Source of the DNA: Capsulimonas corticalis
GTDB lineage: Bacteria > Armatimonadota > Armatimonadia > Armatimonadales > Capsulimonadaceae
DNA length: 64,000 nucleotides
Assembly: GCF_003574315.2 (NCBI RefSeq)
Contig: NZ_AP025739.1
Location: 1,736,001-1,800,000, forward strand
Direction of reading: 5' to 3'
Shown: positions 1 through 64,000 of the stretch, piece after piece
Layout: each line of letters opens with the position of its first letter
Position numbering within the stretch: the stretch's first letter is position 1
Notes under the pieces: generated by a model
What the model saw: the letters and a program-made list of their open reading frames with translations, nothing else
Databases searched by the model: none
Told to the model about the DNA's origin: nothing
Position numbers and translations under genes: made by a program

Positions 1-84
1 GCGGATCGCGTCAGTCCATCTTTAGCCGCTGGAAGCTGGGATCTCTTCAACATCGTAGCCCATTAAATGACGGAGATATTGACA

Positions 85-990
85 ATGAAGCGAGTATGGA
101 ATGGCGCCGCTGTCGTCAGCATGTTTTTACTGACGACGGCCGGCGCGTTCGCCGAAGCAGACGCACCGATGAAACCGAAAGATGTGATCGCGACGGTGAA
201 TGGCCGCTCGATCTGCGTTTCGGATGCGCAGGCGATGCTGCTTCAGGATCCATCCTTGGTTACTCCCGTTCTTGATCGTCTCATTGACGACTCCCTGATC
301 GATCAGGAAGCCAAGCGGAGGTATATGACGGCGACGACTGACGAGATCGAGGGGCGCAAAGAACAGCTGGCTTCCCTCAATGGTCTGTCCGACCTCCATG
401 GGATCTTGCGTAGGCATCATGAAACCATGGCGGATTTAGAGCGCGATATCCGAGTGTGGATCGAAACGGTGAAGCTGCTCACCACCGATGCGAAACCGAC
501 AAAGATGGCGCAAATCCGTCATATTCTCATTCGCGTTACGCCCAGCGGTAATAATGCTGCAAAGCCCAATACATCCCATACCGAGGCTGAGGCGCTTGCG
601 CTCGGTCAAAGCATCTTGACCAAAATTAAAAACGGTGAGAAGTTCGAAGACCTTGCGAAGAAATACTCAGAGGACCGGACGACCCGAGAGAGCGGCGGCG
701 ACTTAGGGGTGGTTTACGAAGGCGGCTCATTCGAGCCGGAGATCGCGGCGGCGGCGCTGGCGCTGACAAAGCCCGGCGAAGTCGCCGCCGATCCTGTTAA
801 GTCCGCAGACGGCTATCACTGTATTCAGCTGATCGGCGACGGGGAACGCCACGCAAAATCGCAGAACGCGCTTTACGCGAACACCATGGTTGTGATTCGG
901 GCTCGACATCTGACAGACGATCAGACCCAGGCGCTTGTGAAGGGCCTCCGTAATCAAGCGAAGATCGTGAACCACTATACCGGCAAATGA
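85..990 (+). CDS. Secreted PpiC/SurA-type peptidyl-prolyl cis-trans isomerase
   Basis: Parvulin-family foldase predicted to act outside the cytoplasmic membrane on exported proteins. The protein opens with a signal peptide (Lys-Arg, then a hydrophobic run ending near AFAEA). The first half is an alpha-helical SurA-like chaperone segment and residues about 145-255 form the parvulin domain, with the family motifs QIRHILI, FEDLAKKYSED and SGGDLG. The ATG at 85 was chosen over the one at 67 because GGAGAT at 72-77 sits 7 nt upstream and because it gives a cleaner signal peptide. It lies 34 bp before a secreted GH2 enzyme, so the two may be co-transcribed. The family is clear; the client proteins are unknown. 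Confidence 0.88.
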   Translation: MKRVWNGAAVVSMFLLTTAGAFAEADAPMKPKDVIATVNGRSICVSDAQAMLLQDPSLVTPVLDRLIDDSLIDQEAKRRYMTATTDEIEGRKEQLASLNGLSDLHGILRRHHETMADLERDIRVWIETVKLLTTDAKPTKMAQIRHILIRVTPSGNNAAKPNTSHTEAEALALGQSILTKIKNGEKFEDLAKKYSEDRTTRESGGDLGVVYEGGSFEPEIAAAALALTKPGEVAADPVKSADGYHCIQLIGDGERHAKSQNALYANTMVVIRARHLTDDQTQALVKGLRNQAKIVNHYTGK

Positions 991-1024
991 GCAGCATCCC
1001 AATAGAATTTCTCAAGGACAATTC

Positions 1025-3670
1025 ATGAAACGTTTGCATTCCGCCACGATCATCCTGCTTTTGCTGGCGGGGAGCGCTCACGCCCAGGCCGACTGGAAGC
1101 CCGCGCATAGCCGCATTGAAACCCGATGGGCTAAGGATGTTTCTCCAACGAACGCTCTCCCAGACTACCCGCGTCCGCAGCTGGCGCGCGATCGGTGGCA
1201 AAATCTCAATGGCGTATGGGAGTATCAAGCTGGAAACGAGGGGGACGCGGTTCCTACTGGCCGGACGTTATCAAGCAAAATCTTGGTTCCGTATCCCGTG
1301 GAGTCCGCCCTGTCCGGGGTGATGGAGCACCATGACCGATTATGGTATCGCCGCGCATTTACCGTTCCGTCAGACTGGCGCGGCAAGCAGGTAATACTGA
1401 ACTTTGGCGCGGTGGACTTTGAATCGGAGGTTTATATCAACGGCAAAAGCGTCGGCGTCCATCGCGGCGGCTACCTGCCTTTTTCTTATAACATTACTCC
1501 ATTCCTCACGAAGACCGGCCCTCAGGAACTGATCGTTCGTGTCTTCAATGCGGTGGATAACGCCGGCGAGCCGCGGGGCAAGCAAACCCTGCGGCCTGGC
1601 GCCATCATGTACACGGCGAGCACCGGCATCTGGCAAACGGTGTGGCTGGAACCGGTCTCTCGCGCATCGGTTCAGGATCTCAAAATCGTTCCCGACATCG
1701 ACGCACGCCGGGTGAACGTCACTGTCAACACAGCCGGCGATCTGGATCCAAATACGAAAGCGGTCGTTACGGTGCTCGCAGGCGGCGTGACGATCAAGAC
1801 GGCTATTGGCAGGCCAGGCGCCCCACTGTCTATCCCGATCGACCATCCCAAGCTCTGGTCCCCGTCCCGTCCTTTTCTGTACGATCTCAAGGTCAAGCTC
1901 GTTCAGGGCAATACGACGACAGATCAAATCAGCAGCTACTTCGGCATGCGGAAAATCTCAATCGGCGTCGATCGCGGCGTCAAAAAGATGTTCTTGAACA
2001 ACAAGTTCGTCTTTGAAATAGGCCCGCTGGATCAGGGCTTCTGGCCGGACGGGATTTACACCGCTCCCACCGACGCCGCGCTCAAAGGGGACATTGCGGC
2101 CATGAAGAACTTTGGCTTCAACATGGTACGCAAGCATATTAAGATCGAACCGGCGCGCTGGTACTACTGGACCGATAAACTCGGCTTGCTTGTGTGGCAG
2201 GATATGCCCTCCGCCAATTCTTATTCCGGCGACCGTATTCCAGTTGATAAACCGGAGTTCGAGGCAGAGCTGCGCGATATGGTTAAGACGCATTGGAATT
2301 CGCCTTCCATTATCATGTGGGACCTTTTCAATGAGGGACAAGGGCAGTTCGATACTCCGCGCCTGACGGACATGGTGAAGACGCTCGACCCGTCGCGTCT
2401 GGTCAATCAGGCGAGCGGCGGCGGCTACTTCGGCGTGGGCGACGTGATGGATGTTCACGGATACCCGCCTCCGGTATGCCCGGCGCCCAGCGCGACGCAG
2501 GCGCTGGCGTGCGGCGAATACGGCGGCATTGGGCTGTTTGTCTCCGGCCATAGTTGGAATTCGTCTGGAAGCGGCTACGCCAACGTGCAGAGCAGTGAGG
2601 AGCTGGAAGAACTGTACGGCAAATTCAGCGGCATGATTCAGAAGTTTAGGGATACGCAGGGAATGAGCGCGGCGGTTTTTACCCAGATCACCGATGTCGA
2701 GGGGGAGGTGAACGGTCTGATGACCTACGATCGCACCCTCAAATGTGACCCCGCCGCAATCGCCAAAGCCAACCGTTTTGAGTACGTGCTTCCGGCCTAT
2801 CGGGAGATCATGCCGACGTCTGAGGAAGACGATCGGGCCTGGAAATACACAACCGTCGCTCCGGCGTCGAACTGGATCCAACCCTCATTTGACGATACAG
2901 AATGGCAGCAAGGTTCAGGCGCTTACGACAATGAGTCGACTCTTGGCGCTGACGACGCACCCCAGGACAGGGCCGGCGACATCTGGCTGCGCCGAAAATT
3001 TAACCCCGGAGCTTTGAGCGCGCAGCAGGTCAGACAGCTTGTCTTCCGCGATTATCACGATCTGGGTATCGATATTTACATCAATGGGGTCCCCGCCTTT
3101 TCCGCGTCTGATTTGGTCAATTCCTACCAATATCATCCAATAGGGCCGGCAGCCCAGCAGAGTTTGCGTCCCAATGCGGAGAATGAAATTGCCGTCCACT
3201 GCCATCAGAAGTTTGGCGGCCAGCATGTGGACGTAGGGCTCTTTGAACGGATTCCCGACGTGAAAGCGTCGCGCTCTGTCCAGGCGATGTCCCTTACTGT
3301 CGGGAAACCCACAATCAGTTCCTCCGAAAGCGCGAACAATGAGGCAAAGTACGCCACAGACCGCGCCCCGGAGACGCGATGGGAATCGCAGTGGTCTGAT
3401 CCGCAGTGGCTGGCTGTGGATCTGGGCAAGGAGGCCACAATCGACCACGCATTTCTGTCCTGGGAAACCGCGCGCGCGAGCGACTATGAGATTCAGGTCA
3501 GCGACGACGCAAAGACGTGGAGGCCCGCAGCTTTCGTGCACAAAGCGCTGGGAAACTATGATGCGATCCGCTTCCAGCCCATCCAGGCGCGCTGGGTCAG
3601 GATCTACGGGACCAAGCGGGCGACAGGGTTCGGCTATTCTCTGTATTCATTTGATGTGTATGGTAAATAG
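1025..3670 (+). CDS. Secreted glycoside hydrolase family 2 protein with C-terminal discoidin-like domain
   Basis: An 881-residue exported enzyme of the beta-galactosidase/beta-glucuronidase/mannosidase clan. In order: signal peptide (1-21), jelly-roll sugar-binding domain (about 50-210), immunoglobulin-like domain (about 215-310), TIM barrel (about 320-600), a second galactose-binding-like domain (about 620-750) and an F5/8 type C (discoidin) domain at the end. The acid/base candidate is Glu437 in WDLFNEG, and Glu498 in ACGEYGG is a nucleophile candidate. AAGGA precedes the ATG. The substrate cannot be read from sequence; the neighbouring acetylesterase and repressor point to plant or microbial polysaccharide breakdown. 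Confidence 0.9.
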   Translation: MKRLHSATIILLLLAGSAHAQADWKPAHSRIETRWAKDVSPTNALPDYPRPQLARDRWQNLNGVWEYQAGNEGDAVPTGRTLSSKILVPYPVESALSGVMEHHDRLWYRRAFTVPSDWRGKQVILNFGAVDFESEVYINGKSVGVHRGGYLPFSYNITPFLTKTGPQELIVRVFNAVDNAGEPRGKQTLRPGAIMYTASTGIWQTVWLEPVSRASVQDLKIVPDIDARRVNVTVNTAGDLDPNTKAVVTVLAGGVTIKTAIGRPGAPLSIPIDHPKLWSPSRPFLYDLKVKLVQGNTTTDQISSYFGMRKISIGVDRGVKKMFLNNKFVFEIGPLDQGFWPDGIYTAPTDAALKGDIAAMKNFGFNMVRKHIKIEPARWYYWTDKLGLLVWQDMPSANSYSGDRIPVDKPEFEAELRDMVKTHWNSPSIIMWDLFNEGQGQFDTPRLTDMVKTLDPSRLVNQASGGGYFGVGDVMDVHGYPPPVCPAPSATQALACGEYGGIGLFVSGHSWNSSGSGYANVQSSEELEELYGKFSGMIQKFRDTQGMSAAVFTQITDVEGEVNGLMTYDRTLKCDPAAIAKANRFEYVLPAYREIMPTSEEDDRAWKYTTVAPASNWIQPSFDDTEWQQGSGAYDNESTLGADDAPQDRAGDIWLRRKFNPGALSAQQVRQLVFRDYHDLGIDIYINGVPAFSASDLVNSYQYHPIGPAAQQSLRPNAENEIAVHCHQKFGGQHVDVGLFERIPDVKASRSVQAMSLTVGKPTISSSESANNEAKYATDRAPETRWESQWSDPQWLAVDLGKEATIDHAFLSWETARASDYEIQVSDDAKTWRPAAFVHKALGNYDAIRFQPIQARWVRIYGTKRATGFGYSLYSFDVYGK

Positions 3671-3714
3671 GCGCGAGACGCGCTTGTTCGCCTAAATTTC
3701 GAGTCTTTGCATTT

Positions 3715-3785
3715 AAATGGCTCCAACGGCGAAATGGTTCCATTTTCTGCTATAATAATGGAACCATTATTAATATGGAGCCACT
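3715..3785 (+). promoter_or_regulatory. Promoter with four TGG-NN-CCA operators upstream of the esterase gene
   Basis: Four sites of one type lie in line: 3715-3728 (one good half), 3732-3745 (AAATGGTTCCATTT), 3753-3772 (the perfect palindrome TAATAATGGAACCATTATTA) and a weak copy centred at 3779/3780. Centre-to-centre distances are about 17, 24 and 17 bp. A TATAAT hexamer (3751-3756) is built into the perfect site, so a bound repressor would cover the -10 region. The same half-sites recur in front of the downstream GntR-LacI gene, which is the obvious candidate regulator. Binding itself is inferred. Confidence 0.7.
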
Positions 3786-3791
3786 GTCGCC

Positions 3792-5762
3792 ATGATAAAA
3801 ACTACAAAACTGAACGTCATTTTGAGCGCCGCCATGGGGGCTCTGCTCTTTAACTGTGTCACCGGAGCTCTCCGTGCGCAGGAAGCCGGCGTGCAAGCGA
3901 AACCGCTGCTGCATCCGTTGTTTTCCGATAACGCGGTGCTGCAACGGGATCGGGCGGTTCCAATTTGGGGCTGGACACGGCCTGGAGCAAAGGTCATAGT
4001 ACAGCTCAATGACGACAAAAAGCAAACGGCGATTGCAGCGAATGATGGCCGCTGGACGATATCGATCGCGCCGCATGCGGCGGGCGGTCCCCATTCTTTG
4101 AACGTCGTGGGGGAGGGGGCCGGGGAATCCGCCACGCGAAAGAACTTGCTATTTGGCGATATCTGGCTGTGCGGCGGGCAATCGAATATGGCGTACGATT
4201 TGAACGGCGCCAATAATCCCGAAGCCGAAATCGCCGCCGCCAATTACCCCAATATCCGGCTGCTGCAGGCGCCCGGTTCGATCAAAGCGGCTCCTATATC
4301 TACCTTTGAAAAGGACGCGTCATGGCAGGTCTGCTCGCCGCAAACCGTGGCCCATTTTTCGGCGGTCGGATACTTTTTCGGCCGGAATCTCAACCATGAG
4401 CTCAATGTCCCCATCGGGCTCATTGACGACTCATGGAGTGGGACGCCCGGACAATCGTGGGTAAGCGGACCGGCGCTGGCGAAGATGCCGGAGTTCAAAC
4501 TTGCGGTAGACGCGCTAAAGGAAAGCGCGAGCGCTCAGGGCGCGCATGTCGATCCAATTCTTGCTTGGTGGCAAAATGATCCCGGCACGATTGCGCATCA
4601 GGAAACGCCGGCTTTTGACGATGCTTCCTGGCAAACCATGAGCCTGCCGGGATACTGGGAAACCAAGGGCTTTCCCAATTTTGACGGTGTAATATGGTTT
4701 CGGCGCACGATCGATGCGCCTGCGGAATGGGCCGGGCGCGATCTGACGCTGGACCTTGGCGCAATTGATGACAGCGACACCACATACTGGAATGGAGCGC
4801 TTGTCGGCGCGACCGATGATCATAGCAGGGAGCGCCATTATACCGTGCCGGGCGCTCAGGTAAAGGCGGGGCGCAATGTGATTGCGGTGCGCGTTTTGGA
4901 TACCGGCGGCGACGGCGGTTTTTCCGGCCCTGCGCTTTCGATGAAAAGTGGAGCCGACACGCTGTCGCTGGATGGCCCCTGGAAAGCGCATCTGGGGCCA
5001 GCGATGCAAAGCCTGCCCCCAATGCCGCCTCGTCTGGACGATCCCAACGCCCCTGAAGTGCTGTTTAACGGCAAGATCGCGCCCTTGCTGCCTGAGCAAA
5101 TCAAAGGCGTGATTTGGTATCAAGGGGAATCGAATGGGGATACTGCGGCGGAAGCCAGGCAGTATCGAACGCTTCTGCCGATTCTGGTCAATGACTGGCA
5201 GTCGCACTTTGGCGCACAGACCCCATTTTATATTGTGCAGTTAGCCAATTTCAAGGCGCCGGACGACGTTCCCAGCAACGACCCGTGGCCGAATGTGCGC
5301 GAGGCGCAACTGCAGACGTCACAGAGCCAGCGCAACTCGCATCTGGTTGTCGTCATCGATCTCGGCGAAGAGAAGAACGTACACTATCGTAACAAGCAGG
5401 AAACTGGGCTGCGTCTGGCGCGGCGGGCTCTCAGTGATACTTACGGCTTTAAAATAGAAAGCAGCGGTCCAACGCTTCGCGCGGTGAGAGCGACAGGCGG
5501 CGTGATTGAACTCAAGTTCGATTATGCACAGGGCTTAAATCTGAAGGGCGATGAAAATCGCGTGTTTGCTATCGCAGGAGCGGACAAGCTGTTTCACTGG
5601 GCGACGCCGCAAATCGCCGGCGACACGGTGACGCTTCATAGCATTGATGTCTCTGCGCCTGTTTACGCGCGGTTCGGATGGTCGAACAATCCGCGCGCTT
5701 CGTTATATAACGCCGCTGGCCTGCCCGCCTCGCCGTTTCGCACCGATCTAGACATCAAATGA
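3792..5762 (+). CDS. Sialate O-acetylesterase-family (SGNH) secreted esterase
   Basis: A 656-residue exported carbohydrate esterase of the SASA family, expected to remove acetyl groups from sugars. A signal peptide (about 1-29) precedes the SGNH fold. Ser131 in GGQSNM is the nucleophile, and IWYQGESN near residue 440 is the second conserved block. About residues 250-390 are a galactose-binding-like insertion (DLGAIDDSDTTYWNG), which is usual for large members of this family. It follows the GH2 gene after a 121-bp gap holding operator sites, so it probably has its own repressible promoter. The acetylated substrate is unknown; xylan, pectin and sialic acid are all possible. Confidence 0.88.
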   Translation: MIKTTKLNVILSAAMGALLFNCVTGALRAQEAGVQAKPLLHPLFSDNAVLQRDRAVPIWGWTRPGAKVIVQLNDDKKQTAIAANDGRWTISIAPHAAGGPHSLNVVGEGAGESATRKNLLFGDIWLCGGQSNMAYDLNGANNPEAEIAAANYPNIRLLQAPGSIKAAPISTFEKDASWQVCSPQTVAHFSAVGYFFGRNLNHELNVPIGLIDDSWSGTPGQSWVSGPALAKMPEFKLAVDALKESASAQGAHVDPILAWWQNDPGTIAHQETPAFDDASWQTMSLPGYWETKGFPNFDGVIWFRRTIDAPAEWAGRDLTLDLGAIDDSDTTYWNGALVGATDDHSRERHYTVPGAQVKAGRNVIAVRVLDTGGDGGFSGPALSMKSGADTLSLDGPWKAHLGPAMQSLPPMPPRLDDPNAPEVLFNGKIAPLLPEQIKGVIWYQGESNGDTAAEARQYRTLLPILVNDWQSHFGAQTPFYIVQLANFKAPDDVPSNDPWPNVREAQLQTSQSQRNSHLVVVIDLGEEKNVHYRNKQETGLRLARRALSDTYGFKIESSGPTLRAVRATGGVIELKFDYAQGLNLKGDENRVFAIAGADKLFHWATPQIAGDTVTLHSIDVSAPVYARFGWSNNPRASLYNAAGLPASPFRTDLDIK

Positions 5763-5816
5763 ACGGTGCAGCCAAAATTTCGATTGAGCACCTGTTTCAG
5801 TAAGATTTTGATCTTT

Positions 5817-5868
5817 TTGACACGAGATGGTCAAGAATAATGTCATAATATCATTAATGGCTCCATTA
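5817..5868 (+). promoter_or_regulatory. Promoter and operator of the GntR-LacI regulator gene
   Basis: TTGACA at 5817-5822 is a good -35 box. Possible -10 sequences are TG-T-CATAAT (5841-5849, long spacer) or a neighbouring AT-rich hexamer. TAATGGCTCCATTA at 5855-5868 is the same operator type as at 3753-3772 and would overlap the transcription start, which suggests autorepression. The operator falls inside the longest reading frame of the gene, which argues that translation really begins after it. Confidence 0.55.
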
Positions 5869-5877
5869 GAACCGCGA

Positions 5878-7035
5878 ATGCTAACATCCTCCTCAATGCC
5901 TCCGACGACTTCCGTCGCCAGTATGATTCGCGATCAAATCCAATCGGGTAATTATAAGGAAGGGGAGTGGCTTCCGACAGAGCGTGCGCTCTCCGAGGAT
6001 TTGGGAGTTGATCGGCGTGTGGTCCGCATGGCGATCAACCAGCTGGTTGAAAGCGGCCTGGTTATTCGGCGCCCCCACTGCCGGCCTGTCGTTGGGCGAC
6101 TGGAAGTCGAGCCGGTAAAGGCTTTATCCCGTGACCAGGCCTCATCAGACTTTATCGCCTTGCTCATGTGCCATGGCAGCGAAAAGAATGAACGCTCCTT
6201 TAACTCTCAGCAGCGAATATTTTGGGGCATGAACCAGGCGCTGTCGGCCGCAGGATACCACGCTGTCTTCTTAGATCTCGAGGTCGTTGCCTCCGAGCAG
6301 GAAAACGCTGCGCGCGAAGCCGAGCAGCTCAGGTATTTACTGAAGCGTGGCTTCGGCGGCGCCGTCTTCTATCCTTATGCCTATCGCAGCAACCGTGAAC
6401 TTCTCCAGGAAGTTGCCGCCGCGATTCCGCTTGTTACGATCGATCGACAGATAGATTCTGTGGATACAGACTTTGTTGGCGTTGATAATCACAAGGCGAT
6501 GTATGATGTGGTTCAGCATCTTATCGCTCAGGGGCATCGACGGATCGCCTATGTTACGAAAAATGAACCGATTCGAGCAGTTCAGGACCGTATCATGGGT
6601 TATATTGACGCCACGAGCGACGCCGATATCTTAGAGATGGTGCTGCCGATTCCTTCCCGCGATACAGAACAAGAGTGGATTGCAGTCGATACAATTTTAC
6701 AATTGCCTGAAGGGAGGCGCCCGACTGCGGTAGTCGCATTTAACGATTACACCGCCATGAATTTGGTAGGGCGTCTTGAAGCTGCCGGCCTTTCCGTACC
6801 GGGTGATATCGCGCTGACAGGATTTGACGATATTATATCAGCGCTTCCAAACGGTGTCGGCCTCACCACAGTTGCTCAGCCCTACGAGGAAATTGGCCGA
6901 AAAGCAGTGGAACTACTTCTCCTGCGTTTGAGTGACCGCTCAGCCCCATCTCGATTGATAGAATTGCCTGCGCACTTAGCGGTGCGAGAGAGCAGCTACG
7001 GCTCCCAACCCGCGCCTCTTGAAAAATTACGCTAA
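5878..7035 (+). CDS. GntR-type HTH / LacI-type sensor transcriptional repressor
   Basis: AraR-like hybrid regulator. The N-terminal winged helix (SVASMIRDQIQSGNYKEGEW, then LPTERALSEDLGVDRRVVRMAI) is GntR type. The rest (from about residue 80) is a LacI/GalR periplasmic-binding fold, with motifs such as AAIPLVTIDR, GVDNHKAMYD and LTGFDD, and it should bind a sugar effector. The frame is open from 5827, but a promoter-like TTGACA and an operator sit at 5817-5868, so the ATG at 5878 was preferred; 5827, 5857 and 5896 are alternatives, and none has a strong ribosome-binding site. It probably controls the esterase gene and itself through TAATGG-NN-CCATTA sites. Confidence 0.87.
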   Translation: MLTSSSMPPTTSVASMIRDQIQSGNYKEGEWLPTERALSEDLGVDRRVVRMAINQLVESGLVIRRPHCRPVVGRLEVEPVKALSRDQASSDFIALLMCHGSEKNERSFNSQQRIFWGMNQALSAAGYHAVFLDLEVVASEQENAAREAEQLRYLLKRGFGGAVFYPYAYRSNRELLQEVAAAIPLVTIDRQIDSVDTDFVGVDNHKAMYDVVQHLIAQGHRRIAYVTKNEPIRAVQDRIMGYIDATSDADILEMVLPIPSRDTEQEWIAVDTILQLPEGRRPTAVVAFNDYTAMNLVGRLEAAGLSVPGDIALTGFDDIISALPNGVGLTTVAQPYEEIGRKAVELLLLRLSDRSAPSRLIELPAHLAVRESSYGSQPAPLEKLR

Positions 7036-7147
7036 AGCATCTTAGCAATGAGCGTAGCCTTCTTTTGATCGCATGCGCGGGTGCATGCTGGCTGTCCGAA
7101 TTGGCGTGCGAGCGTTCGGTTGCCTATCGGGCGCTATGTTTAAAGCA

Positions 7148-7190
7148 AAACAAGGGCGTCGGATCCGGGGAGGATCTGACGCCCTTGTTT
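7148..7190 (-). terminator. Strong hairpin terminator downstream of tRNA-Leu
   Basis: The arms AAACAAGGGCGTC (7148-7160) and GACGCCCTTGTTT (7178-7190) pair perfectly. GGATCC/GGATCT extends the stem to about 19 bp around a GGGGA loop. On the minus strand it ends in TTGTTTTGCTTT just beyond the tRNA. It may also act on the plus strand for the repressor gene. Confidence 0.75.
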
Positions 7191-7196
7191 GTTCAT

Positions 7197-7282
7197 TGGT
7201 GCCGAAGAGGAGACTCGAACTCCTACGCCCTTGCGAGCACTAGCACCTGAAGCTAGCGTGTATACCATTTCACCACTTCGGC
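7197..7282 (-). tRNA. tRNA-Leu (anticodon CAG)
   Basis: Read on the minus strand, the 7-bp acceptor stem GCCGAAG/CTTCGGC, the D-arm, the anticodon loop with CAG, a long class II variable arm (TGCTCGCAAGGGCGT) and the T-arm with GTTCGAGTC are all present. CCA is encoded (7197-7199). The anticodon region GCTAGCTTCAGGTGCTAG closely matches bacterial leucine CAG tRNAs. Confidence 0.96.
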
Positions 7283-7297
7283 AAGCGGAATGTGTGT

Positions 7298-7326
7298 ATT
7301 ATACCGGCCGGGGAGAGGGATGTCAA
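7298..7326 (-). promoter_or_regulatory. Consensus sigma-70 promoter of tRNA-Leu
   Basis: On the minus strand TTGACA (7326-7321) and TATAAT (7303-7298) are separated by exactly 17 bp. Both hexamers are perfect consensus, and the start point would be about 9 bp before the mature tRNA. Confidence 0.85.
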
Positions 7327-7356
7327 GATGTTTGGCGGGCGAACAATAGTTTGTTG

Positions 7357-7385
7357 TTGACAAATCGCATCCCGGGTCTTATACT
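7357..7385 (+). promoter_or_regulatory. Sigma-70 promoter of the NlpC/P60 gene
   Basis: TTGACA (7357-7362) and TATACT (7380-7385) are separated by 17 bp. Transcription would begin near 7392, leaving an untranslated leader of about 160 nt. It is divergent from the tRNA-Leu promoter, with about 30 bp between the two -35 boxes. Confidence 0.8.
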
Positions 7386-7391
7386 AGGTAA

Positions 7392-7554
7392 GTTCATGGT
7401 TTGTTTCGGCGGTTAAATGGGTATGCGCGCTCCCCGCTGAAAAAGAGGTCTCCAGTAAAGAGACCCGAATGCCGATAATCTCCCTGTAGACACCATTTTC
7501 CGGCTGCGACAACGCTCGAAGCTACGACATTCCGAAACCAGGAGGACGACGTTT
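7392..7554 (+). ncRNA. Long structured 5' leader of the NlpC/P60 gene (riboswitch candidate)
   Basis: About 160 nt of untranslated RNA separate a clear promoter from the start codon. It holds a stable hairpin (GGTCTC CAGTAAA GAGACC, about 7447-7465) and several GC-rich complementary blocks before AGGAGG. Cell-wall hydrolase genes of this family are often controlled by the c-di-AMP (ydaO/yuaA) riboswitch, but I could not recognise that consensus, so no class is assigned. Confidence 0.4.
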
Positions 7555-8556
7555 TTGTTTCAACGCCGATCCGCAACCTTGGTGGTTGCCTGTTCACTCG
7601 CTTTTGCCGCAATCTCACCGGTCTTTGCAAAGACCGATACTAATATTGACTCCCAGACCGTGATCACCGACTCCGAAGCCTCTCAGGCGGCGGACGCTTC
7701 GGATGTCACGACGCCCGCCGCAAGCGCTCCGCGCTCCACTCGACTTTACCATCGCAAGCCCCGCCGCTCCTCGGCCGCTCGCCGTTCGTCCACGCCCGCT
7801 CTGCCGTCGCGCGGCATCACCAGCAACGTCGCCGGCGCGAGCAACGTCGTGGGCCGTCTGGCGATGGTTCAGATCGATAACGCGCAGATCCACGCCACCG
7901 GTCGCTACGGACGTCTCCTGTCCGTCTGCCCGCGCGGCCAATATCTCGCCATCAACTGCGAAACTGATTCCCAATACGGCGTCCTGATGATCGATCACTC
8001 GCTGGGGTACATCAATAAGTCCGATGTCCAGGTGCTCGACTATCAAGTGGTCAACACCGCGCCGGCGCAGGATCCGGGCGACGCCGCGACGGGAACGCTG
8101 GGGCAGCGGCTCGTGCAGCAGGCCGAAGGTTACCTCGGCGTCCCGTATGTCTGGGGCGGCGACACCAAGAACGGCATCGACTGCTCGGGCTTTGTGAAGG
8201 CGATCTACAGTTCCTTCGGCATCGATCTTCCCCGCCACTCCGGCGATCAGGCGGCCATCGGCTACGATGTTCCGCGCAGCAATGTCGCGCAGTGGGTCCC
8301 CGGCGACCGAATGTACTTCGCCTGCCACCATCCCGAGATCGACCACACCGGCATGTACATCGGCGGCGGTTACTTCATCCACGCCTCCGTAGGCCACGGC
8401 CGCTCCGTCGCCATCGACCGCGTCGATAACAAGTACTACGCCAGCCATCTCGTCGCCGTGCGCCGCTCCAAAGAGCTTCTCGGCGAACCGGCTTCCCCGC
8501 CCAGTTCGCAGCTAACGGCGTCCAACTCGAACGACCCGGAAGCCAATCAAGAATAA
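7555..8556 (+). CDS. Secreted NlpC/P60-family peptidoglycan endopeptidase
   Basis: A 333-residue exported cell-wall hydrolase that should cut peptide stems of peptidoglycan. It has a signal peptide (about 1-25), a low-complexity Ser/Ala/Arg linker (30-90), an SH3-like wall-binding region (about 97-163) and the NlpC/P60 catalytic domain (about 182-305). The catalytic triad candidates are Cys210 (GIDCSGF), His264 (DHTGMYIGG) and His276 (FIHA). The TTG start at 7555 is supported by AGGAGG at 7540-7545, 9 nt away. Its long leader suggests RNA-level control. The C-terminal tail is rich in Ser, Pro and Asn. Confidence 0.92.
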   Translation: MFQRRSATLVVACSLAFAAISPVFAKTDTNIDSQTVITDSEASQAADASDVTTPAASAPRSTRLYHRKPRRSSAARRSSTPALPSRGITSNVAGASNVVGRLAMVQIDNAQIHATGRYGRLLSVCPRGQYLAINCETDSQYGVLMIDHSLGYINKSDVQVLDYQVVNTAPAQDPGDAATGTLGQRLVQQAEGYLGVPYVWGGDTKNGIDCSGFVKAIYSSFGIDLPRHSGDQAAIGYDVPRSNVAQWVPGDRMYFACHHPEIDHTGMYIGGGYFIHASVGHGRSVAIDRVDNKYYASHLVAVRRSKELLGEPASPPSSQLTASNSNDPEANQE

Positions 8557-8575
8557 TCGGCGAACGCCGATCCAA

Positions 8576-8616
8576 GAAAAAGAGCCCTGACGCGACGTTG
8601 CGTCAGGGCTCTTTTG
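8576..8616. terminator. Bidirectional terminator shared by convergent genes
   Basis: AGAGCCCTGACGC (8581-8593) pairs with GCGTCAGGGCTCT (8600-8612) around GACGTT. It is flanked by an A-run on the left and a T-run on the right, so it can end both the NlpC/P60 transcript and the opposing minus-strand gene, whose stop codon lies inside the stem. Confidence 0.9.
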
Positions 8617-9247
8617 GATTCGCGCTCAAAAGCGCTTTGATAATTCTGTTGAGGCCATCCCATTCGGCGCCATGCGTGACACGGATGAATGTTGCGTCGA
8701 GCATGGTCTCGATGGCTCGTTGGAGCTTTCTATCTTTGAGAGAGTGATTGATTTTCTCGTGGTGGCCTTCATCAAACTCGACCACAATGTTCATTTCCGG
8801 GAGATAGAAATCCACCAAGAAGCCGGCGACGGGGAATTGGCGCTGGACTAGAGTGATGTCTTGCAGTAAGGCTGAGAGCATCTCTCCAAATTTTAGCTCT
8901 TTGCGCATGGGAACAAAGTACCGGGATTTCAGTATTCCTTCGCTGCGCGCGTATTCCATGAAGTCTGTGAGTTTGTCGAGTCGATTTGAGCGCAACGCGA
9001 TCGCATGGATCGTTTCAAAATCGTAATGCTTGATCCTGCGTTTGATGTCGCGCCTGCCTTCTTTTTGAACAATGAGAAATTCCCGTGTCGTTGTGCAGAA
9101 TCCGGATATTTCCAAATCTCGAATGATCTCATTCACGTTTTTCACACGTGAAGCCAAGATTTTCGAGATTGCCTTCTGTGGAAGCCAGATATCGTTATCA
9201 TTGATAATAGCGCCAAATTGATCCTTTGGATGAAGGCTATTGGACAT
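8603..9247 (-). CDS. RhuM-like N-terminus fused to a DUF559/Vsr-like putative nuclease
   Basis: A 214-residue protein with two parts. Residues about 15-95 match the RhuM (COG3943) pattern: IWLPQKAIS near the start and RRIKHYDFETIHAIALR at the end. Residues about 120-205 look like the restriction-endonuclease-fold DUF559/Vsr group: VDFYLP, then VVEFDEGHH, with Asp and Glu at the expected metal-binding places. AGGAGG precedes the ATG. Neither half has an established biochemical role that can be transferred with certainty. I infer a DNA- or RNA-targeting nuclease, possibly a stand-alone defence gene. It stands alone between housekeeping genes. Confidence 0.6.
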   Translation of the reverse strand: MSNSLHPKDQFGAIINDNDIWLPQKAISKILASRVKNVNEIIRDLEISGFCTTTREFLIVQKEGRRDIKRRIKHYDFETIHAIALRSNRLDKLTDFMEYARSEGILKSRYFVPMRKELKFGEMLSALLQDITLVQRQFPVAGFLVDFYLPEMNIVVEFDEGHHEKINHSLKDRKLQRAIETMLDATFIRVTHGAEWDGLNRIIKALLSANPKEP

Positions 9248-9327
9248 GGACTGAGTGTCCTCCTATGAACACACTCGCCGGTTGGCGTTCCATCCGGAAA
9301 CGAAAATGGGCTAATATCATCGATTAA

Positions 9328-9349
9328 TTTGACTACAGTTGTGGTCAAA
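9328..9349. promoter_or_regulatory. Imperfect 22-bp palindrome between divergent genes
   Basis: TTTGACTACA-GT-TGTGGTCAAA has 6-bp perfect outer arms and near-symmetric inner parts. It lies just upstream of the glyA promoter and between the nuclease-like gene and glyA, so it is a reasonable operator for one or both. No regulator is known. Confidence 0.35.
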
Positions 9350-9351
9350 AC

Positions 9352-9381
9352 TTGCAAGATTCCCCAAAAGTAGAGTATTAT
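9352..9381 (+). promoter_or_regulatory. glyA promoter
   Basis: TTGCAA (9352-9357) and TATTAT (9376-9381) are 18 bp apart, followed by a leader of about 60 nt ending in GGGAGG. Its position shows that the longer open frame beginning at 9352 cannot be the translated start. Confidence 0.6.
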
Positions 9382-9447
9382 AGAAGGACATTCTGCGACT
9401 CGTTTCGGCGTTGCCGGCGCGAGAGTACTCGCTGGGAGGAAATTGTT

Positions 9448-10740
9448 GTGGCTTTGTTAGAAAACGATGTCGTGTCCCAAGGCGCGCAAAATCATTTTGG
9501 CCTGGACCGGGAGGCCTCTTTGGAGGCCAGCGATCCCGCTGTCTTCGCCGCGATCAAGCAAGAAGAAGGTCGTCAGAACGACAAGCTTGAGCTGATCGCT
9601 TCTGAAAATGTCGTCTCGCATGCGGTCCTGGAAGCGCAGGGCTCGGTGCTGACCAATAAGTACGCGGAAGGGTATCCCGGCAAGCGCTATTATGGCGGCT
9701 GCGAGTATGTGGATATCGTTGAGACGCTGGCGATCGAGCGGGCGAAGCAGCTATTCGGCGTCGAGCACGCGAACGTGCAGCCGCACAGCGGCGCGTCGGC
9801 GAATATCGCCGTCTTCAGCGCCTTCTTGCAGCCGGGCGACGCCATCTTAGGGATGCGGCTCGATCAGGGCGGGCATCTTACGCACGGCAGCCCGGTCAAC
9901 TTCTCCGGTAAGTTCTACGACGCCCATTTCTATGGCGTCGACGCCGAGACCGGTCTGATCGATTACGATGAGTGCGCCCGCGTCGCTCGCGAGGTCAAGC
10001 CGAAGATGATCACTTCGGGCGCATCGGCCTATCCCCGCATTATCGATTTCCCGCGCCTGCGCGCCATCGCCGATGAAGTCGGCGCGCTGCTGCTGGCGGA
10101 TATCGCCCACATCGCCGGCCTCGTGGCGGCGGGTGAGCATCCCAGCCCCGTCGGCTACGCGCACATCGTCACCACCACCACGCATAAGACCCTGCGCGGT
10201 CCGCGCGGCGGTATGATCATGTGCGGCGAGGAGCACGCGAAGGCGATCGACTCGGCGGTCTTCCCCGGCACTCAGGGCGGCCCGCTGATGCATGTGATCG
10301 CCGCCAAGGCGGTCGCACTCGGCGAAGCGCTGCGACCCGGCTTTACGGATTACCAGAAGCAGATCCGCAAGAACGCGGCGGCGCTGGCGGCGGGGCTAAC
10401 CAAGCGCGGCTTCACGCTCGTCTCCGGCGGCACCGACAACCACCTGATGCTGGTCGACCTTCGACCGCAGGGCCTGACCGGACGCACTGCGCAGCTCGAG
10501 CTGGACAAGGTCAATCTGACCACCAACAAGAACGCCATCCCCTACGATACTGAAAAGCCGTGGGTGACGGGCGGTCTGCGCCTTGGCGCTCCGGCGGTCA
10601 CCACGCGAGGCCTCCTGGAGCCGGACATGGATATCATCGCCGACTGCATCGTCCGCACGCTGACCAATGTCGGCGACGCGGCCGTTTACGAAACCGTGCG
10701 GCGCGACGTCAAGTCGCTCTGCGACCGATTCCCTGGGTAA
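9448..10740 (+). CDS. glyA: Serine hydroxymethyltransferase
   Basis: Cytosolic PLP enzyme that converts serine and tetrahydrofolate to glycine and 5,10-methylene-THF. The whole family pattern is present: [47 protein letters not shown] and the PLP-lysine motif [18 protein letters not shown] at 9448 was chosen because GGGAGG lies 8 nt upstream and the promoter lies further upstream; it gives 430 residues, typical for the family. It is 9 bp from a WecA-like gene, so it probably leads an operon. Similar glyA-to-glycan-gene runs occur in other phyla. Confidence 0.97.
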
Positions 10741-10749
10741 TACACCTCT

Positions 10750-11781
10750 ATGTGGCGGCTTGTACCGATCGCATTCGCGCTCTCGCTGGCGTTGACTTAT
10801 CTGCTGACGCCTCTTGTTCGCAAGCTGGCCATCCGTTTCGGCGCGGTCGCGATTCCTCGCGACCGCGACGTCCACCCGGAGCCCGTCCCGCGCTGGGGCG
10901 GCGTTTCGATGGTCGCCGCCTTCCTGCTGACACTGGGCGCGCTTTATATCTACACCCTCGTCCGCAACGATCATATGCACTTTGCGGCGCCGTGGAGCGC
11001 CCATCAGATCCATCAGTTCTCCGGGATCTTTTTGGCGACGGCGCTGATCGCGATTGTCGGCGCTTTGGATGACAAGTTCGAGCTGTCGGCGATCTGGCAG
11101 TCCCTCGCGCTTGTCGCTTCCGGACTGATTTTGTATTTGTCCGGGGTGAGCATCGAAGGCATTACCAATCCTTTCTACAATGCTCCGCTGAATTCCCATG
11201 GCTACGATCCTCGCTCCTGGCTGGCGTTTCCCGCATGGTTCTCGGCGCTGGCGACCGTGATCTGGGTCTTTGGCGTCGCCAAGACCGTGGATTTCATCGA
11301 CGGCCTCGACGGCTTGGCGTCGGGTGTCTGCGCGATCTGCGCGACCACTCTGGCGCTGATGTCCGCGCAGACGGGGCAGTACGAAGTCACGATCATCGCG
11401 GCCGCCGTGGTCGGCGTCTGTGTCGGCTTCCTGCGCTACAACTACAATCCGGCGACCATCATCATGGGCACTGTCGGCGCGCAGTTCCTAGGCTTTGTGC
11501 TCGCGGCGATCGCCATTGTCGGAACGTTAAAGATCCCGGCGACGGTCAGCGTGCTGCTGCCGCTGCTGGTGCTGGGCGTCCCAATCTTCGACGGCATCCG
11601 GGTGGTGACGCAGCGCGCAATCAAGCGCACGCCGGCGTACCTTCCCGACAAGACGAGCCATATTCACCATATCCTTTTGAACAAGGGACTTTCGGTCAAG
11701 CGCGCGGTTTGGGTGATCTACGGTCTCACTGCGGGCCTGTGCCTTGTCGCCCTCGTCATTTTCCACCAGGTCCGGCATTAG
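10750..11781 (+). CDS. WecA/MraY-family undecaprenyl-phosphate sugar-1-phosphate transferase
   Basis: Integral membrane enzyme that starts lipid-linked glycan synthesis by moving GlcNAc-1-P (or a related sugar) from its UDP form to undecaprenyl phosphate. About ten hydrophobic segments are visible. Diagnostic motifs are the aspartate pair in GALDDKFEL, VDFIDGLDGLASG and the cytosolic His motif SHIHHILLNKG, which favours WecA/TagO over MraY. The 343-residue length is usual. It lies between glyA and the UDP-GlcNAc 2-epimerase gene, implying UDP-GlcNAc-based cell-surface polymer synthesis. Confidence 0.92.
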   Translation: MWRLVPIAFALSLALTYLLTPLVRKLAIRFGAVAIPRDRDVHPEPVPRWGGVSMVAAFLLTLGALYIYTLVRNDHMHFAAPWSAHQIHQFSGIFLATALIAIVGALDDKFELSAIWQSLALVASGLILYLSGVSIEGITNPFYNAPLNSHGYDPRSWLAFPAWFSALATVIWVFGVAKTVDFIDGLDGLASGVCAICATTLALMSAQTGQYEVTIIAAAVVGVCVGFLRYNYNPATIIMGTVGAQFLGFVLAAIAIVGTLKIPATVSVLLPLLVLGVPIFDGIRVVTQRAIKRTPAYLPDKTSHIHHILLNKGLSVKRAVWVIYGLTAGLCLVALVIFHQVRH

Positions 11782-11799
11782 CGCCGGCGCAAACACCCC

Positions 11800-12903
11800 A
11801 TGAAAAAGATCCTTTGCGTTTTCGGCACTCGCCCCGATGCGATCAAGATGGCCCCCGTGGTGCTGGAGCTCCAGCGCCGCCCGGAGCAGTTCGACGTGAA
11901 AGTCGCCGTTACCGGCCAGCACCGTGAGATGCTCGATCAAGTGCTGTCCGTCTTCGCGATCCAGCCCGACTTCGATTTGAATATTATGCAGCACGGCGCG
12001 AACCTGGCCCAGATGACCACGCGCTCGCTCAGCGGTCTGGACCCGATTCTCGATTCCGTGAAGCCCGACTGGGTGCTGGCGCAGGGCGACACGACGACGA
12101 CCTTTGTCGCCGCCCTCGCCGCGTTCTATCATCAGTCGCGCTTCGGTCATGTCGAAGCGGGCCTGCGCACCGGCAACAAGTACGATCCGTTCCCGGAAGA
12201 GATGAACCGACTGCTGACGACGCGCCTCGCGACACTGCACTTCGCTCCCACCCAAGAATCGGCGGATAATCTGACCGCCGAAGGCGTCGCCGACAAAGAC
12301 ATCGTTCTGACCGGCAACACCGTCATCGATGCGCTTTTGAATGTCGCCGCCCGCGACCATGAGATCCCCGATCCCGCGATCCAAGAGATTTTGTCCGATC
12401 CCCGCCGAGTGATCCTGGTGACGGCGCACCGCCGCGAGAACTGGGGCGAGCCGATGGCGCGCATCGGCCGCAGCGTCCGCGCCCTGGTCGAGCAGAATCC
12501 GGATACGCTGGCCGTCGTCGCGCTGCACCGCAACCCGATCGTCCGAGAGACCCTGCTTCCCATTTTGCAGAACCATCCGCAAATCCGCCTGATCGAGCCG
12601 CCGGACTATGTCCCATTCGTCAAACTTCAGCAGAAGGCGACGCTCGTTTTGACCGATTCGGGCGGTGTCCAGGAAGAAGCGCCCAGCCTCGGCAAACCCG
12701 TTCTGGTCCTGCGCGAAACTACTGAGCGCCCCGAAGGGGTCGCCGCCGGTACGGCGAAGCTGGTCGGTACGGACTTTGACGCGATTTTGTCCGAAGCGAC
12801 GCAATTGTTAACAAATCATAATGCGTATGCGGTGATGGCGAAGACGGTTTCTCCGTATGGAGATGGAAAGGCCGCCGTGCGTATCGCCGACGCGCTGGCG
12901 TAA
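11800..12903 (+). CDS. wecB: UDP-N-acetylglucosamine 2-epimerase (non-hydrolysing)
   Basis: Cytosolic enzyme interconverting UDP-GlcNAc and UDP-ManNAc, a precursor of capsule, teichoic-acid or enterobacterial-type glycans. Conserved blocks are present in order: GTRPDAIKMAPV, TGQHREMLDQ, AQGDTTTT, GHVEAGLRT, PEEMNR, VTAHRRENWG and SDPRR, then LTDSGGVQEEAPSLGKPVL. The length of 367 is standard. It begins 18 bp after the WecA-like gene and is probably co-transcribed with it. A strong inverted repeat follows. Confidence 0.96.
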   Translation: MKKILCVFGTRPDAIKMAPVVLELQRRPEQFDVKVAVTGQHREMLDQVLSVFAIQPDFDLNIMQHGANLAQMTTRSLSGLDPILDSVKPDWVLAQGDTTTTFVAALAAFYHQSRFGHVEAGLRTGNKYDPFPEEMNRLLTTRLATLHFAPTQESADNLTAEGVADKDIVLTGNTVIDALLNVAARDHEIPDPAIQEILSDPRRVILVTAHRRENWGEPMARIGRSVRALVEQNPDTLAVVALHRNPIVRETLLPILQNHPQIRLIEPPDYVPFVKLQQKATLVLTDSGGVQEEAPSLGKPVLVLRETTERPEGVAAGTAKLVGTDFDAILSEATQLLTNHNAYAVMAKTVSPYGDGKAAVRIADALA

Positions 12904-12909
12904 GCAAGC

Positions 12910-13048
12910 GCCCTCACCCGGCCCTGAGGGCCACCCTCTCCCAATCTTAGGAGAGGGTTAAGAGTAAGACGAGGATCAAAGATCCTCAAAACAAAAACTC
13001 TGACTCCCCCTCTCCTAAAATTGGGAGAGGGGGCCGGGGGGTGAGGGC
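12910..13048. repeat. Nested inverted-repeat intergenic element (REP/MITE-like)
   Basis: The outer arms GCCCTCACCCGGCC and GGCCGGGGGGTGAGGGC pair. Inside are two further hairpins (CCCTCTCC...GGAGAGGG at about 12934-12957 and CCCCTCTCC...GGGAGAGGGG at about 13005-13032) and a small central hairpin (GAGGATC AAA GATCCTC). The whole fills the gap between wecB and the next gene. Very similar G/C-rich intergenic elements are widespread in some environmental phyla. It could also terminate transcription. Confidence 0.75.
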
Positions 13049-13062
13049 CTCCATCTCTAACC

Positions 13063-14220
13063 ATGATCGACACGCCAAAACGAAAATATGACAGCCTTGC
13101 CGAGGAGTGGTTCGCGCAGGTTTGGAAGTTCGTGTGGCGGATCGCCCTGATCGTCTTCACGGGCTATGTCATTTGGCGCATTCGGACGATCCTGACCGAT
13201 GTGCTGGTGGCGGCAATCTTCGCGTTCGCCTTGATTGGGCCGGTGGACTGGCTCTGCCGTTATCGTATTCGGGGCCTCAGCGGCCGCGCGCAGCGGCTCC
13301 TGGTGACCCTGGTGGTTTTTGTCGTGCTCGGGATCATTGTCGTCAAGTGTCTTGCCTTGATGATCGTGCCGTTCCAGTCCCAGGTGCACGAGCTGGGACA
13401 GAATCTTCCCCATTACAAAACGCATTTGCTCTCGATGGTCTCGTCGGCCAAGAACTGGTTTTCGCATTTGCCGCCGGACGTGCAGGCGTTTTTGCAGCGT
13501 CAGGGCGCCACGGGGGAGGGGATTTCACCCGGCTCCTGGGTGCGCGGCATGATGGAGAGCACCTTCGCGGGGCTGGCGAAGATTGTTGACATCATCCTTA
13601 TCCCGGTGCTCGCGTTTTACTTTGTGCTTGATGGCCACTCGCTGCGCAACGAGTTTCTAGCGCTCGTCCCCCCGCGCCGTCGGCGCGAGGCGCTCCGGTT
13701 GCTGCGCGCTTCGTCCACGATCATGCGCACATTCGTCATCGCTCAGTTCTGGCTTTGCGTGATCGCCGGCGTCGTGGTGTACATCGGTCTTAACATTGCG
13801 GGAATGAACTATTCGCTGATCCTGGGACTGCTTGCGGGCGTCACGCGCGCCATCCCCATCATCGGTCCCATCATCGCGGGCATTCCCATTGTCTTGCTGG
13901 CCGCCATTCAAAGCCCGATGCTGGCGGTCAAGATTCTGATCTTCTTCAGCGTCATGCACCTGGTGGAGAGCAAGCTGATCATGCCCAAGTTTATCGGTCA
14001 TAAGATCCATCTGCATGCGGCGCTGGTGATCATCGTCCTGCTGATCGGCGGCGAGTTCTTCGGCCTGATCGGCATGTTCATGGCCGCTCCGATCGCCGCC
14101 TTCGGCCGCGTGCTGCTGCTCCAATATGTCATTCGGCCACGCCGGATTGCGCGCGCCGTCAAGTCGGCGGCCGCAAACACATCGCCGCCTCCATCGCCGC
14201 TCATTATCAAATCGCAGTAA
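13063..14220 (+). CDS. AI-2E family transporter / PerM-type permease
   Basis: A 385-residue polytopic membrane protein of the TqsA/PerM/YdiK superfamily. Two N-terminal helices are followed by a soluble amphipathic region (about 105-165) and then five or six C-terminal helices, with the family stretches LIPVLAFYFVLDG, GVTRAIPIIGPIIAGIP and LIGGEFFGLIGMFMAAPIAA. Members export small molecules or ions, and the AI-2 role is proven only for a few. It starts just after the inverted repeat and lies 52 bp before the UppP start, possibly in one transcript. Confidence 0.88.
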   Translation: MIDTPKRKYDSLAEEWFAQVWKFVWRIALIVFTGYVIWRIRTILTDVLVAAIFAFALIGPVDWLCRYRIRGLSGRAQRLLVTLVVFVVLGIIVVKCLALMIVPFQSQVHELGQNLPHYKTHLLSMVSSAKNWFSHLPPDVQAFLQRQGATGEGISPGSWVRGMMESTFAGLAKIVDIILIPVLAFYFVLDGHSLRNEFLALVPPRRRREALRLLRASSTIMRTFVIAQFWLCVIAGVVVYIGLNIAGMNYSLILGLLAGVTRAIPIIGPIIAGIPIVLLAAIQSPMLAVKILIFFSVMHLVESKLIMPKFIGHKIHLHAALVIIVLLIGGEFFGLIGMFMAAPIAAFGRVLLLQYVIRPRRIARAVKSAAANTSPPPSPLIIKSQ

Positions 14221-14272
14221 TCGTCGGTATGAAGACCGACATCACATAACATTTCGCGAGGAGAACTCGATT

Positions 14273-15223
14273 TTGCCGCCACCGCCAACCGTACCCGACG
14301 TTTCTGTCCTTCACGCGCTGATCCTGGGCATCGTCCAGGGCGCCACCGAGTTCCTGCCGGTTTCCAGCACCGCGCACATGCGCATTTTGCCGGCCCTGCT
14401 GCACTGGGAAGATCCCGGCGCCGCCTTCTCGGCGGTTGTCCAGCTCGGCCCCATTGCGGCGATCATCGCTTATTTCCGACACGATCTCGCCAAGTACATC
14501 GCCGGCGTGTTTCGAAGTCTCAAGGCCGGAAAGCTCTTTCCCGAGGACGACACCGACGCCCGCCTTGGCTGGTATACGATTCTGGGAACGATCCCGCTTG
14601 CCGTCGCCGGCCTGCTGCTGGAAAAGCATGTGGACACTACGTTCCGGTCACTCAATATCATCGGCGTTTGTTTGATTGTATTGGCGCTGGTGCTGCTGGT
14701 GGCCGAGCGGATCAGCAAACGCAACACGCCGCTGGAGCGGCTGGCGTTTGGCCCCGCCATGGCGGTCGGTTTCGCGCAGGTGCTCGCGCTGGTGCCGGGC
14801 GCGTCGCGCTCCGGATGCACGATCACCACGGGGTTGCTCGTCGGTCTCGATCGCGAATCCGCCGCCCGCTTCTCGTTTTTGCTGAGCATTCCAGCGATCA
14901 CGCTCGCGGGCCTTTACAAGCTGTACAAAGTCGTACACCACACGCATCTTGGCCATGCGGCGGTTCCGTATCTGCTGGGAGCCATCGTCGCGGGCGTGGT
15001 GGCGTATGTTGTCGTACGCTGGCTGCTCGGATATCTGGGGGAAGAGAACCACACGACCACTCCATTTATCCTTTACCGGATCATGCTCGGCATTGCGATC
15101 CTCGTCCTGGTCCAAATCGGCTACGTGGACGCGAACGCCGGCGCGAAGCCGCTGGAGCCCGCCGCCCAGGGCGCGTCGGCGCGGCTGGATATTCCCATGC
15201 CGACGCATCTGGCGTCTCGGTAG
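14273..15223 (+). CDS. uppP: Undecaprenyl-diphosphatase (BacA/UppP)
   Basis: Integral membrane phosphatase that recycles undecaprenyl pyrophosphate to the monophosphate used for peptidoglycan and other glycan assembly. Catalytic motifs are present: VQGATEFLPVSSTAH near residue 20 and VPGASRSGCT near residue 175, with about eight transmembrane segments. The TTG at 14273 was chosen because GAGGAG lies at 14258-14263 and because upstream residues of the longer frame are unlike the family. It complements the WecA-like gene, which consumes the same lipid carrier. Confidence 0.95.
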   Translation: MPPPPTVPDVSVLHALILGIVQGATEFLPVSSTAHMRILPALLHWEDPGAAFSAVVQLGPIAAIIAYFRHDLAKYIAGVFRSLKAGKLFPEDDTDARLGWYTILGTIPLAVAGLLLEKHVDTTFRSLNIIGVCLIVLALVLLVAERISKRNTPLERLAFGPAMAVGFAQVLALVPGASRSGCTITTGLLVGLDRESAARFSFLLSIPAITLAGLYKLYKVVHHTHLGHAAVPYLLGAIVAGVVAYVVVRWLLGYLGEENHTTTPFILYRIMLGIAILVLVQIGYVDANAGAKPLEPAAQGASARLDIPMPTHLASR

Positions 15224-15228
15224 TTAAT

Positions 15229-15272
15229 AAAAAAAATCGCGCCTCCGAGAAATCGGAGACGCGATTTTTTTA
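15229..15272. terminator. Bidirectional terminator between uppP and the glycosylase gene
   Basis: An A-run, then a stem (ATCGCG, CTCCGA / TCGGAG, CGCGAT) with a GAAA loop, then a T-run. The stop codon of the opposing minus-strand gene overlaps the T-run, so the hairpin serves both convergent genes. Confidence 0.88.
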
Positions 15273-16073
15273 TTCGTAGAGCATGCACATTTGCAGAGGG
15301 TTTGGTTGAGTGGATGATCTTCGTTTGACGGCGGTATGACGTTTTTCTTCTTCGTGTTCCGGCTGGAAACACGTTTGCGCGTGCCGGCAGAGGTCGCGCA
15401 GGGCGCAGCCCGCGCACCTGGGCTGTTTTGCGTCGCAGTACGTTTGAGCGTGTTTCTTGATCACGTTATGGAAGGCTTCGATTTCTCGCGGCGTCCAGTC
15501 GCGCGGCAGCAGGGACTGAAGAATGGGGTGCGCCCGATCCGAGCTGATCGATGGTCCCAGCATTCCTAATCGTGTCATTATACGGCGGTGTCCGGTATCC
15601 ACCGGGAGAACGGCGCGCCTCAGAGTACTGAACAGCAGCACGCATGCGCTGGTCTTGATTCCAACGCCTGGGAGCCGGTCCAGCCAGGCGGATGCATCCG
15701 TATCGGACATTTCAAAAAGATGATCGAGGTTAAGTGCGCCGCGCCGCCAGCCGCGAATATGCTGAAAGGCGCGTTGCAAAAACTTCGCTTTTTTGTCGGG
15801 CCATGTCGTGTCGTGGATCGCGCGCTCGATGGATGATATCGGAGCGTCGCAAAGCGCGCTCCAATCGGGAAACATACGGCGCAGATTTTCGAACGCTTGC
15901 TGAGCGATAGGGTCGGTTGTGCGCTGCGAGAGAATCGCAAGGACGAGCATCTCAAGCGGCGTGAGGCTGATGACGTCATCCACGTTCGTCCGGTGAAGTT
16001 TGAGCAGACGGCGGTAGATTTCCTGTAGTTTGGCGCTGACGGGCAGACCATAAAGCGATTTGTGTGAACCCAC
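15270..16073 (-). CDS. HhH-GPD DNA glycosylase, endonuclease III-like
   Basis: Base-excision repair glycosylase/AP lyase family. Visible parts: SQRTTD near the start, helix-hairpin-helix LDRLPGVGIKTS with the lyase lysine, catalytic Asp in LPVDTGHRR, and a 4Fe-4S loop with the exact spacing C-x6-C-x2-C-x5-C. The open frame extends to 16226, but the GTG at 16073 has GGAGGG 8 nt upstream, and the ATG at 16109 lies within a regulatory palindrome. The chosen start gives 267 residues. An SOS-type box upstream suggests damage-inducible expression. The exact lesion specificity is not predictable. Confidence 0.88.
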   Translation of the reverse strand: MGSHKSLYGLPVSAKLQEIYRRLLKLHRTNVDDVISLTPLEMLVLAILSQRTTDPIAQQAFENLRRMFPDWSALCDAPISSIERAIHDTTWPDKKAKFLQRAFQHIRGWRRGALNLDHLFEMSDTDASAWLDRLPGVGIKTSACVLLFSTLRRAVLPVDTGHRRIMTRLGMLGPSISSDRAHPILQSLLPRDWTPREIEAFHNVIKKHAQTYCDAKQPRCAGCALRDLCRHAQTCFQPEHEEEKRHTAVKRRSSTQPNPLQMCMLYE

Positions 16074-16103
16074 GGTTTCGACTCCCTCCGAAGACCAGTA
16101 TGG

Positions 16104-16115
16104 GAACATATGTTC
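16104..16115. promoter_or_regulatory. Gram-positive-type SOS (LexA/DinR) box
   Basis: GAACATATGTTC matches the Bacillus-type LexA consensus (GAAC-N4-GTTC) exactly and is extended to the perfect 16-bp palindrome GGGAACATATGTTCCC (16102-16117). It lies about 30 bp upstream of the glycosylase start. Further dyads (GAATATTC around 16128-16135 and a TGGGAA/TTTCCCA pair to about 16163) lie next to it. Confidence 0.65.
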
Positions 16116-16338
16116 CCTATTCTGGAAGAATATTCCTTCTTGGGAAGGAAAAACATTTCCCACTCTCGAATTACCCCTCACCTCAACGATGAATTCCGCC
16201 GATAATCTTCTATATCTGGACGCCAATCAGATATCATGGAGGACATTTCAGGCCAGCGCCTGATTCATCGGCGGCTGTCAGCACAATGTCGCGCTTTCTC
16301 TTGTCCCTGCCGATTTTTGCAAACAAGGAGGATGTCTC

Positions 16339-16869
16339 GTGTCTACTGACCATCATTCGGAACTGGATCCCACGCTTCGCCGCATGTTCGGCGCCCTGGT
16401 CGAACGCGCCTTCATTCAAACGATGGGCGTGTACGAACCCGGCGTTACGGACTATCTCGCCGGCGTTCTCACCGACTTTGCCCATTTTCAAAATGTATAC
16501 CGGGTGCGCGATCTTCAGGGCAAGCCCTTGCAGGAAGTCGCGGACATGCTGATGCAGGCGGATATCCGCCTGGAGGCCCAGTCGTTCAACCGTGAGCGCG
16601 AGGTCCACAAGCATATCGGCGACTTCACGCTGTTCTGGGCCGGCGTGTATCCCGAATCGCTGCGGGGGATGCAGTCTCGCTGGCGCAAGGATCACTTGCT
16701 CGATTACGTCCAGCAGGGCAAGAACAGCTACGCCATCGCCGCCAAGCACGACTACGGCGAGTACCGCACGCAGGCCCAGGTGCTGAAGAAGCTGTCCGAC
16801 GAGTTTGAGCTGTGTCTCTACGGCCTCAGCCTCGTGCGCGGCGACATCGACGGCATGGCGCGCGCGTAA
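16339..16869 (+). CDS. Conserved hypothetical protein
   Basis: A 176-residue soluble, mostly helical protein with no signal peptide or membrane segment. I do not recognise the family with confidence. It is rich in aromatic and charged residues (for example HIGDFTLFWAGVYPESLRG and LLDYVQQGKNSYAIA). The GTG start is supported by AAGGAGG 7 nt upstream. It is probably monocistronic, divergent from the glycosylase gene with an intervening SOS-like operator, so co-regulation is possible. Confidence 0.75.
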   Translation: MSTDHHSELDPTLRRMFGALVERAFIQTMGVYEPGVTDYLAGVLTDFAHFQNVYRVRDLQGKPLQEVADMLMQADIRLEAQSFNREREVHKHIGDFTLFWAGVYPESLRGMQSRWRKDHLLDYVQQGKNSYAIAAKHDYGEYRTQAQVLKKLSDEFELCLYGLSLVRGDIDGMARA

Positions 16870-16993
16870 TCACTGACTCCACAAAATCTCATTCTGCTTT
16901 CGGCAGGACTTTAGACGCCCGATAGGGAACTAGCCGCCTACGCCGACGATGGTTATCTATCGTCGGCGGGCGCTGCCCTGGGAGTTTCCGTCC

Positions 16994-18205
16994 ATGTCGA
17001 TTATCCCCGCCGCCGAACCGAAGACGGGCTTCGCGGCGCGCGCTCATTTTCAATTTCTTGATGGGATTCGCGGCTTGGCGGCGCTCACGGTGATGTGCTG
17101 CCATATTATCAATATCGCCTATTCCGCTGCGCCAGTGAGCCAGATGAGTCCCGCTCTGCGCGGCGCATCTCACCTGATTCAGCTGGGACACTGCGCGGTT
17201 TGCGCCTTTATCGTTCTGTCAGGTTTTTGTCTGATGCTACCCGTGGCGGGAGCGCCGGCTCGGCAGCTCGCGGGCGGATTGAAGGGATTTGCGGCGCGTC
17301 GCGCGCGCCGGATTCTGCCGCCCTACTACGCGGCCCTCGCTTTGACGATCCTGCTTCCGGCGATTCATGCGACTGTCGTGCGCCTCACCAACCACCAGCA
17401 CGAGCCATTTTTTTTGCCGGTCAGGGCTTCAAACCTGATCTCCCATCTATTGTTAGTCCATAATCTTCGAGCGGATCTGCTGATGGCGCTGGATGGCCCG
17501 ACGTGGAGCGTCGCAACGGAGTGGCAAATATACTTTGTCTTTGCCCTGGTTCTGCTGCCGCTCTGGCGTCGTTTCGGCGGGCTGCCTACGTTCTTCGGCG
17601 CCGTACTGCTGGGAACGGCTCCTTATTTCGTGTTGCCAGCAAATCATAACTTCGCGGGATCGGCTTGCTCCTGGCTGCTCGGTTTATTTGCGATGGGAAT
17701 GCTCGGCGCAACGATGATCCGCTCCGAAAGCGCCAGTGTCATAAGCTTTCGCAGGCGTATGCACTGGGGAGCCATCGCCGCCATATCCGCTGTGCTGATT
17801 TACCCGATATATATCTTCTATCCTAGCGCCGTACTTTGGCGCTGCTACTGGCTGCTGGATTTCTTTGCCGGGCTTCCCATTCTTTGTCTCATCCTTTACT
17901 GCGGCCAATTCGAGGATAATTGTGAGAGTAAGCCGTCCATAGCGCTGCGCGTGCTGAACTCTAAGGCGGCGCAAGCGGTTGGGGCGTTTTCTTATAGTTT
18001 ATATCTGATCCATGTTCCTCTTTTGGAGCAGATCGATAGGTTTCTGCCGCAAGGGCTTTCCGCGGATGAGAGATGGGGGATGTTAGCCGCAATCGGGCTG
18101 CCGCTCGTTCTGGCCGCCGCATATCTGTTCTACCTTGCCGTGGAGCGCCCCTTTTTGCGTCAAAACAGACGTCACCGCGAGCCATCCATGCGTTCCGCCT
18201 TGTAA
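16994..18205 (+). CDS. Acyltransferase 3 family membrane protein
   Basis: Polytopic O-acyltransferase of the OafA/NolL type that acylates surface sugars or lipids. About ten transmembrane helices follow the signature FLDGIRGLAALTVMCCHI, and later motifs include FIVLSGFCL and RRARRILPPYY. GPTWSVATEWQIY and FSYSLYLIHVPL are typical of the fold. The ATG at 16994 (GGGAG about 10 nt upstream) was preferred to 16949, placing the first catalytic His/Arg block at the usual distance. Its probable target is a capsule or cell-wall glycan, fitting the WecA/WecB genes, but this is inference. Confidence 0.9.
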   Translation: MSIIPAAEPKTGFAARAHFQFLDGIRGLAALTVMCCHIINIAYSAAPVSQMSPALRGASHLIQLGHCAVCAFIVLSGFCLMLPVAGAPARQLAGGLKGFAARRARRILPPYYAALALTILLPAIHATVVRLTNHQHEPFFLPVRASNLISHLLLVHNLRADLLMALDGPTWSVATEWQIYFVFALVLLPLWRRFGGLPTFFGAVLLGTAPYFVLPANHNFAGSACSWLLGLFAMGMLGATMIRSESASVISFRRRMHWGAIAAISAVLIYPIYIFYPSAVLWRCYWLLDFFAGLPILCLILYCGQFEDNCESKPSIALRVLNSKAAQAVGAFSYSLYLIHVPLLEQIDRFLPQGLSADERWGMLAAIGLPLVLAAAYLFYLAVERPFLRQNRRHREPSMRSAL

Positions 18206-18242
18206 TCTCAAGAAAGTCTCATCGTCTTAAGGAGTTGAAGAA

Positions 18243-19199
18243 TTGGCTACTACACTTCCCACACAGCCGCTCGGCCCGCAAAACGTTCCCGTCACTCGCA
18301 TCGCCCTCGGATGCATGGGGATGGCTGGAACCTGGAACCCGGCCGAGGTCGGCCCCGAAAATATCCGTAAGGCGATTGTCGCCTTCGAGGCCGCGCTGGA
18401 ATCCGGGATTAATTTCTTCGATCATGCCGATATCTATGGGCGCGGCGCCTGCGAGTCCGTCTTCAAGGATTGTCTCGCCGCCGTTCCTGGGATCCGTGAG
18501 AAGATCTATATCGCCACCAAGGTCGGGATCCGGCCCGGTTATTACGAGCACGATCCCGCCTATATCCGCCAGAGTTTGCGCGGGTCGATGGAGCGGATGG
18601 GGATCGATTATGTCGATCTGTATCAGATCCACCGTCCCGACCCGCTGTCCCATCCCGCCGAGACGGCGGAAGTGCTGGACGCTTTGGTCGAAGAGGGGCT
18701 GGTGCGCGCCATCGGTGTCTCCAACTACTACCCGCAGCAGACGCTCGCGCTCAAGCAGTATCTGAAGGCCCCCATCGTTTCAAACCAGATATCGATCTCG
18801 CTGACCCGGCTCGACCCCATCTACGAAGGCGCGGCCGGCGGCGATGGCGACGGCGTTCTGGACCAGTGTCTCCAGTTTGGCGTTACTCCGCTCGCCTACA
18901 GCCCGCTCGGCGGCGGCTGGCTCTCCGGCCACCGCGAGATCCCGGCGGACCATCAGGACGCCCCGCGTCTGACGCGCATCATGGACGCCCTGAAGGCCCT
19001 TTCCCCAGAGTACGGCGGCGCCACGCCCGGCCAGATCGCCACGGCCTGGCTGCTGCGTCACCCCGCGAAGATCATTCCGCTGGTCGGCTCCAACAACCCC
19101 GAGCACATCCGCGAAGCGGCCGGCGCGGCGAGCATCAATCTGTCGCGCCAGGACTGGTACAAACTGTGGGTCGCGGCGCGCGGCGAGCCCGTGCCGTAA
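18243..19199 (+). CDS. Aldo/keto reductase
   Basis: NAD(P)H-dependent (beta/alpha)8 oxidoreductase of the YdhF/YajO-like group. The catalytic tetrad is recognisable: Asp-Tyr in FFDHADIYGRG, Lys in YIATKVGI and His in YQIHRPD. The cofactor-binding end IIPLVGSNNPEHIREA is also present. The TTG start has AAGGAG 8 nt upstream. A length of 318 is normal. The gene follows the acyltransferase by 37 bp and precedes the tRNA-Gln promoter. The substrate is unknown. Confidence 0.92.
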   Translation: MATTLPTQPLGPQNVPVTRIALGCMGMAGTWNPAEVGPENIRKAIVAFEAALESGINFFDHADIYGRGACESVFKDCLAAVPGIREKIYIATKVGIRPGYYEHDPAYIRQSLRGSMERMGIDYVDLYQIHRPDPLSHPAETAEVLDALVEEGLVRAIGVSNYYPQQTLALKQYLKAPIVSNQISISLTRLDPIYEGAAGGDGDGVLDQCLQFGVTPLAYSPLGGGWLSGHREIPADHQDAPRLTRIMDALKALSPEYGGATPGQIATAWLLRHPAKIIPLVGSNNPEHIREAAGAASINLSRQDWYKLWVAARGEPVP

Positions 19200-19214
19200 A
19201 TTTCGCCGATACGC

Positions 19215-19244
19215 TTGACAAGAAGGCGTCTTTAAAGGTAATCT
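19215..19244 (+). promoter_or_regulatory. tRNA-Gln promoter
   Basis: TTGACA (19215-19220) and TAATCT (19239-19244) are 18 bp apart, with the mature tRNA beginning about 19 bp downstream of the -10 box. Confidence 0.7.
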
Positions 19245-19262
19245 ATTCCGGTCGTCTCACGA

Positions 19263-19338
19263 TGCCGGATAGTTCAGCTGGCAGAACGCTTGTCTCTGAA
19301 ACAAGAGGTCCTAGGTTCGAATCCTAGTCCGGCAGCCA
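19263..19338 (+). tRNA. tRNA-Gln (anticodon CTG)
   Basis: A complete cloverleaf: acceptor TGCCGGA/TCCGGCA beginning with U1, as is common for glutamine tRNAs; D-arm AGTTCAGCTGGCAGAACG; anticodon arm CTTGT-CTCTGAA-ACAAG with CTG; T-arm with GGTTCGAATCC; and encoded CCA. A tyrosine recombinase gene follows it, so its 3' end is a plausible attachment site. Confidence 0.96.
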
Positions 19339-19349
19339 TACAGAAAGCA

Positions 19350-19388
19350 CCCCCTTCTCACTCTAAAATGAGAAGGGGGCTTCTTTTG
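19350..19388 (+). terminator. Terminator of tRNA-Gln
   Basis: CCCCCTTCTCA (19350-19360) pairs with TGAGAAGGGGG (19369-19379) around CTCTAAAA, followed by CTTCTTTT. It begins 12 bp after the CCA end. Confidence 0.88.
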
Positions 19389-19459
19389 CATCCGGCACGT
19401 AATTGAAGGTTACTTCAATTGTAACCAGTAGTATCGGCTTATCACAAGAGGTCATAGCT

Positions 19460-20500
19460 TTGGCGCTTACGCTTACAAATCACTCTGAAATTAGTTGGAC
19501 TGAGGCATTCGATGACTTCATTCTTCGGATGAAGGCGACTCGGGAAGAGAAGACGGCAAAATACTATCACGACCTCCTGGTACTGCTGGTGCGTTGGTCA
19601 CAGGACAACCAGATCAGTCTTCACGAGTTCCGGGCGAGGCACCTCTCCAAGTATCTCGTCTACCGCGCCACGCCCGGACAGTTCGGTGGGAAGGCGGTGA
19701 GTGATCTGACGCGCAGGCATGACGCTTCGTGCGCTCGCGTGTTTCTGCGCTTTTGTTTCAAGCAGGGGTACATCGATACGAATCCGCTGGCCGACTATGA
19801 GCTTCCGGCGCGGAATCAGAAAGTTGGCGCTTGTCCCAGCACGGAACAAGTCCGGCAGCTCCTGATTAGCATCCGAAAACGGTTCGATGTTGAGCGCAAT
19901 CCGGATATGCGATTTATGAAGGCGAGCACTCGTCGCTTTCTCGGCCTGCGCAACTACGCGATCGTCGCGAGCCTGATCGAGACGGCGGCGCGGCCGGGTG
20001 AGATCCTGAGCCTCAAAGTCCAAGACTGCGATCTCACGCTGATGAAATTCACATTACGCGATACGAAAACCGATGAAGACCGAAGCCCACCGATCAGCGT
20101 AAATCTCAAGCCGGTGATCGAAGAGTATCTCAAGGTGCGCCCGAAAGAATCCGCATCGCCGAACCTGTTTGTCAACGAATATGGAGACGATCTCACGGTC
20201 GAGGTATTTTCCAAGCGGTTCCGTGGTCAGCTAAAATGGGCAGGCATTGCGGGGTTTTCACTGTACGGGCTGAGGCATTATTCGATCACCCAAATCAGCG
20301 AGCACGATTTACGAGCGGCGCAGCAAATCGCCGGACACAAGAGCTTATCGACCACACAGATCTATTTGCATCCCAACGCCGATCATGTGCGCGCTATGCA
20401 CGCGGCGGCGTCGCCGCTTGGGAACGTCGTCGAACCATCGGATGCGCCGCTGATGGTGAACAAGAGGACTGAGCGAAAGAAGAGGCAGAAACTCGTTTGA
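19460..20500 (+). CDS. Tyrosine recombinase / integrase
   Basis: Phage/XerD-type integrase. The N-terminal SAM-like core-binding domain (about 5-120) has FDDFILRMKA and LSKYLVYRATPG. The catalytic domain has box I arginine in TAARPGEILSL, a lysine loop after TLRDTKTDED, box II arginine in LYGLRHYSIT, and AGHKSLSTTQIYLH with the second His and the nucleophilic Tyr. The first box II residue, usually His (HxLRH), is Tyr here. The frame is open from 19403; TTG at 19460 with AGAGG upstream was preferred. Its place next to the 3' end of tRNA-Gln suggests integration there. Confidence 0.9.
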   Translation: MALTLTNHSEISWTEAFDDFILRMKATREEKTAKYYHDLLVLLVRWSQDNQISLHEFRARHLSKYLVYRATPGQFGGKAVSDLTRRHDASCARVFLRFCFKQGYIDTNPLADYELPARNQKVGACPSTEQVRQLLISIRKRFDVERNPDMRFMKASTRRFLGLRNYAIVASLIETAARPGEILSLKVQDCDLTLMKFTLRDTKTDEDRSPPISVNLKPVIEEYLKVRPKESASPNLFVNEYGDDLTVEVFSKRFRGQLKWAGIAGFSLYGLRHYSITQISEHDLRAAQQIAGHKSLSTTQIYLHPNADHVRAMHAAASPLGNVVEPSDAPLMVNKRTERKKRQKLV

Positions 20501-20774
20501 CCCGAACCTGGGAATCTCGGCGGTTGGAGAAGTAGGGAGCGGCTGCTCGATATCTCGATTGCACGACCAAAAGAATGCCGTTCGCCGCCGAGTAGTTCTT
20601 CGCGACCAGTCTGGCGGGATAGCGCCGGCGCATCAGGCCGCTCGGATCCGTAATCTTGACTTGGAATTGTGATAGCCATGTGAAATGGGTATAGGGAGTC
20701 CGAGCTTAGCAGGGAATATAAACTTCCCGGATTCGATGAGGCGGCTGGGCCGCACTCAGGAAAGCAATAGGCCG

Positions 20775-21461
20775 ATGAAATTCTTTATAGACACCGCGAA
20801 TATCGATGAAATAAAAAAGGCGAAACAGTGGGGCATTCTCGACGGCGTTACGACTAACCCTAGCTTGATTGCAAAGGAGGGGATCACTCATAAAACGCGC
20901 GTCCAAGAGATCCTTGAGCTCGTTGGGGATTTACCCGTATCGGCAGAGTGCGTGGAGAGCGACTACGACAAACTGATCGGGGAAGCCAGAGACATCGCAT
21001 CTTGGGCTCCGAATGTTTACGTCAAGGTGCCGATGACGCCCACTGCGCTGGAAGTCGTTAAGGAGCTGTCTCCGCAGGGCGTCAACTTCAACGTCACGCT
21101 GGTCTTCTCACTCCCGCAGGCGTTGCTGGCGGCGAAGGCAGGCGCCTCGTTCATCTCCTTCTTCGTAGGTCGCATTGATGATATGGGCAGCGGTGAAGCC
21201 GCGCAGAATATCGCCGACGCCGTCAGGATGGTAAAGAATTATGATTTTCCTAAAGATCCCGAAATCCTAGTGGCGTCCATTCGCGGACCGCTACAGGTCA
21301 CGGAGAGCATCCGCTCAGGCGCTCAGATCGCCACGATTCCCTACAAGATCATGGAGCAGCTATTCCACCATCCACTCACGGACATCGGTGTCAAAAATTT
21401 TTACGATGACTACGTCAAGGCGACCGGAAAGGACGTCGATCTCGGGGCGGCTTCTCTCTAA
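20775..21461 (+). CDS. Transaldolase-like fructose-6-phosphate aldolase (TalC/Fsa group)
   Basis: Small (about 228 residues) single-domain class I aldolase/transaldolase of central carbon metabolism. It begins MKFFIDTANIDEIKKA, followed by DGVTTNPSLIAKEG, the Schiff-base lysine in NVYVKVPMT, GVNFNVTLVFS and SFISFFVGRIDDMG. The ATG at 20775 is the family start; the frame is open upstream from 20685 but those residues are not conserved. It follows the integrase, yet looks like housekeeping DNA. Its terminator is interrupted by an IS element. Confidence 0.93.
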   Translation: MKFFIDTANIDEIKKAKQWGILDGVTTNPSLIAKEGITHKTRVQEILELVGDLPVSAECVESDYDKLIGEARDIASWAPNVYVKVPMTPTALEVVKELSPQGVNFNVTLVFSLPQALLAAKAGASFISFFVGRIDDMGSGEAAQNIADAVRMVKNYDFPKDPEILVASIRGPLQVTESIRSGAQIATIPYKIMEQLFHHPLTDIGVKNFYDDYVKATGKDVDLGAASL

Positions 21462-21522
21462 TTCCGCAACGATAATAGGGTTAGGTCCCCATAGCGTCCG
21501 GGGTGGTCTCAAAGATAATAAT

Positions 21523-21549
21523 GAGAAAAGGGGCGCAGCCAAACGGCTG
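21523..21549 (+). other. Left part of a terminator hairpin split by the IS3 element
   Basis: GAAAAGGGGCGCAGCC (21525-21540), a loop AAAC and the first bases of the return arm GGCTG lie here. The remaining return arm (CTGCGCCCCTTTTCTC, 22853-22868) lies beyond the IS. Rejoining both sides with one copy of the duplicated CTG restores a perfect stem of about 17 bp ending in TTTTCTC, i.e. the original terminator of the aldolase gene. Confidence 0.8.
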
Positions 21550-21579
21550 TGGACTTGCCCGGGTTTTGTAGACACTTCG

Positions 21580-22479
21580 TTAAGCGGCTCTTGCGAGCTG
21601 TTGCTGTTGCTCAAAATGGCGCTGTTCAAATTGAGCGGGGCTGATATAACCAAGCGTCGAATGTCGACGCTTGCGGTTATACCAGACTTCAATATACTCG
21701 AACACCGATGCTTTTGCCTCGGCGCGAGTGCGAAACACTTGTTCCGGAAGCAACTCCATCTTTAACGTCGAAAAGAAGCTCTCCGCCACGGCATTGTCCC
21801 AGCAGTTGCCTTTACGGCTCATGCTGGCAACCATGCCGTGGCGCCGGAGCTTGTCCTGATAAATGAGACTGGCATACTGACCGCCCCGATCACTGTGATA
21901 AAGCAGGCCTTCTGGCGGACAACAACGTTGGATCGCCATCTCCAAAGCGTCACAAACTAACCCCGCTTCCATCGTTGCCTGCATTGACCAGCCAACGACG
22001 CGGCGACTGAACAAGTCCAGAACGACAGCCAGATACAGCCAGCCTTCCCGTGTCCAGAGATACGTGATATCGCCGACCCACCGCTGATGAGGAGCGGAGA
22101 CCGTGAACTGGCGATCCAGCACGTTCGACGCCACCGGCAACGCGTGATCCGATTGGGTCGTTACTTGGAAGCGCCGTCTTTTCTTCCCCACGATCTGATG
22201 GCTATGCATCAAGCGCGCCACACGATGACGACCACAAGCGACGCCTTGCTCCCGCAGTTCGAGATAAATGCGTGGACTGCCATAGGTGTCGCGGCTTTGT
22301 CCGTGCTCCTTTTGGATCTGCACCACCAATGCCTGCTCCTGGGCCTGTTCTTCGAGGCGACGAGCGCTGCGTTTCTGAGAACGCCAGGCGTAGTAGCTAC
22401 CGGATTTGAGCTCCATGGCCCGGCAGAGCATTTGTACCGAGAATTGTCCCGCATGATCTTGAATAAACCGGTATCTCAC
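21580..22479 (-). CDS. IS3-family transposase OrfB (DDE catalytic domain)
   Basis: A 299-residue rve-type integrase core. HTH_21 region (QTTYGSP-like DTYGSPRIYLEL) is followed by the catalytic Asp in WVGDITYLWT, the second Asp in LYHSDRGGQYAS and Glu in NAVAESFFSTLKMEL. It starts with a GTG overlapping the OrfA stop, but the functional transposase is more likely an OrfAB fusion made by -1 slippage at the A7 run (22509-22515) near the end of orfA; the orfB frame is open back to that point. Confidence 0.93.
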   Translation of the reverse strand: MRYRFIQDHAGQFSVQMLCRAMELKSGSYYAWRSQKRSARRLEEQAQEQALVVQIQKEHGQSRDTYGSPRIYLELREQGVACGRHRVARLMHSHQIVGKKRRRFQVTTQSDHALPVASNVLDRQFTVSAPHQRWVGDITYLWTREGWLYLAVVLDLFSRRVVGWSMQATMEAGLVCDALEMAIQRCCPPEGLLYHSDRGGQYASLIYQDKLRRHGMVASMSRKGNCWDNAVAESFFSTLKMELLPEQVFRTRAEAKASVFEYIEVWYNRKRRHSTLGYISPAQFEQRHFEQQQQLARAA

Positions 22480-22784
22480 TGCGGGCGGCTCGTGAAGATA
22501 CCGACCGCTTTTTTTAAGATCTCGTTCTCCTCTTTGAGGCGAGCATAATCTCGCTTGAGTTGTGCGAGCTCGGGATCAGAGGGATTGCCTTTGCCGGGGA
22601 AGGGATTTTCCGGCTGGCTCTGGAGGCTCTTCTTCCATTTAGCGATCAGACTTTCGGCAATTCCTAAATCACGCGCGACGGCGCTGAGATTGCCCTTCTC
22701 CTCGGCGAGGCGGATCGCCTCGCGTTTGAACTCTTCAGTGTAAGATTTACGGTTCGTCATAAAACTCCTCGCACCATCAAGCAT
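22476..22784 (-). CDS. IS3-family transposase OrfA (HTH)
   Basis: The DNA-binding subunit. Helix-turn-helix: YTEEFKREAIRLAEEKGNLS, then VARDLGIAESLIAKWKK. The leucine-zipper-like tail (LKRDYARLKEENEILKKA) ends over the A7 slippery run. The ATG of MTNRKSYTEEF at 22760 may be the true start. It overlaps orfB by a few bases in the -1 frame. Confidence 0.9.
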   Translation of the reverse strand: MLDGARSFMTNRKSYTEEFKREAIRLAEEKGNLSAVARDLGIAESLIAKWKKSLQSQPENPFPGKGNPSDPELAQLKRDYARLKEENEILKKAVGIFTSRPQ

Positions 22785-22852
22785 TCGTTAAGATGGCTTC
22801 CTAATATTAAGATTAGGCTTTTCGAGGTGTCTATCCTACCCGGGCAAGTCCA

Positions 22853-23007
22853 CTGCGCCCCTTTTCTCTTTGTCTGTAGAGCATATAGAAAAGAGAGCTC
22901 ATCCTGCAAGTCGCGCTGTTGCCCCCGCTCTGATGCCCAGCTATACCTTACGTCTTACTATACTTTTCTGGTGCGATGGGCAAAATACCCCGTTTTGGCT
23001 TTACCTC
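22853..23007 (+). other. Intergenic stretch: terminator remnant and no gene
   Basis: The first bases are the right half of the interrupted terminator. The rest to 23007 shows no reading frame or structure that I can support. The chemoreceptor promoter candidate follows. Confidence 0.5.
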
Positions 23008-23035
23008 TAAAATATGCCGTCCTGACTGCCGACAA
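23008..23035 (+). promoter_or_regulatory. Sigma-28 (FliA)-like promoter candidate
   Basis: TAAA (23008-23011) and GCCGACAA (23028-23035) are 16 bp apart, against the enterobacterial consensus TAAA-N15-GCCGATAA. It lies about 90 bp upstream of a chemoreceptor gene, a class commonly driven by this sigma factor. The spacer is 1 bp long, so this is tentative. Confidence 0.35.
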
Positions 23036-23125
23036 TAGCACTATATCTCATAAAGTTAGGCGTTGCGGAGTTTAGTACTCTTAAATTTAGCATATCTATA
23101 GTACGGCATCTAGAAAGTAAGTCTG

Positions 23126-25438
23126 TTGAAAATCAACCCCTTAACCCCCGGACGCCTCCTGATGGATCGTTTGCGCTTCCCCGCAAAGTTCGGCCTGATC
23201 GGCCTGCTGTTCTTGCTGCCGCTTGGCGGCGTGACCTACTTCTTTCAAAGCGCGATTATCTCCGACATCCACTTCGCCGAGATGGAGCGCCAGGGGGTGG
23301 TCTACGATCGCGCTCTGACGAACCTCCTCCTGGACGTACTGAGCAACTCAGATGAGGCTAGCCAGGATGTCGCAGAAGTGGACGCACTCAACGCCGCGCT
23401 GGGCCCAGCGCTCAAAACTGGGGATGGGTGGCCAAAGCTTAAAGCTGAATGGCTCGCTATTCAGAAGCCCGGCAGTCAGCCCGCGTACACGAGCCGCCAA
23501 GCCGGCATGAGCGCCTTCGCCACAGATCTGAACACATTTATCGGTACGGTCGGCACAAACTCCAATCTCATATTGGACCCCCAAGCGGATAGCTACTACG
23601 TGATGGACACCGTCGTGATCCAGGCGCCGGGGGCCGCCGTGACGCTCGGACAGGCGCGTGACTTGGCAACGGACGCAGCCAGTCGTGGCTTGCTGACCGC
23701 TGACGAGAAAACGCAACTGACTGTCCTGACGGGGCAGATCGCATCTCCGATGGGGACTTTGACCAGCGATCTCAAACAAGCGACGGCCTTCAACCAAGCG
23801 CTGTCAGGCCAGATGGATTCCCCGAGCGCTTCCATCACGAACGGAATAAATGCGTTTCAGGACGCTCTTCAGGCTCAGTTGCTGAAGCCGGCGCATATCA
23901 CCGTCCGCCCGCAGATTATCGAGATATCTGCTCATGAGGCGCTTGCGTCAGGGCAAAGCTATTCTCAGACTGGATATGACGTGTTGGACGGCATCCTCCA
24001 GGTGCGCCTGCACAAGTTTTATAGTCGCCGGAATGCCGTAGACGCTCTTGCCGTCGCGTCCGTGGCTCTGGCAATCTATTTTCTCGTGGCGCTTTATCAG
24101 GCCATGCTCGGGAGTGTGTCGCGGCTGCTCAGCACAGCACAGTGCATTGCCGAAGGCGACCTGACACAGAATGTGGATATGCAAACGCGCGACGAAATTG
24201 GCCAGATGGGCACAGCCGCCTTGGCGGCAATGGTCCAAAACCTGGGCGCACTTACCTCAGCAGCCCGGCGCGTCGCTTCCGGCGATCTGACGGGGAATCT
24301 CGCCGCTCGCTCCGACAAGGATATGCTAGGAAACGCCTTCGTAGAGATGACCGCGAGCCTGCGCACGCTCGTCGTTCAGCTCCAGATATCGTCCGCACAG
24401 GTCGCCTCGGCGTCGGAAGTTGTGGCCTCGACAAGCCAACAGATGGGGTCGGCAACGGATGAGATCAGCGCGGCGATGCACGAGGTGGCGCAGGCTTCCG
24501 ACCAGTCGTCTCGCGGTGCGACGGAAGTTGCCCAGGGTGCAAGTGCGCAGGCGTCCGCTATCTCCCTGGGAGCAGATCAGGTTAAGAGGTTAGCAGCCTC
24601 AGTGCGAGGGGTAGCCTACGATGCGACAGGCGCAGCCCAGGAAGCCACACGCGCCGCCGAGGCGACCACAGCAGGCGCCGGGGCGGTAACGCAGACGGTG
24701 GCGGGCATGGCGCGCATTGACCAGGCTGTGAGCGAGTCGGCGCAGGTCATCGAGTCCCTCGGTAAGTCTTCCCAGCAGATCGGCATAATCGTGAAGACGA
24801 TCGGCGAGATCGCGGATCAGACCAACCTGCTGGCTCTGAACGCCACCATCGAAGCGGCGAGGGCCGGCGAGGCAGGTCGGGGCTTTGCTGTGGTTGCCGA
24901 CGAGGTGCGCAAGCTGGCAGAGCGCTGTACCCGGGCTACCCATGAGATTGGCAGTCTGATCGGGCAGATTCAGTCGCAGACTGAGGCGGCGGTAACGACC
25001 ATGGCGGTAGGCACGCGCGAGGTCGCGTCGGGAGCGGCGTTGGCTGAGGAGGCGGGGACGGCTCTGTCGCACATCCAGATAGTCGTCTCCGGGGTGATGG
25101 GCCGGGTGCAGAGCATCGGGGCGGCTGCCGAGGAAATGTCGGGTAGTTCGGACGAAGTGTCGAAGGCTATCTCGGATGTTGCCGCCATTATTGAAGAGTC
25201 CAGCGCGGCGGCGGAGGAGATGTCAGCGAGCGCCGAGCAGGTATCGTCCTCGGTATCAACGATCTCGGAGATGACGGCGCAACAGAGCGCCTCGGCTTCA
25301 GAACTTGCAGCCTCGGCGTCGGAACTAGCGGACATCGCCCGGTCGTTGGAATCGGCCGTGGCGAAGTTCCATGTCAGCGCAGAGCCGCCCGATGCTAAGG
25401 CTGAGAAGAAAGACATGTTGTTGCTGAAGGCGGCTTGA
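23126..25438 (+). CDS. Methyl-accepting chemotaxis protein
   Basis: A 770-residue membrane chemoreceptor that passes ligand signals to a CheA/CheW complex. TM1 is about residues 20-40 and TM2 about 300-325. Between them is a roughly 260-residue periplasmic helical sensor of no recognised ligand class. One or two HAMP segments follow ([17 protein letters not shown] and [12 protein letters not shown]), then the coiled-coil signalling domain with the conserved tip [21 protein letters not shown] (positions about 570-590) and [11 protein letters not shown]. The TTG start lacks a strong ribosome-binding site; the ATG at 23162 is an alternative. No flagellar or che genes are visible nearby. Confidence 0.93.
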
Positions 25439-25684
25439 TGCACCGGTGTCTGGCCCCGAACGCCGTGTCTCTCCTTGCCTCACTCACCTGCACGATGAGG
25501 CTGATCGCCTTGTCCAGCAGATCGCTAGCAGTGCGGCCGAGGCGGGCTAGGTCGGAACAATGCCGTCCACTCCGGCCAGGAAGCGGCGATTCAATTGGTG
25601 CAGAAGTAACGAACTAAGGTGGTCCAATTTGTCAAGACAGTTTGAGAGCCTTTTTTAAGGTGGATCGCGTCCTTTCGTTTTTGG

Positions 25685-26488
25685 TCATTTTCGGATCAAT
25701 CGGTGCGGTTCGGCATGGACGAGCGCAGGCGTCAGATTGCCTAGTGACTGATGCGGCCGAACCTCATTGTAGAACTTCAAATAAGACGCCAAACCTTGGC
25801 GAGCCTCGTGCGGCGTTTCGTAATCGGCGAGGTAGACTTCCTCTTGTTTGACGCTGCGCCACAGCCGCTCCGTGAAAATGTTATCCACATAGCGTCCGCG
25901 ACCATCCATCGAGATGCGCGCTCCCGCCGCCAGAAATCGGCTCGTAAATCGCTCGCTCGTAAAGTGGCTGCCCTGATCCGAGTTGACAATTTCAGGCACA
26001 GCATGGCCTAGGGCCGTATCTATACAAGACAGGACGAACGGCATTTCCAATGTATCGGATAATTCCCAGGCGACAACGTGTCGGGAAAACCAGTCCAAGA
26101 ACGCTACCAGATAAAGGAAGCCGCCACGCAGCCGAATATAGGTGATGTCTACGCCCCAGACGTGATTGGGTCGATCAATGCAAAGACCGCTCAGTAGGTT
26201 CGGATAAATCTTGTGGTCTGGACCACTGGGCTTCGACAGATTTGGCGCACAATACAGAGTAAACAGGCCCATTTCCGCACGATACCGACGGATCGTATGC
26301 CGCCCGACGATGATGCCTTCCTGCGCCAAAAGCGTCACCAGTTTGCGTGTTCCAAGACACGGCCGCTGGGTGTACCATTCGTCCAGTCGATGCTTGATTG
26401 CGATCTTCGCCTCCCGAGCGGGACGCGGTTCGTAGTACAAGCAGCTGCGCGCCACGGACAGCAGATCGGCCTGCCAGAGCAGCGGCAT
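25685..26488 (-). CDS. IS3-family transposase OrfB (second element)
   Basis: Integrase-core transposase. HTH_21 part with RPCLGTRKLVTLLAQEG is followed by the DDE residues in VWGVDITYIRLRGG (Asp), IVNSDQGSHFTS (Asp) and DNIFTERLWRSVKQEEVY (Glu), and it ends YNEVRPHQSLGNLTP. The YVDN variant and RPHQ tail place it apart from the first IS3 element, nearer the IS150/IS2-like branch. The frame is open upstream of the ATG, so the real start or a recoding event with orfA cannot be fixed. Confidence 0.92.
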   Translation of the reverse strand: MPLLWQADLLSVARSCLYYEPRPAREAKIAIKHRLDEWYTQRPCLGTRKLVTLLAQEGIIVGRHTIRRYRAEMGLFTLYCAPNLSKPSGPDHKIYPNLLSGLCIDRPNHVWGVDITYIRLRGGFLYLVAFLDWFSRHVVAWELSDTLEMPFVLSCIDTALGHAVPEIVNSDQGSHFTSERFTSRFLAAGARISMDGRGRYVDNIFTERLWRSVKQEEVYLADYETPHEARQGLASYLKFYNEVRPHQSLGNLTPALVHAEPHRLIRK

Positions 26489-26528
26489 AGCATGGCGCTC
26501 TTCGCGTTCGACCAGGGCCAGGCGCTCG

Positions 26529-26843
26529 TTAAGCGTCAGGTTCGAGGCCAGATTTTAATAAGATTCTAGTTTTCAGCCAGTTCACCTGCGTCGTGAGGCG
26601 ACCGATCTCCTGGTAAAGCTGTTCGACTTTCTGCTCCTGCGATTCGTGAGCTTTGGCCTGCGAGTTCTTGCGTTCGAAGACCAGCGCCAAATCCGCGATG
26701 GCTTCCTGCTTCCACTTGGTCAGCAGGTTCGGATGAATCTGATGCTCGGAAGCAAGCTGGGCAACAGTCTTTGTCTCTTTGAGCGCCTCCAAAACGACCT
26801 GGGCTTTGAAGGCGGCGGAATACTGTTTTCGGGTGTTGGGCAT
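26529..26843 (-). CDS. IS3-family transposase OrfA (second element)
   Basis: HTH_Tnp_1 protein of 104 residues: QYSAAFKAQVVLEALKETKT and LASEHQIHPNLLTKWKQEA form the helix-turn-helix, followed by a coiled-coil tail (EQKVEQLYQEIGRLTTQV). It is the first gene of the element and ends 40 bp before the annotated orfB start. Confidence 0.9.
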   Translation of the reverse strand: MPNTRKQYSAAFKAQVVLEALKETKTVAQLASEHQIHPNLLTKWKQEAIADLALVFERKNSQAKAHESQEQKVEQLYQEIGRLTTQVNWLKTRILLKSGLEPDA

Positions 26844-26903
26844 GGTGGTGAATCCACCTTAATTGTGCCCCATTTACTGTCCGAATTTATGGGACCATTA
26901 TAG

Positions 26904-27095
26904 ACCTACGGCGGGCTGATCGAGCTGACCCTGCATGTCGAAGCGCTAGGGATGCACGGGGAGAACGCGATCACGATGCTCGAATCGGAAGAGTCGCTCA
27001 TAAAGTACAACCAGTGGAGAACTCACGCCTGCCGGGAATGGAAGGCGCAGCATTACAAGAAAAAGGGGAAATTGGGGGAAAATGAATCCATCTAA
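26904..27095 (+). pseudogene. 3' fragment of an unknown gene cut by the second IS3 element
   Basis: A 63-codon frame with no start runs from just inside the right IS border to TAA at 27093-27095 (contains EALGMHGENAITMLESEES and WRTHACREWKAQHYKKKGK). It has a coherent coding look, charged and helical, but no recognised family. The 5' part appears to have been lost. Confidence 0.4.
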
Positions 27096-27155
27096 TAATG
27101 GTTAGACCAGTGCGACCATTATTAGATGGATTAACGAATGCCATCTAATAATGGT
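27085..27155. repeat. 18-bp inverted repeat plus a third direct copy
   Basis: AATCCATCTAATAATGGT (27085-27102) and its perfect complement (27115-27132) flank a 12-nt loop, and CCATCTAATAATGGT recurs at 27141-27155. The arms contain the TAATAATGG half-site seen in the operator at 3753-3772, probably by chance. The hairpin could terminate the truncated upstream gene. Confidence 0.6.
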
Positions 27156-27172
27156 CGATTGAACGGTGATGA

Positions 27173-27310
27173 ATCATTTTGTACTGGCTACGCCGTACGA
27201 ATGAATGCGTACTTTGGGTAGTCGCCCATAGTGGCGTTGATGCCGCGCTACGTAAAATTGATGCCGCGCTACGTAAAGAGGTGCGGAAAATACGTGAAAA
27301 AGACGAATAA
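27173..27310 (+). pseudogene. Short heptad-repeat reading frame, probable gene remnant
   Basis: The frame after a stop at 27170 reads through VDAALRK-IDAALRK-EVRKIREKDE to TAA at 27308-27310. The two heptads come from a 20-bp direct repeat with a 21-bp period (27237-27256 and 27258-27277). No good start is seen. It could be the tail of a coiled-coil protein or an unrecognised tiny gene. Confidence 0.3.
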
Positions 27311-27361
27311 AAGGGTGCGGGGAGCACTTATCGACGACGGCTCCACGCCGAGGAATTGACC

Positions 27362-27865
27362 ATGACTGATTTCGGTTTCCATCTAAAACCTGACGGGGAT
27401 ATTGAAAACCCTCGCGATGATGAAAAACAGTTTCGTCGTGCGCGCAGAGTCAAGGATCTGACTTATATTGACAGAACTCGCTGGACGAACAGTTATCATG
27501 GTATTCACTCCATGAAGATCCGCTACCAGCAAGAGCAGAGCGAAAGTATCATCGAAGATGTTTGGCTGGAAATGCGCATTGGCAAGAGAGAAGCTGTACA
27601 GATCGAGCTTGCAGATTTGCCAAATTTTTGCGACCGCTGCCAGCAGAAATTCCCAGAAGATGAACTGAAAGCTCGCAAGTATATTCGGACTAAGGCGTCC
27701 GCGCCCGAGACGAAAAGGCTTTGCGCGAAATGTGAAAATGCTATGGAAGGCGATTGTACCTGGTTGGATCGGGGCGATTATGCGTGGATTGACGGGCAGA
27801 TCGTATATCTTGGAGAGCCATCCTCCGAGAATCGATCGCGATATTTCGGCGAGGAAAGAGTGTAA
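27362..27865 (+). CDS. Hypothetical protein with zinc-ribbon-like cysteine pairs
   Basis: A 167-residue soluble protein not recognised. About residues 88-130 carry two CxxC knuckles (FCDRCQQKF and LCAKCEN), which suggests a bound zinc ion. The N-terminal half is charged. The ATG at 27362 was preferred to TTG 27356 because GAGGAA (27350-27355) is 6 nt upstream. It converges on an XRE regulator gene with no gap, as in small phage or island immunity regions. Confidence 0.6.
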   Translation: MTDFGFHLKPDGDIENPRDDEKQFRRARRVKDLTYIDRTRWTNSYHGIHSMKIRYQQEQSESIIEDVWLEMRIGKREAVQIELADLPNFCDRCQQKFPEDELKARKYIRTKASAPETKRLCAKCENAMEGDCTWLDRGDYAWIDGQIVYLGEPSSENRSRYFGEERV

Positions 27866-28165
27866 CTATCTAGCAACCTTGTGGATGAGTTCTCTGATTT
27901 GTGGCGCCAAATTTTCGTAATCCTGGACGATAGCCTCATAGAGATCCGGTTCGATTACCTGCGCCACGGCGAAAAAGACAGCCATTTCGACATTGAGTTC
28001 CCGCGCAAGGATCAGTAGAGTTTCCGCGCCTGGACGTTCCTCTCCTCGCTCAACTTTACTGAGCCACGAAGGCGAACGACCGATTCGTCGCGCGAAGCGC
28101 CGCATACTTTCGTGTCCGAGTTCGATCCTTCGGCTACGGATGAATTCACCAAGATTGTTATTCAC
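27866..28165 (-). CDS. XRE-family HTH transcriptional regulator
   Basis: A 99-residue Cro/CI-type repressor. The helix-turn-helix spans about residues 6-62 (LGEFIRSRRIELG, RFARRIGRSPSWLSKVERGE). The GTG start at 28165 has GAGGGA upstream. It has no peptidase or metabolite domain. Dyads at 28202-28240 lie in its own promoter region and are likely operators. It is probably the repressor of the nearby mobile region. Confidence 0.85.
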   Translation of the reverse strand: MNNNLGEFIRSRRIELGHESMRRFARRIGRSPSWLSKVERGEERPGAETLLILARELNVEMAVFFAVAQVIEPDLYEAIVQDYENLAPQIRELIHKVAR

Positions 28166-28201
28166 TCAATTCCCTCGTATGACCTATCCATCTTATTACT
28201 T

Positions 28202-28240
28202 GCTTATCATGTAAGCGATATACTTTTTACTTATCATAAG
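28202..28240. promoter_or_regulatory. Candidate XRE operators
   Basis: GCTTA-TCATG-TAAGC (28202-28216) and CTTAT-C-ATAAG (28230-28240) are related dyads in the promoter region of the XRE gene, with centres about 26 bp apart. Both contain CTTATCAT. Confidence 0.45.
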
Positions 28241-28252
28241 CATGAAAGTCGC

Positions 28253-28492
28253 TTAATCGGTTTGCGCCTTCTTCCTTGGAATCCCTCGTGTCACCACAGC
28301 TCGCTGGACGCCGCGGTAGCTTGCTGGCTGCCACACATCCAGATCTGCCAGCAAAAACGCCATAGCGCCGACAGGCCACACGGCTTTAAGACGTCCTTCT
28401 TTCACAGCCTTGTAGATCGTTGCGACAGAAACCTCTTTTAGCTTCGCCGCCTCCTTCGGCGTGATTAATTGCGCCAAATCGTTTTCATCCAT
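28253..28492 (-). CDS. Excisionase/MerR-like HTH DNA-binding protein
   Basis: About 79 residues. LITPKEAAKLKEVSVATIYKAVKEGRLKAVWP is the classic HTH_17 winged-helix signature of phage excisionases and small DNA-binding modulators. The ATG at 28492 was chosen; a GTG at 28507 is in frame. A perfect 11-bp inverted repeat lies 40-70 bp upstream. With the XRE gene it suggests the control region of an integrated element. Confidence 0.72.
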   Translation of the reverse strand: MDENDLAQLITPKEAAKLKEVSVATIYKAVKEGRLKAVWPVGAMAFLLADLDVWQPASYRGVQRAVVTRGIPRKKAQTD

Positions 28493-28530
28493 GCCGCATT
28501 TTAGCACGCGGGAAAACTAAAGTCAATTCC

Positions 28531-28563
28531 ATTCTACTTTATCATTGACTCGTAAAGTAGAAT
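28531..28563. repeat. Inverted repeat upstream of the excisionase-like gene
   Basis: ATTCTACTTTA (28531-28541) and TAAAGTAGAAT (28553-28563) are perfect complements separated by 11 bp, one helical turn. This is a plausible operator or autoregulatory site. Confidence 0.5.
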
Positions 28564-28790
28564 CCTGTACACTTAATAATTCGAACAAACGAATTGCCTC
28601 GGCGGATGCTACGGACACCCCCGAGGCGTGACCGATCAGACGAATCTGATCGATAAGAGATTTTACCATATTACCGGATCCGGGCGATGTCAATGTCCCC
28701 AGATGCACCAAACATTGATGTTAAGTAATTGAACAAAAGAATCTCAGGTCGCTTGCTTGCACTCTCTGATGTATATCGTACAATAGTGGC

Positions 28791-29213
28791 ATGAAATTCG
28801 TTTCTACTCTCTCGGAGGCTGATCAGGCCGACCTAACAGCCGTGTATCGGAGTGGTCCTTCTCATCGCCAGCGTCAGCGCGCCCAAGCCGTACTCCTCAG
28901 CGCCCAGGGATATACACTCGACCAGCTTTCGCAGATCGTGCAAACAGACTTTCGCAGATCGTGCAAACAGACTTTCGCAGATCGTGCAAACAGACTTTCG
29001 CAGATCGTGCAAACAGACGCCGCTACCATCAGCCGCTGGCTCGATCAGTGGAAAGAACATGGGCTGCCAGGGCTCAGTGACGCCCCTAAGTCGGGCCGAC
29101 CGCGCAAAATTGACGCTGTTGTCGAAGCGCATCTGCGTGATGTTCTGCAAAATCCAACGCCTAACTTGAAAGCCGCCTTAGAGGATGCGCTGGAAAAAAA
29201 GGGCTCAAAATAA
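28791..29213 (+). CDS. IS630-family transposase, first frame (HTH part)
   Basis: The N-terminal part: a winged/helix-turn-helix region with LSQIVQTDAATISRWLDQWKE and the linker KSGRPRKID. A tandem expansion inserts 23 residues between two copies of LSQIVQTD, which probably disturbs the HTH. Near its end A-AAA-AAG (29195-29201) is a classical -1 slippery heptamer in the right phase, joining this frame to the catalytic frame downstream. Confidence 0.85.
   Translation: MKFVSTLSEADQADLTAVYRSGPSHRQRQRAQAVLLSAQGYTLDQLSQIVQTDFRRSCKQTFADRANRLSQIVQTDAATISRWLDQWKEHGLPGLSDAPKSGRPRKIDAVVEAHLRDVLQNPTPNLKAALEDALEKKGSK
28926..29017 (+). repeat. Four perfect 23-bp tandem repeats inside the transposase gene
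   Basis: Four exact copies beginning CTTTCGCAGATCGTGC start at 28926, 28949, 28972 and 28995. The ancestral gene needs one copy. Because 3 x 23 = 69 bp is a multiple of three, the expansion keeps the reading frame. Confidence 0.95.
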
Positions 29214-29860
29214 GCTGGTCGACCGTTAAACGCGCGCTGCGAAGGATCGATTACACCTATCGGCGCACTCGCCGCCGCCCGCCCAAAACGCCTCCTGTGG
29301 AGGTGCAGGAACGAACGCAACGCGCGCTCTTGCGCATGCATCGTCTCGAAGAACAAGGCCGTTGCCAGGTGTTTTATGGGGACGAAAGCGGCTTTTGCCT
29401 TCAGCCTCCCGTTCCTTACATGTGGCAGAAGAAGGGCGAGACGGTCTGCATTCCCTCGCACGGGCACTCGAAACGGCTCAACGCCGTCTCGTTCCTGAGC
29501 AAGGACAACCAGATTCATACTTTTCTGGGCTATGAGGCGATCACGGCTCACCACATGATTGAAAGCTTCGATAAGATTGCCAGCCAGATCACGGTTCCGA
29601 CCGTGATTGTCTTAGACAATGCGAGCATCCATCGCGCCAAGATCGTTCGAGAGAAGCGCGCTCAGTGGAAGAAACAAGGGCTGCGGCTTTTCTTCCTGCC
29701 GCCGTATTGTCCTCACCTCAATAAAGTGGAAACACTTTGGCGAATGGTGAAATATCGATGGCTGGCTCCCAGAGACTATGCCAGCTTCGAAACGCTGTGC
29801 AAAAGTGTCGAGAATATTTTACGCAAAATCGGTCAAGAATATCGGATTTCTTTTGCGTAG
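29201..29860 (+). CDS. IS630-family transposase, second frame (DDE domain)
   Basis: Continues the transposase after a -1 shift: KISWSTVKRALRRI, then the DDE core with Asp in VFYGDESGFCLQP, Asp in VIVLDNASIHRAK and Glu in PHLNKVETLWRMVKYRWL. An ATG/GTG-initiated shorter form from 29297 is possible, but the frame is open back to the slippery site, and IS630 members are commonly made by frameshifting. Confidence 0.88.
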   Translation, partial: GLKISWSTVKRALRRIDYTYRRTRRRPPKTPPVEVQERTQRALLRMHRLEEQGRCQVFYGDESGFCLQPPVPYMWQKKGETVCIPSHGHSKRLNAVSFLSKDNQIHTFLGYEAITAHHMIESFDKIASQITVPTVIVLDNASIHRAKIVREKRAQWKKQGLRLFFLPPYCPHLNKVETLWRMVKYRWLAPRDYASFETLCKSVENILRKIGQEYRISFA

Positions 29861-29937
29861 GTACTTATCACGCACCATATCTGCCCGATAGAAAATTGAA
29901 TGGATGGAAGGTGATTTTGCCTCTTCCCTGTTCCTAG

Positions 29938-30197
29938 ATAAGATGCAGCATTACCGAACACTTCGGGCACGGCGGCGACGAGTATGGAAACGACTATGTG
30001 TTCAGCTTCGCGAATACCGCCGGCGAGTCCCTGCTTCAGAAAGAGGGCGAATCCGATCGCACGATTACTGGCGCTTTCGTCCACGACTTTCGGCGCGCGG
30101 CCAGATTATCACAGACACTGCCGATAGCGCGAAGGAGACACAAGCGGTCGCTGATATGGAAAGACTGCTGGCGTTCTGGTACAACACAACAAAATAG
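29938..30197 (+). pseudogene. Frameshifted gene remnant
   Basis: Codon-like sequence begins after a stop at 29935 (EHFGHGGDEYGNDYVFSF ... TGAFVHDF) and must shift frame near 30085 to continue as RGQIITDTADSAKET ... LLAFWYNTTK and stop at 30197. Neither start nor family is visible. It lies just right of the IS630 element and is probably a decayed accessory gene. Confidence 0.35.
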
Positions 30198-30238
30198 CGT
30201 TCGATAGATCATTTAATAGCGTACGATAGATCGTTTAC
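30196..30238 (+). repeat. Two 21-bp direct repeats upstream of a small gene
   Basis: TAGCGTTCGATAGATCATTTA (30196-30216) and TAGCGTACGATAGATCGTTTA (30218-30238) differ at two positions and have a 22-bp period (two helical turns). They may be regulator binding sites or iteron-like sequences. Confidence 0.6.
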
Positions 30239-30242
30239 AGGA

Positions 30243-30512
30243 ATGGATACAGCCATGAAGTCTCAAATCGCCACTCAGTTGCAACTGACCGATGCGGTCT
30301 ATGTACTCCAGCATCTGGAGTCTCCGGAATTCGTTTGTGTTTTACACGAAGGAATCGATTGGATCTGCGCATCCTCCTGTTACGCTTCACTGGCAAATTT
30401 TCAGCGTGGCGCCGGACTAATCGAGTTCACCAAAATCATACACACGCCGGTCAAAACCTTGGTTTTCACACATTTCTATTACGAGGGAAATCTCGTGACA
30501 CTGACACAATAA
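30243..30512 (+). CDS. Hypothetical protein
   Basis: An 89-residue protein with no recognised family, signal peptide or clear membrane segment; it is rather rich in aromatic and Cys residues. ATG at 30255 (MKSQIATQLQL) is an equally good start. It lies directly downstream of two direct repeats, which probably hold its control region. Confidence 0.45.
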   Translation: MDTAMKSQIATQLQLTDAVYVLQHLESPEFVCVLHEGIDWICASSCYASLANFQRGAGLIEFTKIIHTPVKTLVFTHFYYEGNLVTLTQ

Positions 30513-30570
30513 GAGTCGCGCTTCCGTTGGTGGCATCGCCATCTATGATGAGGAAGAGAGTGAAGCCAAT

Positions 30571-31068
30571 ATGCGTGGATTCACGACTGAGGAGCTGCGC
30601 GCGCTGGACGTAAGGATCGCGATCGAAGTTATGGGATACAAATACTTCCGACCAAAATCGCTGTCGTCTTACGAGCAACCGACCGGTTTGGCGTATCTGG
30701 TCGATAGCGCTCATTACGGTACGGATCCTGCTTGGATGATTGCGGAAGATGAATGGCCTCGGGATACTGAATTTCGCGCCTTGCCGCATTTTACCAACGC
30801 CCCTGACGCAGGGGAGGCGATTATCAAAGCGACGCACGCGCGATGGCGTGAGGCAGGTCGTAGACTCTTTTGGCGACTTGAGACAGATCCGACCGATGAT
30901 GCCCACATAGCGTCTATCATAGAAATGAGCGCCGACGGTCATGCGGCTGATATACTATGGGCGCAGGAGCGGGACGAAGTTTCTATGAAAATCGCAATTT
31001 GCAAAGCGGTTCTCGCGCCGGGCGTATTGGCGACGCTTGCATCTTGGTCAATAATCCAGGAACCATAA
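30571..31068 (+). CDS. Hypothetical phage-type protein (ABA-sandwich-like)
   Basis: 165 residues. The opening ELRALDVRIAIEVMGYKYF and the acidic middle with an AxxAHARW-type helix recall the phage ABA-sandwich domain proteins of unknown function often found in prophage early regions. The resemblance is by eye only. It is the last plus-strand gene before the converging prophage late region and may end at the shared terminator at 31247-31280, although 180 bp separate them. Confidence 0.5.
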   Translation: MRGFTTEELRALDVRIAIEVMGYKYFRPKSLSSYEQPTGLAYLVDSAHYGTDPAWMIAEDEWPRDTEFRALPHFTNAPDAGEAIIKATHARWREAGRRLFWRLETDPTDDAHIASIIEMSADGHAADILWAQERDEVSMKIAICKAVLAPGVLATLASWSIIQEP

Positions 31069-31246
31069 TTCCCCAGGATCACGGCGTCATTGGCTTGTGA
31101 CGTGAAGCTGGCGCCGTTCTCACTTTTCACGCCGACCATCAGGAGCTGGTGGACAGCATCGATCTTCTCTTCAAGATCTGATACGGCTCGACGAAAGTTG
31201 GTCTATGAGCCGTGTTGCTGGTCAAAAATCCTCTGCCTGTTACGCA
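31069..31246. other. Intergenic stretch without a supported gene
   Basis: No convincing frame, ribosome-binding site or repeat is seen before the terminator. A short minus frame reaching into it (30939-31139) overlaps the hypothetical gene and was rejected. Confidence 0.4.
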
Positions 31247-31280
31247 AAAGGGGGCGCAGCCATTCGGCTGCGCCCCCTTT
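31247..31280. terminator. Terminator at the downstream end of the prophage late operon
   Basis: AAAGGGGGCGCAGCC (31247-31261) and GGCTGCGCCCCCTTT (31266-31280) form a perfect 15-bp stem with loop ATTC. On the minus strand TTTTGCG follows. The stem is almost identical to the aldolase terminator near 21525, except that the G-run is one longer. Confidence 0.88.
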
Positions 31281-31858
31281 CACACTTCAATATCCAAGCC
31301 CGTCAACTTCTCGCGCAACACCTTCAGCCCCGCGTTACGGATCTGCGCGGCGCGCGAGCCGGACACGCCCAGATGCTCGGCGATCTCCCGATCGTTGAAC
31401 CGCAGCCCATAATACTCGCGTAGCGCCGTTTGTTGATCAGCGTTCGCCGCCAGGCCGACAAGCCGCTCGAATGCATCCTCTCCGTCGACGCGCTCGAACC
31501 CCGGATCGATCCACAAAACCCCCAGACGCTCATCCGCGTCCTCCATCGAGTCGAATGAGATCGTCCCATTCACGGTGTCCCGGTTTCCATAGACATTCTC
31601 GCGCGTCCGGCCGCGCCAATCCCTCAGGACCTGAATGGCCGCACGGCGCGCGCTGCACGTGACCAGCGCCGGCGCGCCGCCTGCTACGTGCGTGAGCCAA
31701 GCGGCGCGGTGCGCGCATGAGATCCCCTCGTCTACCAGGTGAGGATAACCGGCTCTGAGCACCAGCAGCGCCTGGACGCGGCATGTCACGAAAAACCACC
31801 GCTCATATTCCCGGTTTGGGAAGGCCGGCCTCCGCACGCGCGTGCTAGTGCTCTTCAT
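31280..31858 (-). CDS. Sigma-70-like phage protein with region-4 HTH
   Basis: 192 residues. The C-terminal 70 residues are a sigma region 4-type helix-turn-helix: ALREYYGLRFNDREIAEHLG, VSGSRAAQIRNAGLKVLREKL. The middle (AAIQVLRDWRGRTRENVYG) may be a degenerate region 2. It starts 2 bp after the lysis gene upstream and its stop lies in the terminator stem. Phage proteins of this kind act as alternative sigma factors or terminase small-subunit-like DNA binders; the first is preferred because of the ELGVS/AQIRN pattern. Confidence 0.65.
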   Translation of the reverse strand: MKSTSTRVRRPAFPNREYERWFFVTCRVQALLVLRAGYPHLVDEGISCAHRAAWLTHVAGGAPALVTCSARRAAIQVLRDWRGRTRENVYGNRDTVNGTISFDSMEDADERLGVLWIDPGFERVDGEDAFERLVGLAANADQQTALREYYGLRFNDREIAEHLGVSGSRAAQIRNAGLKVLREKLTGLDIEV

Positions 31859-31860
31859 GT

Positions 31861-32643
31861 TCAGCCCTTCCGAAACGACGCGATCGCCGCCGTCCAGGCC
31901 GCCTTGTTCACCGCGACCTGCGCGTCGCCGTCTGCGGGATCCCAGACGTAGATGCTGAAGTTGCTGAAGCCCAGCAGCTTGACGAACGGAAGGAACGCGG
32001 TGTTGTTGATCGTCGGGACCAGGCGCTGCCCGGGGAGAAGCTTGATCAGCGGCCTCCCCTGCGTCACGGCGCCGCTGAGGATCCCCGCAGGCGTCCGCGT
32101 GGTGCCCGGCTCCAGATACGCCTGCGGTTGCCACGTCGCGCAATGCCCCATGAACGCGGCGAATGGAAATGCGGGATGCAGCTGCGGAGACCAGAACGAA
32201 GAGAGGTGCAGCGTGACGCGGTGGCCAGTCGCCTCGGCGATGCCGTGACACAGCTGATCGACGAGCGCCTTCGTCGCGTCCTCGCCGTGTGCTTTGGCGT
32301 ACGCCTCCCATTCCACCTCGGCGTCGAGCACGAGATCGGTGACGCCGGCGGGGATGTTGACGATGATCGTTTGGATCTGCGCGGGGGTGTTGCTGGGACG
32401 GACATACGCCCACGCGCCCAGCTGCAGCCCGATCGTGGCGGCGTCATGGACCAGCGTTTTGTTGTCGACGCCGTGGTAGCTGCTCGCGCCGTCGCTGATT
32501 TTGAACAGGACGTAATCTGCGCCGATTGCCGCCGCGTCATGCAGGTGTCCCAGGATCGTCTGCGGGTCGTGGCACCAGAGGCCGACGCGGCCGGCGAAGA
32601 ACGCCGCGCCGACGGGCGCGACGCTGGGGATAGAGGTTGTCAT
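31861..32643 (-). CDS. TIM-barrel glycosidase-like protein, candidate endolysin
   Basis: 260 residues without a signal peptide. The opening GLWCHDPQTILGHLHDAAAIGADYVLFKISDG and the LVLDAEVEWEAY strand with acidic residues resemble GH25/DUF1906-type barrels, in which acidic residues at strand ends do the chemistry. LPGQRLVPTINNTAFLPFV is strand-like. The place between holin-like genes and the late terminator fits a lysis role. A surface-polysaccharide hydrolase is the alternative. Confidence 0.5.
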   Translation of the reverse strand: MTTSIPSVAPVGAAFFAGRVGLWCHDPQTILGHLHDAAAIGADYVLFKISDGASSYHGVDNKTLVHDAATIGLQLGAWAYVRPSNTPAQIQTIIVNIPAGVTDLVLDAEVEWEAYAKAHGEDATKALVDQLCHGIAEATGHRVTLHLSSFWSPQLHPAFPFAAFMGHCATWQPQAYLEPGTTRTPAGILSGAVTQGRPLIKLLPGQRLVPTINNTAFLPFVKLLGFSNFSIYVWDPADGDAQVAVNKAAWTAAIASFRKG

Positions 32644-32758
32644 GTGGATCCTCGATTCGATGAATAGGAGTTGGGCGATACGATCGGGGCTGAGGTAAAC
32701 TGGGACTATGTTTCAGCCCCCTTCCCATTGGGTAGCCGTGACACGCGAGGAGCTCGTC

Positions 32759-32941
32759 ATGGCGGAGTACGATACGTTTCCAGGCTTCGACTTGGAAACG
32801 AACAACGCTCTGATCGAGGCGCAGATCCGAAGCATGCTTGCCGCCAAGGGAATCGACTGGGACCGCAGGGTGTGTCGCTGGGAGGATCCAGAAACAGGGA
32901 CGATGTGGTTTTTCAACCCCTTTCCCTGGGAAGTCATCTAA
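32759..32941 (+). CDS. Small hypothetical protein, plus strand within the late region
   Basis: 60 residues, acidic, ending WEDPETGTMWFFNPFPWEVI. The ATG at 32759 has GAGGAG 7 nt upstream; the frame is open from 32708. It is transcribed against the surrounding operon and is followed within 4 bp by a 22-bp parS-like palindrome. The function is unknown. Confidence 0.5.
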   Translation: MAEYDTFPGFDLETNNALIEAQIRSMLAAKGIDWDRRVCRWEDPETGTMWFFNPFPWEVI

Positions 32942-32944
32942 GCC

Positions 32945-32966
32945 ACCGGTTTCGCGCGAAACCGGT
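32945..32966. repeat. parS-like palindrome, copy A
   Basis: A perfect 22-bp palindrome with core GGTTTCGCGCGAAACC and outer ACC...GGT. It is intergenic, between the stops of the converging 32759-32941 (+) and 32972-33457 (-) genes. Confidence 0.9.
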
Positions 32967-32971
32967 CAAAG

Positions 32972-33457
32972 TCAATTGTCGGCGGGGTTGTGCGCCAGGA
33001 AGGCGTTGCGCACGCAGGCCTGCGCCGTCGCGCACGGCTGCCAGAACTTGTAGGCTTCGTGGTTGACCAGGCCGTTCTTTCCATGAAGCCAGTCGTGCAC
33101 CTGTTCGCGGAGTGCGAGCTTCATGGGCAAATTGCAGTCGATGGCGTGGATATGCTGTACGCCGCTCCAGCCGTCCTTGCCCGGCGCTCGGTAAAAGCCG
33201 GCGATGCCTTCCCGGGCCAGCGCGACGAGCTCATCGCGGATCATGAGATCCGTCATGCCGTGCACGGAGATATCAACGGCTGCGCAGTATTGCCGCCCAT
33301 TGATCAGGCCGGCCTCGAATTCGTGCGTTTTCTTCGATGCGCGCGCATGGCCGTCCGTCTGGGTGATTCGACTGGCCGTCACGCCGGCGCGGCGCAGCGC
33401 ATCGGAAGTGGCCTGGGTGAGGCCGTGGTCACAAAGTAGGGGGAGCTGCTGGGACAT
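32972..33457 (-). CDS. Putative M15/hedgehog-like peptidase (lysis)
   Basis: 161 residues. A His in KKTHEFEAG, an AVDI strand and a HIHAID motif near residue 115 recall the zinc ligands of LAS/M15 D,D-peptidases (H...D...HxH), although the spacing between the first His and the Asp is longer than usual. The ATG at 33457 has GAGGAA upstream and overlaps the holin-like gene by 29 bp, a common holin-endolysin arrangement. Without a structural comparison the enzymatic call is tentative. Confidence 0.5.
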   Translation of the reverse strand: MSQQLPLLCDHGLTQATSDALRRAGVTASRITQTDGHARASKKTHEFEAGLINGRQYCAAVDISVHGMTDLMIRDELVALAREGIAGFYRAPGKDGWSGVQHIHAIDCNLPMKLALREQVHDWLHGKNGLVNHEAYKFWQPCATAQACVRNAFLAHNPADN

Positions 33458-33815
33458 TGGTTTCCTCTTTCGTGGGGGAGGCAGTGGAGATAATCGCTTG
33501 GTCGGCGTGCGCAGCTTCAGGCATTTTGTCGGAGCCGTACTTGCTGACGATGTGCAGACGAGGCTCTTCCATCGGCTCGTCTTCATCCTCATCCGGCTCG
33601 GCGTTGACCGAGCGGGCGACGCGCCAGGGACGCCCGAACTGGTTCGACAACTTGCCCGTGAGAAACCCAAGGGTCGTCAGCGCCACTCCGGAGAACATGA
33701 CCTCCTTCGCCTGAGGCGCGACGAGATAGAGGATCATCGAAACCAGAATGATCGCGACGGACGCCAGGATCATCACGTAATGCAAACTCGGGACAGGCGA
33801 AGGGTGGTTTTTCAT
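33429..33815 (-). CDS. Holin-like membrane protein
   Basis: 128 residues with two predicted membrane helices (YVMILASVAIILVSMILYLV and a second about EVMFSGVALTTLGFLTG), a basic turn (KLSNQFGRPWR) and a long charged C-terminal tail rich in Asp/Glu. The size, topology and overlap with the candidate peptidase gene fit a phage holin. Confidence 0.65.
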   Translation of the reverse strand: MKNHPSPVPSLHYVMILASVAIILVSMILYLVAPQAKEVMFSGVALTTLGFLTGKLSNQFGRPWRVARSVNAEPDEDEDEPMEEPRLHIVSKYGSDKMPEAAHADQAIISTASPTKEETNVPAAPPTL

Positions 33816-33834
33816 GGGGTGGCGCTTTCGATGT

Positions 33835-33884
33835 CAGATCGGTTTCGCGCGAAACCGATCTGGAGAATGTTTCCCTGCGGAAAC
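33835..33884. repeat. parS-like palindrome, copy B, plus a second dyad
   Basis: 33835-33862 is a perfect 28-bp palindrome with core GGTTTCGCGCGAAACC flanked by CAGATC/GATCTG. Seven bp further, GTTTCC-CTGC-GGAAAC (33869-33884) is a related dyad; a near-copy lies at 58255-58270. The stretch is intergenic between the holin-like and nuclease-like genes. Confidence 0.9.
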
Positions 33885-33892
33885 TTGAGAGA

Positions 33893-34288
33893 CTATTTGC
33901 GGGGAAGGCGCAGCGTCATTTGCTTGGGCGGCATTCCAAGCTGCCATCCGGCGAAAGCGCACCAATCCGGCAGGGGCTCAATGTTGGAGTAGATGACGCG
34001 CGGCATCGATGACGGCTGCTCGGTGGGCAGGTACAGAACCATTCGGTGATTGCTATCCAGAAGGTCCGCGTCGATCGACGATTGATACTCGCAGGGGCTC
34101 GGCTTCGTTTTGCCGCGCTTAACCTGGATCGCGAGGTTGTGCGTGTGGCGGCCGCGAACGCCCAGGGCGACCACGTCGAACACTCCATGAGAAGCGGCCG
34201 CGCGCGTCACGACATACCCCAGGCTCTTGAGCATGTTAACGACGATGTACTCGCCTTCGCGGCCCTTGATGTAGTTTCGATTGGGCAT
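33893..34288 (-). CDS. Hjc-like PD-(D/E)XK nuclease / Holliday junction resolvase candidate
   Basis: 131 residues. KGREGEYIVVNMLKSLGYVV (catalytic Glu), GVFDVVALG (Asp) and LAIQVKRGK (Gln-x-Lys) are in the order of archaeal Hjc-type and related restriction-endonuclease-fold enzymes. The ATG at 34288 has GGAG upstream and follows the HNH gene directly. It may process phage DNA junctions or act against competing DNA. The fold call is good; the specific role is inference. Confidence 0.65.
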   Translation of the reverse strand: MPNRNYIKGREGEYIVVNMLKSLGYVVTRAAASHGVFDVVALGVRGRHTHNLAIQVKRGKTKPSPCEYQSSIDADLLDSNHRMVLYLPTEQPSSMPRVIYSNIEPLPDWCAFAGWQLGMPPKQMTLRLPRK

Positions 34289-34291
34289 CAC

Positions 34292-34915
34292 CTACTCCGC
34301 AGTCTTGGGAGAAGTGTTCGGCGCTGGGGCGAAGTGGATCACGGATCCGGCCGGCAGCACTGGAGCCTTGCCGACGGGAACCACCTGCGCCGGCGCAGCG
34401 AGATCCGCGCGATAGTAGCGAAGAATTTGCCATTGCGGATAGGGGATCACGTGAATTCCGAGGATGCCGGTGTGGTGTAATTTGCAAAGCGGCAGCAGGT
34501 TGCCTTCGCCTTCGATCCAGTTCTTGAAGTCCTCATCGCTGTGAATATTGAATTCCGGATAAAGCTCCTCGAACTTCGAAAGGTCGACCCCGTTTTGGAG
34601 CGAATACTCCACTTTGTCGTGGTGTAATTCGATGTTCTCTGTCGTTCCGCAGCTCCAGCACTTGAGCAGTCCCATCTTTTTCATGCGCAGCCTGGCGGCG
34701 TTGAATACATGGTAATGCGGATCGGTCTCCCGAGGTTCGTGGCTGGGAACGCATTCGAGGATATGGAGCGTCACGCTCTGGGTGTGCGCGGCTGTGACTG
34801 CGCACGGCGCCGGCGTGGTATCGGTGGGCATGGTCTCGTCTCCCGTCCGAACAAAAACGACCGTGCCCAACGTCATGAGCACGGTCAGGTAAATCCAAAA
34901 GCGACGCGCGGCCAT
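34292..34915 (-). CDS. Membrane-anchored HNH-type domain protein
   Basis: 207 residues. An N-terminal hydrophobic segment (FWIYLTVLMTLGTVVFV) is followed by a central HNH-like zinc finger: CWSCG, then ELHHDKVEYS and LLPLCKLHH, so two Cys pairs or Cys/His pairs and the HH of the catalytic beta strand are present. A Pro/Ala-rich tail follows. HNH proteins are common in phages beside terminase genes; a membrane anchor and a place in the lysis region are unusual. The start overlaps the previous stop (TAATG). Confidence 0.6.
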   Translation of the reverse strand: MAARRFWIYLTVLMTLGTVVFVRTGDETMPTDTTPAPCAVTAAHTQSVTLHILECVPSHEPRETDPHYHVFNAARLRMKKMGLLKCWSCGTTENIELHHDKVEYSLQNGVDLSKFEELYPEFNIHSDEDFKNWIEGEGNLLPLCKLHHTGILGIHVIPYPQWQILRYYRADLAAPAQVVPVGKAPVLPAGSVIHFAPAPNTSPKTAE

Positions 34916-35211
34916 TAGGAGGCCGCCGCAGTCGTGTCCGCCGGCGCGGCCTGGGCGAGCTTTGCGACGACGCCGGCGTAGATGCTATTCGCTTGGGTGG
35001 AGAGCCAGGCGTTGGCCAGGGGCAGGATCAAGGCGACGATGAACGGCGAGATCCGCGCCTTCGCGGCGGCGAGCGCAATGAACTTGTCGCCCTGGTGGAT
35101 CAGGCCGGACGTGAGCGTTTCCTGGGAGAATTTGGGGTTGATCAGCAGTTGTGCCTGCACGTAAGCGGCAGCCTGGGCCTTGGCGTCAGCGAACACGTTG
35201 TTGAGGTTCAT
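34915..35211 (-). CDS. Small helical protein with a hydrophobic segment
   Basis: 98 residues. The central stretch RISPFIVALILPLANAWL is hydrophobic and may cross the membrane; the rest is Ala-rich and helical. The ATG at 35211 (MNLNNVFADAK) was chosen over the longer open frame from 35298. It lies just before the HNH gene, with coupled start/stop. It might be a second holin or a spanin-like accessory; no family is recognised. Confidence 0.5.
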   Translation of the reverse strand: MNLNNVFADAKAQAAAYVQAQLLINPKFSQETLTSGLIHQGDKFIALAAAKARISPFIVALILPLANAWLSTQANSIYAGVVAKLAQAAPADTTAAAS

Positions 35212-35310
35212 GGGGTGGCCTTTCTGGGGAGAGGTGTTTCCGTACTCAAGAACGGAAACGCTTGGAAGATCTATGTTAACAGCTCTCGCGGTAAACAATC
35301 ATCGAACTAT

Positions 35311-35751
35311 TTACACGAGCGCTGGGGTGATCGTCAGTGGGAGATAGCCGTCATCCGGACAGGTCAGCGTTGCTCCGTCGTCGAAGGTGACGCGGAACTC
35401 GCATTCGTAGAAGTTGGGCGCATCGGTGTCTCCGGAAACCCAGTTGTAAGTCACGCCGCCCGTGGTCGGATCTGAAGCGACCTGCGCCGCCTCGTTGACG
35501 ATCAGGCGCTTCGAACTCTTCTCGGCCATATGGAACTGGACCGTCGCGCCGCTCAAGTTGATGACGCCGTTCGCGTCCTTCAGAATGACGATGAAGGCCG
35601 GCAAGGTGTCGCCGGCTTTCAGGTCAAACTCAGTTGCAGGGATCGCCGATGTCGGCGGCGTGATGACGGGGTGTCCGGAGAGCGGAGCCGTGGTCACATC
35701 GCCGGACGTCGGGTCGTTACCGATGTCGTAAGGTTCGTTTCCGATCGGCAT
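35311..35751 (-). CDS. Phage baseplate/tail protein, BppU-like beta domain
   Basis: 146 residues, all beta. The pattern FDLKAGDTLPAFIVILKDANG, then VQFHMAEKSSKRLIVNEAA, then GGVTYNWVSGDTDAPNFYECEFRVTFDDG resembles the N-terminal domain of phage baseplate upper proteins that join a receptor-binding module to the tail. AAGGAGG precedes the ATG. It follows the long appendage gene by 10 bp. Confidence 0.6.
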   Translation of the reverse strand: MPIGNEPYDIGNDPTSGDVTTAPLSGHPVITPPTSAIPATEFDLKAGDTLPAFIVILKDANGVINLSGATVQFHMAEKSSKRLIVNEAAQVASDPTTGGVTYNWVSGDTDAPNFYECEFRVTFDDGATLTCPDDGYLPLTITPALV

Positions 35752-35761
35752 GGATGCCTCC

Positions 35762-37672
35762 TTACGGCTGTGGGATTGTCCCGGTCGTCGTGCGCCCGGT
35801 GACCGGCGGCGCGGACGTCACGTTCGAGGCGTAGGGTGTGACATCCGTCAGGACCGGCGAGCTATCGCCAGGCAGCGTGTAGGGAGTCGAGAGCTGCTTG
35901 TTCGACATGTTGAACGAGTTGGTGAGCGTGCCCGGGCCGAACCGCGCCTGCAAGACGACTTGAAGCTGCCCCAGCGTCATGCCGTGACCGATCGTACGCG
36001 TCAGCCACTTGAGGACGATGGCGTCCTCCTCGGCGCTGCTCAGCGAAATCCCCGTCTTGTCGTCGAGCACTTTTGCATGGACATTGAGGTACGAGCTGCC
36101 GTCGTAGAGCAATTGGTCTGTCTTCGCTTTAATTGCGGAGACGCTGGTGCTGATCGTCCCCTGTCCAGACACGAGTGAGGCGAGCTGCGTACTGTTGTTG
36201 TCGATCTCCTGACGAATGGCAATCGCCGTTGGCGGTGTGGTCGGAGCGGTGTACCCACTCGTTGGAAGCCGTGTGGAGGTCGCGATGTCAGCATTGTCGA
36301 TTTTGGCGGCGCGTGTGACGGTGTACCCCTGTGCCGTCAGCGCCGCGATCATATTCGCCTGTTGCTGCGCGGCGGTTGTCTGCGCATTAATGGCGGCAAG
36401 TTGAGCGCTGTTACTGTCGATCTCTTGTCGAATTTGTATGGCGGTAGGGCCGGAGCCGCCGCCATACCCCGCCGGCGGCGTGGTGGGCAATGTCACGGCC
36501 TGGCCGCGCTGCTGATAATCCGAGGGCGGCGCGAGCCACCAGGCCGGCGCGACCGCATACTGAGCGGCTGTCAAAGGCGCGGTATAAGCGCTTCCTGCTA
36601 GGCGTGAAGCAATGTCTAGAGCAAGGGTTGACAGGACAGGCGTGCCGAGCTTGTTATTGATCGCCGTCGAAGTGGAGCTGGCGTTCGTCAGCGCCGCCTG
36701 CTCGCCGGAGCTCAGGTAGTCCCCTGGGAGGTTCGTCGCCGTGGCGCTGTATCCGGTTAGGATGTCATTTGCCTTGACGTGCGTGTTCAGATAAGAACTT
36801 CCATCAAATAACAGAAGGTCCGTCTTCGCCTTGATACCTGTCTGCCCTGTAATCAGAGCCGCCAGCTGTGTGCTGTTGCCATCTAGATATGCCTGGATCT
36901 GCGCAGCAGTCGGAGCGGCAACGAAGTTTGAGGCGATTGTGGACTGACCGGCCGCCAACGTCACCATCGGCTGCGGCCAAATCAAAAACACCGAAGTTGA
37001 GTCCGGGATAGTGGTCCAGGTGCCAGGTCCTGGCCGGGTGATGGTGGCGACTTTGGTAGTACCGACATATCCCGAAATTGTGGCGAACTGGCCCGCACCG
37101 GTCCCTGAGACAATCTTCACGAAATGGGTATTGAAAATCCCATCCGTGGCGGATGCGCCCGCGTCCAATTGGATCGTATTGGATGTCCCGCCCTGCGCGG
37201 TCCCGCGCCGTCCGACCACTAAATCATCGTAATAGAGCGCTTCACCGATCGTGCCTGCCGCCGACGAGGTATTGATGAGCTGCCCCTGAGAAAGCGGTAG
37301 TGCGAGCGCAGCGCCGTCCCAGTCGAGCGTCCCCTGAGCGATCAGCGTGTCGCCGACGGCCGCCGAGCCGCCCGCGCGTTCATAGATCAGCTCGGAGTAC
37401 CGGCCCGGCGTCGTAATGGCGCCGGGGAACGACCCCACGTAAATGCCCGTCGTTCCCTGCTCGGAAAGCAGTACCGGATAGGTTGACCAGTTGGCGTTCG
37501 CCACCGTCGCAAACGTGCTGCCGTTCCACGCCAGGCCGGCCTGATTGAGGATAACGGAGTAAACCGTCTTTCCGCTCGGGTCAGTGGTTTTGATTTCGCC
37601 GGCCGCGTGGGCATACGCAGGAGCAAACAGCAGGATCGCCAGCAGGAAGAGTGATTTGAGGTATCGTCGCAT
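35762..37672 (-). CDS. Secreted or virion appendage protein with repeated modules
   Basis: 636 residues. A signal-peptide-like start (KSLFLLAILLFAPAYAHA) precedes a beta domain and at least three related helical repeats, each with IRQEID-NS-QLA or IQAYLDGNSTQLA, an AxxAKTDxLLxDGSSYLN block and linkers. The ATG at 37672 has AAGGAG 8 nt upstream; the frame is open to 37720. A leader peptide is unexpected for a virion protein, so it might be exported or the hydrophobic start may serve assembly. It sits among the tail-fibre genes. Confidence 0.6.
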   Translation of the reverse strand: MRRYLKSLFLLAILLFAPAYAHAAGEIKTTDPSGKTVYSVILNQAGLAWNGSTFATVANANWSTYPVLLSEQGTTGIYVGSFPGAITTPGRYSELIYERAGGSAAVGDTLIAQGTLDWDGAALALPLSQGQLINTSSAAGTIGEALYYDDLVVGRRGTAQGGTSNTIQLDAGASATDGIFNTHFVKIVSGTGAGQFATISGYVGTTKVATITRPGPGTWTTIPDSTSVFLIWPQPMVTLAAGQSTIASNFVAAPTAAQIQAYLDGNSTQLAALITGQTGIKAKTDLLLFDGSSYLNTHVKANDILTGYSATATNLPGDYLSSGEQAALTNASSTSTAINNKLGTPVLSTLALDIASRLAGSAYTAPLTAAQYAVAPAWWLAPPSDYQQRGQAVTLPTTPPAGYGGGSGPTAIQIRQEIDSNSAQLAAINAQTTAAQQQANMIAALTAQGYTVTRAAKIDNADIATSTRLPTSGYTAPTTPPTAIAIRQEIDNNSTQLASLVSGQGTISTSVSAIKAKTDQLLYDGSSYLNVHAKVLDDKTGISLSSAEEDAIVLKWLTRTIGHGMTLGQLQVVLQARFGPGTLTNSFNMSNKQLSTPYTLPGDSSPVLTDVTPYASNVTSAPPVTGRTTTGTIPQP

Positions 37673-37682
37673 GTAAATCTCC

Positions 37683-39392
37683 TTAAACGATGCTGTGCGG
37701 CCGAGCGGCGGCGCTGACATTCTGATCGAGGCGGCTGCTGTCGAGCGGCACGAAAACGCATGGCTGGGCGTTCAGTCCACTGATCGTGGACCCGCCTTTA
37801 GACGCCAGGAAGCAGTAAAACAACTCGCCGTTGACGCTCGGATCGACGATCAGCACATATTGCCCCGCCGCCGCCGCGATCGCGCCGCCAACGTTGAGAT
37901 CCGCAATCACCGGATAACTCCAGGGAACCCACTTCGTAATGTCCGTTCCCGGCGTCACGTTCGTGCTGCCGGCGACCGCGATGTACCCGACGCCGGCGAG
38001 GGTGACCGCCTGGTCCACGGTGTACGCCGTAGCGCTGGACCAGGCGCCCAGCAGCGCGATCGCGCTGGGCGTGGTGGTCGGGCGGATCGCGTAGCCGCTC
38101 GCGAATGTGGCGCCGGAAACGCCGACGCCTGAATCGTCCGCCAGCGTGAAAACTGTCGGGATGCCCATAACTGTTACTCCTGCTCCTGGAACGGCGCTGA
38201 CGGTCGCGCCGTTCAATGTGAAAACGTAAGGCGCGGCGCCCGTCACGAGAAATGAGGCGGTGAAATTCGGCCCGGCCCCCGTCAGCCCTTGATACTGAAC
38301 GGCCGTCGTCCCAACAATCAAAGGGATGGCGTCTGGATACGCGTTCGTCGCGGCGCCGTCCGAAAACGAAGTGAGCGTGATCGGGACGCTGAGCACGTTG
38401 CCGGCCAGCGTTGGCGAGCCGACGGAATACGTCACGTCGCGCGCCACGAACTCCACGTCCACAAAGGTCGTTCCATCGCTGATCGATGCGATTGCTCCGG
38501 AGGCCCGGTGAAGCGTGGCTAATCCCGTGTTACTGATCGAAACGCCGGCGGGATCCGACGATGACCAGAAGACAGGACTGGCGTTGGTCGTCGCCTGAAC
38601 CGTGGGAACCGTCTTTGCCGCTGTGGTTGTCGCCAGGGAGAGACTGGTGGCGACGACTTTCGACGACGTATAGGAGACAAAGGGGATGGGTGAGGTCGAA
38701 GCCTGCGCCAGCCCATTCCCGACATGGATTCCGTCGAACGCCGCCGTCATGGCCGCGCCAGCCGACGCCACATCCGGGCCGATGCGGATCTCGTCGATGG
38801 CCTGCTGCGCGTAGCCGCTCATGTCCTGCTTCTGGAATAGCAGCCAGTGCGCCGAGGCGTCTGCCGATTGCTGCCCCGTGTCCGACCAGCAGGCGACGAC
38901 ACTGGTTGATCCGATCATCTCGGCGCCGACCCAGAACCGGAACGGCTGTCCGACTGCCACGCTCCAGGCCCAGTCAGTGATCGTGTTTCCCTGGCCATAA
39001 CCGCTGCTGTCCGCTGTCGCCTGGTTGAGCCAAAAGCGCGCCTGAAGGCAGTACCCGTAGATCGCGTGATTGGTCAGGCGCAGAGCGATGATGCGGTTGC
39101 CCTGGCTGAGCAGAGTGCAGATCGGCAGGTTCGCGCCAACGGGGAGCGTTAGCGACGAGATTTCGCACCAGCCGCCCACGCAGGGATCCACCGTCGCGGC
39201 GCCCACGCCGGCGAGCGTTGTCAGATCGATGTCGAGGTATGCCGTTTGTCCAGCGGTCGCCGTCATCAGCGCGCTGCTGGAGGATCCGTTTAGAAGCGGT
39301 GGTCCACCGCTATAGTTGACGCTGCCTGTTCCCGCCCCGCTGACACCCGCCGGAGCCGATCCAGTGGTCAGAATATTTGCAAGAAGACCCAT
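37683..39392 (-). CDS. Tail appendage protein with LamG-like, Ig-like and CBM5/12-like parts
   Basis: 569 residues, rich in Ser/Thr/Gly/Ala. About 1-230 look like a concanavalin/LamG-type jelly roll (IDEIRIGPDV, AAFDGIHVGN), about 240-400 like Ig or Big-type domains, and about 430-475 like a chitin-binding CBM5/12 module (WSSATAYTVDQAVTLAG ... GTDITKWVPW). The same module is found in two further tail proteins of this prophage. AAGGGG precedes the ATG. It probably binds a host surface glycan. Confidence 0.65.
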   Translation of the reverse strand: MGLLANILTTGSAPAGVSGAGTGSVNYSGGPPLLNGSSSSALMTATAGQTAYLDIDLTTLAGVGAATVDPCVGGWCEISSLTLPVGANLPICTLLSQGNRIIALRLTNHAIYGYCLQARFWLNQATADSSGYGQGNTITDWAWSVAVGQPFRFWVGAEMIGSTSVVACWSDTGQQSADASAHWLLFQKQDMSGYAQQAIDEIRIGPDVASAGAAMTAAFDGIHVGNGLAQASTSPIPFVSYTSSKVVATSLSLATTTAAKTVPTVQATTNASPVFWSSSDPAGVSISNTGLATLHRASGAIASISDGTTFVDVEFVARDVTYSVGSPTLAGNVLSVPITLTSFSDGAATNAYPDAIPLIVGTTAVQYQGLTGAGPNFTASFLVTGAAPYVFTLNGATVSAVPGAGVTVMGIPTVFTLADDSGVGVSGATFASGYAIRPTTTPSAIALLGAWSSATAYTVDQAVTLAGVGYIAVAGSTNVTPGTDITKWVPWSYPVIADLNVGGAIAAAAGQYVLIVDPSVNGELFYCFLASKGGSTISGLNAQPCVFVPLDSSRLDQNVSAAARPHSIV

Positions 39393-39402
39393 GGATAACC
39401 CC

Positions 39403-40800
39403 TTAACTCAATTCGTAGACAGCGATCGCTCCCGCCGGTACGGAGTAATTCAGATTGCCGCTTCCGTCCGTTGAGACCGCCGAGGGCGCGCCTTCCGATG
39501 CGGATGTGAACAGGCGCACCGTGCCGCTCAGCGGCTTACCGACGCCGCCCAGCGTAATCGCACACGAATCGACATAGGCCGTTCCGCCGGTATTACTGAC
39601 CTTACGGACATATTTCGAATCGCTGTTTCGATGAAATCCCTCCACGTAGACTACTCCCGTGATGGGCTGGCGGCTGGAAATGCCGCCGCCCGTCGCCGCG
39701 TCGGTGTAGGAATATCCGCCCAGTTTGCCCTGTGCCTGGAGGAGTGCGAGGAATGGATAGAGACCGCCTGTCGAGGACGCGGAAACGGTTTGGTTATTCG
39801 CATTGAGGCTGTAGAGACTGAAGTTGAGTGAGTACGTCAGGCCATTGGGCGTCGTCACGCTCCCCAGCGTCAGGTCGCGCATCGTGCACCACCAGCTCAG
39901 CGTCTTGACCTGCATCGTGTCGTCGGCAAATGCTTGATTTAACCGCGCGACCGTGTTGGCGTAGCTGGTGCAGCTGAACTCTCCGTAGTATTGAAGCGGA
40001 GGCGTATTACCCTTCCCCTTGATGGCCGTTCCGTACTGGGCGTAGTCGTGGATCCCGTACAGCGTGACGTATTGATTGCCCGTCAGGTACCCGCCTCCCG
40101 ATGCATTCGGGTCGTCGTTGAAGAGCAACAGACCAGGGAAAATATCCTTCAGCCCAAATCCCGCCGGATAGACGCCATCCGCCGCGATGCCCTGGCCGCC
40201 ATAGACCTGATTGGCGAACACGAGAGCGGAGGACGTCTGGCCACCAGCAAGCCACCAGTCGGCGGGGATGGCGTTCGTTGAGTACTCATTCGGCGTGGCG
40301 ATCGCGTAGATATTGCAGCCGACTGCGATCAGCGCCCGTATCTCCTTGACGATCGCGTCTCGCCATAGCTTTGCCTGAGTCGATGTCGGACTGCTCAGGT
40401 TATTGGAGGTGACCGGGCCGTACCCGTTCGGACGGATCATTTTCGAATGATGGGGCGTATTTGCAAGCGCGGGGTAGATCGAGCTGGGCGCGGAGAAAGT
40501 GTTGAGAATCCACTTGATGTTTCCGCACTTCGCATTGATCTTTGCCATCGCGAGCGACTGCGCCGCCGACATCGAATAGGCCGTCCCGTCATCTTTCTCG
40601 GTAAAGCTCCCGCCGCCCTGAATCTCGTGACGGATCCCCGCAACCCGGGATAGGATCTGCGAGCAGACTTGATCCTGGACGGACGGGCTCAGATTGATGA
40701 AGCTTCCGTGGTTGCGGACCGCTTTATCGTAAACGACCGTCGAGACGTAGCAGCCGTCATAGTTGTAACCGGAGCCATCCAGCGCCCATGTTTCGGCCAT
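39403..40800 (-). CDS. GH30-like glycoside hydrolase encoded in the tail module
   Basis: 465 residues. A (beta/alpha)8 domain has the clan A pattern: acid/base candidate Glu in IYAIATPNEYSTN and nucleophile candidate Glu in LQYYGEFSC. It is followed by a C-terminal beta-sandwich (VRKVSNTGGTAYVDSC ... VPAGAIAVYELS), as in GH30 enzymes. No signal peptide is seen, so it should be packed into the virion or released at lysis. I infer a tail-associated depolymerase that cuts capsule or cell-wall glycan. Confidence 0.7.
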   Translation of the reverse strand: MAETWALDGSGYNYDGCYVSTVVYDKAVRNHGSFINLSPSVQDQVCSQILSRVAGIRHEIQGGGSFTEKDDGTAYSMSAAQSLAMAKINAKCGNIKWILNTFSAPSSIYPALANTPHHSKMIRPNGYGPVTSNNLSSPTSTQAKLWRDAIVKEIRALIAVGCNIYAIATPNEYSTNAIPADWWLAGGQTSSALVFANQVYGGQGIAADGVYPAGFGLKDIFPGLLLFNDDPNASGGGYLTGNQYVTLYGIHDYAQYGTAIKGKGNTPPLQYYGEFSCTSYANTVARLNQAFADDTMQVKTLSWWCTMRDLTLGSVTTPNGLTYSLNFSLYSLNANNQTVSASSTGGLYPFLALLQAQGKLGGYSYTDAATGGGISSRQPITGVVYVEGFHRNSDSKYVRKVSNTGGTAYVDSCAITLGGVGKPLSGTVRLFTSASEGAPSAVSTDGSGNLNYSVPAGAIAVYELS

Positions 40801-42737
40801 TATCGCCTCCCTCGCCCGAAGCTATGCGTGGTCTGCTTGCGCCCTGTTCCGGCGGAGATCGCCGCCGGGATCGCGCCGACGATGGGGTAGGACGCCGCAG
40901 TGGATCCGCCGGAGTCGCTGGCGACGACCTGGAAATAAAGCGCTGTGCCGTTGGTCTGGCTGCCCAGGGTGAATGTGGTCGCGCTCTGGGAGCTGCTGGC
41001 GGTGGACAGAGACGTCGGCGCCGTGCCGTAGTTGACGACATACGTCAGACTGCCGCTGTTGCCGGTCGCCGCCGTCCAGCTGAGCTTGACGGTCCCGCTG
41101 GCGGCCGCCGCGTATGTGACTGATGTGTAGCCGGCGACAAGCGCGGGCGTTGCGGATGGCGTCACGGAGACGGAGGCAGATGTCACGACCGTGCTGGCGT
41201 TGTCCGTGTAGCGCATCCGGACGTAGTAGGTCGTGCCGTTGGTCAGTCCCGTGATCGTTCCCGAGCGCGTCGTCAGTCCCGATCCGGCGCCGGGCGTGCT
41301 GAAGGTGGCGTTGTCGGTCGAGATCTGGACCTGGTACGCGTAGGGCAGAACGCCATTCGTGGCGTCCGTCGCCGTGAAGGTGATCTGATTGACTCCCGCT
41401 GTGGGCGTGATCGTCCCTGCCGTCAAGGCTGCCGGCGTCGTCGTTGTGATCGTCTGTGTCGCGCCGGAAGGCCCCGTGATTGTCAGTGTGGCTCCGGAGG
41501 CCGTGCCCGGGTTGATACTGAGCGTGGCGGCCGTCGTGCTCGACGCCGATTGCGAAACGATCGATGCGCCTGTTCCGCCCGTCATCGTAAACTGCGTTGT
41601 GTTGCCAGTGTTGAAGTTGGTTCCTGTGCCGACGATCGTCACAGTTTGAGCGCTGTTATTCGCCGCCAGCGTGGTCGGACTTCGGGTAAACGACGGCGCC
41701 GTCGGCGTAAAGGTCGCGCTGAAGCTGTCCGTCGTGTCCGTGAACGTCTGCGCGCCGGTGGGCAGCGTCCCCGGGTTGTAGGTCAGCGTATAGGTGCCTG
41801 GGCCACTATTGTAGGTCGTGCTGATCGGCGTCGTGGAGGCGCCCGTTCCGCCTGATATCGTGAAAGAGGCCGTGGTGGAGAGCGTCGTACCGGAGTTTGG
41901 CGTGACCGTGACCGACTGCGTCGTGCCGTTGGCGTAGACGGTGCCGGAGGTCGCCGCGACCGTAATGCCGGGGACGGGCGTGTTGTCGACGATGACGACG
42001 TCGTCCACCTGGCCGGCCCCCGATCCTGTTTCCACGATGCCGCAAAATCCGCTCTGGTAAGCGGAGCTCGAATCCGTCGCGGTCTCGTCCCAGGTCATCG
42101 AGTTGTTGATAGTCGGTGAGGCGGCATAAATACGGACTTTGACAGTCTGGGTGGTCGTGCCGGAGACATCGATATCGACGGAGTAGTTACCTGTGGGGAG
42201 CGCGGTTCCGGCCGAGATTCCGAGTGAGGATAGGTTGCTGTAACTGGCGTCCGTCCCGATCGAGGTGACCGTCCCTGCCGTGGTGTACCGGCCGGAGGTT
42301 ACGACACGCCCCGTGATTTTCCGAACGCCGATCTTGCCAGCCGTTGGGGCGATCGTAATCTCATAGCCGTTTCCATTCGCGTCGGTATGGAAGAGCGGAT
42401 AAGTCTGCGAAGTGGAAGAAGCGTAGTAAACGGTGGTGTGATAGGTACACGCGCCGTAGCTCGTCGCCAGCCACCCCGTCGCCGTGCCGCTGGCAAACGA
42501 CAGGTCGTTGGGGGAACTGGACGCGTGGGTCGTCGCTATCTTGTCATTGGTATTCAGCGTCCAGCCCGCCGGCTGGTTGCCGACCGTCAGTCCATCAAAA
42601 TTCTCGCTGTAATTCGATGCGGCGGCGGTCTTGGGCGTCGCCACGACCAGCACAACGGACGACACGCCGAGCGTGATCAGAAACAGGAGTAAAGCGTAGA
42701 GGGAGCGAAGTGATCGCATGGGGGAAATGGGTCGCAT
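40800..42737 (-). CDS. Fibronectin III and Ig-repeat protein with leader peptide
   Basis: 645 residues, very rich in Thr, Ser and Gly. A hydrophobic start (RSLYALLLFLITLGVSSVVLVV) precedes a jelly-roll-like domain (about 35-250), several IPT/Ig-type repeats (ITVAATSGTVYANGTTQSV, TLAANNSAQTVTIVGTGTN) and two fibronectin III domains near the end (GLTNGTTYYVRMRYTD). Repeats of this kind decorate phage tails and help weak surface binding. A terminator hairpin lies 20 bp before its start codon. It ends in GRKQTTHSFGRGRR, overlapping the GH30 gene start. Confidence 0.65.
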   Translation of the reverse strand: MRPISPMRSLRSLYALLLFLITLGVSSVVLVVATPKTAAASNYSENFDGLTVGNQPAGWTLNTNDKIATTHASSSPNDLSFASGTATGWLATSYGACTYHTTVYYASSTSQTYPLFHTDANGNGYEITIAPTAGKIGVRKITGRVVTSGRYTTAGTVTSIGTDASYSNLSSLGISAGTALPTGNYSVDIDVSGTTTQTVKVRIYAASPTINNSMTWDETATDSSSAYQSGFCGIVETGSGAGQVDDVVIVDNTPVPGITVAATSGTVYANGTTQSVTVTPNSGTTLSTTASFTISGGTGASTTPISTTYNSGPGTYTLTYNPGTLPTGAQTFTDTTDSFSATFTPTAPSFTRSPTTLAANNSAQTVTIVGTGTNFNTGNTTQFTMTGGTGASIVSQSASSTTAATLSINPGTASGATLTITGPSGATQTITTTTPAALTAGTITPTAGVNQITFTATDATNGVLPYAYQVQISTDNATFSTPGAGSGLTTRSGTITGLTNGTTYYVRMRYTDNASTVVTSASVSVTPSATPALVAGYTSVTYAAAASGTVKLSWTAATGNSGSLTYVVNYGTAPTSLSTASSSQSATTFTLGSQTNGTALYFQVVASDSGGSTAASYPIVGAIPAAISAGTGRKQTTHSFGRGRR

Positions 42738-42757
42738 GGGATACTCCAGACGTGAAA

Positions 42758-42785
42758 AAAGCCGCCTCCGGAGCGGAGCGGCTTT
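42758..42785 (-). terminator. Terminator just upstream of the Fn3 gene
   Basis: The stem AAAGCCG-(C)-CTCCG / CGGAG-CGGCTTT with loop GAG is followed on the minus strand by TTTTTT. It leaves only about 20 nt before the Fn3 gene start, so expression of the downstream block needs readthrough, antitermination or a promoter in the hairpin region. Confidence 0.7.
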
Positions 42786-42951
42786 CCAAAAATGGGGTTG
42801 GTTGGCGCGTCTAATTCGGCAGCTCTTCGTTTATAAATGAGCAGCGCCTCGGCGATGCTACCGCCGCTGTGTGCGAGAACGGTCGCTGTATCGTTTCCAG
42901 CGGATTGGAGGCCACTGGCGTGGGAGTGCTCCACTTCTAGCGGGCTGACAT

Positions 42952-42987
42952 GGAAAAGGCTTCGAGCCATTGCTCGAAGCCTTTTCC
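42952..42987. terminator. Perfect 16-bp hairpin after a small gene
   Basis: GGAAAAGGCTTCGAGC (42952-42967) and GCTCGAAGCCTTTTCC (42972-42987) with loop CATT. It follows the stop of the 42992-43204 gene by 4 bp. The U-tract is short (CCTTTTCC), so it may be a processing or pausing hairpin rather than a simple terminator. Confidence 0.7.
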
Positions 42988-42991
42988 ACTT

Positions 42992-43204
42992 CTATGCTTC
43001 TTGAGTATTCGGCTTCGGCATTTCACGATCGGCGCGCTCCGCATCTACGCGCAGCCCCGCCGATTCCAGTCGCAGCCGACGGGCCGCCTTAATCAGAACC
43101 CTGACCTTAGCGCTGGATCGGCGCATCTTCGCCAAGGCGCGGCGAGAGCAGATCCCAACTACCTTCAAGTCGCTATCCTCAACGATCCGAATAGCGTTTC
43201 GCAT
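42992..43204 (-). CDS. Small basic hypothetical protein
   Basis: 70 residues, rich in Arg/Lys (SRRALAKMRRSSAKVRVLIKAARRLRLESAGL), likely helical and nucleic-acid binding. The ATG at 43204 has AGGAGG 8 nt upstream, and a strong hairpin follows the stop. It forms its own transcription unit between two blocks of tail genes. The family is not recognised. Confidence 0.55.
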   Translation of the reverse strand: MRNAIRIVEDSDLKVVGICSRRALAKMRRSSAKVRVLIKAARRLRLESAGLRVDAERADREMPKPNTQEA

Positions 43205-43688
43205 GAACATTCCCTCCTCGGCAAGTCAGAAATGGCGACGCCTCTCCCTGCTTATGACGAAAGACGCCGCCATTTGACCTTTACCCAGAGTTGGAACGAT
43301 TCAGGCGTTTTCGACGTGATCGGTCTCCGCTTCTCGTCACCGCCACAAACGACGAAACGCCTCGCGGCTCTTTACAGAGGGCGACAAGAGCAACTGGCCG
43401 GTGAGAACCGGAGCCGGCGAGACGAGGGGCGCGAGGTCGGCGTATGTCGAGTGGACTGTGGAACCGTCATAAACACGCACCTACTGTTGCCGCAGTTCTG
43501 GGAGCGTATAAACACATACCTCAATATGTTGCCACGTCAAAATTCTGCGTAGCTATGGTAGTCTGCGCCGAAACCAGAATCGGCGTTGCCACGGTCGGCA
43601 AAACAAACGGCGCGGTGAGTGTGAAGAAACAAGAACGAGGCATAGAGACTGCGTAAGGATCACATAGAATACTTCTGGGGTGAAATAA
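43205..43688. other. Gene-poor 480-bp stretch in the tail region
   Basis: No frame with a ribosome-binding site or coding look is seen on either strand. Overlapping frames here (for example 43444-43656 on the plus strand) have no family resemblance. On the minus strand TTGACG and nearby AT-rich hexamers around 43500-43540 could form a promoter for the small gene. Short inverted stretches (GGCGACGCC ... GACGCCGCC near 43230) are present. Confidence 0.45.
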
Positions 43689-43710
43689 GCTGCCTCCGAA
43701 GCGGAGCAGC
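43689..43710 (-). terminator. Terminator downstream of the collagen-like tail gene
   Basis: GCTG-(C)-CTCCG / CGGAG-CAGC with loop AAG, followed on the minus strand by TTATTTC. It has the same architecture as the hairpin at 42758-42785, including the bulged C and the CTCCG/CGGAG stem. Confidence 0.6.
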
Positions 43711-43745
43711 CAGAATGGAAAGAAGCGGTGAAGGCTTAAAAATAA

Positions 43746-45650
43746 TCAGCCGACAATGCCGTACTTCGTCATCAAGCTGCTTTGCAGGGAGAGATCGTCC
43801 GAGGCGTTGACGGCCGCATTGAAGAGGGCTATCTCGGCGATGTCCCCAGCCCACCAGTTGGAATCTCCAAGTGCCGATGAGTTCAGCGGACCAAACTGCC
43901 CGATGTAAACTGGCTTTGTCGTTGCCGAGGGAAGATCTGATCCGGAGGTTGAGCTAATCGACGTCCCGTTCACCTTAATTGATGTTGTTGATCCGTCGAG
44001 GCGAATCGAGATGAGCGAGAACGTCGCCGTGGACAGAATGACCGAGCCTGACCAGTTCCCGGCTCCCGAGGAAGCCCCTGCGGTATCCGTTCCAACATAC
44101 TGAGCGCCTCCGCTGTTTCGTTGATCCGCAAGATATCCGCCCGCAACATACGGCGTCGCCCCACCGAACCATTTGCTCAAGATCGTGCGTATGGTATTGA
44201 ATGCCGGGTTTGCCGCTGGTCTTAGCACGAGGTAAAGCGTGAGACCCGTAGCGCAGTCCAGGGACGCCGCCGAAGGAATCGTGAGATACTGCGTCGCTCC
44301 GTCAAAGCGGACGACTGGCAGCCCATTTGCGATCGCTGTTTTGAAAATCGGCCGCTTCGCGGATGTTGCTTGCCCAGCGGAGTTCCCGAGAGTTCCGCTA
44401 TCGGTCCAGGAGGCGACCGCCGCCGCATCCACAAGCGAGAGAGAACTGGCTTTAAGCCATGCAGCTAGGCCCGTGATATCCGTCGGCTGGACATTCGAAA
44501 TACCGGAACTGGCTACGGAGCCAATGGATACCCCGAGGATTTGGCTTCGGGACGACGTGACTTTGCCGCGCGCCGCCGTCAAATTCTCCGCCATGACCTG
44601 GATCGTCTTCGGCGCCGCAACCGTGATGATCGATCGCACGGACAATTGCGTGATTGCATTTGCGGTGGGAGTGATCCGTGATTCAGAATGTGGGATATCC
44701 GCGCCATCCGTTTGATTGAAAAGCTTCGCCCGGATGTCATCACCAGTGCTTGTTCCGGCAGCAACTTCCAAGAGCGTATCCAGGAAAAAACTGCCAGCGC
44801 CTGGAAGATTAAGGCGCAGCGCGACACCGCCCAGAACCACGGCTGCGTATGCTGTGGTGAGTGAGTAGTCGGTTCCATTCCCTTGCTGCGAATATCCAGT
44901 GGCCCCGCTGCCCGCCGCGCCAGCGGGGCCTGTTGGTCCAGCTGGTCCGGTTGCTCCCGCCGGGCCCGTGGCTCCCGCAGGGCCGGACGGCCCCGGAACG
45001 CCATCCGCCCCCGGCGGCCCGGTATCTCCCTTCGCGGCGATGACGAGCCAATACGTGGGCGAGATATCCGGCTGATGGCCGAAACCGGCAAGGATCGCGA
45101 GGTAGGAGCTGCCGGCGTAGGTCACCGCGTCATTGACGGCGTAAGCGGTCCCGATCGCCCAGGCGCTTCTCCAGTTTGCCGGCGTCCCCGCCGCGCCCTT
45201 GATGTTGGTGAGAAGAGCCCAGGCGCCGGACTGCTTCTGATAGAGATCGTCTGCGGACGTGTCCAGATAGTAATCGCCGTCAATGCCGCTGCCGCTCGCC
45301 GGAGCGCCCGATCCATTGTAGATCTGGCTCCCCACGGTCGGCGCCGCGCCGCTGTCCACCAGATGCCAGGTGAAGTCGGTGGGATCGTAGTATTTCAGGC
45401 ACGCCGGCGTCGTATTGGTGTCCAGCCAGAAATATCCGGTATTGGACGGAGCGGAGGTGGATGCGAACACGACGCCGGAGAACGTGACGCCATTGATCAG
45501 CCGGGAATCCGCTGACGCGAGAAAATAATACGCGTCCCCCGGCGCGCCGCCCTGGATGGCGGTAGGCGGGGCGCCGGGCGCGCCCGGCGCGGGAATGCCC
45601 TGCCCCCCGGTGAAATTCGGTCCGCCGATCAGCCCTTGCGGCGTTCTCAT
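43746..45650 (-). CDS. Tail fibre with collagen-like repeats and C-terminal LamG-type domain
   Basis: 634 residues. An N-terminal region with small repeats (Gly-Asp-Tyr-Tyr-Leu-type and SGAWALLTNIKG) is followed by a CBM5/12-like stretch (WRSAWAIGTAYAVNDAVTYAG ... PTYWLVIAAKGDTGPPG). A run of about 12 Gly-X-Y triplets (GPSGPAGATGPAGATGPAG) comes next, then a beta domain and a LamG-type jelly roll (about 395-630; PVVRFDGATQYLTIP, GNWSGSVIL). Collagen-like segments make trimeric rods in phage fibres, so this is a good receptor-binding fibre candidate. Confidence 0.78.
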   Translation of the reverse strand: MRTPQGLIGGPNFTGGQGIPAPGAPGAPPTAIQGGAPGDAYYFLASADSRLINGVTFSGVVFASTSAPSNTGYFWLDTNTTPACLKYYDPTDFTWHLVDSGAAPTVGSQIYNGSGAPASGSGIDGDYYLDTSADDLYQKQSGAWALLTNIKGAAGTPANWRSAWAIGTAYAVNDAVTYAGSSYLAILAGFGHQPDISPTYWLVIAAKGDTGPPGADGVPGPSGPAGATGPAGATGPAGPTGPAGAAGSGATGYSQQGNGTDYSLTTAYAAVVLGGVALRLNLPGAGSFFLDTLLEVAAGTSTGDDIRAKLFNQTDGADIPHSESRITPTANAITQLSVRSIITVAAPKTIQVMAENLTAARGKVTSSRSQILGVSIGSVASSGISNVQPTDITGLAAWLKASSLSLVDAAAVASWTDSGTLGNSAGQATSAKRPIFKTAIANGLPVVRFDGATQYLTIPSAASLDCATGLTLYLVLRPAANPAFNTIRTILSKWFGGATPYVAGGYLADQRNSGGAQYVGTDTAGASSGAGNWSGSVILSTATFSLISIRLDGSTTSIKVNGTSISSTSGSDLPSATTKPVYIGQFGPLNSSALGDSNWWAGDIAEIALFNAAVNASDDLSLQSSLMTKYGIVG

Positions 45651-45669
45651 GCCCTATTCCTCACTCGCC

Positions 45670-47688
45670 TTACTCTTCGGTCGTCTTTTTCCAGGTCGCG
45701 CCGCAATCCGCCGACCGACAGGTCTCCCGGAACCACTCGCCGCCATTGTCGCTAACGTACACGCGGATCAGGTCCTGCTGGTGGATATCGACGCCCACGA
45801 TGACGATGCGCCCGCCCCAGGCGAAACCCGTGGTCCACAGGCTGGCGCTCAGCTGCATGTCGAGAAGACCGGTTCCATCGCCCAGCGGCGAGTACTTCAA
45901 GCGGATCGTCTGCGTCGTCTTGAAATCCGCGCCGCGTGAGATGTAGAGGTTGTTGTAGTAGCTTCCGAAGCCGCCGGACCCACTTCCGACGTTGTACGTC
46001 ACGTCCGTGTCGGCGGTCACGAGCGCGCGCGTGAAACGATGATCGTCATCTGGGTTCCCCGGAAAAACCACGCCAATCGCTTTGCGATCTTTTCGGTAGT
46101 CGTCGAGACTGGTAAACCCGCCATCGGTGGAAATCCCACGGATGTGACTGACCACTGGAAGCTGCGGCTCGTTCTGGAAATTCAACGGGATCGCCGGACC
46201 TCGGTAATTGACGCCGTGCATGGTCTCATCGACCTGCCAAGTATCGCCGCCATCGTAGGAGACGCGGCTGCGGCCGCAGTTGCGATCGATCCGGTCTGAG
46301 AGCCCCATCATCATCCAGCCGCCGCCCGTGCGGCCGCCGGCGCCGTGACTGCCGGCGTAGGCGCCCCGGCTTACCCAAACAGGCGTTGCGCCCACGGCCG
46401 GCGTCAGAACCGTCGCGCGGTCGTCCTGCGCGCCGTTCAGCATCGTCGCGTTTCGCCAGGTCTTGCCGTCGTCGTCGCTGATCCGCGCCGCCCGCCACAT
46501 TCCGTTGATCGGCGCTCCCGATTGACCGTTGACATAGAGACGGCCCGAGGGCAACACGGCAAAGGTATGGGCGCCGAGCGAATTCCCGGAGACGCTCTGA
46601 TGATAGGCCCGCCCATCGCCGAGCGCGCTGCCGTCCGCCGCCTCCGTGCCGATATCGACGCCGGCGCGAAAGGTCTCGCCGAAATCGAGCGAAGCGCAGA
46701 CGCGCACCGCCGAAGAGGTCGCCACGAACGTACCGGCATTGACCGCGTTATACATCCGCGCGATCGACAAATAAAGCCTGGGAGCTCCGCCACCGCTGGG
46801 CATGGCGATCTGCGCGTTGATCCGGTAATGCCACTCTCCAGACCTCGGCGGCGAACTCGTGGACGGAGCCGGCGCGACGTTCACGTCGAAGGCGATGGGC
46901 GCGACGTTCAGCGCTCCAAAACCGTTGGAGCAGAGATAGACGGTATAACTGCCGGCGCGCAGTGGACGAAATGGGATCGTGAAAAACTGAGGATCATTCG
47001 AGTAACTCCCATTTCCAGAAAAACCGCCAACGTCCATGCTCGCCAGACCGTTTGGAATTTCATCGCCTGAGATTGATTGATCGTAGAGACGAAAACCGAT
47101 CCATGAATTGTACCAAGCGGTTGTCGCCCAATCGGCGAGTGTCACGAGCAGGAAAACCTCACGCCCAACCACGCAGTTCAGAGGGCTCGGAATTGGATAG
47201 CCCGACGCAATGCCCCAGTCGTGCGAGACAATAAAAAACACGCGCCATGCGATCCACCGCAGGACGCCCGTCGTGTCCGTAAAATAATAGGTAAACAGAC
47301 TGGGGTTGTCGATTTGGTTTTGAAGGACATCAATCCCAAACGCGGAGAATTCGTTGCGATTGCCCCACTCGTAAAACTCATGGAGCGCATTGACACCCGT
47401 CGTCGTTACCCGCATCGTTGCAGTCTCGGAGTAGCCGGCGGAGTTCAGTGTCCCGGTGAAGGCGACGAAGTCCACGGTAAACGCGCCGGCGCTGGTCTGG
47501 TAAGCCCCGGCGATCAGCTTATTCTTGTAGAAGTTGCGGCGCGAATAATACGAATCGCTGTTGAACTCCCAGCCGACGACGCCCGAGAACCCAGTCGGCG
47601 GCGCTCCCACGCCCTGGGCGAAGATGCGCAGCAGCGGGATCGTCGCGACGTCCGTGTATCCGACCCGTGGTATGGTGGGAGTTGGCAT
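45670..47688 (-). CDS. Asp-box (BNR/sialidase-like) beta-propeller tail protein
   Basis: 672 residues. The first 280 residues are beta-rich with an Ig-like module (PFRPLRAGSYTVYLCSNGFG). From about 285 a beta-propeller shows repeated Asp-boxes: SLDFGETFRAG, ISDDDGKTWRNA, VSYDGGDTWQVD and VSDNGGEWF. Sialidase catalytic Arg residues could not be assigned, so it may only bind glycans. The start is 2 bp from the previous stop, and it belongs to the fibre block. Confidence 0.7.
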   Translation of the reverse strand: MPTPTIPRVGYTDVATIPLLRIFAQGVGAPPTGFSGVVGWEFNSDSYYSRRNFYKNKLIAGAYQTSAGAFTVDFVAFTGTLNSAGYSETATMRVTTTGVNALHEFYEWGNRNEFSAFGIDVLQNQIDNPSLFTYYFTDTTGVLRWIAWRVFFIVSHDWGIASGYPIPSPLNCVVGREVFLLVTLADWATTAWYNSWIGFRLYDQSISGDEIPNGLASMDVGGFSGNGSYSNDPQFFTIPFRPLRAGSYTVYLCSNGFGALNVAPIAFDVNVAPAPSTSSPPRSGEWHYRINAQIAMPSGGGAPRLYLSIARMYNAVNAGTFVATSSAVRVCASLDFGETFRAGVDIGTEAADGSALGDGRAYHQSVSGNSLGAHTFAVLPSGRLYVNGQSGAPINGMWRAARISDDDGKTWRNATMLNGAQDDRATVLTPAVGATPVWVSRGAYAGSHGAGGRTGGGWMMMGLSDRIDRNCGRSRVSYDGGDTWQVDETMHGVNYRGPAIPLNFQNEPQLPVVSHIRGISTDGGFTSLDDYRKDRKAIGVVFPGNPDDDHRFTRALVTADTDVTYNVGSGSGGFGSYYNNLYISRGADFKTTQTIRLKYSPLGDGTGLLDMQLSASLWTTGFAWGGRIVIVGVDIHQQDLIRVYVSDNGGEWFRETCRSADCGATWKKTTEE

Positions 47689-47689
47689 G

Positions 47690-48796
47690 TTACGGAGTCC
47701 GTTCGGCCTGCGTGATGATTTGAAATGCGCCGGCCGTGATGCCGGCGGGAATGGCGATCGCCGACGGAACGGCCGCCATCCGGTCGCCGGCGTTCGTGGG
47801 CGTCAGTGTTACGGCGGCGGACGCCGTGGTCAAGCCCGTGAGCGTCGCGGTCCAGGTCGAGGGATTCCCCGCTTGATTGAGCGCGGTCACCGTCACCGCG
47901 CCGGCTCCGGTGATATTCGTCGTCACCTTGATCTGTGGCGCCAGCGTCGCGGCGAATCCCTGCGCCACCGGCATTCCGCCGACATAGGAGGGATTGCCGA
48001 ACGTATTGATGACCCAGTGGGCCGGGTCCGTCCCAGGCGTCACATTCGTGCTGCCCGCGACGGCGACGTAATGCGAGCCGCTGTACATAACGCTGTCGAG
48101 TGTAGCGTAAGCCGTGGCGCTCGACCAGACCCCGCGCGGGTTGCAGCCAGCTCCGGTAATCGTCGGGGCTGGAACGGCGTAACCGTTGGCCGTGGGAAAG
48201 ACGCCGGCGGTTCGCGTGCCGGCTCCGGCGCCCGTCACCGAGAAGCTCGCCATCACGATGCCGCTGGGCGCGAAGACGCTGCCCGGGTCGAGCTGACGCC
48301 CCAGGTTGTATGCGTAGCTGTAAAGAGAGGCGAAATCCGGCGTAAACAGACAAGAGAATGCGGCGGCCGTGTTTCGGTACAGCGCGTAGCTGATGACATC
48401 GTTCACCGTCGTGATGCCGTCCTGCGCCGCCGTCGTCCGGATCTGCGTCCGCCAGGTCTCCATCTCTCCGTACCAGTTGCCGGCGATGATCGACTGGCGA
48501 TTGAGGAGGCCAGAGCCCAGGCCGAACGAGCCGCCGCCCAGCCCACCGCCGCCGAAAGCGTTGCCGAAGGTCGCGCCGCTGGCCGACGCCGTCGCGGACG
48601 CGCTCTCGTAGACGGTCCGCGCGCCCTGAAACCAGGCTGCGCCCTGGACCGGGTCCGTCGCGAACGATGCATACACGCTCAGCGCGTGGACCTTCGCGAG
48701 CGCGTTGGCCACGTCGATCGCCGGCGCGAACATCGAATAGATCTTGCCGACTGCATCGCTCTGCGTCGTCAGCGCTCCGGTCGTGATCAGTGTCAT
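47690..48796 (-). CDS. Tail protein with CBM5/12-like and Ig-like modules
   Basis: 368 residues. The N-terminal half is helical and Ala-rich (SYALYRNTAAAFSCLF). Then VWSSATAYATLDSVMYSG ... GTDPAHWVINTF forms a CBM5/12-like module, nearly the same as that in the 37683-39392 protein. The end is an Ig/Big-like beta domain (VTVTALNQAGNPSTWTATLTG). AAGGA precedes the ATG. It follows the baseplate-like protein gene, so it may be the hub-to-fibre adaptor. Confidence 0.6.
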   Translation of the reverse strand: MTLITTGALTTQSDAVGKIYSMFAPAIDVANALAKVHALSVYASFATDPVQGAAWFQGARTVYESASATASASGATFGNAFGGGGLGGGSFGLGSGLLNRQSIIAGNWYGEMETWRTQIRTTAAQDGITTVNDVISYALYRNTAAAFSCLFTPDFASLYSYAYNLGRQLDPGSVFAPSGIVMASFSVTGAGAGTRTAGVFPTANGYAVPAPTITGAGCNPRGVWSSATAYATLDSVMYSGSHYVAVAGSTNVTPGTDPAHWVINTFGNPSYVGGMPVAQGFAATLAPQIKVTTNITGAGAVTVTALNQAGNPSTWTATLTGLTTASAAVTLTPTNAGDRMAAVPSAIAIPAGITAGAFQIITQAERTP

Positions 48797-48841
48797 AACG
48801 GCCTCAAGTCCTTAGAATCCAGTGAGTTGATGGGAGAGCAA

Positions 48842-51139
48842 TCAGAAGTTGCCCACCCATCGCCCGTCGATCGTGCTGCCGAAGTCATCCGGGTTCGAAA
48901 CATCATAAACGCTTCGGATTTCCTCGCACACGAGCTGCGTCCCGCCGACGATATCGTCGGTATTGAGCACGACGCCGTATCGATCCATAGCGAAGAGATT
49001 CGGGAGGAAGCAGGCGCTGAACTCGGCGAAGAGATTGGGCAGCATTCGCTTCTGAAGCATCTTCTTCGCGTAGACATCGGAAAACACCGGGTCGGAGAAG
49101 CGGTTCGACGCCTTGATGTAAGGCTCGCGGAACCCGTGGATATTGGCGGTGAAGCCGGGAATGACATCGTCCGCGCTCAGATTGGTCATCTGAAGGCTGT
49201 TCGTGGAAGGGTTCTTGCCGATCGCCGCGACGCTGGTCCGCCGATCCTTCGTGTTGACGCGGAAGTTGATCTGCCTCCAGAGCGCCGTCAGAAAGTCCGA
49301 ATTCAAGGGATTGCCACTGTCCGTGACGCCGAAGGTGCCCTTGAACGGCGTCTGATAGATCCCAGGATCGTACTCAAAGCCGTCGAAGACGCCCTGCGAA
49401 TTCCAGAAGAGCACCGCGTTGAACATGTCGCTGACCTCCTCCATCGCGGACAGGAAGGTCTGCTCCGGGGAGAACGACATTTTCGGCGTGGTATAGGTCC
49501 CGCCGGGGAGCTTGTAGTGATTGCACCCTTCCGGCAGCGGACCGAAGTCGCACGTCTTGAACGTGTCCGCGATGTCTTCGTCGCGAACGCCCGCCATATT
49601 GAGCAGGAAGCGCCAGACGGCTTTGCCGCACCATAGATCCGCGAAGGGCAGCGCGCCACATTGCTGGCGCGTCATCGGCCACCAGCGATCGTCGAGGATC
49701 AGGTCGAACTCACGCCGAGGATCCGCCTTCCAGACCGCGCTCTCGTGACCGGCCCATCCCGTCAGGAAGGTGATTGGGTCGGAGAGCGGCTGCATCTGGC
49801 CGTAGGCGTTGCGGACGTTGAGCCAGCGGGAGTACTGCACCGCGCGATGAGTTCCGTCCGCCCCGGTGAAATCTCCATAGGCATTGCTAAAAGTGAGCCC
49901 TACCTGCGTGCGGACGATGCCGGTGTCGATGTCATACCATTGGCGCTCCTCGATCCGGCCGATCATGGAGGAGACATCGCGCGTGACGCCGATCGTCGCC
50001 GTATAGTCGAACACCGGCGGAATCCGCATTTGGATCGAGGTGATGATCGGCGAGACGGAAACGGATGTGGCGTCTGGATCATCCGTCCCCGTCACCAGCA
50101 GCGTGTATTTGACGCGCGTTCCGGTGTAATCGGTCTGGCTGATGGTCCAGGTGAAGCCCGAGCCGTCCGGGAACGAAGCCCCGGGCAGATACACGCCGCC
50201 ATTGCCTTGATAGACGAACGGAAGCGGAACCTCGGCGCTGATGAAAAATCCGTTTGGCGCGAACTCGACGGGCAGGTACTGAAAGCCGGCGGTTCCGTTC
50301 TGGCCATAAAGCCGGATCTTGCCGGCAAGCACCGACACGTTCCCGATGTTCTTGTAGGTCAGGCCTGTCGTTGTGTCCGGCTGTATGTTCTCCGGCTTGA
50401 AGACCAGCGTGTCCTTGCCGCCGGCGAGCCGCACGATCAGCGCGTTCTGATCGGGAAAGACGAACCATTCGACGACGATGACGCGGTTCTGCTCTTCGAA
50501 GAGCTGGGAGCTGTCCGAAACCGTGCCCATGACTCCGTTTTCGCCGTAGCCGCCCCAATACCAGTCGCCGGTGTTGTTGTCGACGCCCTGCTGAAGGAAC
50601 GGCGGCTTGCCGTCCTGGAGGATCAGGCGAAACGGCGTCGCGCCGACATCGTTGCCCGGCGGTGTGTCCTCGCCGACGACCATGATCGTGTAATAGGTAT
50701 TGGCGGAGACCGTCGCGCCGTTCACCGCCTGGCCGCGCTTGATGCGCGTGTAGAAAGAGGCGTTGACTGGCAGCAGTGTGACGGTGCGGATGTCAAACGT
50801 GTGGTCCGCCGTCGCATTCGTCATCTCCAGGGAGATCTTGCCGGTCGTGCTGTCGTTGCCTTCGGTCCAGTCCGTGGCGCCGGTGGTCGGAAACTCGTAA
50901 TCGGCGAGGCGAGTGTCCACGCGGCTGGGCCGGGGCTCCAGGATCATCACGCCGATCTCGGGGATCGCGCGCAGTCCGTTCAATTGGACCGAGCTTTTGC
51001 TGACGAGCGCCTGGCCGTCCCGGAACGGCGCCAGCAGCTCGATCATTTCCGTATGCATGTACGGCGGCGTCCGCTGAAACCCGAAGGCGCGCGCCGGCGT
51101 ATCCACCAGCAGCTGCCATCCGAGGCTGAGGTCGGCCAT
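48842..51139 (-). CDS. Large tail-tip/baseplate protein
   Basis: 765 residues, all beta in the first two thirds and mixed after that, with no signal peptide. It lies directly after the tape measure gene, where siphoviruses place distal-tail (Dit) and tail-associated lysin or hub (Tal) proteins. The C-terminal third (MEEVSDMFNAVLFWNSQG ... TLWRQINFRVNTKDRRTS) resembles a tail hub by position more than by sequence. The ATG at 51139 with AGGAACG upstream was preferred to 51184. Confidence 0.6.
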   Translation of the reverse strand: MADLSLGWQLLVDTPARAFGFQRTPPYMHTEMIELLAPFRDGQALVSKSSVQLNGLRAIPEIGVMILEPRPSRVDTRLADYEFPTTGATDWTEGNDSTTGKISLEMTNATADHTFDIRTVTLLPVNASFYTRIKRGQAVNGATVSANTYYTIMVVGEDTPPGNDVGATPFRLILQDGKPPFLQQGVDNNTGDWYWGGYGENGVMGTVSDSSQLFEEQNRVIVVEWFVFPDQNALIVRLAGGKDTLVFKPENIQPDTTTGLTYKNIGNVSVLAGKIRLYGQNGTAGFQYLPVEFAPNGFFISAEVPLPFVYQGNGGVYLPGASFPDGSGFTWTISQTDYTGTRVKYTLLVTGTDDPDATSVSVSPIITSIQMRIPPVFDYTATIGVTRDVSSMIGRIEERQWYDIDTGIVRTQVGLTFSNAYGDFTGADGTHRAVQYSRWLNVRNAYGQMQPLSDPITFLTGWAGHESAVWKADPRREFDLILDDRWWPMTRQQCGALPFADLWCGKAVWRFLLNMAGVRDEDIADTFKTCDFGPLPEGCNHYKLPGGTYTTPKMSFSPEQTFLSAMEEVSDMFNAVLFWNSQGVFDGFEYDPGIYQTPFKGTFGVTDSGNPLNSDFLTALWRQINFRVNTKDRRTSVAAIGKNPSTNSLQMTNLSADDVIPGFTANIHGFREPYIKASNRFSDPVFSDVYAKKMLQKRMLPNLFAEFSACFLPNLFAMDRYGVVLNTDDIVGGTQLVCEEIRSVYDVSNPDDFGSTIDGRWVGNF

Positions 51140-51170
51140 GGTTCGTTCCTGTTTCTGACAAAATGGGGAA

Positions 51171-51206
51171 GTCTCGCCTCCCAAAACCGGGAAGCGAGAC
51201 TTTTTT
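51171..51206 (+). terminator. Plus-strand terminator between tape measure and tail-tip genes
   Basis: GTCTCGC-C-TCCC (51171-51182) pairs with GGGA-A-GCGAGAC (51189-51200), then TTTTTT. The T-run is on the plus strand only, so it stops antisense transcription; for the minus-strand operon it would be only a hairpin in the mRNA. Confidence 0.7.
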
Positions 51207-51225
51207 ATTTGTGCCGGTGGCTCGG

Positions 51226-54200
51226 TTAGTTGTGAGGGAGGCCTGGGACGGCGGCGCCCAGCCCCTGCTGGTCGGTGGTACCGCTCTTGATCGTTCCGGT
51301 CATCTTCGAGCGATTACTGCCGTCCTTGACGGTGATATCGCCCTTGATGGTCAGGTTCTCCAGGGACTTCTGAAGCGCGGCGATGGCCTGCGCCAGCCCC
51401 TGCGCTGTCGTGTCTCCAGGGTGCGTGACGGCGTAGTCGCGGCCGCCCGCCGAGATGTCTCCGGTCTCTCCCACGAAGTCCAGACCGGATTTGCGCTTGA
51501 AGAAGCCGAAGTTTCGCACGGCGATGCCGGCGTATCCCCGGCCTTCCATATCGGCCGCGACGCGTGCGGGAGACGGAAGATCACGCCGCTCGAAGCTTCC
51601 GCCGCCGATGGAAAGCGCCGGCAGGTTTTTGTAAAAATCCGCGTCCGCTGATTCGGCGAGGTCCGTCACTTTTCCGAGCAGCTGATTGCGCTGCAGCGCG
51701 ATCGCCGGCCGCAGGACATCGAACTCGGACTTCGACATCGTGCCCTGCGCCTTGGCGACCTGGGCGTCGTATCCGGAGATGTCTTCCCGCGCCATGCGCA
51801 GCGCTTCGGAGCGAAGCGCCGACACATTTCCCGGCTCCAGGAAACTGCGGCCGACGCGAGACAGCGCGCCCTCGACATCGATCTGATGTCCCTGATCGAC
51901 GGGCTCCTGGGAGAACTGCACCTCCTGGAAGCGGACGCCGATCTGCTGCATCCGCATTCGCTCCGCCGCCTCTTCCGCCTCGCGGCGCGCCGGCTCGGCG
52001 ATGCGCGGATCGCGCGACTTGTCCAGAAGCAGAGAACGCTCGCTCTCCATCTGACTGATGACGTCGGGCAGCAACGGATTGACGACATCGGAGCCGCCCG
52101 TGAGACGCGCGATCTGTGCGGTCGTGCTCGCTTTGTCGATCCCGGCTCCCGCGATCGCAAGCGACGCGCCGTAGAACGCCGTCGCCTCCTGTCCCGGCAG
52201 CGCGTTCGCCGCCCGCCGGGTCGATGTCAGCTCCTGCTCCTTGCGGTTGTAGTCGTCGACGGTCAGCCCGCCGCGCTGCAATTGCTCCGTGAGCGCCTGG
52301 ATCTTTGCCCCATAAGCAGCCGCCTCCGCTCCGAAAGCGCTGCTATATGAGGACGGACCCGCATAGGCGAGCGCGCGCTCCACGCCAGCCTGAGCGTGAC
52401 CTACATCCAGATTTGTGCTGTCGATCTCCTGTCGATCGATGCTGCGCGCGTAGTCGTATCGCTCGCTCTGAGCGGACGTTTCGATCTGGATCGCTTCGGT
52501 GAGATAGCCAGCCTTCTTCGCGGAATCCGCATATGGGTCTGTCTGCGCCAGTTTCCGAAGATGAGCTGCTCTGGCTACCTGTGTGTCCAGCGACTTGTTT
52601 TCGAGAACGGCGAGACCCTGGTAACTCCCTCCCGCGAGCAGACCAACGGTGAGACTGTATTGATCTTCCGATCGAGACAAGCCATACCCCGCGCCGACGG
52701 CGTCCTCATCCGGGTAATAGCCTGCTTTCTTGGTGCTGGGGGCAACGGATCGAAGGCCCAAGATTTTCGAATCGTCAACATCGGCGGAAGCCAAGAGCTG
52801 GCGTTTAATATTGAGCGTTTCTGGATCGTTTTTCGTGAGAGCTGCGGCCGCTTTACGCGCCATGTCCGCGTCACGCTGCAATCCGCGGATCTGCGACGAT
52901 ACCCCCGCCTCGATGCCTGGGAGAGCTGCGCGGATGGTGGATCCATTGCCGCCGTAGATCATATCGAGCTGAAGGCGTGCGCCGACTGTGGCCGAAGCGG
53001 CTTGCCCGGAGAGGACGTCCGATTGCGCCAGGTTGTGCGCCTCGAACGCCGCACGGATTGCTGTTTCTTGCTGACCGAGCGTCGGCGCGCCAGGAAGCGT
53101 CTTCGGTTCGTGCTTCAGTCGATCGAGCGCCGCCTCGTAAGCGTCATCCTGACTCGGTTTTCCAACATGAGACCAGTACTCCGAGCTAAAGGGGTTACTG
53201 GTCTCCCGCGTGTAGCGATCGGTGAACTCCTTGTCCTTGACGTACTGAGGATTGGCGTACGTCATGTCGCGCACCGCTTCCGCATGCGCCAGGGCGGTGT
53301 CCATTGCATCGTAATTGCCGGACAGAGCCGCCGCATTCGCAACGCCCAGATAATCCTGCTGTGATACGCCGGTGGTCGGCCCGGATCCGTACTTCGCGCG
53401 AAGACCGCCGAAGAATGGACTGCTGTCGAGGAAGCCGCCGAGCGTCGTGACGTTGTGATCGAACGCCACACCCATCGAGCTCTGCAACTGGCCGAATTCG
53501 TTGACGGATCCCGCTGTGACCGGACCGTTCTGTCCGAGTTTCGTGAGAGTTTCCGCAAGCTCTTTCGCCGCCGGCGTTGCGGCGTTGCGAAGAGCATTGG
53601 TGAACTCCTCGACAGCGTCCGCGCCGCCTCTGCCGGATCCCAGCATTTCACCGGCGCGCTGCTGTGCGTAGGTATGCCCCGTTCGGTAGGTATCGAGCAG
53701 ATCTTCGGCGGTTTGCCCAATCCCCTGCCCGATGAACTGGCCCGCAAGCGATCCGCCAGGCCCGCCGACCCTTCCGCCAATCATTGTTCCGACCAGAGAT
53801 CCTGCCAGCGGAAAAAGACTGCTGCCCGCTTGCTCCCATGATTGCCCGGGAAGATACGCCTCTCCACTCATCATGGGGTCAAGCGCCTTGGTGACACCCG
53901 TAGTGACGGACTGAAAACCGTATCCAACGGCGAAACCGAGCTCCTGGCTCGTTTTCATCGCCTCTCTAGACTTACCGCCAGGAAGGCTCTGACGGAACGA
54001 GTCTTTCTCGGCAGCGAGGCGTTGCGCCGGCGTCGCCTCACCGCGCTCGATCAGGTGGTCGCGAAACGCCTCCTCCATCTGATCGGCTTTGCCGGTGTAG
54101 CTCTCGCGAAATGAGGCGAATTCATTCAGTTGACGTTCGGCAGGCGTGGGCTCGCGCGGCGGCGCCGGCCGCTCCGCGAAGTTCTGCACCATCTCCGGCC

Positions 54201-54771
54201 GCAGCGCGTTCATCGACTGGCGGGTGACAGGGATTCCTCGGTCCAGCTGGGTCTGCATCCATGCGTCGGATGCTTCGTCGCGATATCCTTGGAAATCCGA
54301 GGCGAAATCGACAGCGGCATCCACGACAGACGGATCGAGAGGCGTCGGAGCAACTTTTGCCGCGCGCGCTTCGGCGCTGCGCGCCCGCGCTTCGGCCGTG
54401 CGAATGGTGGCGTCCGCTTTCGCTTCCGCCGTCCTGGCGATTGCGTCCGCTTTTGCCTGCGCCGCCGCCGTCTCTGCCTGCCGCTTGATGAGGTTTTGGT
54501 CAGTGTTATCCCGAACCTTTTGTGTCTGTAGGCGCTGGCGCTCGGCAACCTCTGGATTTTGGCGGCGCTTGCGGCTTGGCGCGGCCGCCGGCGTCTCGCC
54601 GAGATCCGTGGCATCTTTGGCGGCGAGATCGTCCACAATCGAATCCACGTCAGCGGACGGACTCTGGGCGGATCCTCCGTTGATTTCCTCAGCACGCGCA
54701 GTAAGCAGATCCAGGGCATCCTGGCTGTCGATCCGTGCGGTCGACCCAATAATTCCGTCATCATTGGCCAT
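51226..54771 (-). CDS. Tail tape measure protein
   Basis: 1181 residues, the largest gene here. A long helical, Ala/Glu/Arg-rich N-terminal part (AETAAAQAKADAIARTAEAK) is followed by a glycine-rich membrane-active stretch (PLAGSLVGTMIGG and GGSLAGQFIGQGIGQ), then long coiled-coil and helical repeats. The place after the chaperone pair with a slippery site is the standard position of the tape measure. It sets tail length, and with about 1.5 angstrom per residue would predict a tail near 170-180 nm. Confidence 0.75.
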   Translation of the reverse strand: MANDDGIIGSTARIDSQDALDLLTARAEEINGGSAQSPSADVDSIVDDLAAKDATDLGETPAAAPSRKRRQNPEVAERQRLQTQKVRDNTDQNLIKRQAETAAAQAKADAIARTAEAKADATIRTAEARARSAEARAAKVAPTPLDPSVVDAAVDFASDFQGYRDEASDAWMQTQLDRGIPVTRQSMNALRPEMVQNFAERPAPPREPTPAERQLNEFASFRESYTGKADQMEEAFRDHLIERGEATPAQRLAAEKDSFRQSLPGGKSREAMKTSQELGFAVGYGFQSVTTGVTKALDPMMSGEAYLPGQSWEQAGSSLFPLAGSLVGTMIGGRVGGPGGSLAGQFIGQGIGQTAEDLLDTYRTGHTYAQQRAGEMLGSGRGGADAVEEFTNALRNAATPAAKELAETLTKLGQNGPVTAGSVNEFGQLQSSMGVAFDHNVTTLGGFLDSSPFFGGLRAKYGSGPTTGVSQQDYLGVANAAALSGNYDAMDTALAHAEAVRDMTYANPQYVKDKEFTDRYTRETSNPFSSEYWSHVGKPSQDDAYEAALDRLKHEPKTLPGAPTLGQQETAIRAAFEAHNLAQSDVLSGQAASATVGARLQLDMIYGGNGSTIRAALPGIEAGVSSQIRGLQRDADMARKAAAALTKNDPETLNIKRQLLASADVDDSKILGLRSVAPSTKKAGYYPDEDAVGAGYGLSRSEDQYSLTVGLLAGGSYQGLAVLENKSLDTQVARAAHLRKLAQTDPYADSAKKAGYLTEAIQIETSAQSERYDYARSIDRQEIDSTNLDVGHAQAGVERALAYAGPSSYSSAFGAEAAAYGAKIQALTEQLQRGGLTVDDYNRKEQELTSTRRAANALPGQEATAFYGASLAIAGAGIDKASTTAQIARLTGGSDVVNPLLPDVISQMESERSLLLDKSRDPRIAEPARREAEEAAERMRMQQIGVRFQEVQFSQEPVDQGHQIDVEGALSRVGRSFLEPGNVSALRSEALRMAREDISGYDAQVAKAQGTMSKSEFDVLRPAIALQRNQLLGKVTDLAESADADFYKNLPALSIGGGSFERRDLPSPARVAADMEGRGYAGIAVRNFGFFKRKSGLDFVGETGDISAGGRDYAVTHPGDTTAQGLAQAIAALQKSLENLTIKGDITVKDGSNRSKMTGTIKSGTTDQQGLGAAVPGLPHN

Positions 54772-54825
54772 AAGGGATGCAACTTTCTGAGGGATTTCGT
54801 GCCTAACGGAGTAGGGAGATCATTT

Positions 54826-55056
54826 ATGAGTGACTGGGCGAATCAGCAGCTGCAAGAGCATGAAGATCGGCAGGCGGAGAAGATTGCGGAGGCGATCGAC
54901 CGCGATGCTCGCGCCCGCCATAACGAGGTTCACGGACCGCAGCCGTTTGACCAGACCGCGAAAACCGTGTTGATCTGGGCCGCGATCATCGTCATCGTCG
55001 CCATTCTAATGATTTGCCAGGGTATGTCGCTGAGCAATGCGCCAGCCCTACGTTAA
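54826..55056 (+). CDS. Small membrane protein on the plus strand
   Basis: 76 residues. A charged helical start (MSDWANQQLQEHEDRQAEKI) and a single C-terminal transmembrane helix (VLIWAAIIVIVAILMICQGM). GGGAG is upstream of the ATG at 54826; the frame is open from 54559, but that part is antisense to the tape measure. It is transcribed against the late operon, between the tape measure and chaperone genes, so it could be an independently expressed lysogeny gene (for example superinfection exclusion). That role is a guess. Confidence 0.55.
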   Translation: MSDWANQQLQEHEDRQAEKIAEAIDRDARARHNEVHGPQPFDQTAKTVLIWAAIIVIVAILMICQGMSLSNAPALR

Positions 55057-55064
55057 CGCATACG

Positions 55065-55319
55065 TCAGCCACCTTGCTGCTTCAGCATCATGCTCAGAAG
55101 CCCAGACTGCCGCTTGGCTTCGTAGTTCGCGTAGCTCGGGCACTCCTGAAGCATATGGACCGCGATGGCGCTATACGCCGTCAGCGGAGCCTTGAGCACA
55201 AAATCCCAGTCTCCCGAATGAGCCGCGCGCGCCCAGAGCAAAAAAGCCGCGCCGGCCTCGCGCGGCATTTCCCCGCAGTTTTCTAGGTATTCTTTGTGAT
55301 CACGGAGCGCAGCTTTTTT
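55065..55319 (-). CDS. T-part of a G/GT-type tail assembly chaperone (frameshift extension)
   Basis: The -1 frame is open from the slippery heptamer at 55313-55319 to the stop at 55065. After the slip it reads AALRDHKEYLENCGE, then MPREAGAAFLLWARAAHSG. It adds about 85 residues to the upstream protein. The ATG at 55268 lacks a convincing ribosome-binding site, supporting expression as a fusion. This matches lambda GT, which recruits tail tube subunits to the tape measure. Confidence 0.75.
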   Translation of the reverse strand, partial: KKAALRDHKEYLENCGEMPREAGAAFLLWARAAHSGDWDFVLKAPLTAYSAIAVHMLQECPSYANYEAKRQSGLLSMMLKQQGG

Positions 55320-55693
55320 AGCAGTTCCTGCTCCTCCACCGTCATCTCATCGCCCACCAGAGCACGAAGGCCAAACTCTGCGAGCACAGGGTAGGGCGCG
55401 GCCGTCTCCTTCGTCGAATTCCAATCCACAACAAGAGCCGACGCGAGATACTTTCCCTTGTGGAAGTGCATCGCATCGCGGTCATATGTCCCTGACGGTC
55501 CAATCAGCCCGGCGCGCGTGGCCGAGACGGATGCGTTGTACTCGTCCTCAGCGGTCGTCTCGCGCTTCACGGGAAATTCCCACGCATGGCGCAGGTTCTC
55601 TGGAGTGAGTTCGAACTGCTCCGGCGTGATGACGAGGTGCTTGCCCGCCAGCTTGACGGAGTGGATCGTGATGGTTTTGACAGCTTCGTTCAA
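55283..55693 (-). CDS. G-like tail assembly chaperone
   Basis: 136 residues, acidic, with FELTPENLRHAWEFPVKRETTAED and a helical end TVEEQELLKKLRSV. It lies between the tail tube and tape measure genes, the usual place of the frameshifting chaperone. CTA-AAA-AAG near its end holds A-AAA-AAG in phase for -1 slippage, and the slipped frame continues to 55065. The sequence identity to known G proteins cannot be checked here; position and recoding signal carry the call. Confidence 0.75.
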   Translation of the reverse strand: MNEAVKTITIHSVKLAGKHLVITPEQFELTPENLRHAWEFPVKRETTAEDEYNASVSATRAGLIGPSGTYDRDAMHFHKGKYLASALVVDWNSTKETAAPYPVLAEFGLRALVGDEMTVEEQELLKKLRSVITKNT

Positions 55694-55761
55694 GTGAGTG
55701 CTCCTTGGATAGATAGGTGTGGAGTGCAGGAAAAGATATGAATGCCTGAAACGAAAAGGCG

Positions 55762-56694
55762 TTAGACGTAGGAGGCAATGAACGGATAGGCCGGTGTGTT
55801 AGTGGCTCCAGCCGCCTTATCGAAGATCGTGTACGAGCGGCCGCCGTTGTTGACCTGGTCCGGTCGGAGTGTGAGCCCTAGGGCGTCGTACGAGGCGGCG
55901 AAGTCGCGCACCATGGAGTGCGTGCCGTCTCCGCTGGGCGAAATGATCTGGAGCGGATAAGTTCCAACGGCGGCGGGCAATGGATTTGTTGGAGCCCCGT
56001 CTGTTTGCGTCAATGCAATGTTGCCGTCCAGCATTCCCAGCAGGAAGCCCGCGCCAATCCGGTTGACAGGGTCCTTCATCGCCTTCACTTGCGCAAGATT
56101 GTTGTGCAGGGAGTAATTGTAGGATTCAATGTAGTCATAGATCGTCGGCGAGACCTGGCCGTCCGTGAACGACATATTCCCGAAGGTGGACAATCCGACT
56201 CCATTCGTCCCGACCGTTGCAGGCGCCGCCAGCGTGGGAGCGCCAATCGTATCGTGCGGGTCGCAGATCACGGCGCGCAGGTTGCAGCCGATGAGTTGGT
56301 CCTCGCCGCGCACGCCAAAGCTCGCGCCCTCCGTGTAGTCCTGAAACCAAACACCGCCCGCCTTGATTGGTGTGGCCCCGCCGTATTTGATGATATTGAT
56401 CGCCCAAGCATTCTTGGCGGTCGAGCGTGGACCGAATGCCTTGTTGAGGAACTGATCCAGACGACGATCAACGCCTAAGACGAAATCAAAAGTCAGCGAT
56501 CCCAGCACGATGCCCAGAACACGGTTATGCAGCCGGCTTGCGCCGTCAATGGTTTTGACATAGCCGGCGTTTTCCGAAATGTTTTCGCGAATATTGGTGC
56601 CTTCGAATGCATACACAGTGGTGTCGCCGACCTGCTGAAAAAGCAACACGCCGTCGTAACCTTCGTGCCCGAGGGGCGCTACAAAATCTGCCAT
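55762..56694 (-). CDS. Major tail (tube) protein
   Basis: 310 residues without a signal peptide, mixed beta. It is the gene immediately before the chaperone pair and after tail-completion genes, where siphoviruses code the tube protein. It begins MADFVAPLGHEGYDGVLLFQQVGDTTVYAFE and has no cysteine cluster. I did not recognise a family motif, so the call rests on synteny and size. Confidence 0.6.
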   Translation of the reverse strand: MADFVAPLGHEGYDGVLLFQQVGDTTVYAFEGTNIRENISENAGYVKTIDGASRLHNRVLGIVLGSLTFDFVLGVDRRLDQFLNKAFGPRSTAKNAWAINIIKYGGATPIKAGGVWFQDYTEGASFGVRGEDQLIGCNLRAVICDPHDTIGAPTLAAPATVGTNGVGLSTFGNMSFTDGQVSPTIYDYIESYNYSLHNNLAQVKAMKDPVNRIGAGFLLGMLDGNIALTQTDGAPTNPLPAAVGTYPLQIISPSGDGTHSMVRDFAASYDALGLTLRPDQVNNGGRSYTIFDKAAGATNTPAYPFIASYV

Positions 56695-56756
56695 AGTTCG
56701 ATTCTCCTGTCAGCTACCCGCTGACGTTACAGCCCCAGACCATTGCGGTGCGGATG

Positions 56757-57368
56757 CTATTGCCCAAGCGCGTTCGGGCGTCCGACGTTGCTGTCGATTT
56801 TTGCGATGTGTGTGATGAGCCAGCCGCGTGTCCGGGTAATCGTGTCCGCGCCGGGCGTGGAATTCGTTGGAAACGTCATCGGCCGCGAACCGGTCATCAT
56901 GCAGCTGCGGAACGTCCCGCCGCCGGCGATCAGCGGCTTTTGATTATGGGGATTGACCGGCTTGATCTTGGTATTCGCGCTCTGATTGAGACAGTCTCGG
57001 ATGGTGTCGGTGCATACGCTGAAGAGCAGCTCGAAATCCTCGGGGAAGTTATTGGCGCTCCAAGGCGTCTTGATCCGGATCTGAGTGCCAAAGATGTCTT
57101 GCTGGGCTCCGCCGCCGCCCGCTCCCAGCCAGCCGATATCCTCGCCCGAACCGACGATGCAGATCGTCGGCTCCTGGATATTCATCAGATCGCCGATGAC
57201 GACATTGACGTCCGCAAACTGAGGGATTTTGCCGGAGGGAACGCCGGCGGCTCCCATTTGCAATGTCAGGTTCATATTGATGGACGGGACCGCCGTCGCG
57301 ATCAATATCGCCTTGAGCTGACGGCTGAGGGCCTGCCGGTAGGGATATCCCGTTATTTGTACAGCCAT
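56757..57368 (-). CDS. Phage tail protein, tail terminator-like
   Basis: 203 residues. The ATG at 57368 (MAVQITGYPYRQALSRQL) was preferred to the frame start at 57401. It lies between a virion morphogenesis protein and the tube protein. It is beta-rich with a C-terminal RTRGWLITHIAKID. The role as tail terminator or completion protein is inferred from position. Confidence 0.5.
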   Translation of the reverse strand: MAVQITGYPYRQALSRQLKAILIATAVPSINMNLTLQMGAAGVPSGKIPQFADVNVVIGDLMNIQEPTICIVGSGEDIGWLGAGGGGAQQDIFGTQIRIKTPWSANNFPEDFELLFSVCTDTIRDCLNQSANTKIKPVNPHNQKPLIAGGGTFRSCMMTGSRPMTFPTNSTPGADTITRTRGWLITHIAKIDSNVGRPNALGQ

Positions 57369-57387
57369 GCTATTCCACACCCATGAT

Positions 57388-57921
57388 CTATTGCACCACA
57401 CTCACGATCTCAACGCCCTGGAGAGATCCGCCCGTCGCCTCGGCGATGTAGCGCCGAAGAATCTCATACATCTCATCGATCTCCGCATCGACCAGCGCGA
57501 CAAGGATGCGCTGCGGGACGCCACGGCCGAATTGGTGGAAGTAGGCTTCGGGGGCTTCGTCGATGTTGATCCCAGTCGTGACGCTGTCCGGAGTGAGGAG
57601 GATCGTCTCGCCTATCTCGCTGGCGATTCGTCCTTTGCGCACGAGGTCCTGATCGGGATAGCCAAGGCGCTGTTTCTGCGTGACGGTGTCGACCGCGAGC
57701 TCTTCCCACGGATATCCGAACGTCGCTCCCTTATCGTCGAAGTTCTTTTGCTGGTACCTGGCCATCACCAGGCCCCAGTCGTCGAGGACCGGGCCGAGAT
57801 GGGCAAGCGCCTCCATGAGAGGCTCGACATCGCCGTCGGGGATGAGCTCCGGATGCACGACGATCGAGAAGATCACCGTCTGCGCCGGCTGGATGGCGGT
57901 CCCGCCCTCGGATTGCGTCAT
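57388..57921 (-). CDS. Phage virion morphogenesis / tail completion protein
   Basis: 177 residues. The second half has the pattern of the gpS/virion-morphogenesis family: a beta strand-helix core ending in EAYFHQFGRGVPQRILVALVDAEID, with a long helix (EMYEILRRYIAEA). It should help join the head to the tail. A ribosome-binding site lies in the preceding gene's end. It is followed by the putative tail terminator gene. Confidence 0.62.
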   Translation of the reverse strand: MTQSEGGTAIQPAQTVIFSIVVHPELIPDGDVEPLMEALAHLGPVLDDWGLVMARYQQKNFDDKGATFGYPWEELAVDTVTQKQRLGYPDQDLVRKGRIASEIGETILLTPDSVTTGINIDEAPEAYFHQFGRGVPQRILVALVDAEIDEMYEILRRYIAEATGGSLQGVEIVSVVQ

Positions 57922-57938
57922 GAGGTGTCACCGGCGAT

Positions 57939-58292
57939 TTAGCTTTCGGCCGCATCACCCTTCTTGGACTTCACCGCCTTGACAGCGCTATCCGCCACCG
58001 GCGCGTCGGGCTCGGAAGCGGTTTCGCGCGAAACCGCTGCTTCCGTCTCATCTTCCGTCTTCCCAGCTTCGACGTCAACGATGGACGGCGCCCAGCCGAC
58101 GGGACGCAGTGCGACGTTGCAGCGCGCGCATCGCTCCACATGGGTCTCGTGCTGACACAAAGCGCAGTTCCAGCACGGCGCGCCATTGTTCACGAACGGC
58201 GACGCAACTTGCGCGTCCGCTGGCGTCTCGGCGGCTGTCTCGGTTATCGGGGAAGTTTCCGTGCGGAAATTTGTGGTGTCTTCGGTGGGCAT
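57939..58292 (-). CDS. Small protein with a rubredoxin-like cysteine cluster
   Basis: 117 residues. A central zinc-ribbon-like motif (CWNCALCQHE ... CARCNVAL) is flanked by Thr/Glu/Ala-rich, probably disordered tails. The tail near residue 90 contains VSRETA, encoded by a parS-like palindrome (58017-58038); the N-terminal end spans a second dyad (58255-58270). The family is not recognised; it sits within the connector genes. Confidence 0.5.
   Translation of the reverse strand: MPTEDTTNFRTETSPITETAAETPADAQVASPFVNNGAPCWNCALCQHETHVERCARCNVALRPVGWAPSIVDVEAGKTEDETEAAVSRETASEPDAPVADSAVKAVKSKKGDAAES
58017..58038. repeat. parS-like palindrome, copy C (inside a gene)
   Basis: A perfect 22-bp palindrome with core GGTTTCGCGCGAAACC, flanked by AGC/GCT. 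It lies in the coding frame of the 57939-58292 gene, where it reads Val-Ser-Arg-Glu-Thr. Confidence 0.9.
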
Positions 58293-58301
58293 TGGTGGTT
58301 C

Positions 58302-58736
58302 CTATTCCTGGTCTGGCGGCGCATAATCGGTGCGCAGTCCGGTAGTGGGATCGGCGGTCGCGCTGTCTGGCTGAGGCGCGCGGTAGCAGACCAAGCCGTA
58401 GACGCTGGTCACGCCTTGCTTTCGCTGCCGCAGCACACGCAAAATCGTATAATTGTCACCGTCCCATGTGACTGCCTGCTGTTCCCGTGGCTCGCCGCTT
58501 AGCGCGAGCGCGGCCACTTCGACCATCTGCAAGTCCGCGTTTGCTGCATTTACCGATCCTTCCGGCAGATACTGCGGCGCGGAGCTTGGGGAAATAGGAT
58601 CCACGGTCGCGCGCAGTGGCGTCGTTGCGCCGACGACCGTGGATTGTCCGTTCACCACGACCGGATCACCCATCTTTTGGATGTGTTGGAGTTTCTGTTT
58701 GGCGACGCTATTGCCGATACCATTGGTAACGATCAT
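58302..58736 (-). CDS. Head-tail completion-like phage protein
   Basis: 144 residues, beta-rich (QAVTWDGDNYTILRVLRQRKQGVTSVYGLVCYR), small and without membrane segment. The pattern of a short beta-barrel with a conserved loop resembles head-tail joining proteins of the gpII/gp16 kind, but only by eye. It lies between the connector-like gene and the cysteine-cluster gene. Confidence 0.5.
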   Translation of the reverse strand: MIVTNGIGNSVAKQKLQHIQKMGDPVVVNGQSTVVGATTPLRATVDPISPSSAPQYLPEGSVNAANADLQMVEVAALALSGEPREQQAVTWDGDNYTILRVLRQRKQGVTSVYGLVCYRAPQPDSATADPTTGLRTDYAPPDQE

Positions 58737-58766
58737 GGATTTAAACTCTCTTGAAGTGCTGCGTGA

Positions 58767-59411
58767 TTAAAACTCCGAGCGGCGATAATCCTCGGCTGTC
58801 GTCTCGAACTTCAGCTTCCATTGCTCGGCCTGGGCGGAGAGCGGACTGACGCTGCCAGAGGCGTACGTGACATCGTCGACCTTCGCCACACCGTTCGTGA
58901 TCGAGAACTCGACTTCTGGTTTCGACTCGTAAGCCGCCTTCTGGAGGATCGCCTGCCAGGCGTCTTCGGGAACCTGCGCGCAGTACCCCCAACGTCCCAT
59001 CACATGAATACACTGTGGCGGTCCCATGATCGGCGTGAAGAATTCGATCTCCTGGAACGGTTCGCCCTGAAGATCCGCATTGTCCGGGCGCATCCAGAAC
59101 TGGATCCCCTGCGTGTAGTTCTGGCCGTTCATGATCAGCGAGTCGAGCGAGATCAATCCGCCGCGAAGATCGAGCACGCGGCCGCCGCCCCGGATCCCCC
59201 CCAGCGCCGCCTGATGCTGCCGAGGCCCAGGCGGATCGAAGACGCGCGTGGACGAAGCGCCGGCCAGGAACGGGAACCAGCGGGTCTTCTTCTCCCACTC
59301 CCGGATCGCAGAGTCGATCTTCTGCCCCGCGTTGAATTTGGGGGAGAGCTCGACGCCAGCGCTCGCATAGAGTTCCACCAGGTCGAAGCCCGTGGGGTAC
59401 GCGTCGTACAT
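58767..59411 (-). CDS. Head-tail connector-like protein
   Basis: 214 residues. An N-terminal helical part (FDLVELYASAGVELSPKFNAG, then IDSAIREWEKKTRWFPF) is typical of gp6-type adaptor proteins, followed by a beta region (GQNYTQGIQFW, QEIEFFTPIMGPPQ). The start overlaps the stop of the upstream gene by 1 bp. Its place after capsid genes supports an adaptor role. Confidence 0.55.
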   Translation of the reverse strand: MYDAYPTGFDLVELYASAGVELSPKFNAGQKIDSAIREWEKKTRWFPFLAGASSTRVFDPPGPRQHQAALGGIRGGGRVLDLRGGLISLDSLIMNGQNYTQGIQFWMRPDNADLQGEPFQEIEFFTPIMGPPQCIHVMGRWGYCAQVPEDAWQAILQKAAYESKPEVEFSITNGVAKVDDVTYASGSVSPLSAQAEQWKLKFETTAEDYRRSEF

Positions 59412-60268
59412 TAATTCGTCTCCGTCGACGTCGCGGCGTTGCTATAGGTCTGCGCCGACTTATTGGCTTTCGGACCTCTGATCGCCTTATCCGACTCCGG
59501 TGCCATCGCCTTGCCATCGGTTTCGCGCGAAACCGGTAAGGCGTCTTTGGTTTCGATGTCCACGGGCGTCTCCTTTTGCTCGGCAGTCTCCGAACCTGTC
59601 GGCGGAACTTCACCTGTGGATGCTTCCTCAGGAGCAGCCTTTGTGAAAGACAGGAATTCCGCCGGAACTTGGATCTTGCCGGCGTCAAGCTCGGCAGTGA
59701 GGATCCGTTTATACGGCGAGGATCCTTCCAGGGGTGGGCCGATCATTGCGTTCTCTTCCGTACTGTAAGCGCCAACCAAGCAGGTATCACCGTCTTCGCC
59801 AGGCGCAAGCACGATGTAAACTTTCGTCGGCAGCGGCGCTTCTACGGGCACAACAGCAACGGGCGCATCATGCGTGACCACCACCGGAACTTCACACGCG
59901 CCGGTCGCTTTCCCATCTGGAAGCGCCGTATTGAGCGGGATCGTTACAACCTGATCCAGGATCTCGCGCGCCGCGACCGCCGCGTCATCTGGATCCAGGA
60001 AGGCGCCGACGATGCGGACATGATCGTTCTCATTGGCCGCGCCGATCACGATCGTCACCTCGGTCGGCTCATGATATCCATGGAAGCCTTCGGCGTCCTG
60101 GCGCTCTTCTTCGATCTCCTGCCGGGGATCTTCGTAAATGCCATACTTCTTCGCCAGGGCGTCGGAGATTTCGCAGCCGGCTCCGACCAGCAGTTGATTG
60201 GCGTCGGGGTGGCTTGCCTCGACGACCTGGTTGTCTTGTGTGAGATAGAGTCTGCGCTTCGAAATCAT
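59411..60268 (-). CDS. Hypothetical phage protein with an acidic Ala/Thr-rich tail
   Basis: 285 residues. The N-terminal 130 residues are mixed alpha/beta (VVEASHPDANQLLVGAGCEIS); the C-terminal 80 are low in hydrophobic residues and probably disordered. LPVSRETDG in the tail is encoded by a parS-like palindrome (59518-59535). The gene stands between the decoration-like protein and connector genes. The role is unknown. Confidence 0.55.
   Translation of the reverse strand: MISKRRLYLTQDNQVVEASHPDANQLLVGAGCEISDALAKKYGIYEDPRQEIEEERQDAEGFHGYHEPTEVTIVIGAANENDHVRIVGAFLDPDDAAVAAREILDQVVTIPLNTALPDGKATGACEVPVVVTHDAPVAVVPVEAPLPTKVYIVLAPGEDGDTCLVGAYSTEENAMIGPPLEGSSPYKRILTAELDAGKIQVPAEFLSFTKAAPEEASTGEVPPTGSETAEQKETPVDIETKDALPVSRETDGKAMAPESDKAIRGPKANKSAQTYSNAATSTETN
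59518..59535. repeat. parS-like palindrome, copy D (inside a gene)
   Basis: CGGTTTCGCGCGAAACCG, a perfect 18-bp palindrome in the coding frame of the 59411-60268 gene, again reading Val-Ser-Arg-Glu-Thr. Confidence 0.9.
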
Positions 60269-60356
60269 CCGTCGTCTCCTTGGGCGGTATTAGCCTGGGG
60301 CAACGCCCAAGGCAGTATCAGGCCGGCTGCACCGAGCCAGCAGACTGGGTCAGGGA

Positions 60357-60863
60357 TTAGGTCTGCAATCCGACCTTGGTCCAGGTCGGCTTCGCGGCGG
60401 TGCCCGTGTTAATGTAGGCGATCGCATTCGTGGTGTCCGTCAGCGATGCGCCGGGGAGCGAGCCGCGCGCGGTGCCAGAGACGCCATTTGTCGTGCTCGC
60501 CACCGATACGACGCCGCCAGTGGCGAGCGTGTTATCGACGGAGATCATCGGGACATCCAGGCCGCTGAGCTCGCCGCCGAACGTGCAGACGATCGGAGCG
60601 GTCCCAAGCGGTCCGCCGGTGCAGATGACGTTGCCGGCATTGATGGAGCCGAGCCCCTGGAGGGCCGTTTGCAGCGCGGCCGCGCTCACGTTGAAGGGGA
60701 GCTGAGCCGTCTGTCGGTTGCCATAGGTAAACGGGATGGTTCCGCCCGTCGCGGCTCCGGTGATGGTATGCACTTCGTCGACGCCATTGACGGGAGCGCC
60801 GGCGTTGTAGCGCGGCCCCAGTACGTTCGTCGAAATGTTGTTGCCGGGAGAATTGTTGGCCAT
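60357..60863 (-). CDS. Capsid decoration or head fibre-like protein
   Basis: 168 residues, Gly/Thr/Ala/Asn-rich beta protein. The middle (LPFNVSAAALQTALQGLGSINAGNV ... VCTFGGELSGLDVPMISVD) is a motif that recurs in many phage and surface proteins of unknown structure. It is encoded just after the major capsid protein, where decoration proteins usually lie. Confidence 0.55.
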   Translation of the reverse strand: MANNSPGNNISTNVLGPRYNAGAPVNGVDEVHTITGAATGGTIPFTYGNRQTAQLPFNVSAAALQTALQGLGSINAGNVICTGGPLGTAPIVCTFGGELSGLDVPMISVDNTLATGGVVSVASTTNGVSGTARGSLPGASLTDTTNAIAYINTGTAAKPTWTKVGLQT

Positions 60864-60961
60864 GCTTATTCCTCACCGCTCGCTGCGGACCGACAGGCCA
60901 GCAGCGAGCGGATATGCGTATCGAGGTTCAGAGGGTCGGGATTACTGCCCCCCTGTGGCGA

Positions 60962-62215
60962 TTAGAGGCCCTGAGCGACGCAGATCGCCTGCGCGCGGTA
61001 CATCACCCAGGCGGCGCGGATCATCGCGCGGATGGCCAGCTGCCCACGCGCGAAGAAGTCGGCGTGGCTGTCGCTGACGCTGAACTCGATGCCGTTGCGG
61101 AAGATCAGGGAGGTGTACGTGGCGAAGTCCACAACGGGGGCGTTGCCGAGCGTCACGTTGACGTGCTGCGCGACCGGCAGACCGAAGATCGTGTTCGGCC
61201 CCTGCTGGCTCGGATCGCCGTACAGATACTGGCCGGTGGTCGTCTTCAGCAGGCGCACGTTCTGCCAGTCCAGCGGGTTCATCCAGATGCCGGACGGATC
61301 CGCGAAGCCCTGCGTCATAACCTTGACCATCGCTTTATAGATGCAGTCCGGAACGACGTCCGTTCCCTTGTTCTGGGTCAGGATATTCGGCTTGTTCAGC
61401 AGTCCCAGCATGTTGCTGCCGGTTCCGTCGCCGACAACGATCTGGCCGTTGAGGCGCTGCTTGATCATCAGGCCAAGACGATTGTCCACGGTGTCGCGCA
61501 GGCCGCCCACGTCGGCGAGCTGCTCCTCGGTGATGGGGATGAAGACCGGGATCTTGACCACGTTGACCGATCGCTCATCGTATTTCAATGCGGCTTCCGG
61601 GCTCAGCGCCGCTTCCGCCGTCTCTGCGGCGGCGTTCGTATACACCGTCTCTTCCATGTACTTGTATACGGACTGATCGGTCTCGCCGGTGGGGACCAGG
61701 TCGATCAGGGTCGGCTGCGGCTGTGGCGAGTAGACGAGGCGGCCGGACCGGACGGACTGCGGCGCGTAGCCGGCGCCGCTGCTCTGGTTGTCCTGCATGA
61801 CTGTTTTGTAGTCCAACCCGGTGAGCAGCGCCTTGTAATCAGCGCCCTCGATCTCGGACGTCGGGCCCTTGCGGCCGTTGATGCTCTTGTATGCGGCGCT
61901 CTCGATGAACTGCTCGCCGATCGACTTCGAGGAGATCTCGCGCGCGGCGGATTTCGATCCGCCGAACTGGGGGCGAGCGCCGGGCGCGGTCAGGCCCGCG
62001 AGCTCCTGCTCGTTCTTCTGCTCGATCTCGAAGAGGCTCTTTGCCTCCACGTACTTCTCCTGAAGTCCCTTCAGCTCGGTCTCGCGCTGATTGACCTCGA
62101 CGATCTGTTCGGTCGTCAGTTTCAGCTCGCCGTCGACTTTGTTTTTGCTGAAGAAGTCCTTCATCTCTTCGCGCTTCGCGTGAAGGTCGCGCGCCAGCGC
62201 TTTCATATCTGCCAT
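60962..62215 (-). CDS. Major capsid protein (HK97 fold)
   Basis: 417 residues. The N-terminal 90 residues are a charged coiled-coil delta-like scaffold region (ALARDLHAKREEMKDFFSKN ... SLFEIEQKNEQELAG), followed by the HK97 body with typical strands (VVKIPVFIPITEEQLAD, GLMIKQRLNGQIVVGDGTG, WMNPLDWQNVRLLKTTTGQYL, IFGLPVAQHVNVTLGNAPV). The ATG at 62215 with GGAG upstream was chosen; the frame continues to 62374 inside the protease gene. The prohead protease probably removes the delta region. Confidence 0.92.
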   Translation of the reverse strand: MADMKALARDLHAKREEMKDFFSKNKVDGELKLTTEQIVEVNQRETELKGLQEKYVEAKSLFEIEQKNEQELAGLTAPGARPQFGGSKSAAREISSKSIGEQFIESAAYKSINGRKGPTSEIEGADYKALLTGLDYKTVMQDNQSSGAGYAPQSVRSGRLVYSPQPQPTLIDLVPTGETDQSVYKYMEETVYTNAAAETAEAALSPEAALKYDERSVNVVKIPVFIPITEEQLADVGGLRDTVDNRLGLMIKQRLNGQIVVGDGTGSNMLGLLNKPNILTQNKGTDVVPDCIYKAMVKVMTQGFADPSGIWMNPLDWQNVRLLKTTTGQYLYGDPSQQGPNTIFGLPVAQHVNVTLGNAPVVDFATYTSLIFRNGIEFSVSDSHADFFARGQLAIRAMIRAAWVMYRAQAICVAQGL

Positions 62216-62252
62216 TTGTGCTTGCTCCGTGGGGTGATTGGGGGGAGGGCGT

Positions 62253-63662
62253 CTATTCGACGTCCATAAGGTCCACTTCCAGTTCGAGGAAACGAGCGTA
62301 CGCGCTGTTGGCGATATCCGCAGAGACAAGCTCTTTCCCGGATAAGGTCTCGTTATCAGAGACCTGAGCGCCAACGCCCAGTTCGTCCACAGTGGGGGCT
62401 GGGGCCTTAGCTGCGACGAGCTCGGTCGTATCGTTCGTTTCCGCAGGGGAAGCGGGTGTGGCTCCCAGCAGCTCCTCGACAGTCTTGCAGGCAGACTTCA
62501 TGGACTCCAGGTGGCCGGCGAGTCGACCTTTCGTCGCCTCGCTGAGGTCGCGATCATCCTGTACGCGTAGCGCCTTGATGGCGGCCGTACGATCAGTGAA
62601 CTCCTTCACGGTAGCAAGCACGCGCTCGGAGTGGGTAGTGAGCTTCTCGCCGGCAGGCAGCGATTTGCTCGAAAGTTCAGGGTTGTTGAAATTCAGCTGG
62701 AGGGACTTGGCCGCCGCGATCGCGCTCTCACCCGTCCCGGTCATCAGTGCGCGGTATGTCGCGACGACAAACGTCTTGAACTCATCACACGCCGCTTCCA
62801 GGGTGGAAACTGCATCCTCCACCGGAAGGAGAGTGCGGGTGTATCCGTCCTCATCGTCATAGTCCCAGCTGCCGTAAACGCATCCATAGAAGACCCGGTA
62901 GAACAGCGCGTTCACGAGCGTATCCAGCGCCTCGTAGGTCATGTCGCTTTCAATATACTGACCGAGATACTGCGCCTTGACCTCAATGTCTCCGGCCTTG
63001 ATCGTCTTGCTCTGAAGCTTGAACCATGCGTTGTCAAACTTGAGCGATGCGTTTTCCTGGGGCATATTGTTTTCCTTCAACGCCGGCTGGGACTGCGGCG
63101 CGGGCGTGACGCTCGCCGGCGCCGTCGCGGCGTCGGCAGGCGTGGACTGTGCGCCCGAAGGCGTCTGCTTGACGCCGATCAGCGCCGTTTGGGGATTGCA
63201 GCCGACCAGTACCGGCGACCACTCGTAAAGGTCGATCACGATCAAATCGCGGACCTGGGTTTTGCTGTCGATACTGTCCTTGCGCGTGACGTAGCCGATC
63301 GAGAACTCATCGACTGTCCCGAAGTCGAGATCGCTGAACGCCTCGCGGCCGCGCTGCGTGTTCAGATTGAACTGCCCCTTGACGTAGAGGCCGCCAAGCT
63401 CGGCGAGCTCCGCCGGGAGAAGCGGATCTCCCGGCAGCAGCTCCTTTGCTTCCAGTGTTTTGGCGACGGGGATCATCCAGTCGTGCATCCAGACGCCCTT
63501 GGGGTACTTGCGCTCCAGCGACTGCGTGAACGCGCCGGCCTTAATGCGCTCGCCGGCGGCGTCGACGTTGTCGAACACCGCCACGATCGCCTCCATAATG
63601 CCCTGAGCGCTGTCCAGGGTCTTCACGCCGTATGCCGGCAATGTCTTATAAAGGAGATCCAT
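62253..63662 (-). CDS. HK97-family prohead protease with long C-terminal extension
   Basis: 469 residues; the usual length is about 200. The S78-type protease domain (1-180) has the catalytic His60 in WMHDWMIP and Ser121 in EFSIGYV, plus YEWSPVLVG. A low-complexity linker (about 168-200) is followed by a 270-residue helical region ending EVDLMDVE. The extension may be a scaffold, as in protease-scaffold fusions of some phages. The start is just upstream of the tiny gene's end. Confidence 0.85.
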   Translation of the reverse strand: MDLLYKTLPAYGVKTLDSAQGIMEAIVAVFDNVDAAGERIKAGAFTQSLERKYPKGVWMHDWMIPVAKTLEAKELLPGDPLLPAELAELGGLYVKGQFNLNTQRGREAFSDLDFGTVDEFSIGYVTRKDSIDSKTQVRDLIVIDLYEWSPVLVGCNPQTALIGVKQTPSGAQSTPADAATAPASVTPAPQSQPALKENNMPQENASLKFDNAWFKLQSKTIKAGDIEVKAQYLGQYIESDMTYEALDTLVNALFYRVFYGCVYGSWDYDDEDGYTRTLLPVEDAVSTLEAACDEFKTFVVATYRALMTGTGESAIAAAKSLQLNFNNPELSSKSLPAGEKLTTHSERVLATVKEFTDRTAAIKALRVQDDRDLSEATKGRLAGHLESMKSACKTVEELLGATPASPAETNDTTELVAAKAPAPTVDELGVGAQVSDNETLSGKELVSADIANSAYARFLELEVDLMDVE

Positions 63663-63753
63663 GGGTTATCTTTCGAAAAGTGGGACTGCTCAGCTCGGGC
63701 ATGTCGTCGCCCTCGGCAACGGGCGTCAGCCCATCGCCTTTCACATAGCTCAT
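63646..63753 (-). CDS. Tiny conserved-position ORF between portal and protease
   Basis: 35 codons (MSYVKGDGLTPVAEGDD, then MPELSSPTFRK...). The ATG overlaps the portal stop (ATGA), GGAG is 8 nt upstream, and the end overlaps the protease start, which is good evidence of translational coupling. Nothing is known of its function; it may only couple translation. Confidence 0.4.
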   Translation of the reverse strand: MSYVKGDGLTPVAEGDDMPELSSPTFRKITHGSPL

Positions 63754-64000
63754 GCTGCGTTCTCCAAGGGGGGCTGTTTGGGCAAAGCCGGCGCGACGGG
63801 TTTGGGCGCGCGGATCTTTTGGTTCTCCGGATCGCCGGTCGCTTTGTAGCCCGCCGCCTCGCGCGCTTCGTCGGGAGTGATGAAGGGACCGCCGGCGGCG
63901 TTCTCCAGGCGCTCGAACAGAGCGTTGACGTCGTCCTGAAGCGCGCGAACCTCGCTCAGGTCGAATCCGCAGCGGTATCGTCGATCCGTCTCGAAGTCCG
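63750..64000 (-). CDS. Portal protein, C-terminal end (partial)
   Basis: Only the last 83 or so residues are in the window. The reading FERLENAAGGPFITPDEARE, then AAGYKATGDPENQ is the typical end of HK97/SPP1-like portal proteins, where a long helix and the (I/F)TPxEAR motif precede a Pro-rich tail. The gene continues past 64000. The order portal, protease, capsid supports it. Confidence 0.75.
   Translation of the reverse strand, partial: DFETDRRYRCGFDLSEVRALQDDVNALFERLENAAGGPFITPDEAREAAGYKATGDPENQKIRAPKPVAPALPKQPPLENAA

Follow-up and report, generated by a model that had tools for sequence, protein, structure and literature searches.

The roles of gpG and gpGT of phage lambda have been described, and G-T frameshifting is widely conserved even though G/GT genes share little sequence (PMC5009743). 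The heptamer A_AAA_AAG is among the most shift-prone in E. coli, and a 3′ C favours slippage (PMC5009743). We analysed a stretch of 64,000 nucleotides of the Capsulimonas corticalis genome (the window) that contains a prophage. An earlier note on this DNA had claimed the lambda G/GT arrangement for two small overlapping reading frames, and the claim is supported, because sequence, phase and synteny all hold. It is very likely that the prophage makes short and long forms of a tail-assembly-chaperone-like protein by a programmed −1 frameshift of the lambda G/GT type.

The G-like ORF (55693–55283, minus strand, 136 aa) forms the N-terminal part of the predicted fusion. It has a TTG start with AAGGAG located 7 nt upstream. 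Near its end the codons read GAA CTG CTA AAA AAG CTG CGC, with CTA at 55321, AAA at 55318 and AAG at 55315. The slippery heptamer A_AAA_AAG occupies 55319–55313 on the minus strand; its first base is the A of CTA, and its phase relative to the 0-frame is that needed for tandem −1 slippage. The position and phase given for it previously were re-read and are correct. The 0-frame stop, TAG at 55285–55283, lies nine codons past the heptamer. From 55346 onward the −1 frame has no stop until a TGA at 55067–55065, which agrees with the earlier description of a frame open to 55065, and the two frames overlap by 21 codons with the heptamer inside. After the slip, the T-like extension (55313–55065, minus strand) adds 82 codons, giving an 82-aa segment and a predicted fusion of 209 residues, in which ELLKK is joined to AALRDHKEYL at the junction.

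For most ribosomes, translation of the G-like ORF would end at its stop codon (55283). In a minority, the lysine tRNAs that occupy the P and A sites at A_AAA_AAG would re-pair one base back on AAA AAA, and these ribosomes would then read the −1 frame as far as 55065, producing a GT-like fusion of 209 aa. By analogy with lambda, the G-like form would coat the tape measure protein, the T domain of the GT-like form would recruit the major tail protein, and both forms would leave before the tail is finished. We infer from the architecture that frameshifting actually takes place, how efficient it is, and that the products function as chaperones.

The motif is rare in the surrounding genes. The background was taken from the window itself, using sixteen ORFs regarded as prophage structural genes (6,355 codons), and the only in-phase A_AAA_AAR among these codons is the heptamer described here. 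The expected number in the 21-codon overlap is approximately 0.003, or approximately 0.02 for any XXX(AAA/TTT)N heptamer. These figures alone are not decisive, since the author of the earlier note may have looked specifically for motifs of this kind when choosing the site. The GC contents of the −1 part at the three codon positions (0.66/0.45/0.71) match those of the other phage genes (0.61/0.49/0.75) and are unlike those of the other two frames of the same DNA.

When whole genomes of the order were searched, a match to the −1 frame turned up in a single other one (G015, 41% identity, E = 3e-9), an Armatimonadetes MAG from another genus of the same family (contig JAFAZD010000206.1). No match beyond this genome was found among 291 genomes of the phylum; the conservation discussed here is therefore that of one independent homologue (n = 1). 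The gene order in the homologue is major tail protein, a G-like ORF of 157 aa, the −1 frame and a 1,770-aa ORF of tape-measure size. The major tail protein genes are in the same place and are 33% identical over 302 aa, and the N-terminal regions of the window's G-like ORF and the 157-aa ORF are weakly similar (28% over 43 aa, E = 0.017). The 157-aa ORF ends with GAG GCG GAA AAA AAC GGC TGA, and an in-phase A_AAA_AAC (1689–1683 of homologue locus L004) is found at the same place as A_AAA_AAG in the window. The −1 frames share 41% identity over 61 aa, and the similarity starts at the slip site, where KK is aligned with KK. Conservation of the heptamer in related prophages had been proposed as a check on the frameshift, and one diverged homologue keeps it in phase, with A_AAA_AAC in place of A_AAA_AAG. 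Homologues without the heptamer, or with the two parts encoded far apart, had been named as evidence against it; this homologue has the heptamer, overlapping frames and a 41%-identical −1 frame.

Alternatively, the heptamer could be a coincidence and the downstream frame a gene of its own, whose translation begins at ATG 55268 by re-initiation or coupling. This in-frame ATG lies 14 nt past the 0-frame stop and has GGGG just upstream, but the GGGG is only 2 nt away, which is too close for a good ribosome site. Moreover, the similarity to the homologue begins upstream of ATG 55268, at the slip site. In the homologue, the −1 frame becomes open shortly ahead of the slip and a single codon separates the heptamer from the 0-frame stop, so that the frames overlap by only about six codons, heptamer included. 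The conserved stretch extends from about codon 1 to about codon 60 after the slip, but the first ATG, GTG or TTG in the −1 frame of the homologue is 53 codons after it, past most of that stretch. A separate gene is therefore very unlikely. Because no such codon precedes the greater part of the conserved stretch and the overlap is so short, a shift is the simplest route to the conserved protein, although the −1 frame of the homologue may start at a rare CTG or ATA codon.

A single ORF split by a sequencing error or a real inactivating indel would also give two adjacent frames of one domain, since the indel could lie in the A run. The diverged homologue, from another genus, is broken in the same way at the corresponding position, which already contradicts this explanation, and an IMG/VR copy matches the region with 100% identity but may come from the same isolate. 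The probability of a split ORF is practically negligible. That the homologue keeps the heptamer and the −1 frame and has no canonical early start speaks against a sequencing error, against a pseudogene and against independent initiation downstream. The sequence architecture, its conservation and the homologue lacking a canonical alternative start are direct observations, and the homologue is decisive for a frameshift as far as sequence can settle the matter.

Elements that may stimulate the shift differ between the two loci. In the homologue, an 11-bp hairpin (−16.8 kcal/mol) begins 6 nt after the heptamer; its z score is about −4 against base shuffles (35-nt windows) and −1.4 against dinucleotide shuffles (76 nt). 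Folding of the window downstream of the heptamer found no convincing stimulatory structure. An SD-like GGAGG (55337–55333, minus strand) lies 13 nt 5′ of the heptamer as a possible 5′ stimulator, with a predicted duplex with the anti-SD of −9.3 kcal/mol. It is only suggestive in this role because an equally good duplex is predicted at about 5% of in-phase sites drawn at random from the same genes. The base directly 3′ of A_AAA_AAG in the window is the slippage-favouring C. A strong heptamer without a hairpin in the window and a weaker heptamer with a hairpin in the homologue are consistent with balancing, these being two cases and not a test. A scan of tRNA loci found two host genes for tRNA-Lys(UUU) and one for tRNA-Lys(CUU) (loci L037, L042 and L050). 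The tRNA-Lys(CUU) may read part of the AAG codons and slip less well, thereby lowering slippage; this bears on the expected efficiency and not on the conservation argument.

The A run itself, six bases long (A6) in the window and seven (A7) in the homologue, raises the alternative that the fusion arises by slippage of RNA polymerase rather than of the ribosome. Runs this short usually give little polymerase slippage, which counts against transcriptional slippage, and the heptamer phase, the SD-like site and the homologue hairpin all fit ribosomal frameshifting. We regard transcriptional slippage as extremely improbable.

A terminator-like hairpin (55266–55240, minus strand) with 7 GC pairs followed by T6 is situated inside the −1 frame, 17 nt past the 0-frame stop. 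No other such site in 20 kb has as many GC pairs, and the homologue lacks a T run there. It is highly improbable that this is a real terminator overridden only by frameshifting ribosomes, through which the frameshift would also control transcription into the tape measure gene.

The flanking genes were named by position and size because profiles do not recognise them. The putative major tail protein gene (56694–55762, minus strand, 310 aa) is directly upstream and was named from its position. The putative tape measure protein gene (54771–51226, minus strand, 1,181 aa), assigned by length and position, had been expected next to the fusion. It is indeed the next gene on the same strand, but it is not directly adjacent; a gap of approximately 290 nt contains an opposite-strand ORF. 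The counterpart in the homologue (L007 1232–6544, minus strand, 1,770 aa) has marginal similarity to it (E = 0.001), and a BLASTP search with the first 72 residues of the tape measure protein gave no match. By eye, the two proteins look alike at their start: MANDDGIIGSTA in the window and MAESNDIFGTTA in the homologue. The small ORF in the gap (54827–55056, plus strand, 76 aa) is head-on to the fusion and has AGGGAG upstream; one membrane segment was noted in it by eye. The homologue also has an opposite-strand ORF there (L004 1247–1456, plus strand, 69 aa) with a good ribosome site, and comparison of the two ORFs found no sequence similarity. Profile matches to a prohead protease S78, an HK97-type capsid and a neck protein identify the surroundings as a tailed-phage morphogenesis module. 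The only tail-sheath match in the module is a weak one, of a 168-aa ORF at 60863–60357 (E = 0.005).

Searches of Pfam and PHROGs gave no significant match for either part of the fusion, the major tail protein or the tape measure protein. The AlphaFold2 model of the T-like part has five helices (pLDDT 82) and gave no fold match, and that of the G-like part is poor (pLDDT 44). Missing family and fold matches do not disqualify the pair from a class defined by architecture, because G/GT genes share little sequence. Searches of a phage collection and IMG/VR with the fusion, the −1 part, the major tail protein and the neck protein returned only the identical prophage or nothing; the capsid as a query added one further 4.5-kb contig and distant phage capsids. 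Among weak matches in other Armatimonadota, the three that were inspected (G080, G143 and G071, leaving out G195, G202 and G012) resemble ordinary cellular genes. No frameshift cassette shared with the host dnaX gene was evident on inspection of that region.

The pair belongs to its class by architecture, as a system working like lambda G/GT; no sequence relationship to lambda G is claimed. It is an ordinary programmed frameshift whose principle is long known, and its novelty is limited to adding a member from a phage lineage that has been poorly sampled. With it, the G/GT arrangement includes Armatimonadota prophages whose tail genes are missed by profile libraries, and their chaperone, major tail and tape measure genes are identified by position. 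In practice this helps annotation, in which the fusion is best entered as a joined CDS.

The locus resembles the lambda gpG/gpGT system in having its two overlapping ORFs between the major tail and tape measure protein genes, and in its predicted short and long products with a common N-terminus (PMC5009743). It differs in that the window proteins have no detectable similarity to those of lambda and the fusion and tape measure genes have an opposite-strand ORF between them. The E. coli dnaX cassette has the same A_AAA_AAG heptamer and an SD-like sequence upstream, but dnaX is a host gene rather than a phage tail gene, and the Capsulimonas host has the extra tRNA-Lys(CUU). The heptamer of lambda is G_GGA_AAG, which differs from that of the window, and dnaX also uses a downstream hairpin, which the window lacks. 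Mu-like siphophages with related capsids (Sinorhizobium phages StopSmel and Aussie and Microcystis phage Mwe-Yong1) also have two small ORFs between the major tail and tape measure genes; however, their tail chaperone pairs look unrelated to the window proteins, and inspection of the last part of the first ORF in these three phages turned up no in-phase heptamer of the A type. In Aussie, an in-phase GGGCCCG (L020, ~18132) is present and the −1 frame runs into the next small ORF; this may be the chaperone frameshift of that phage.
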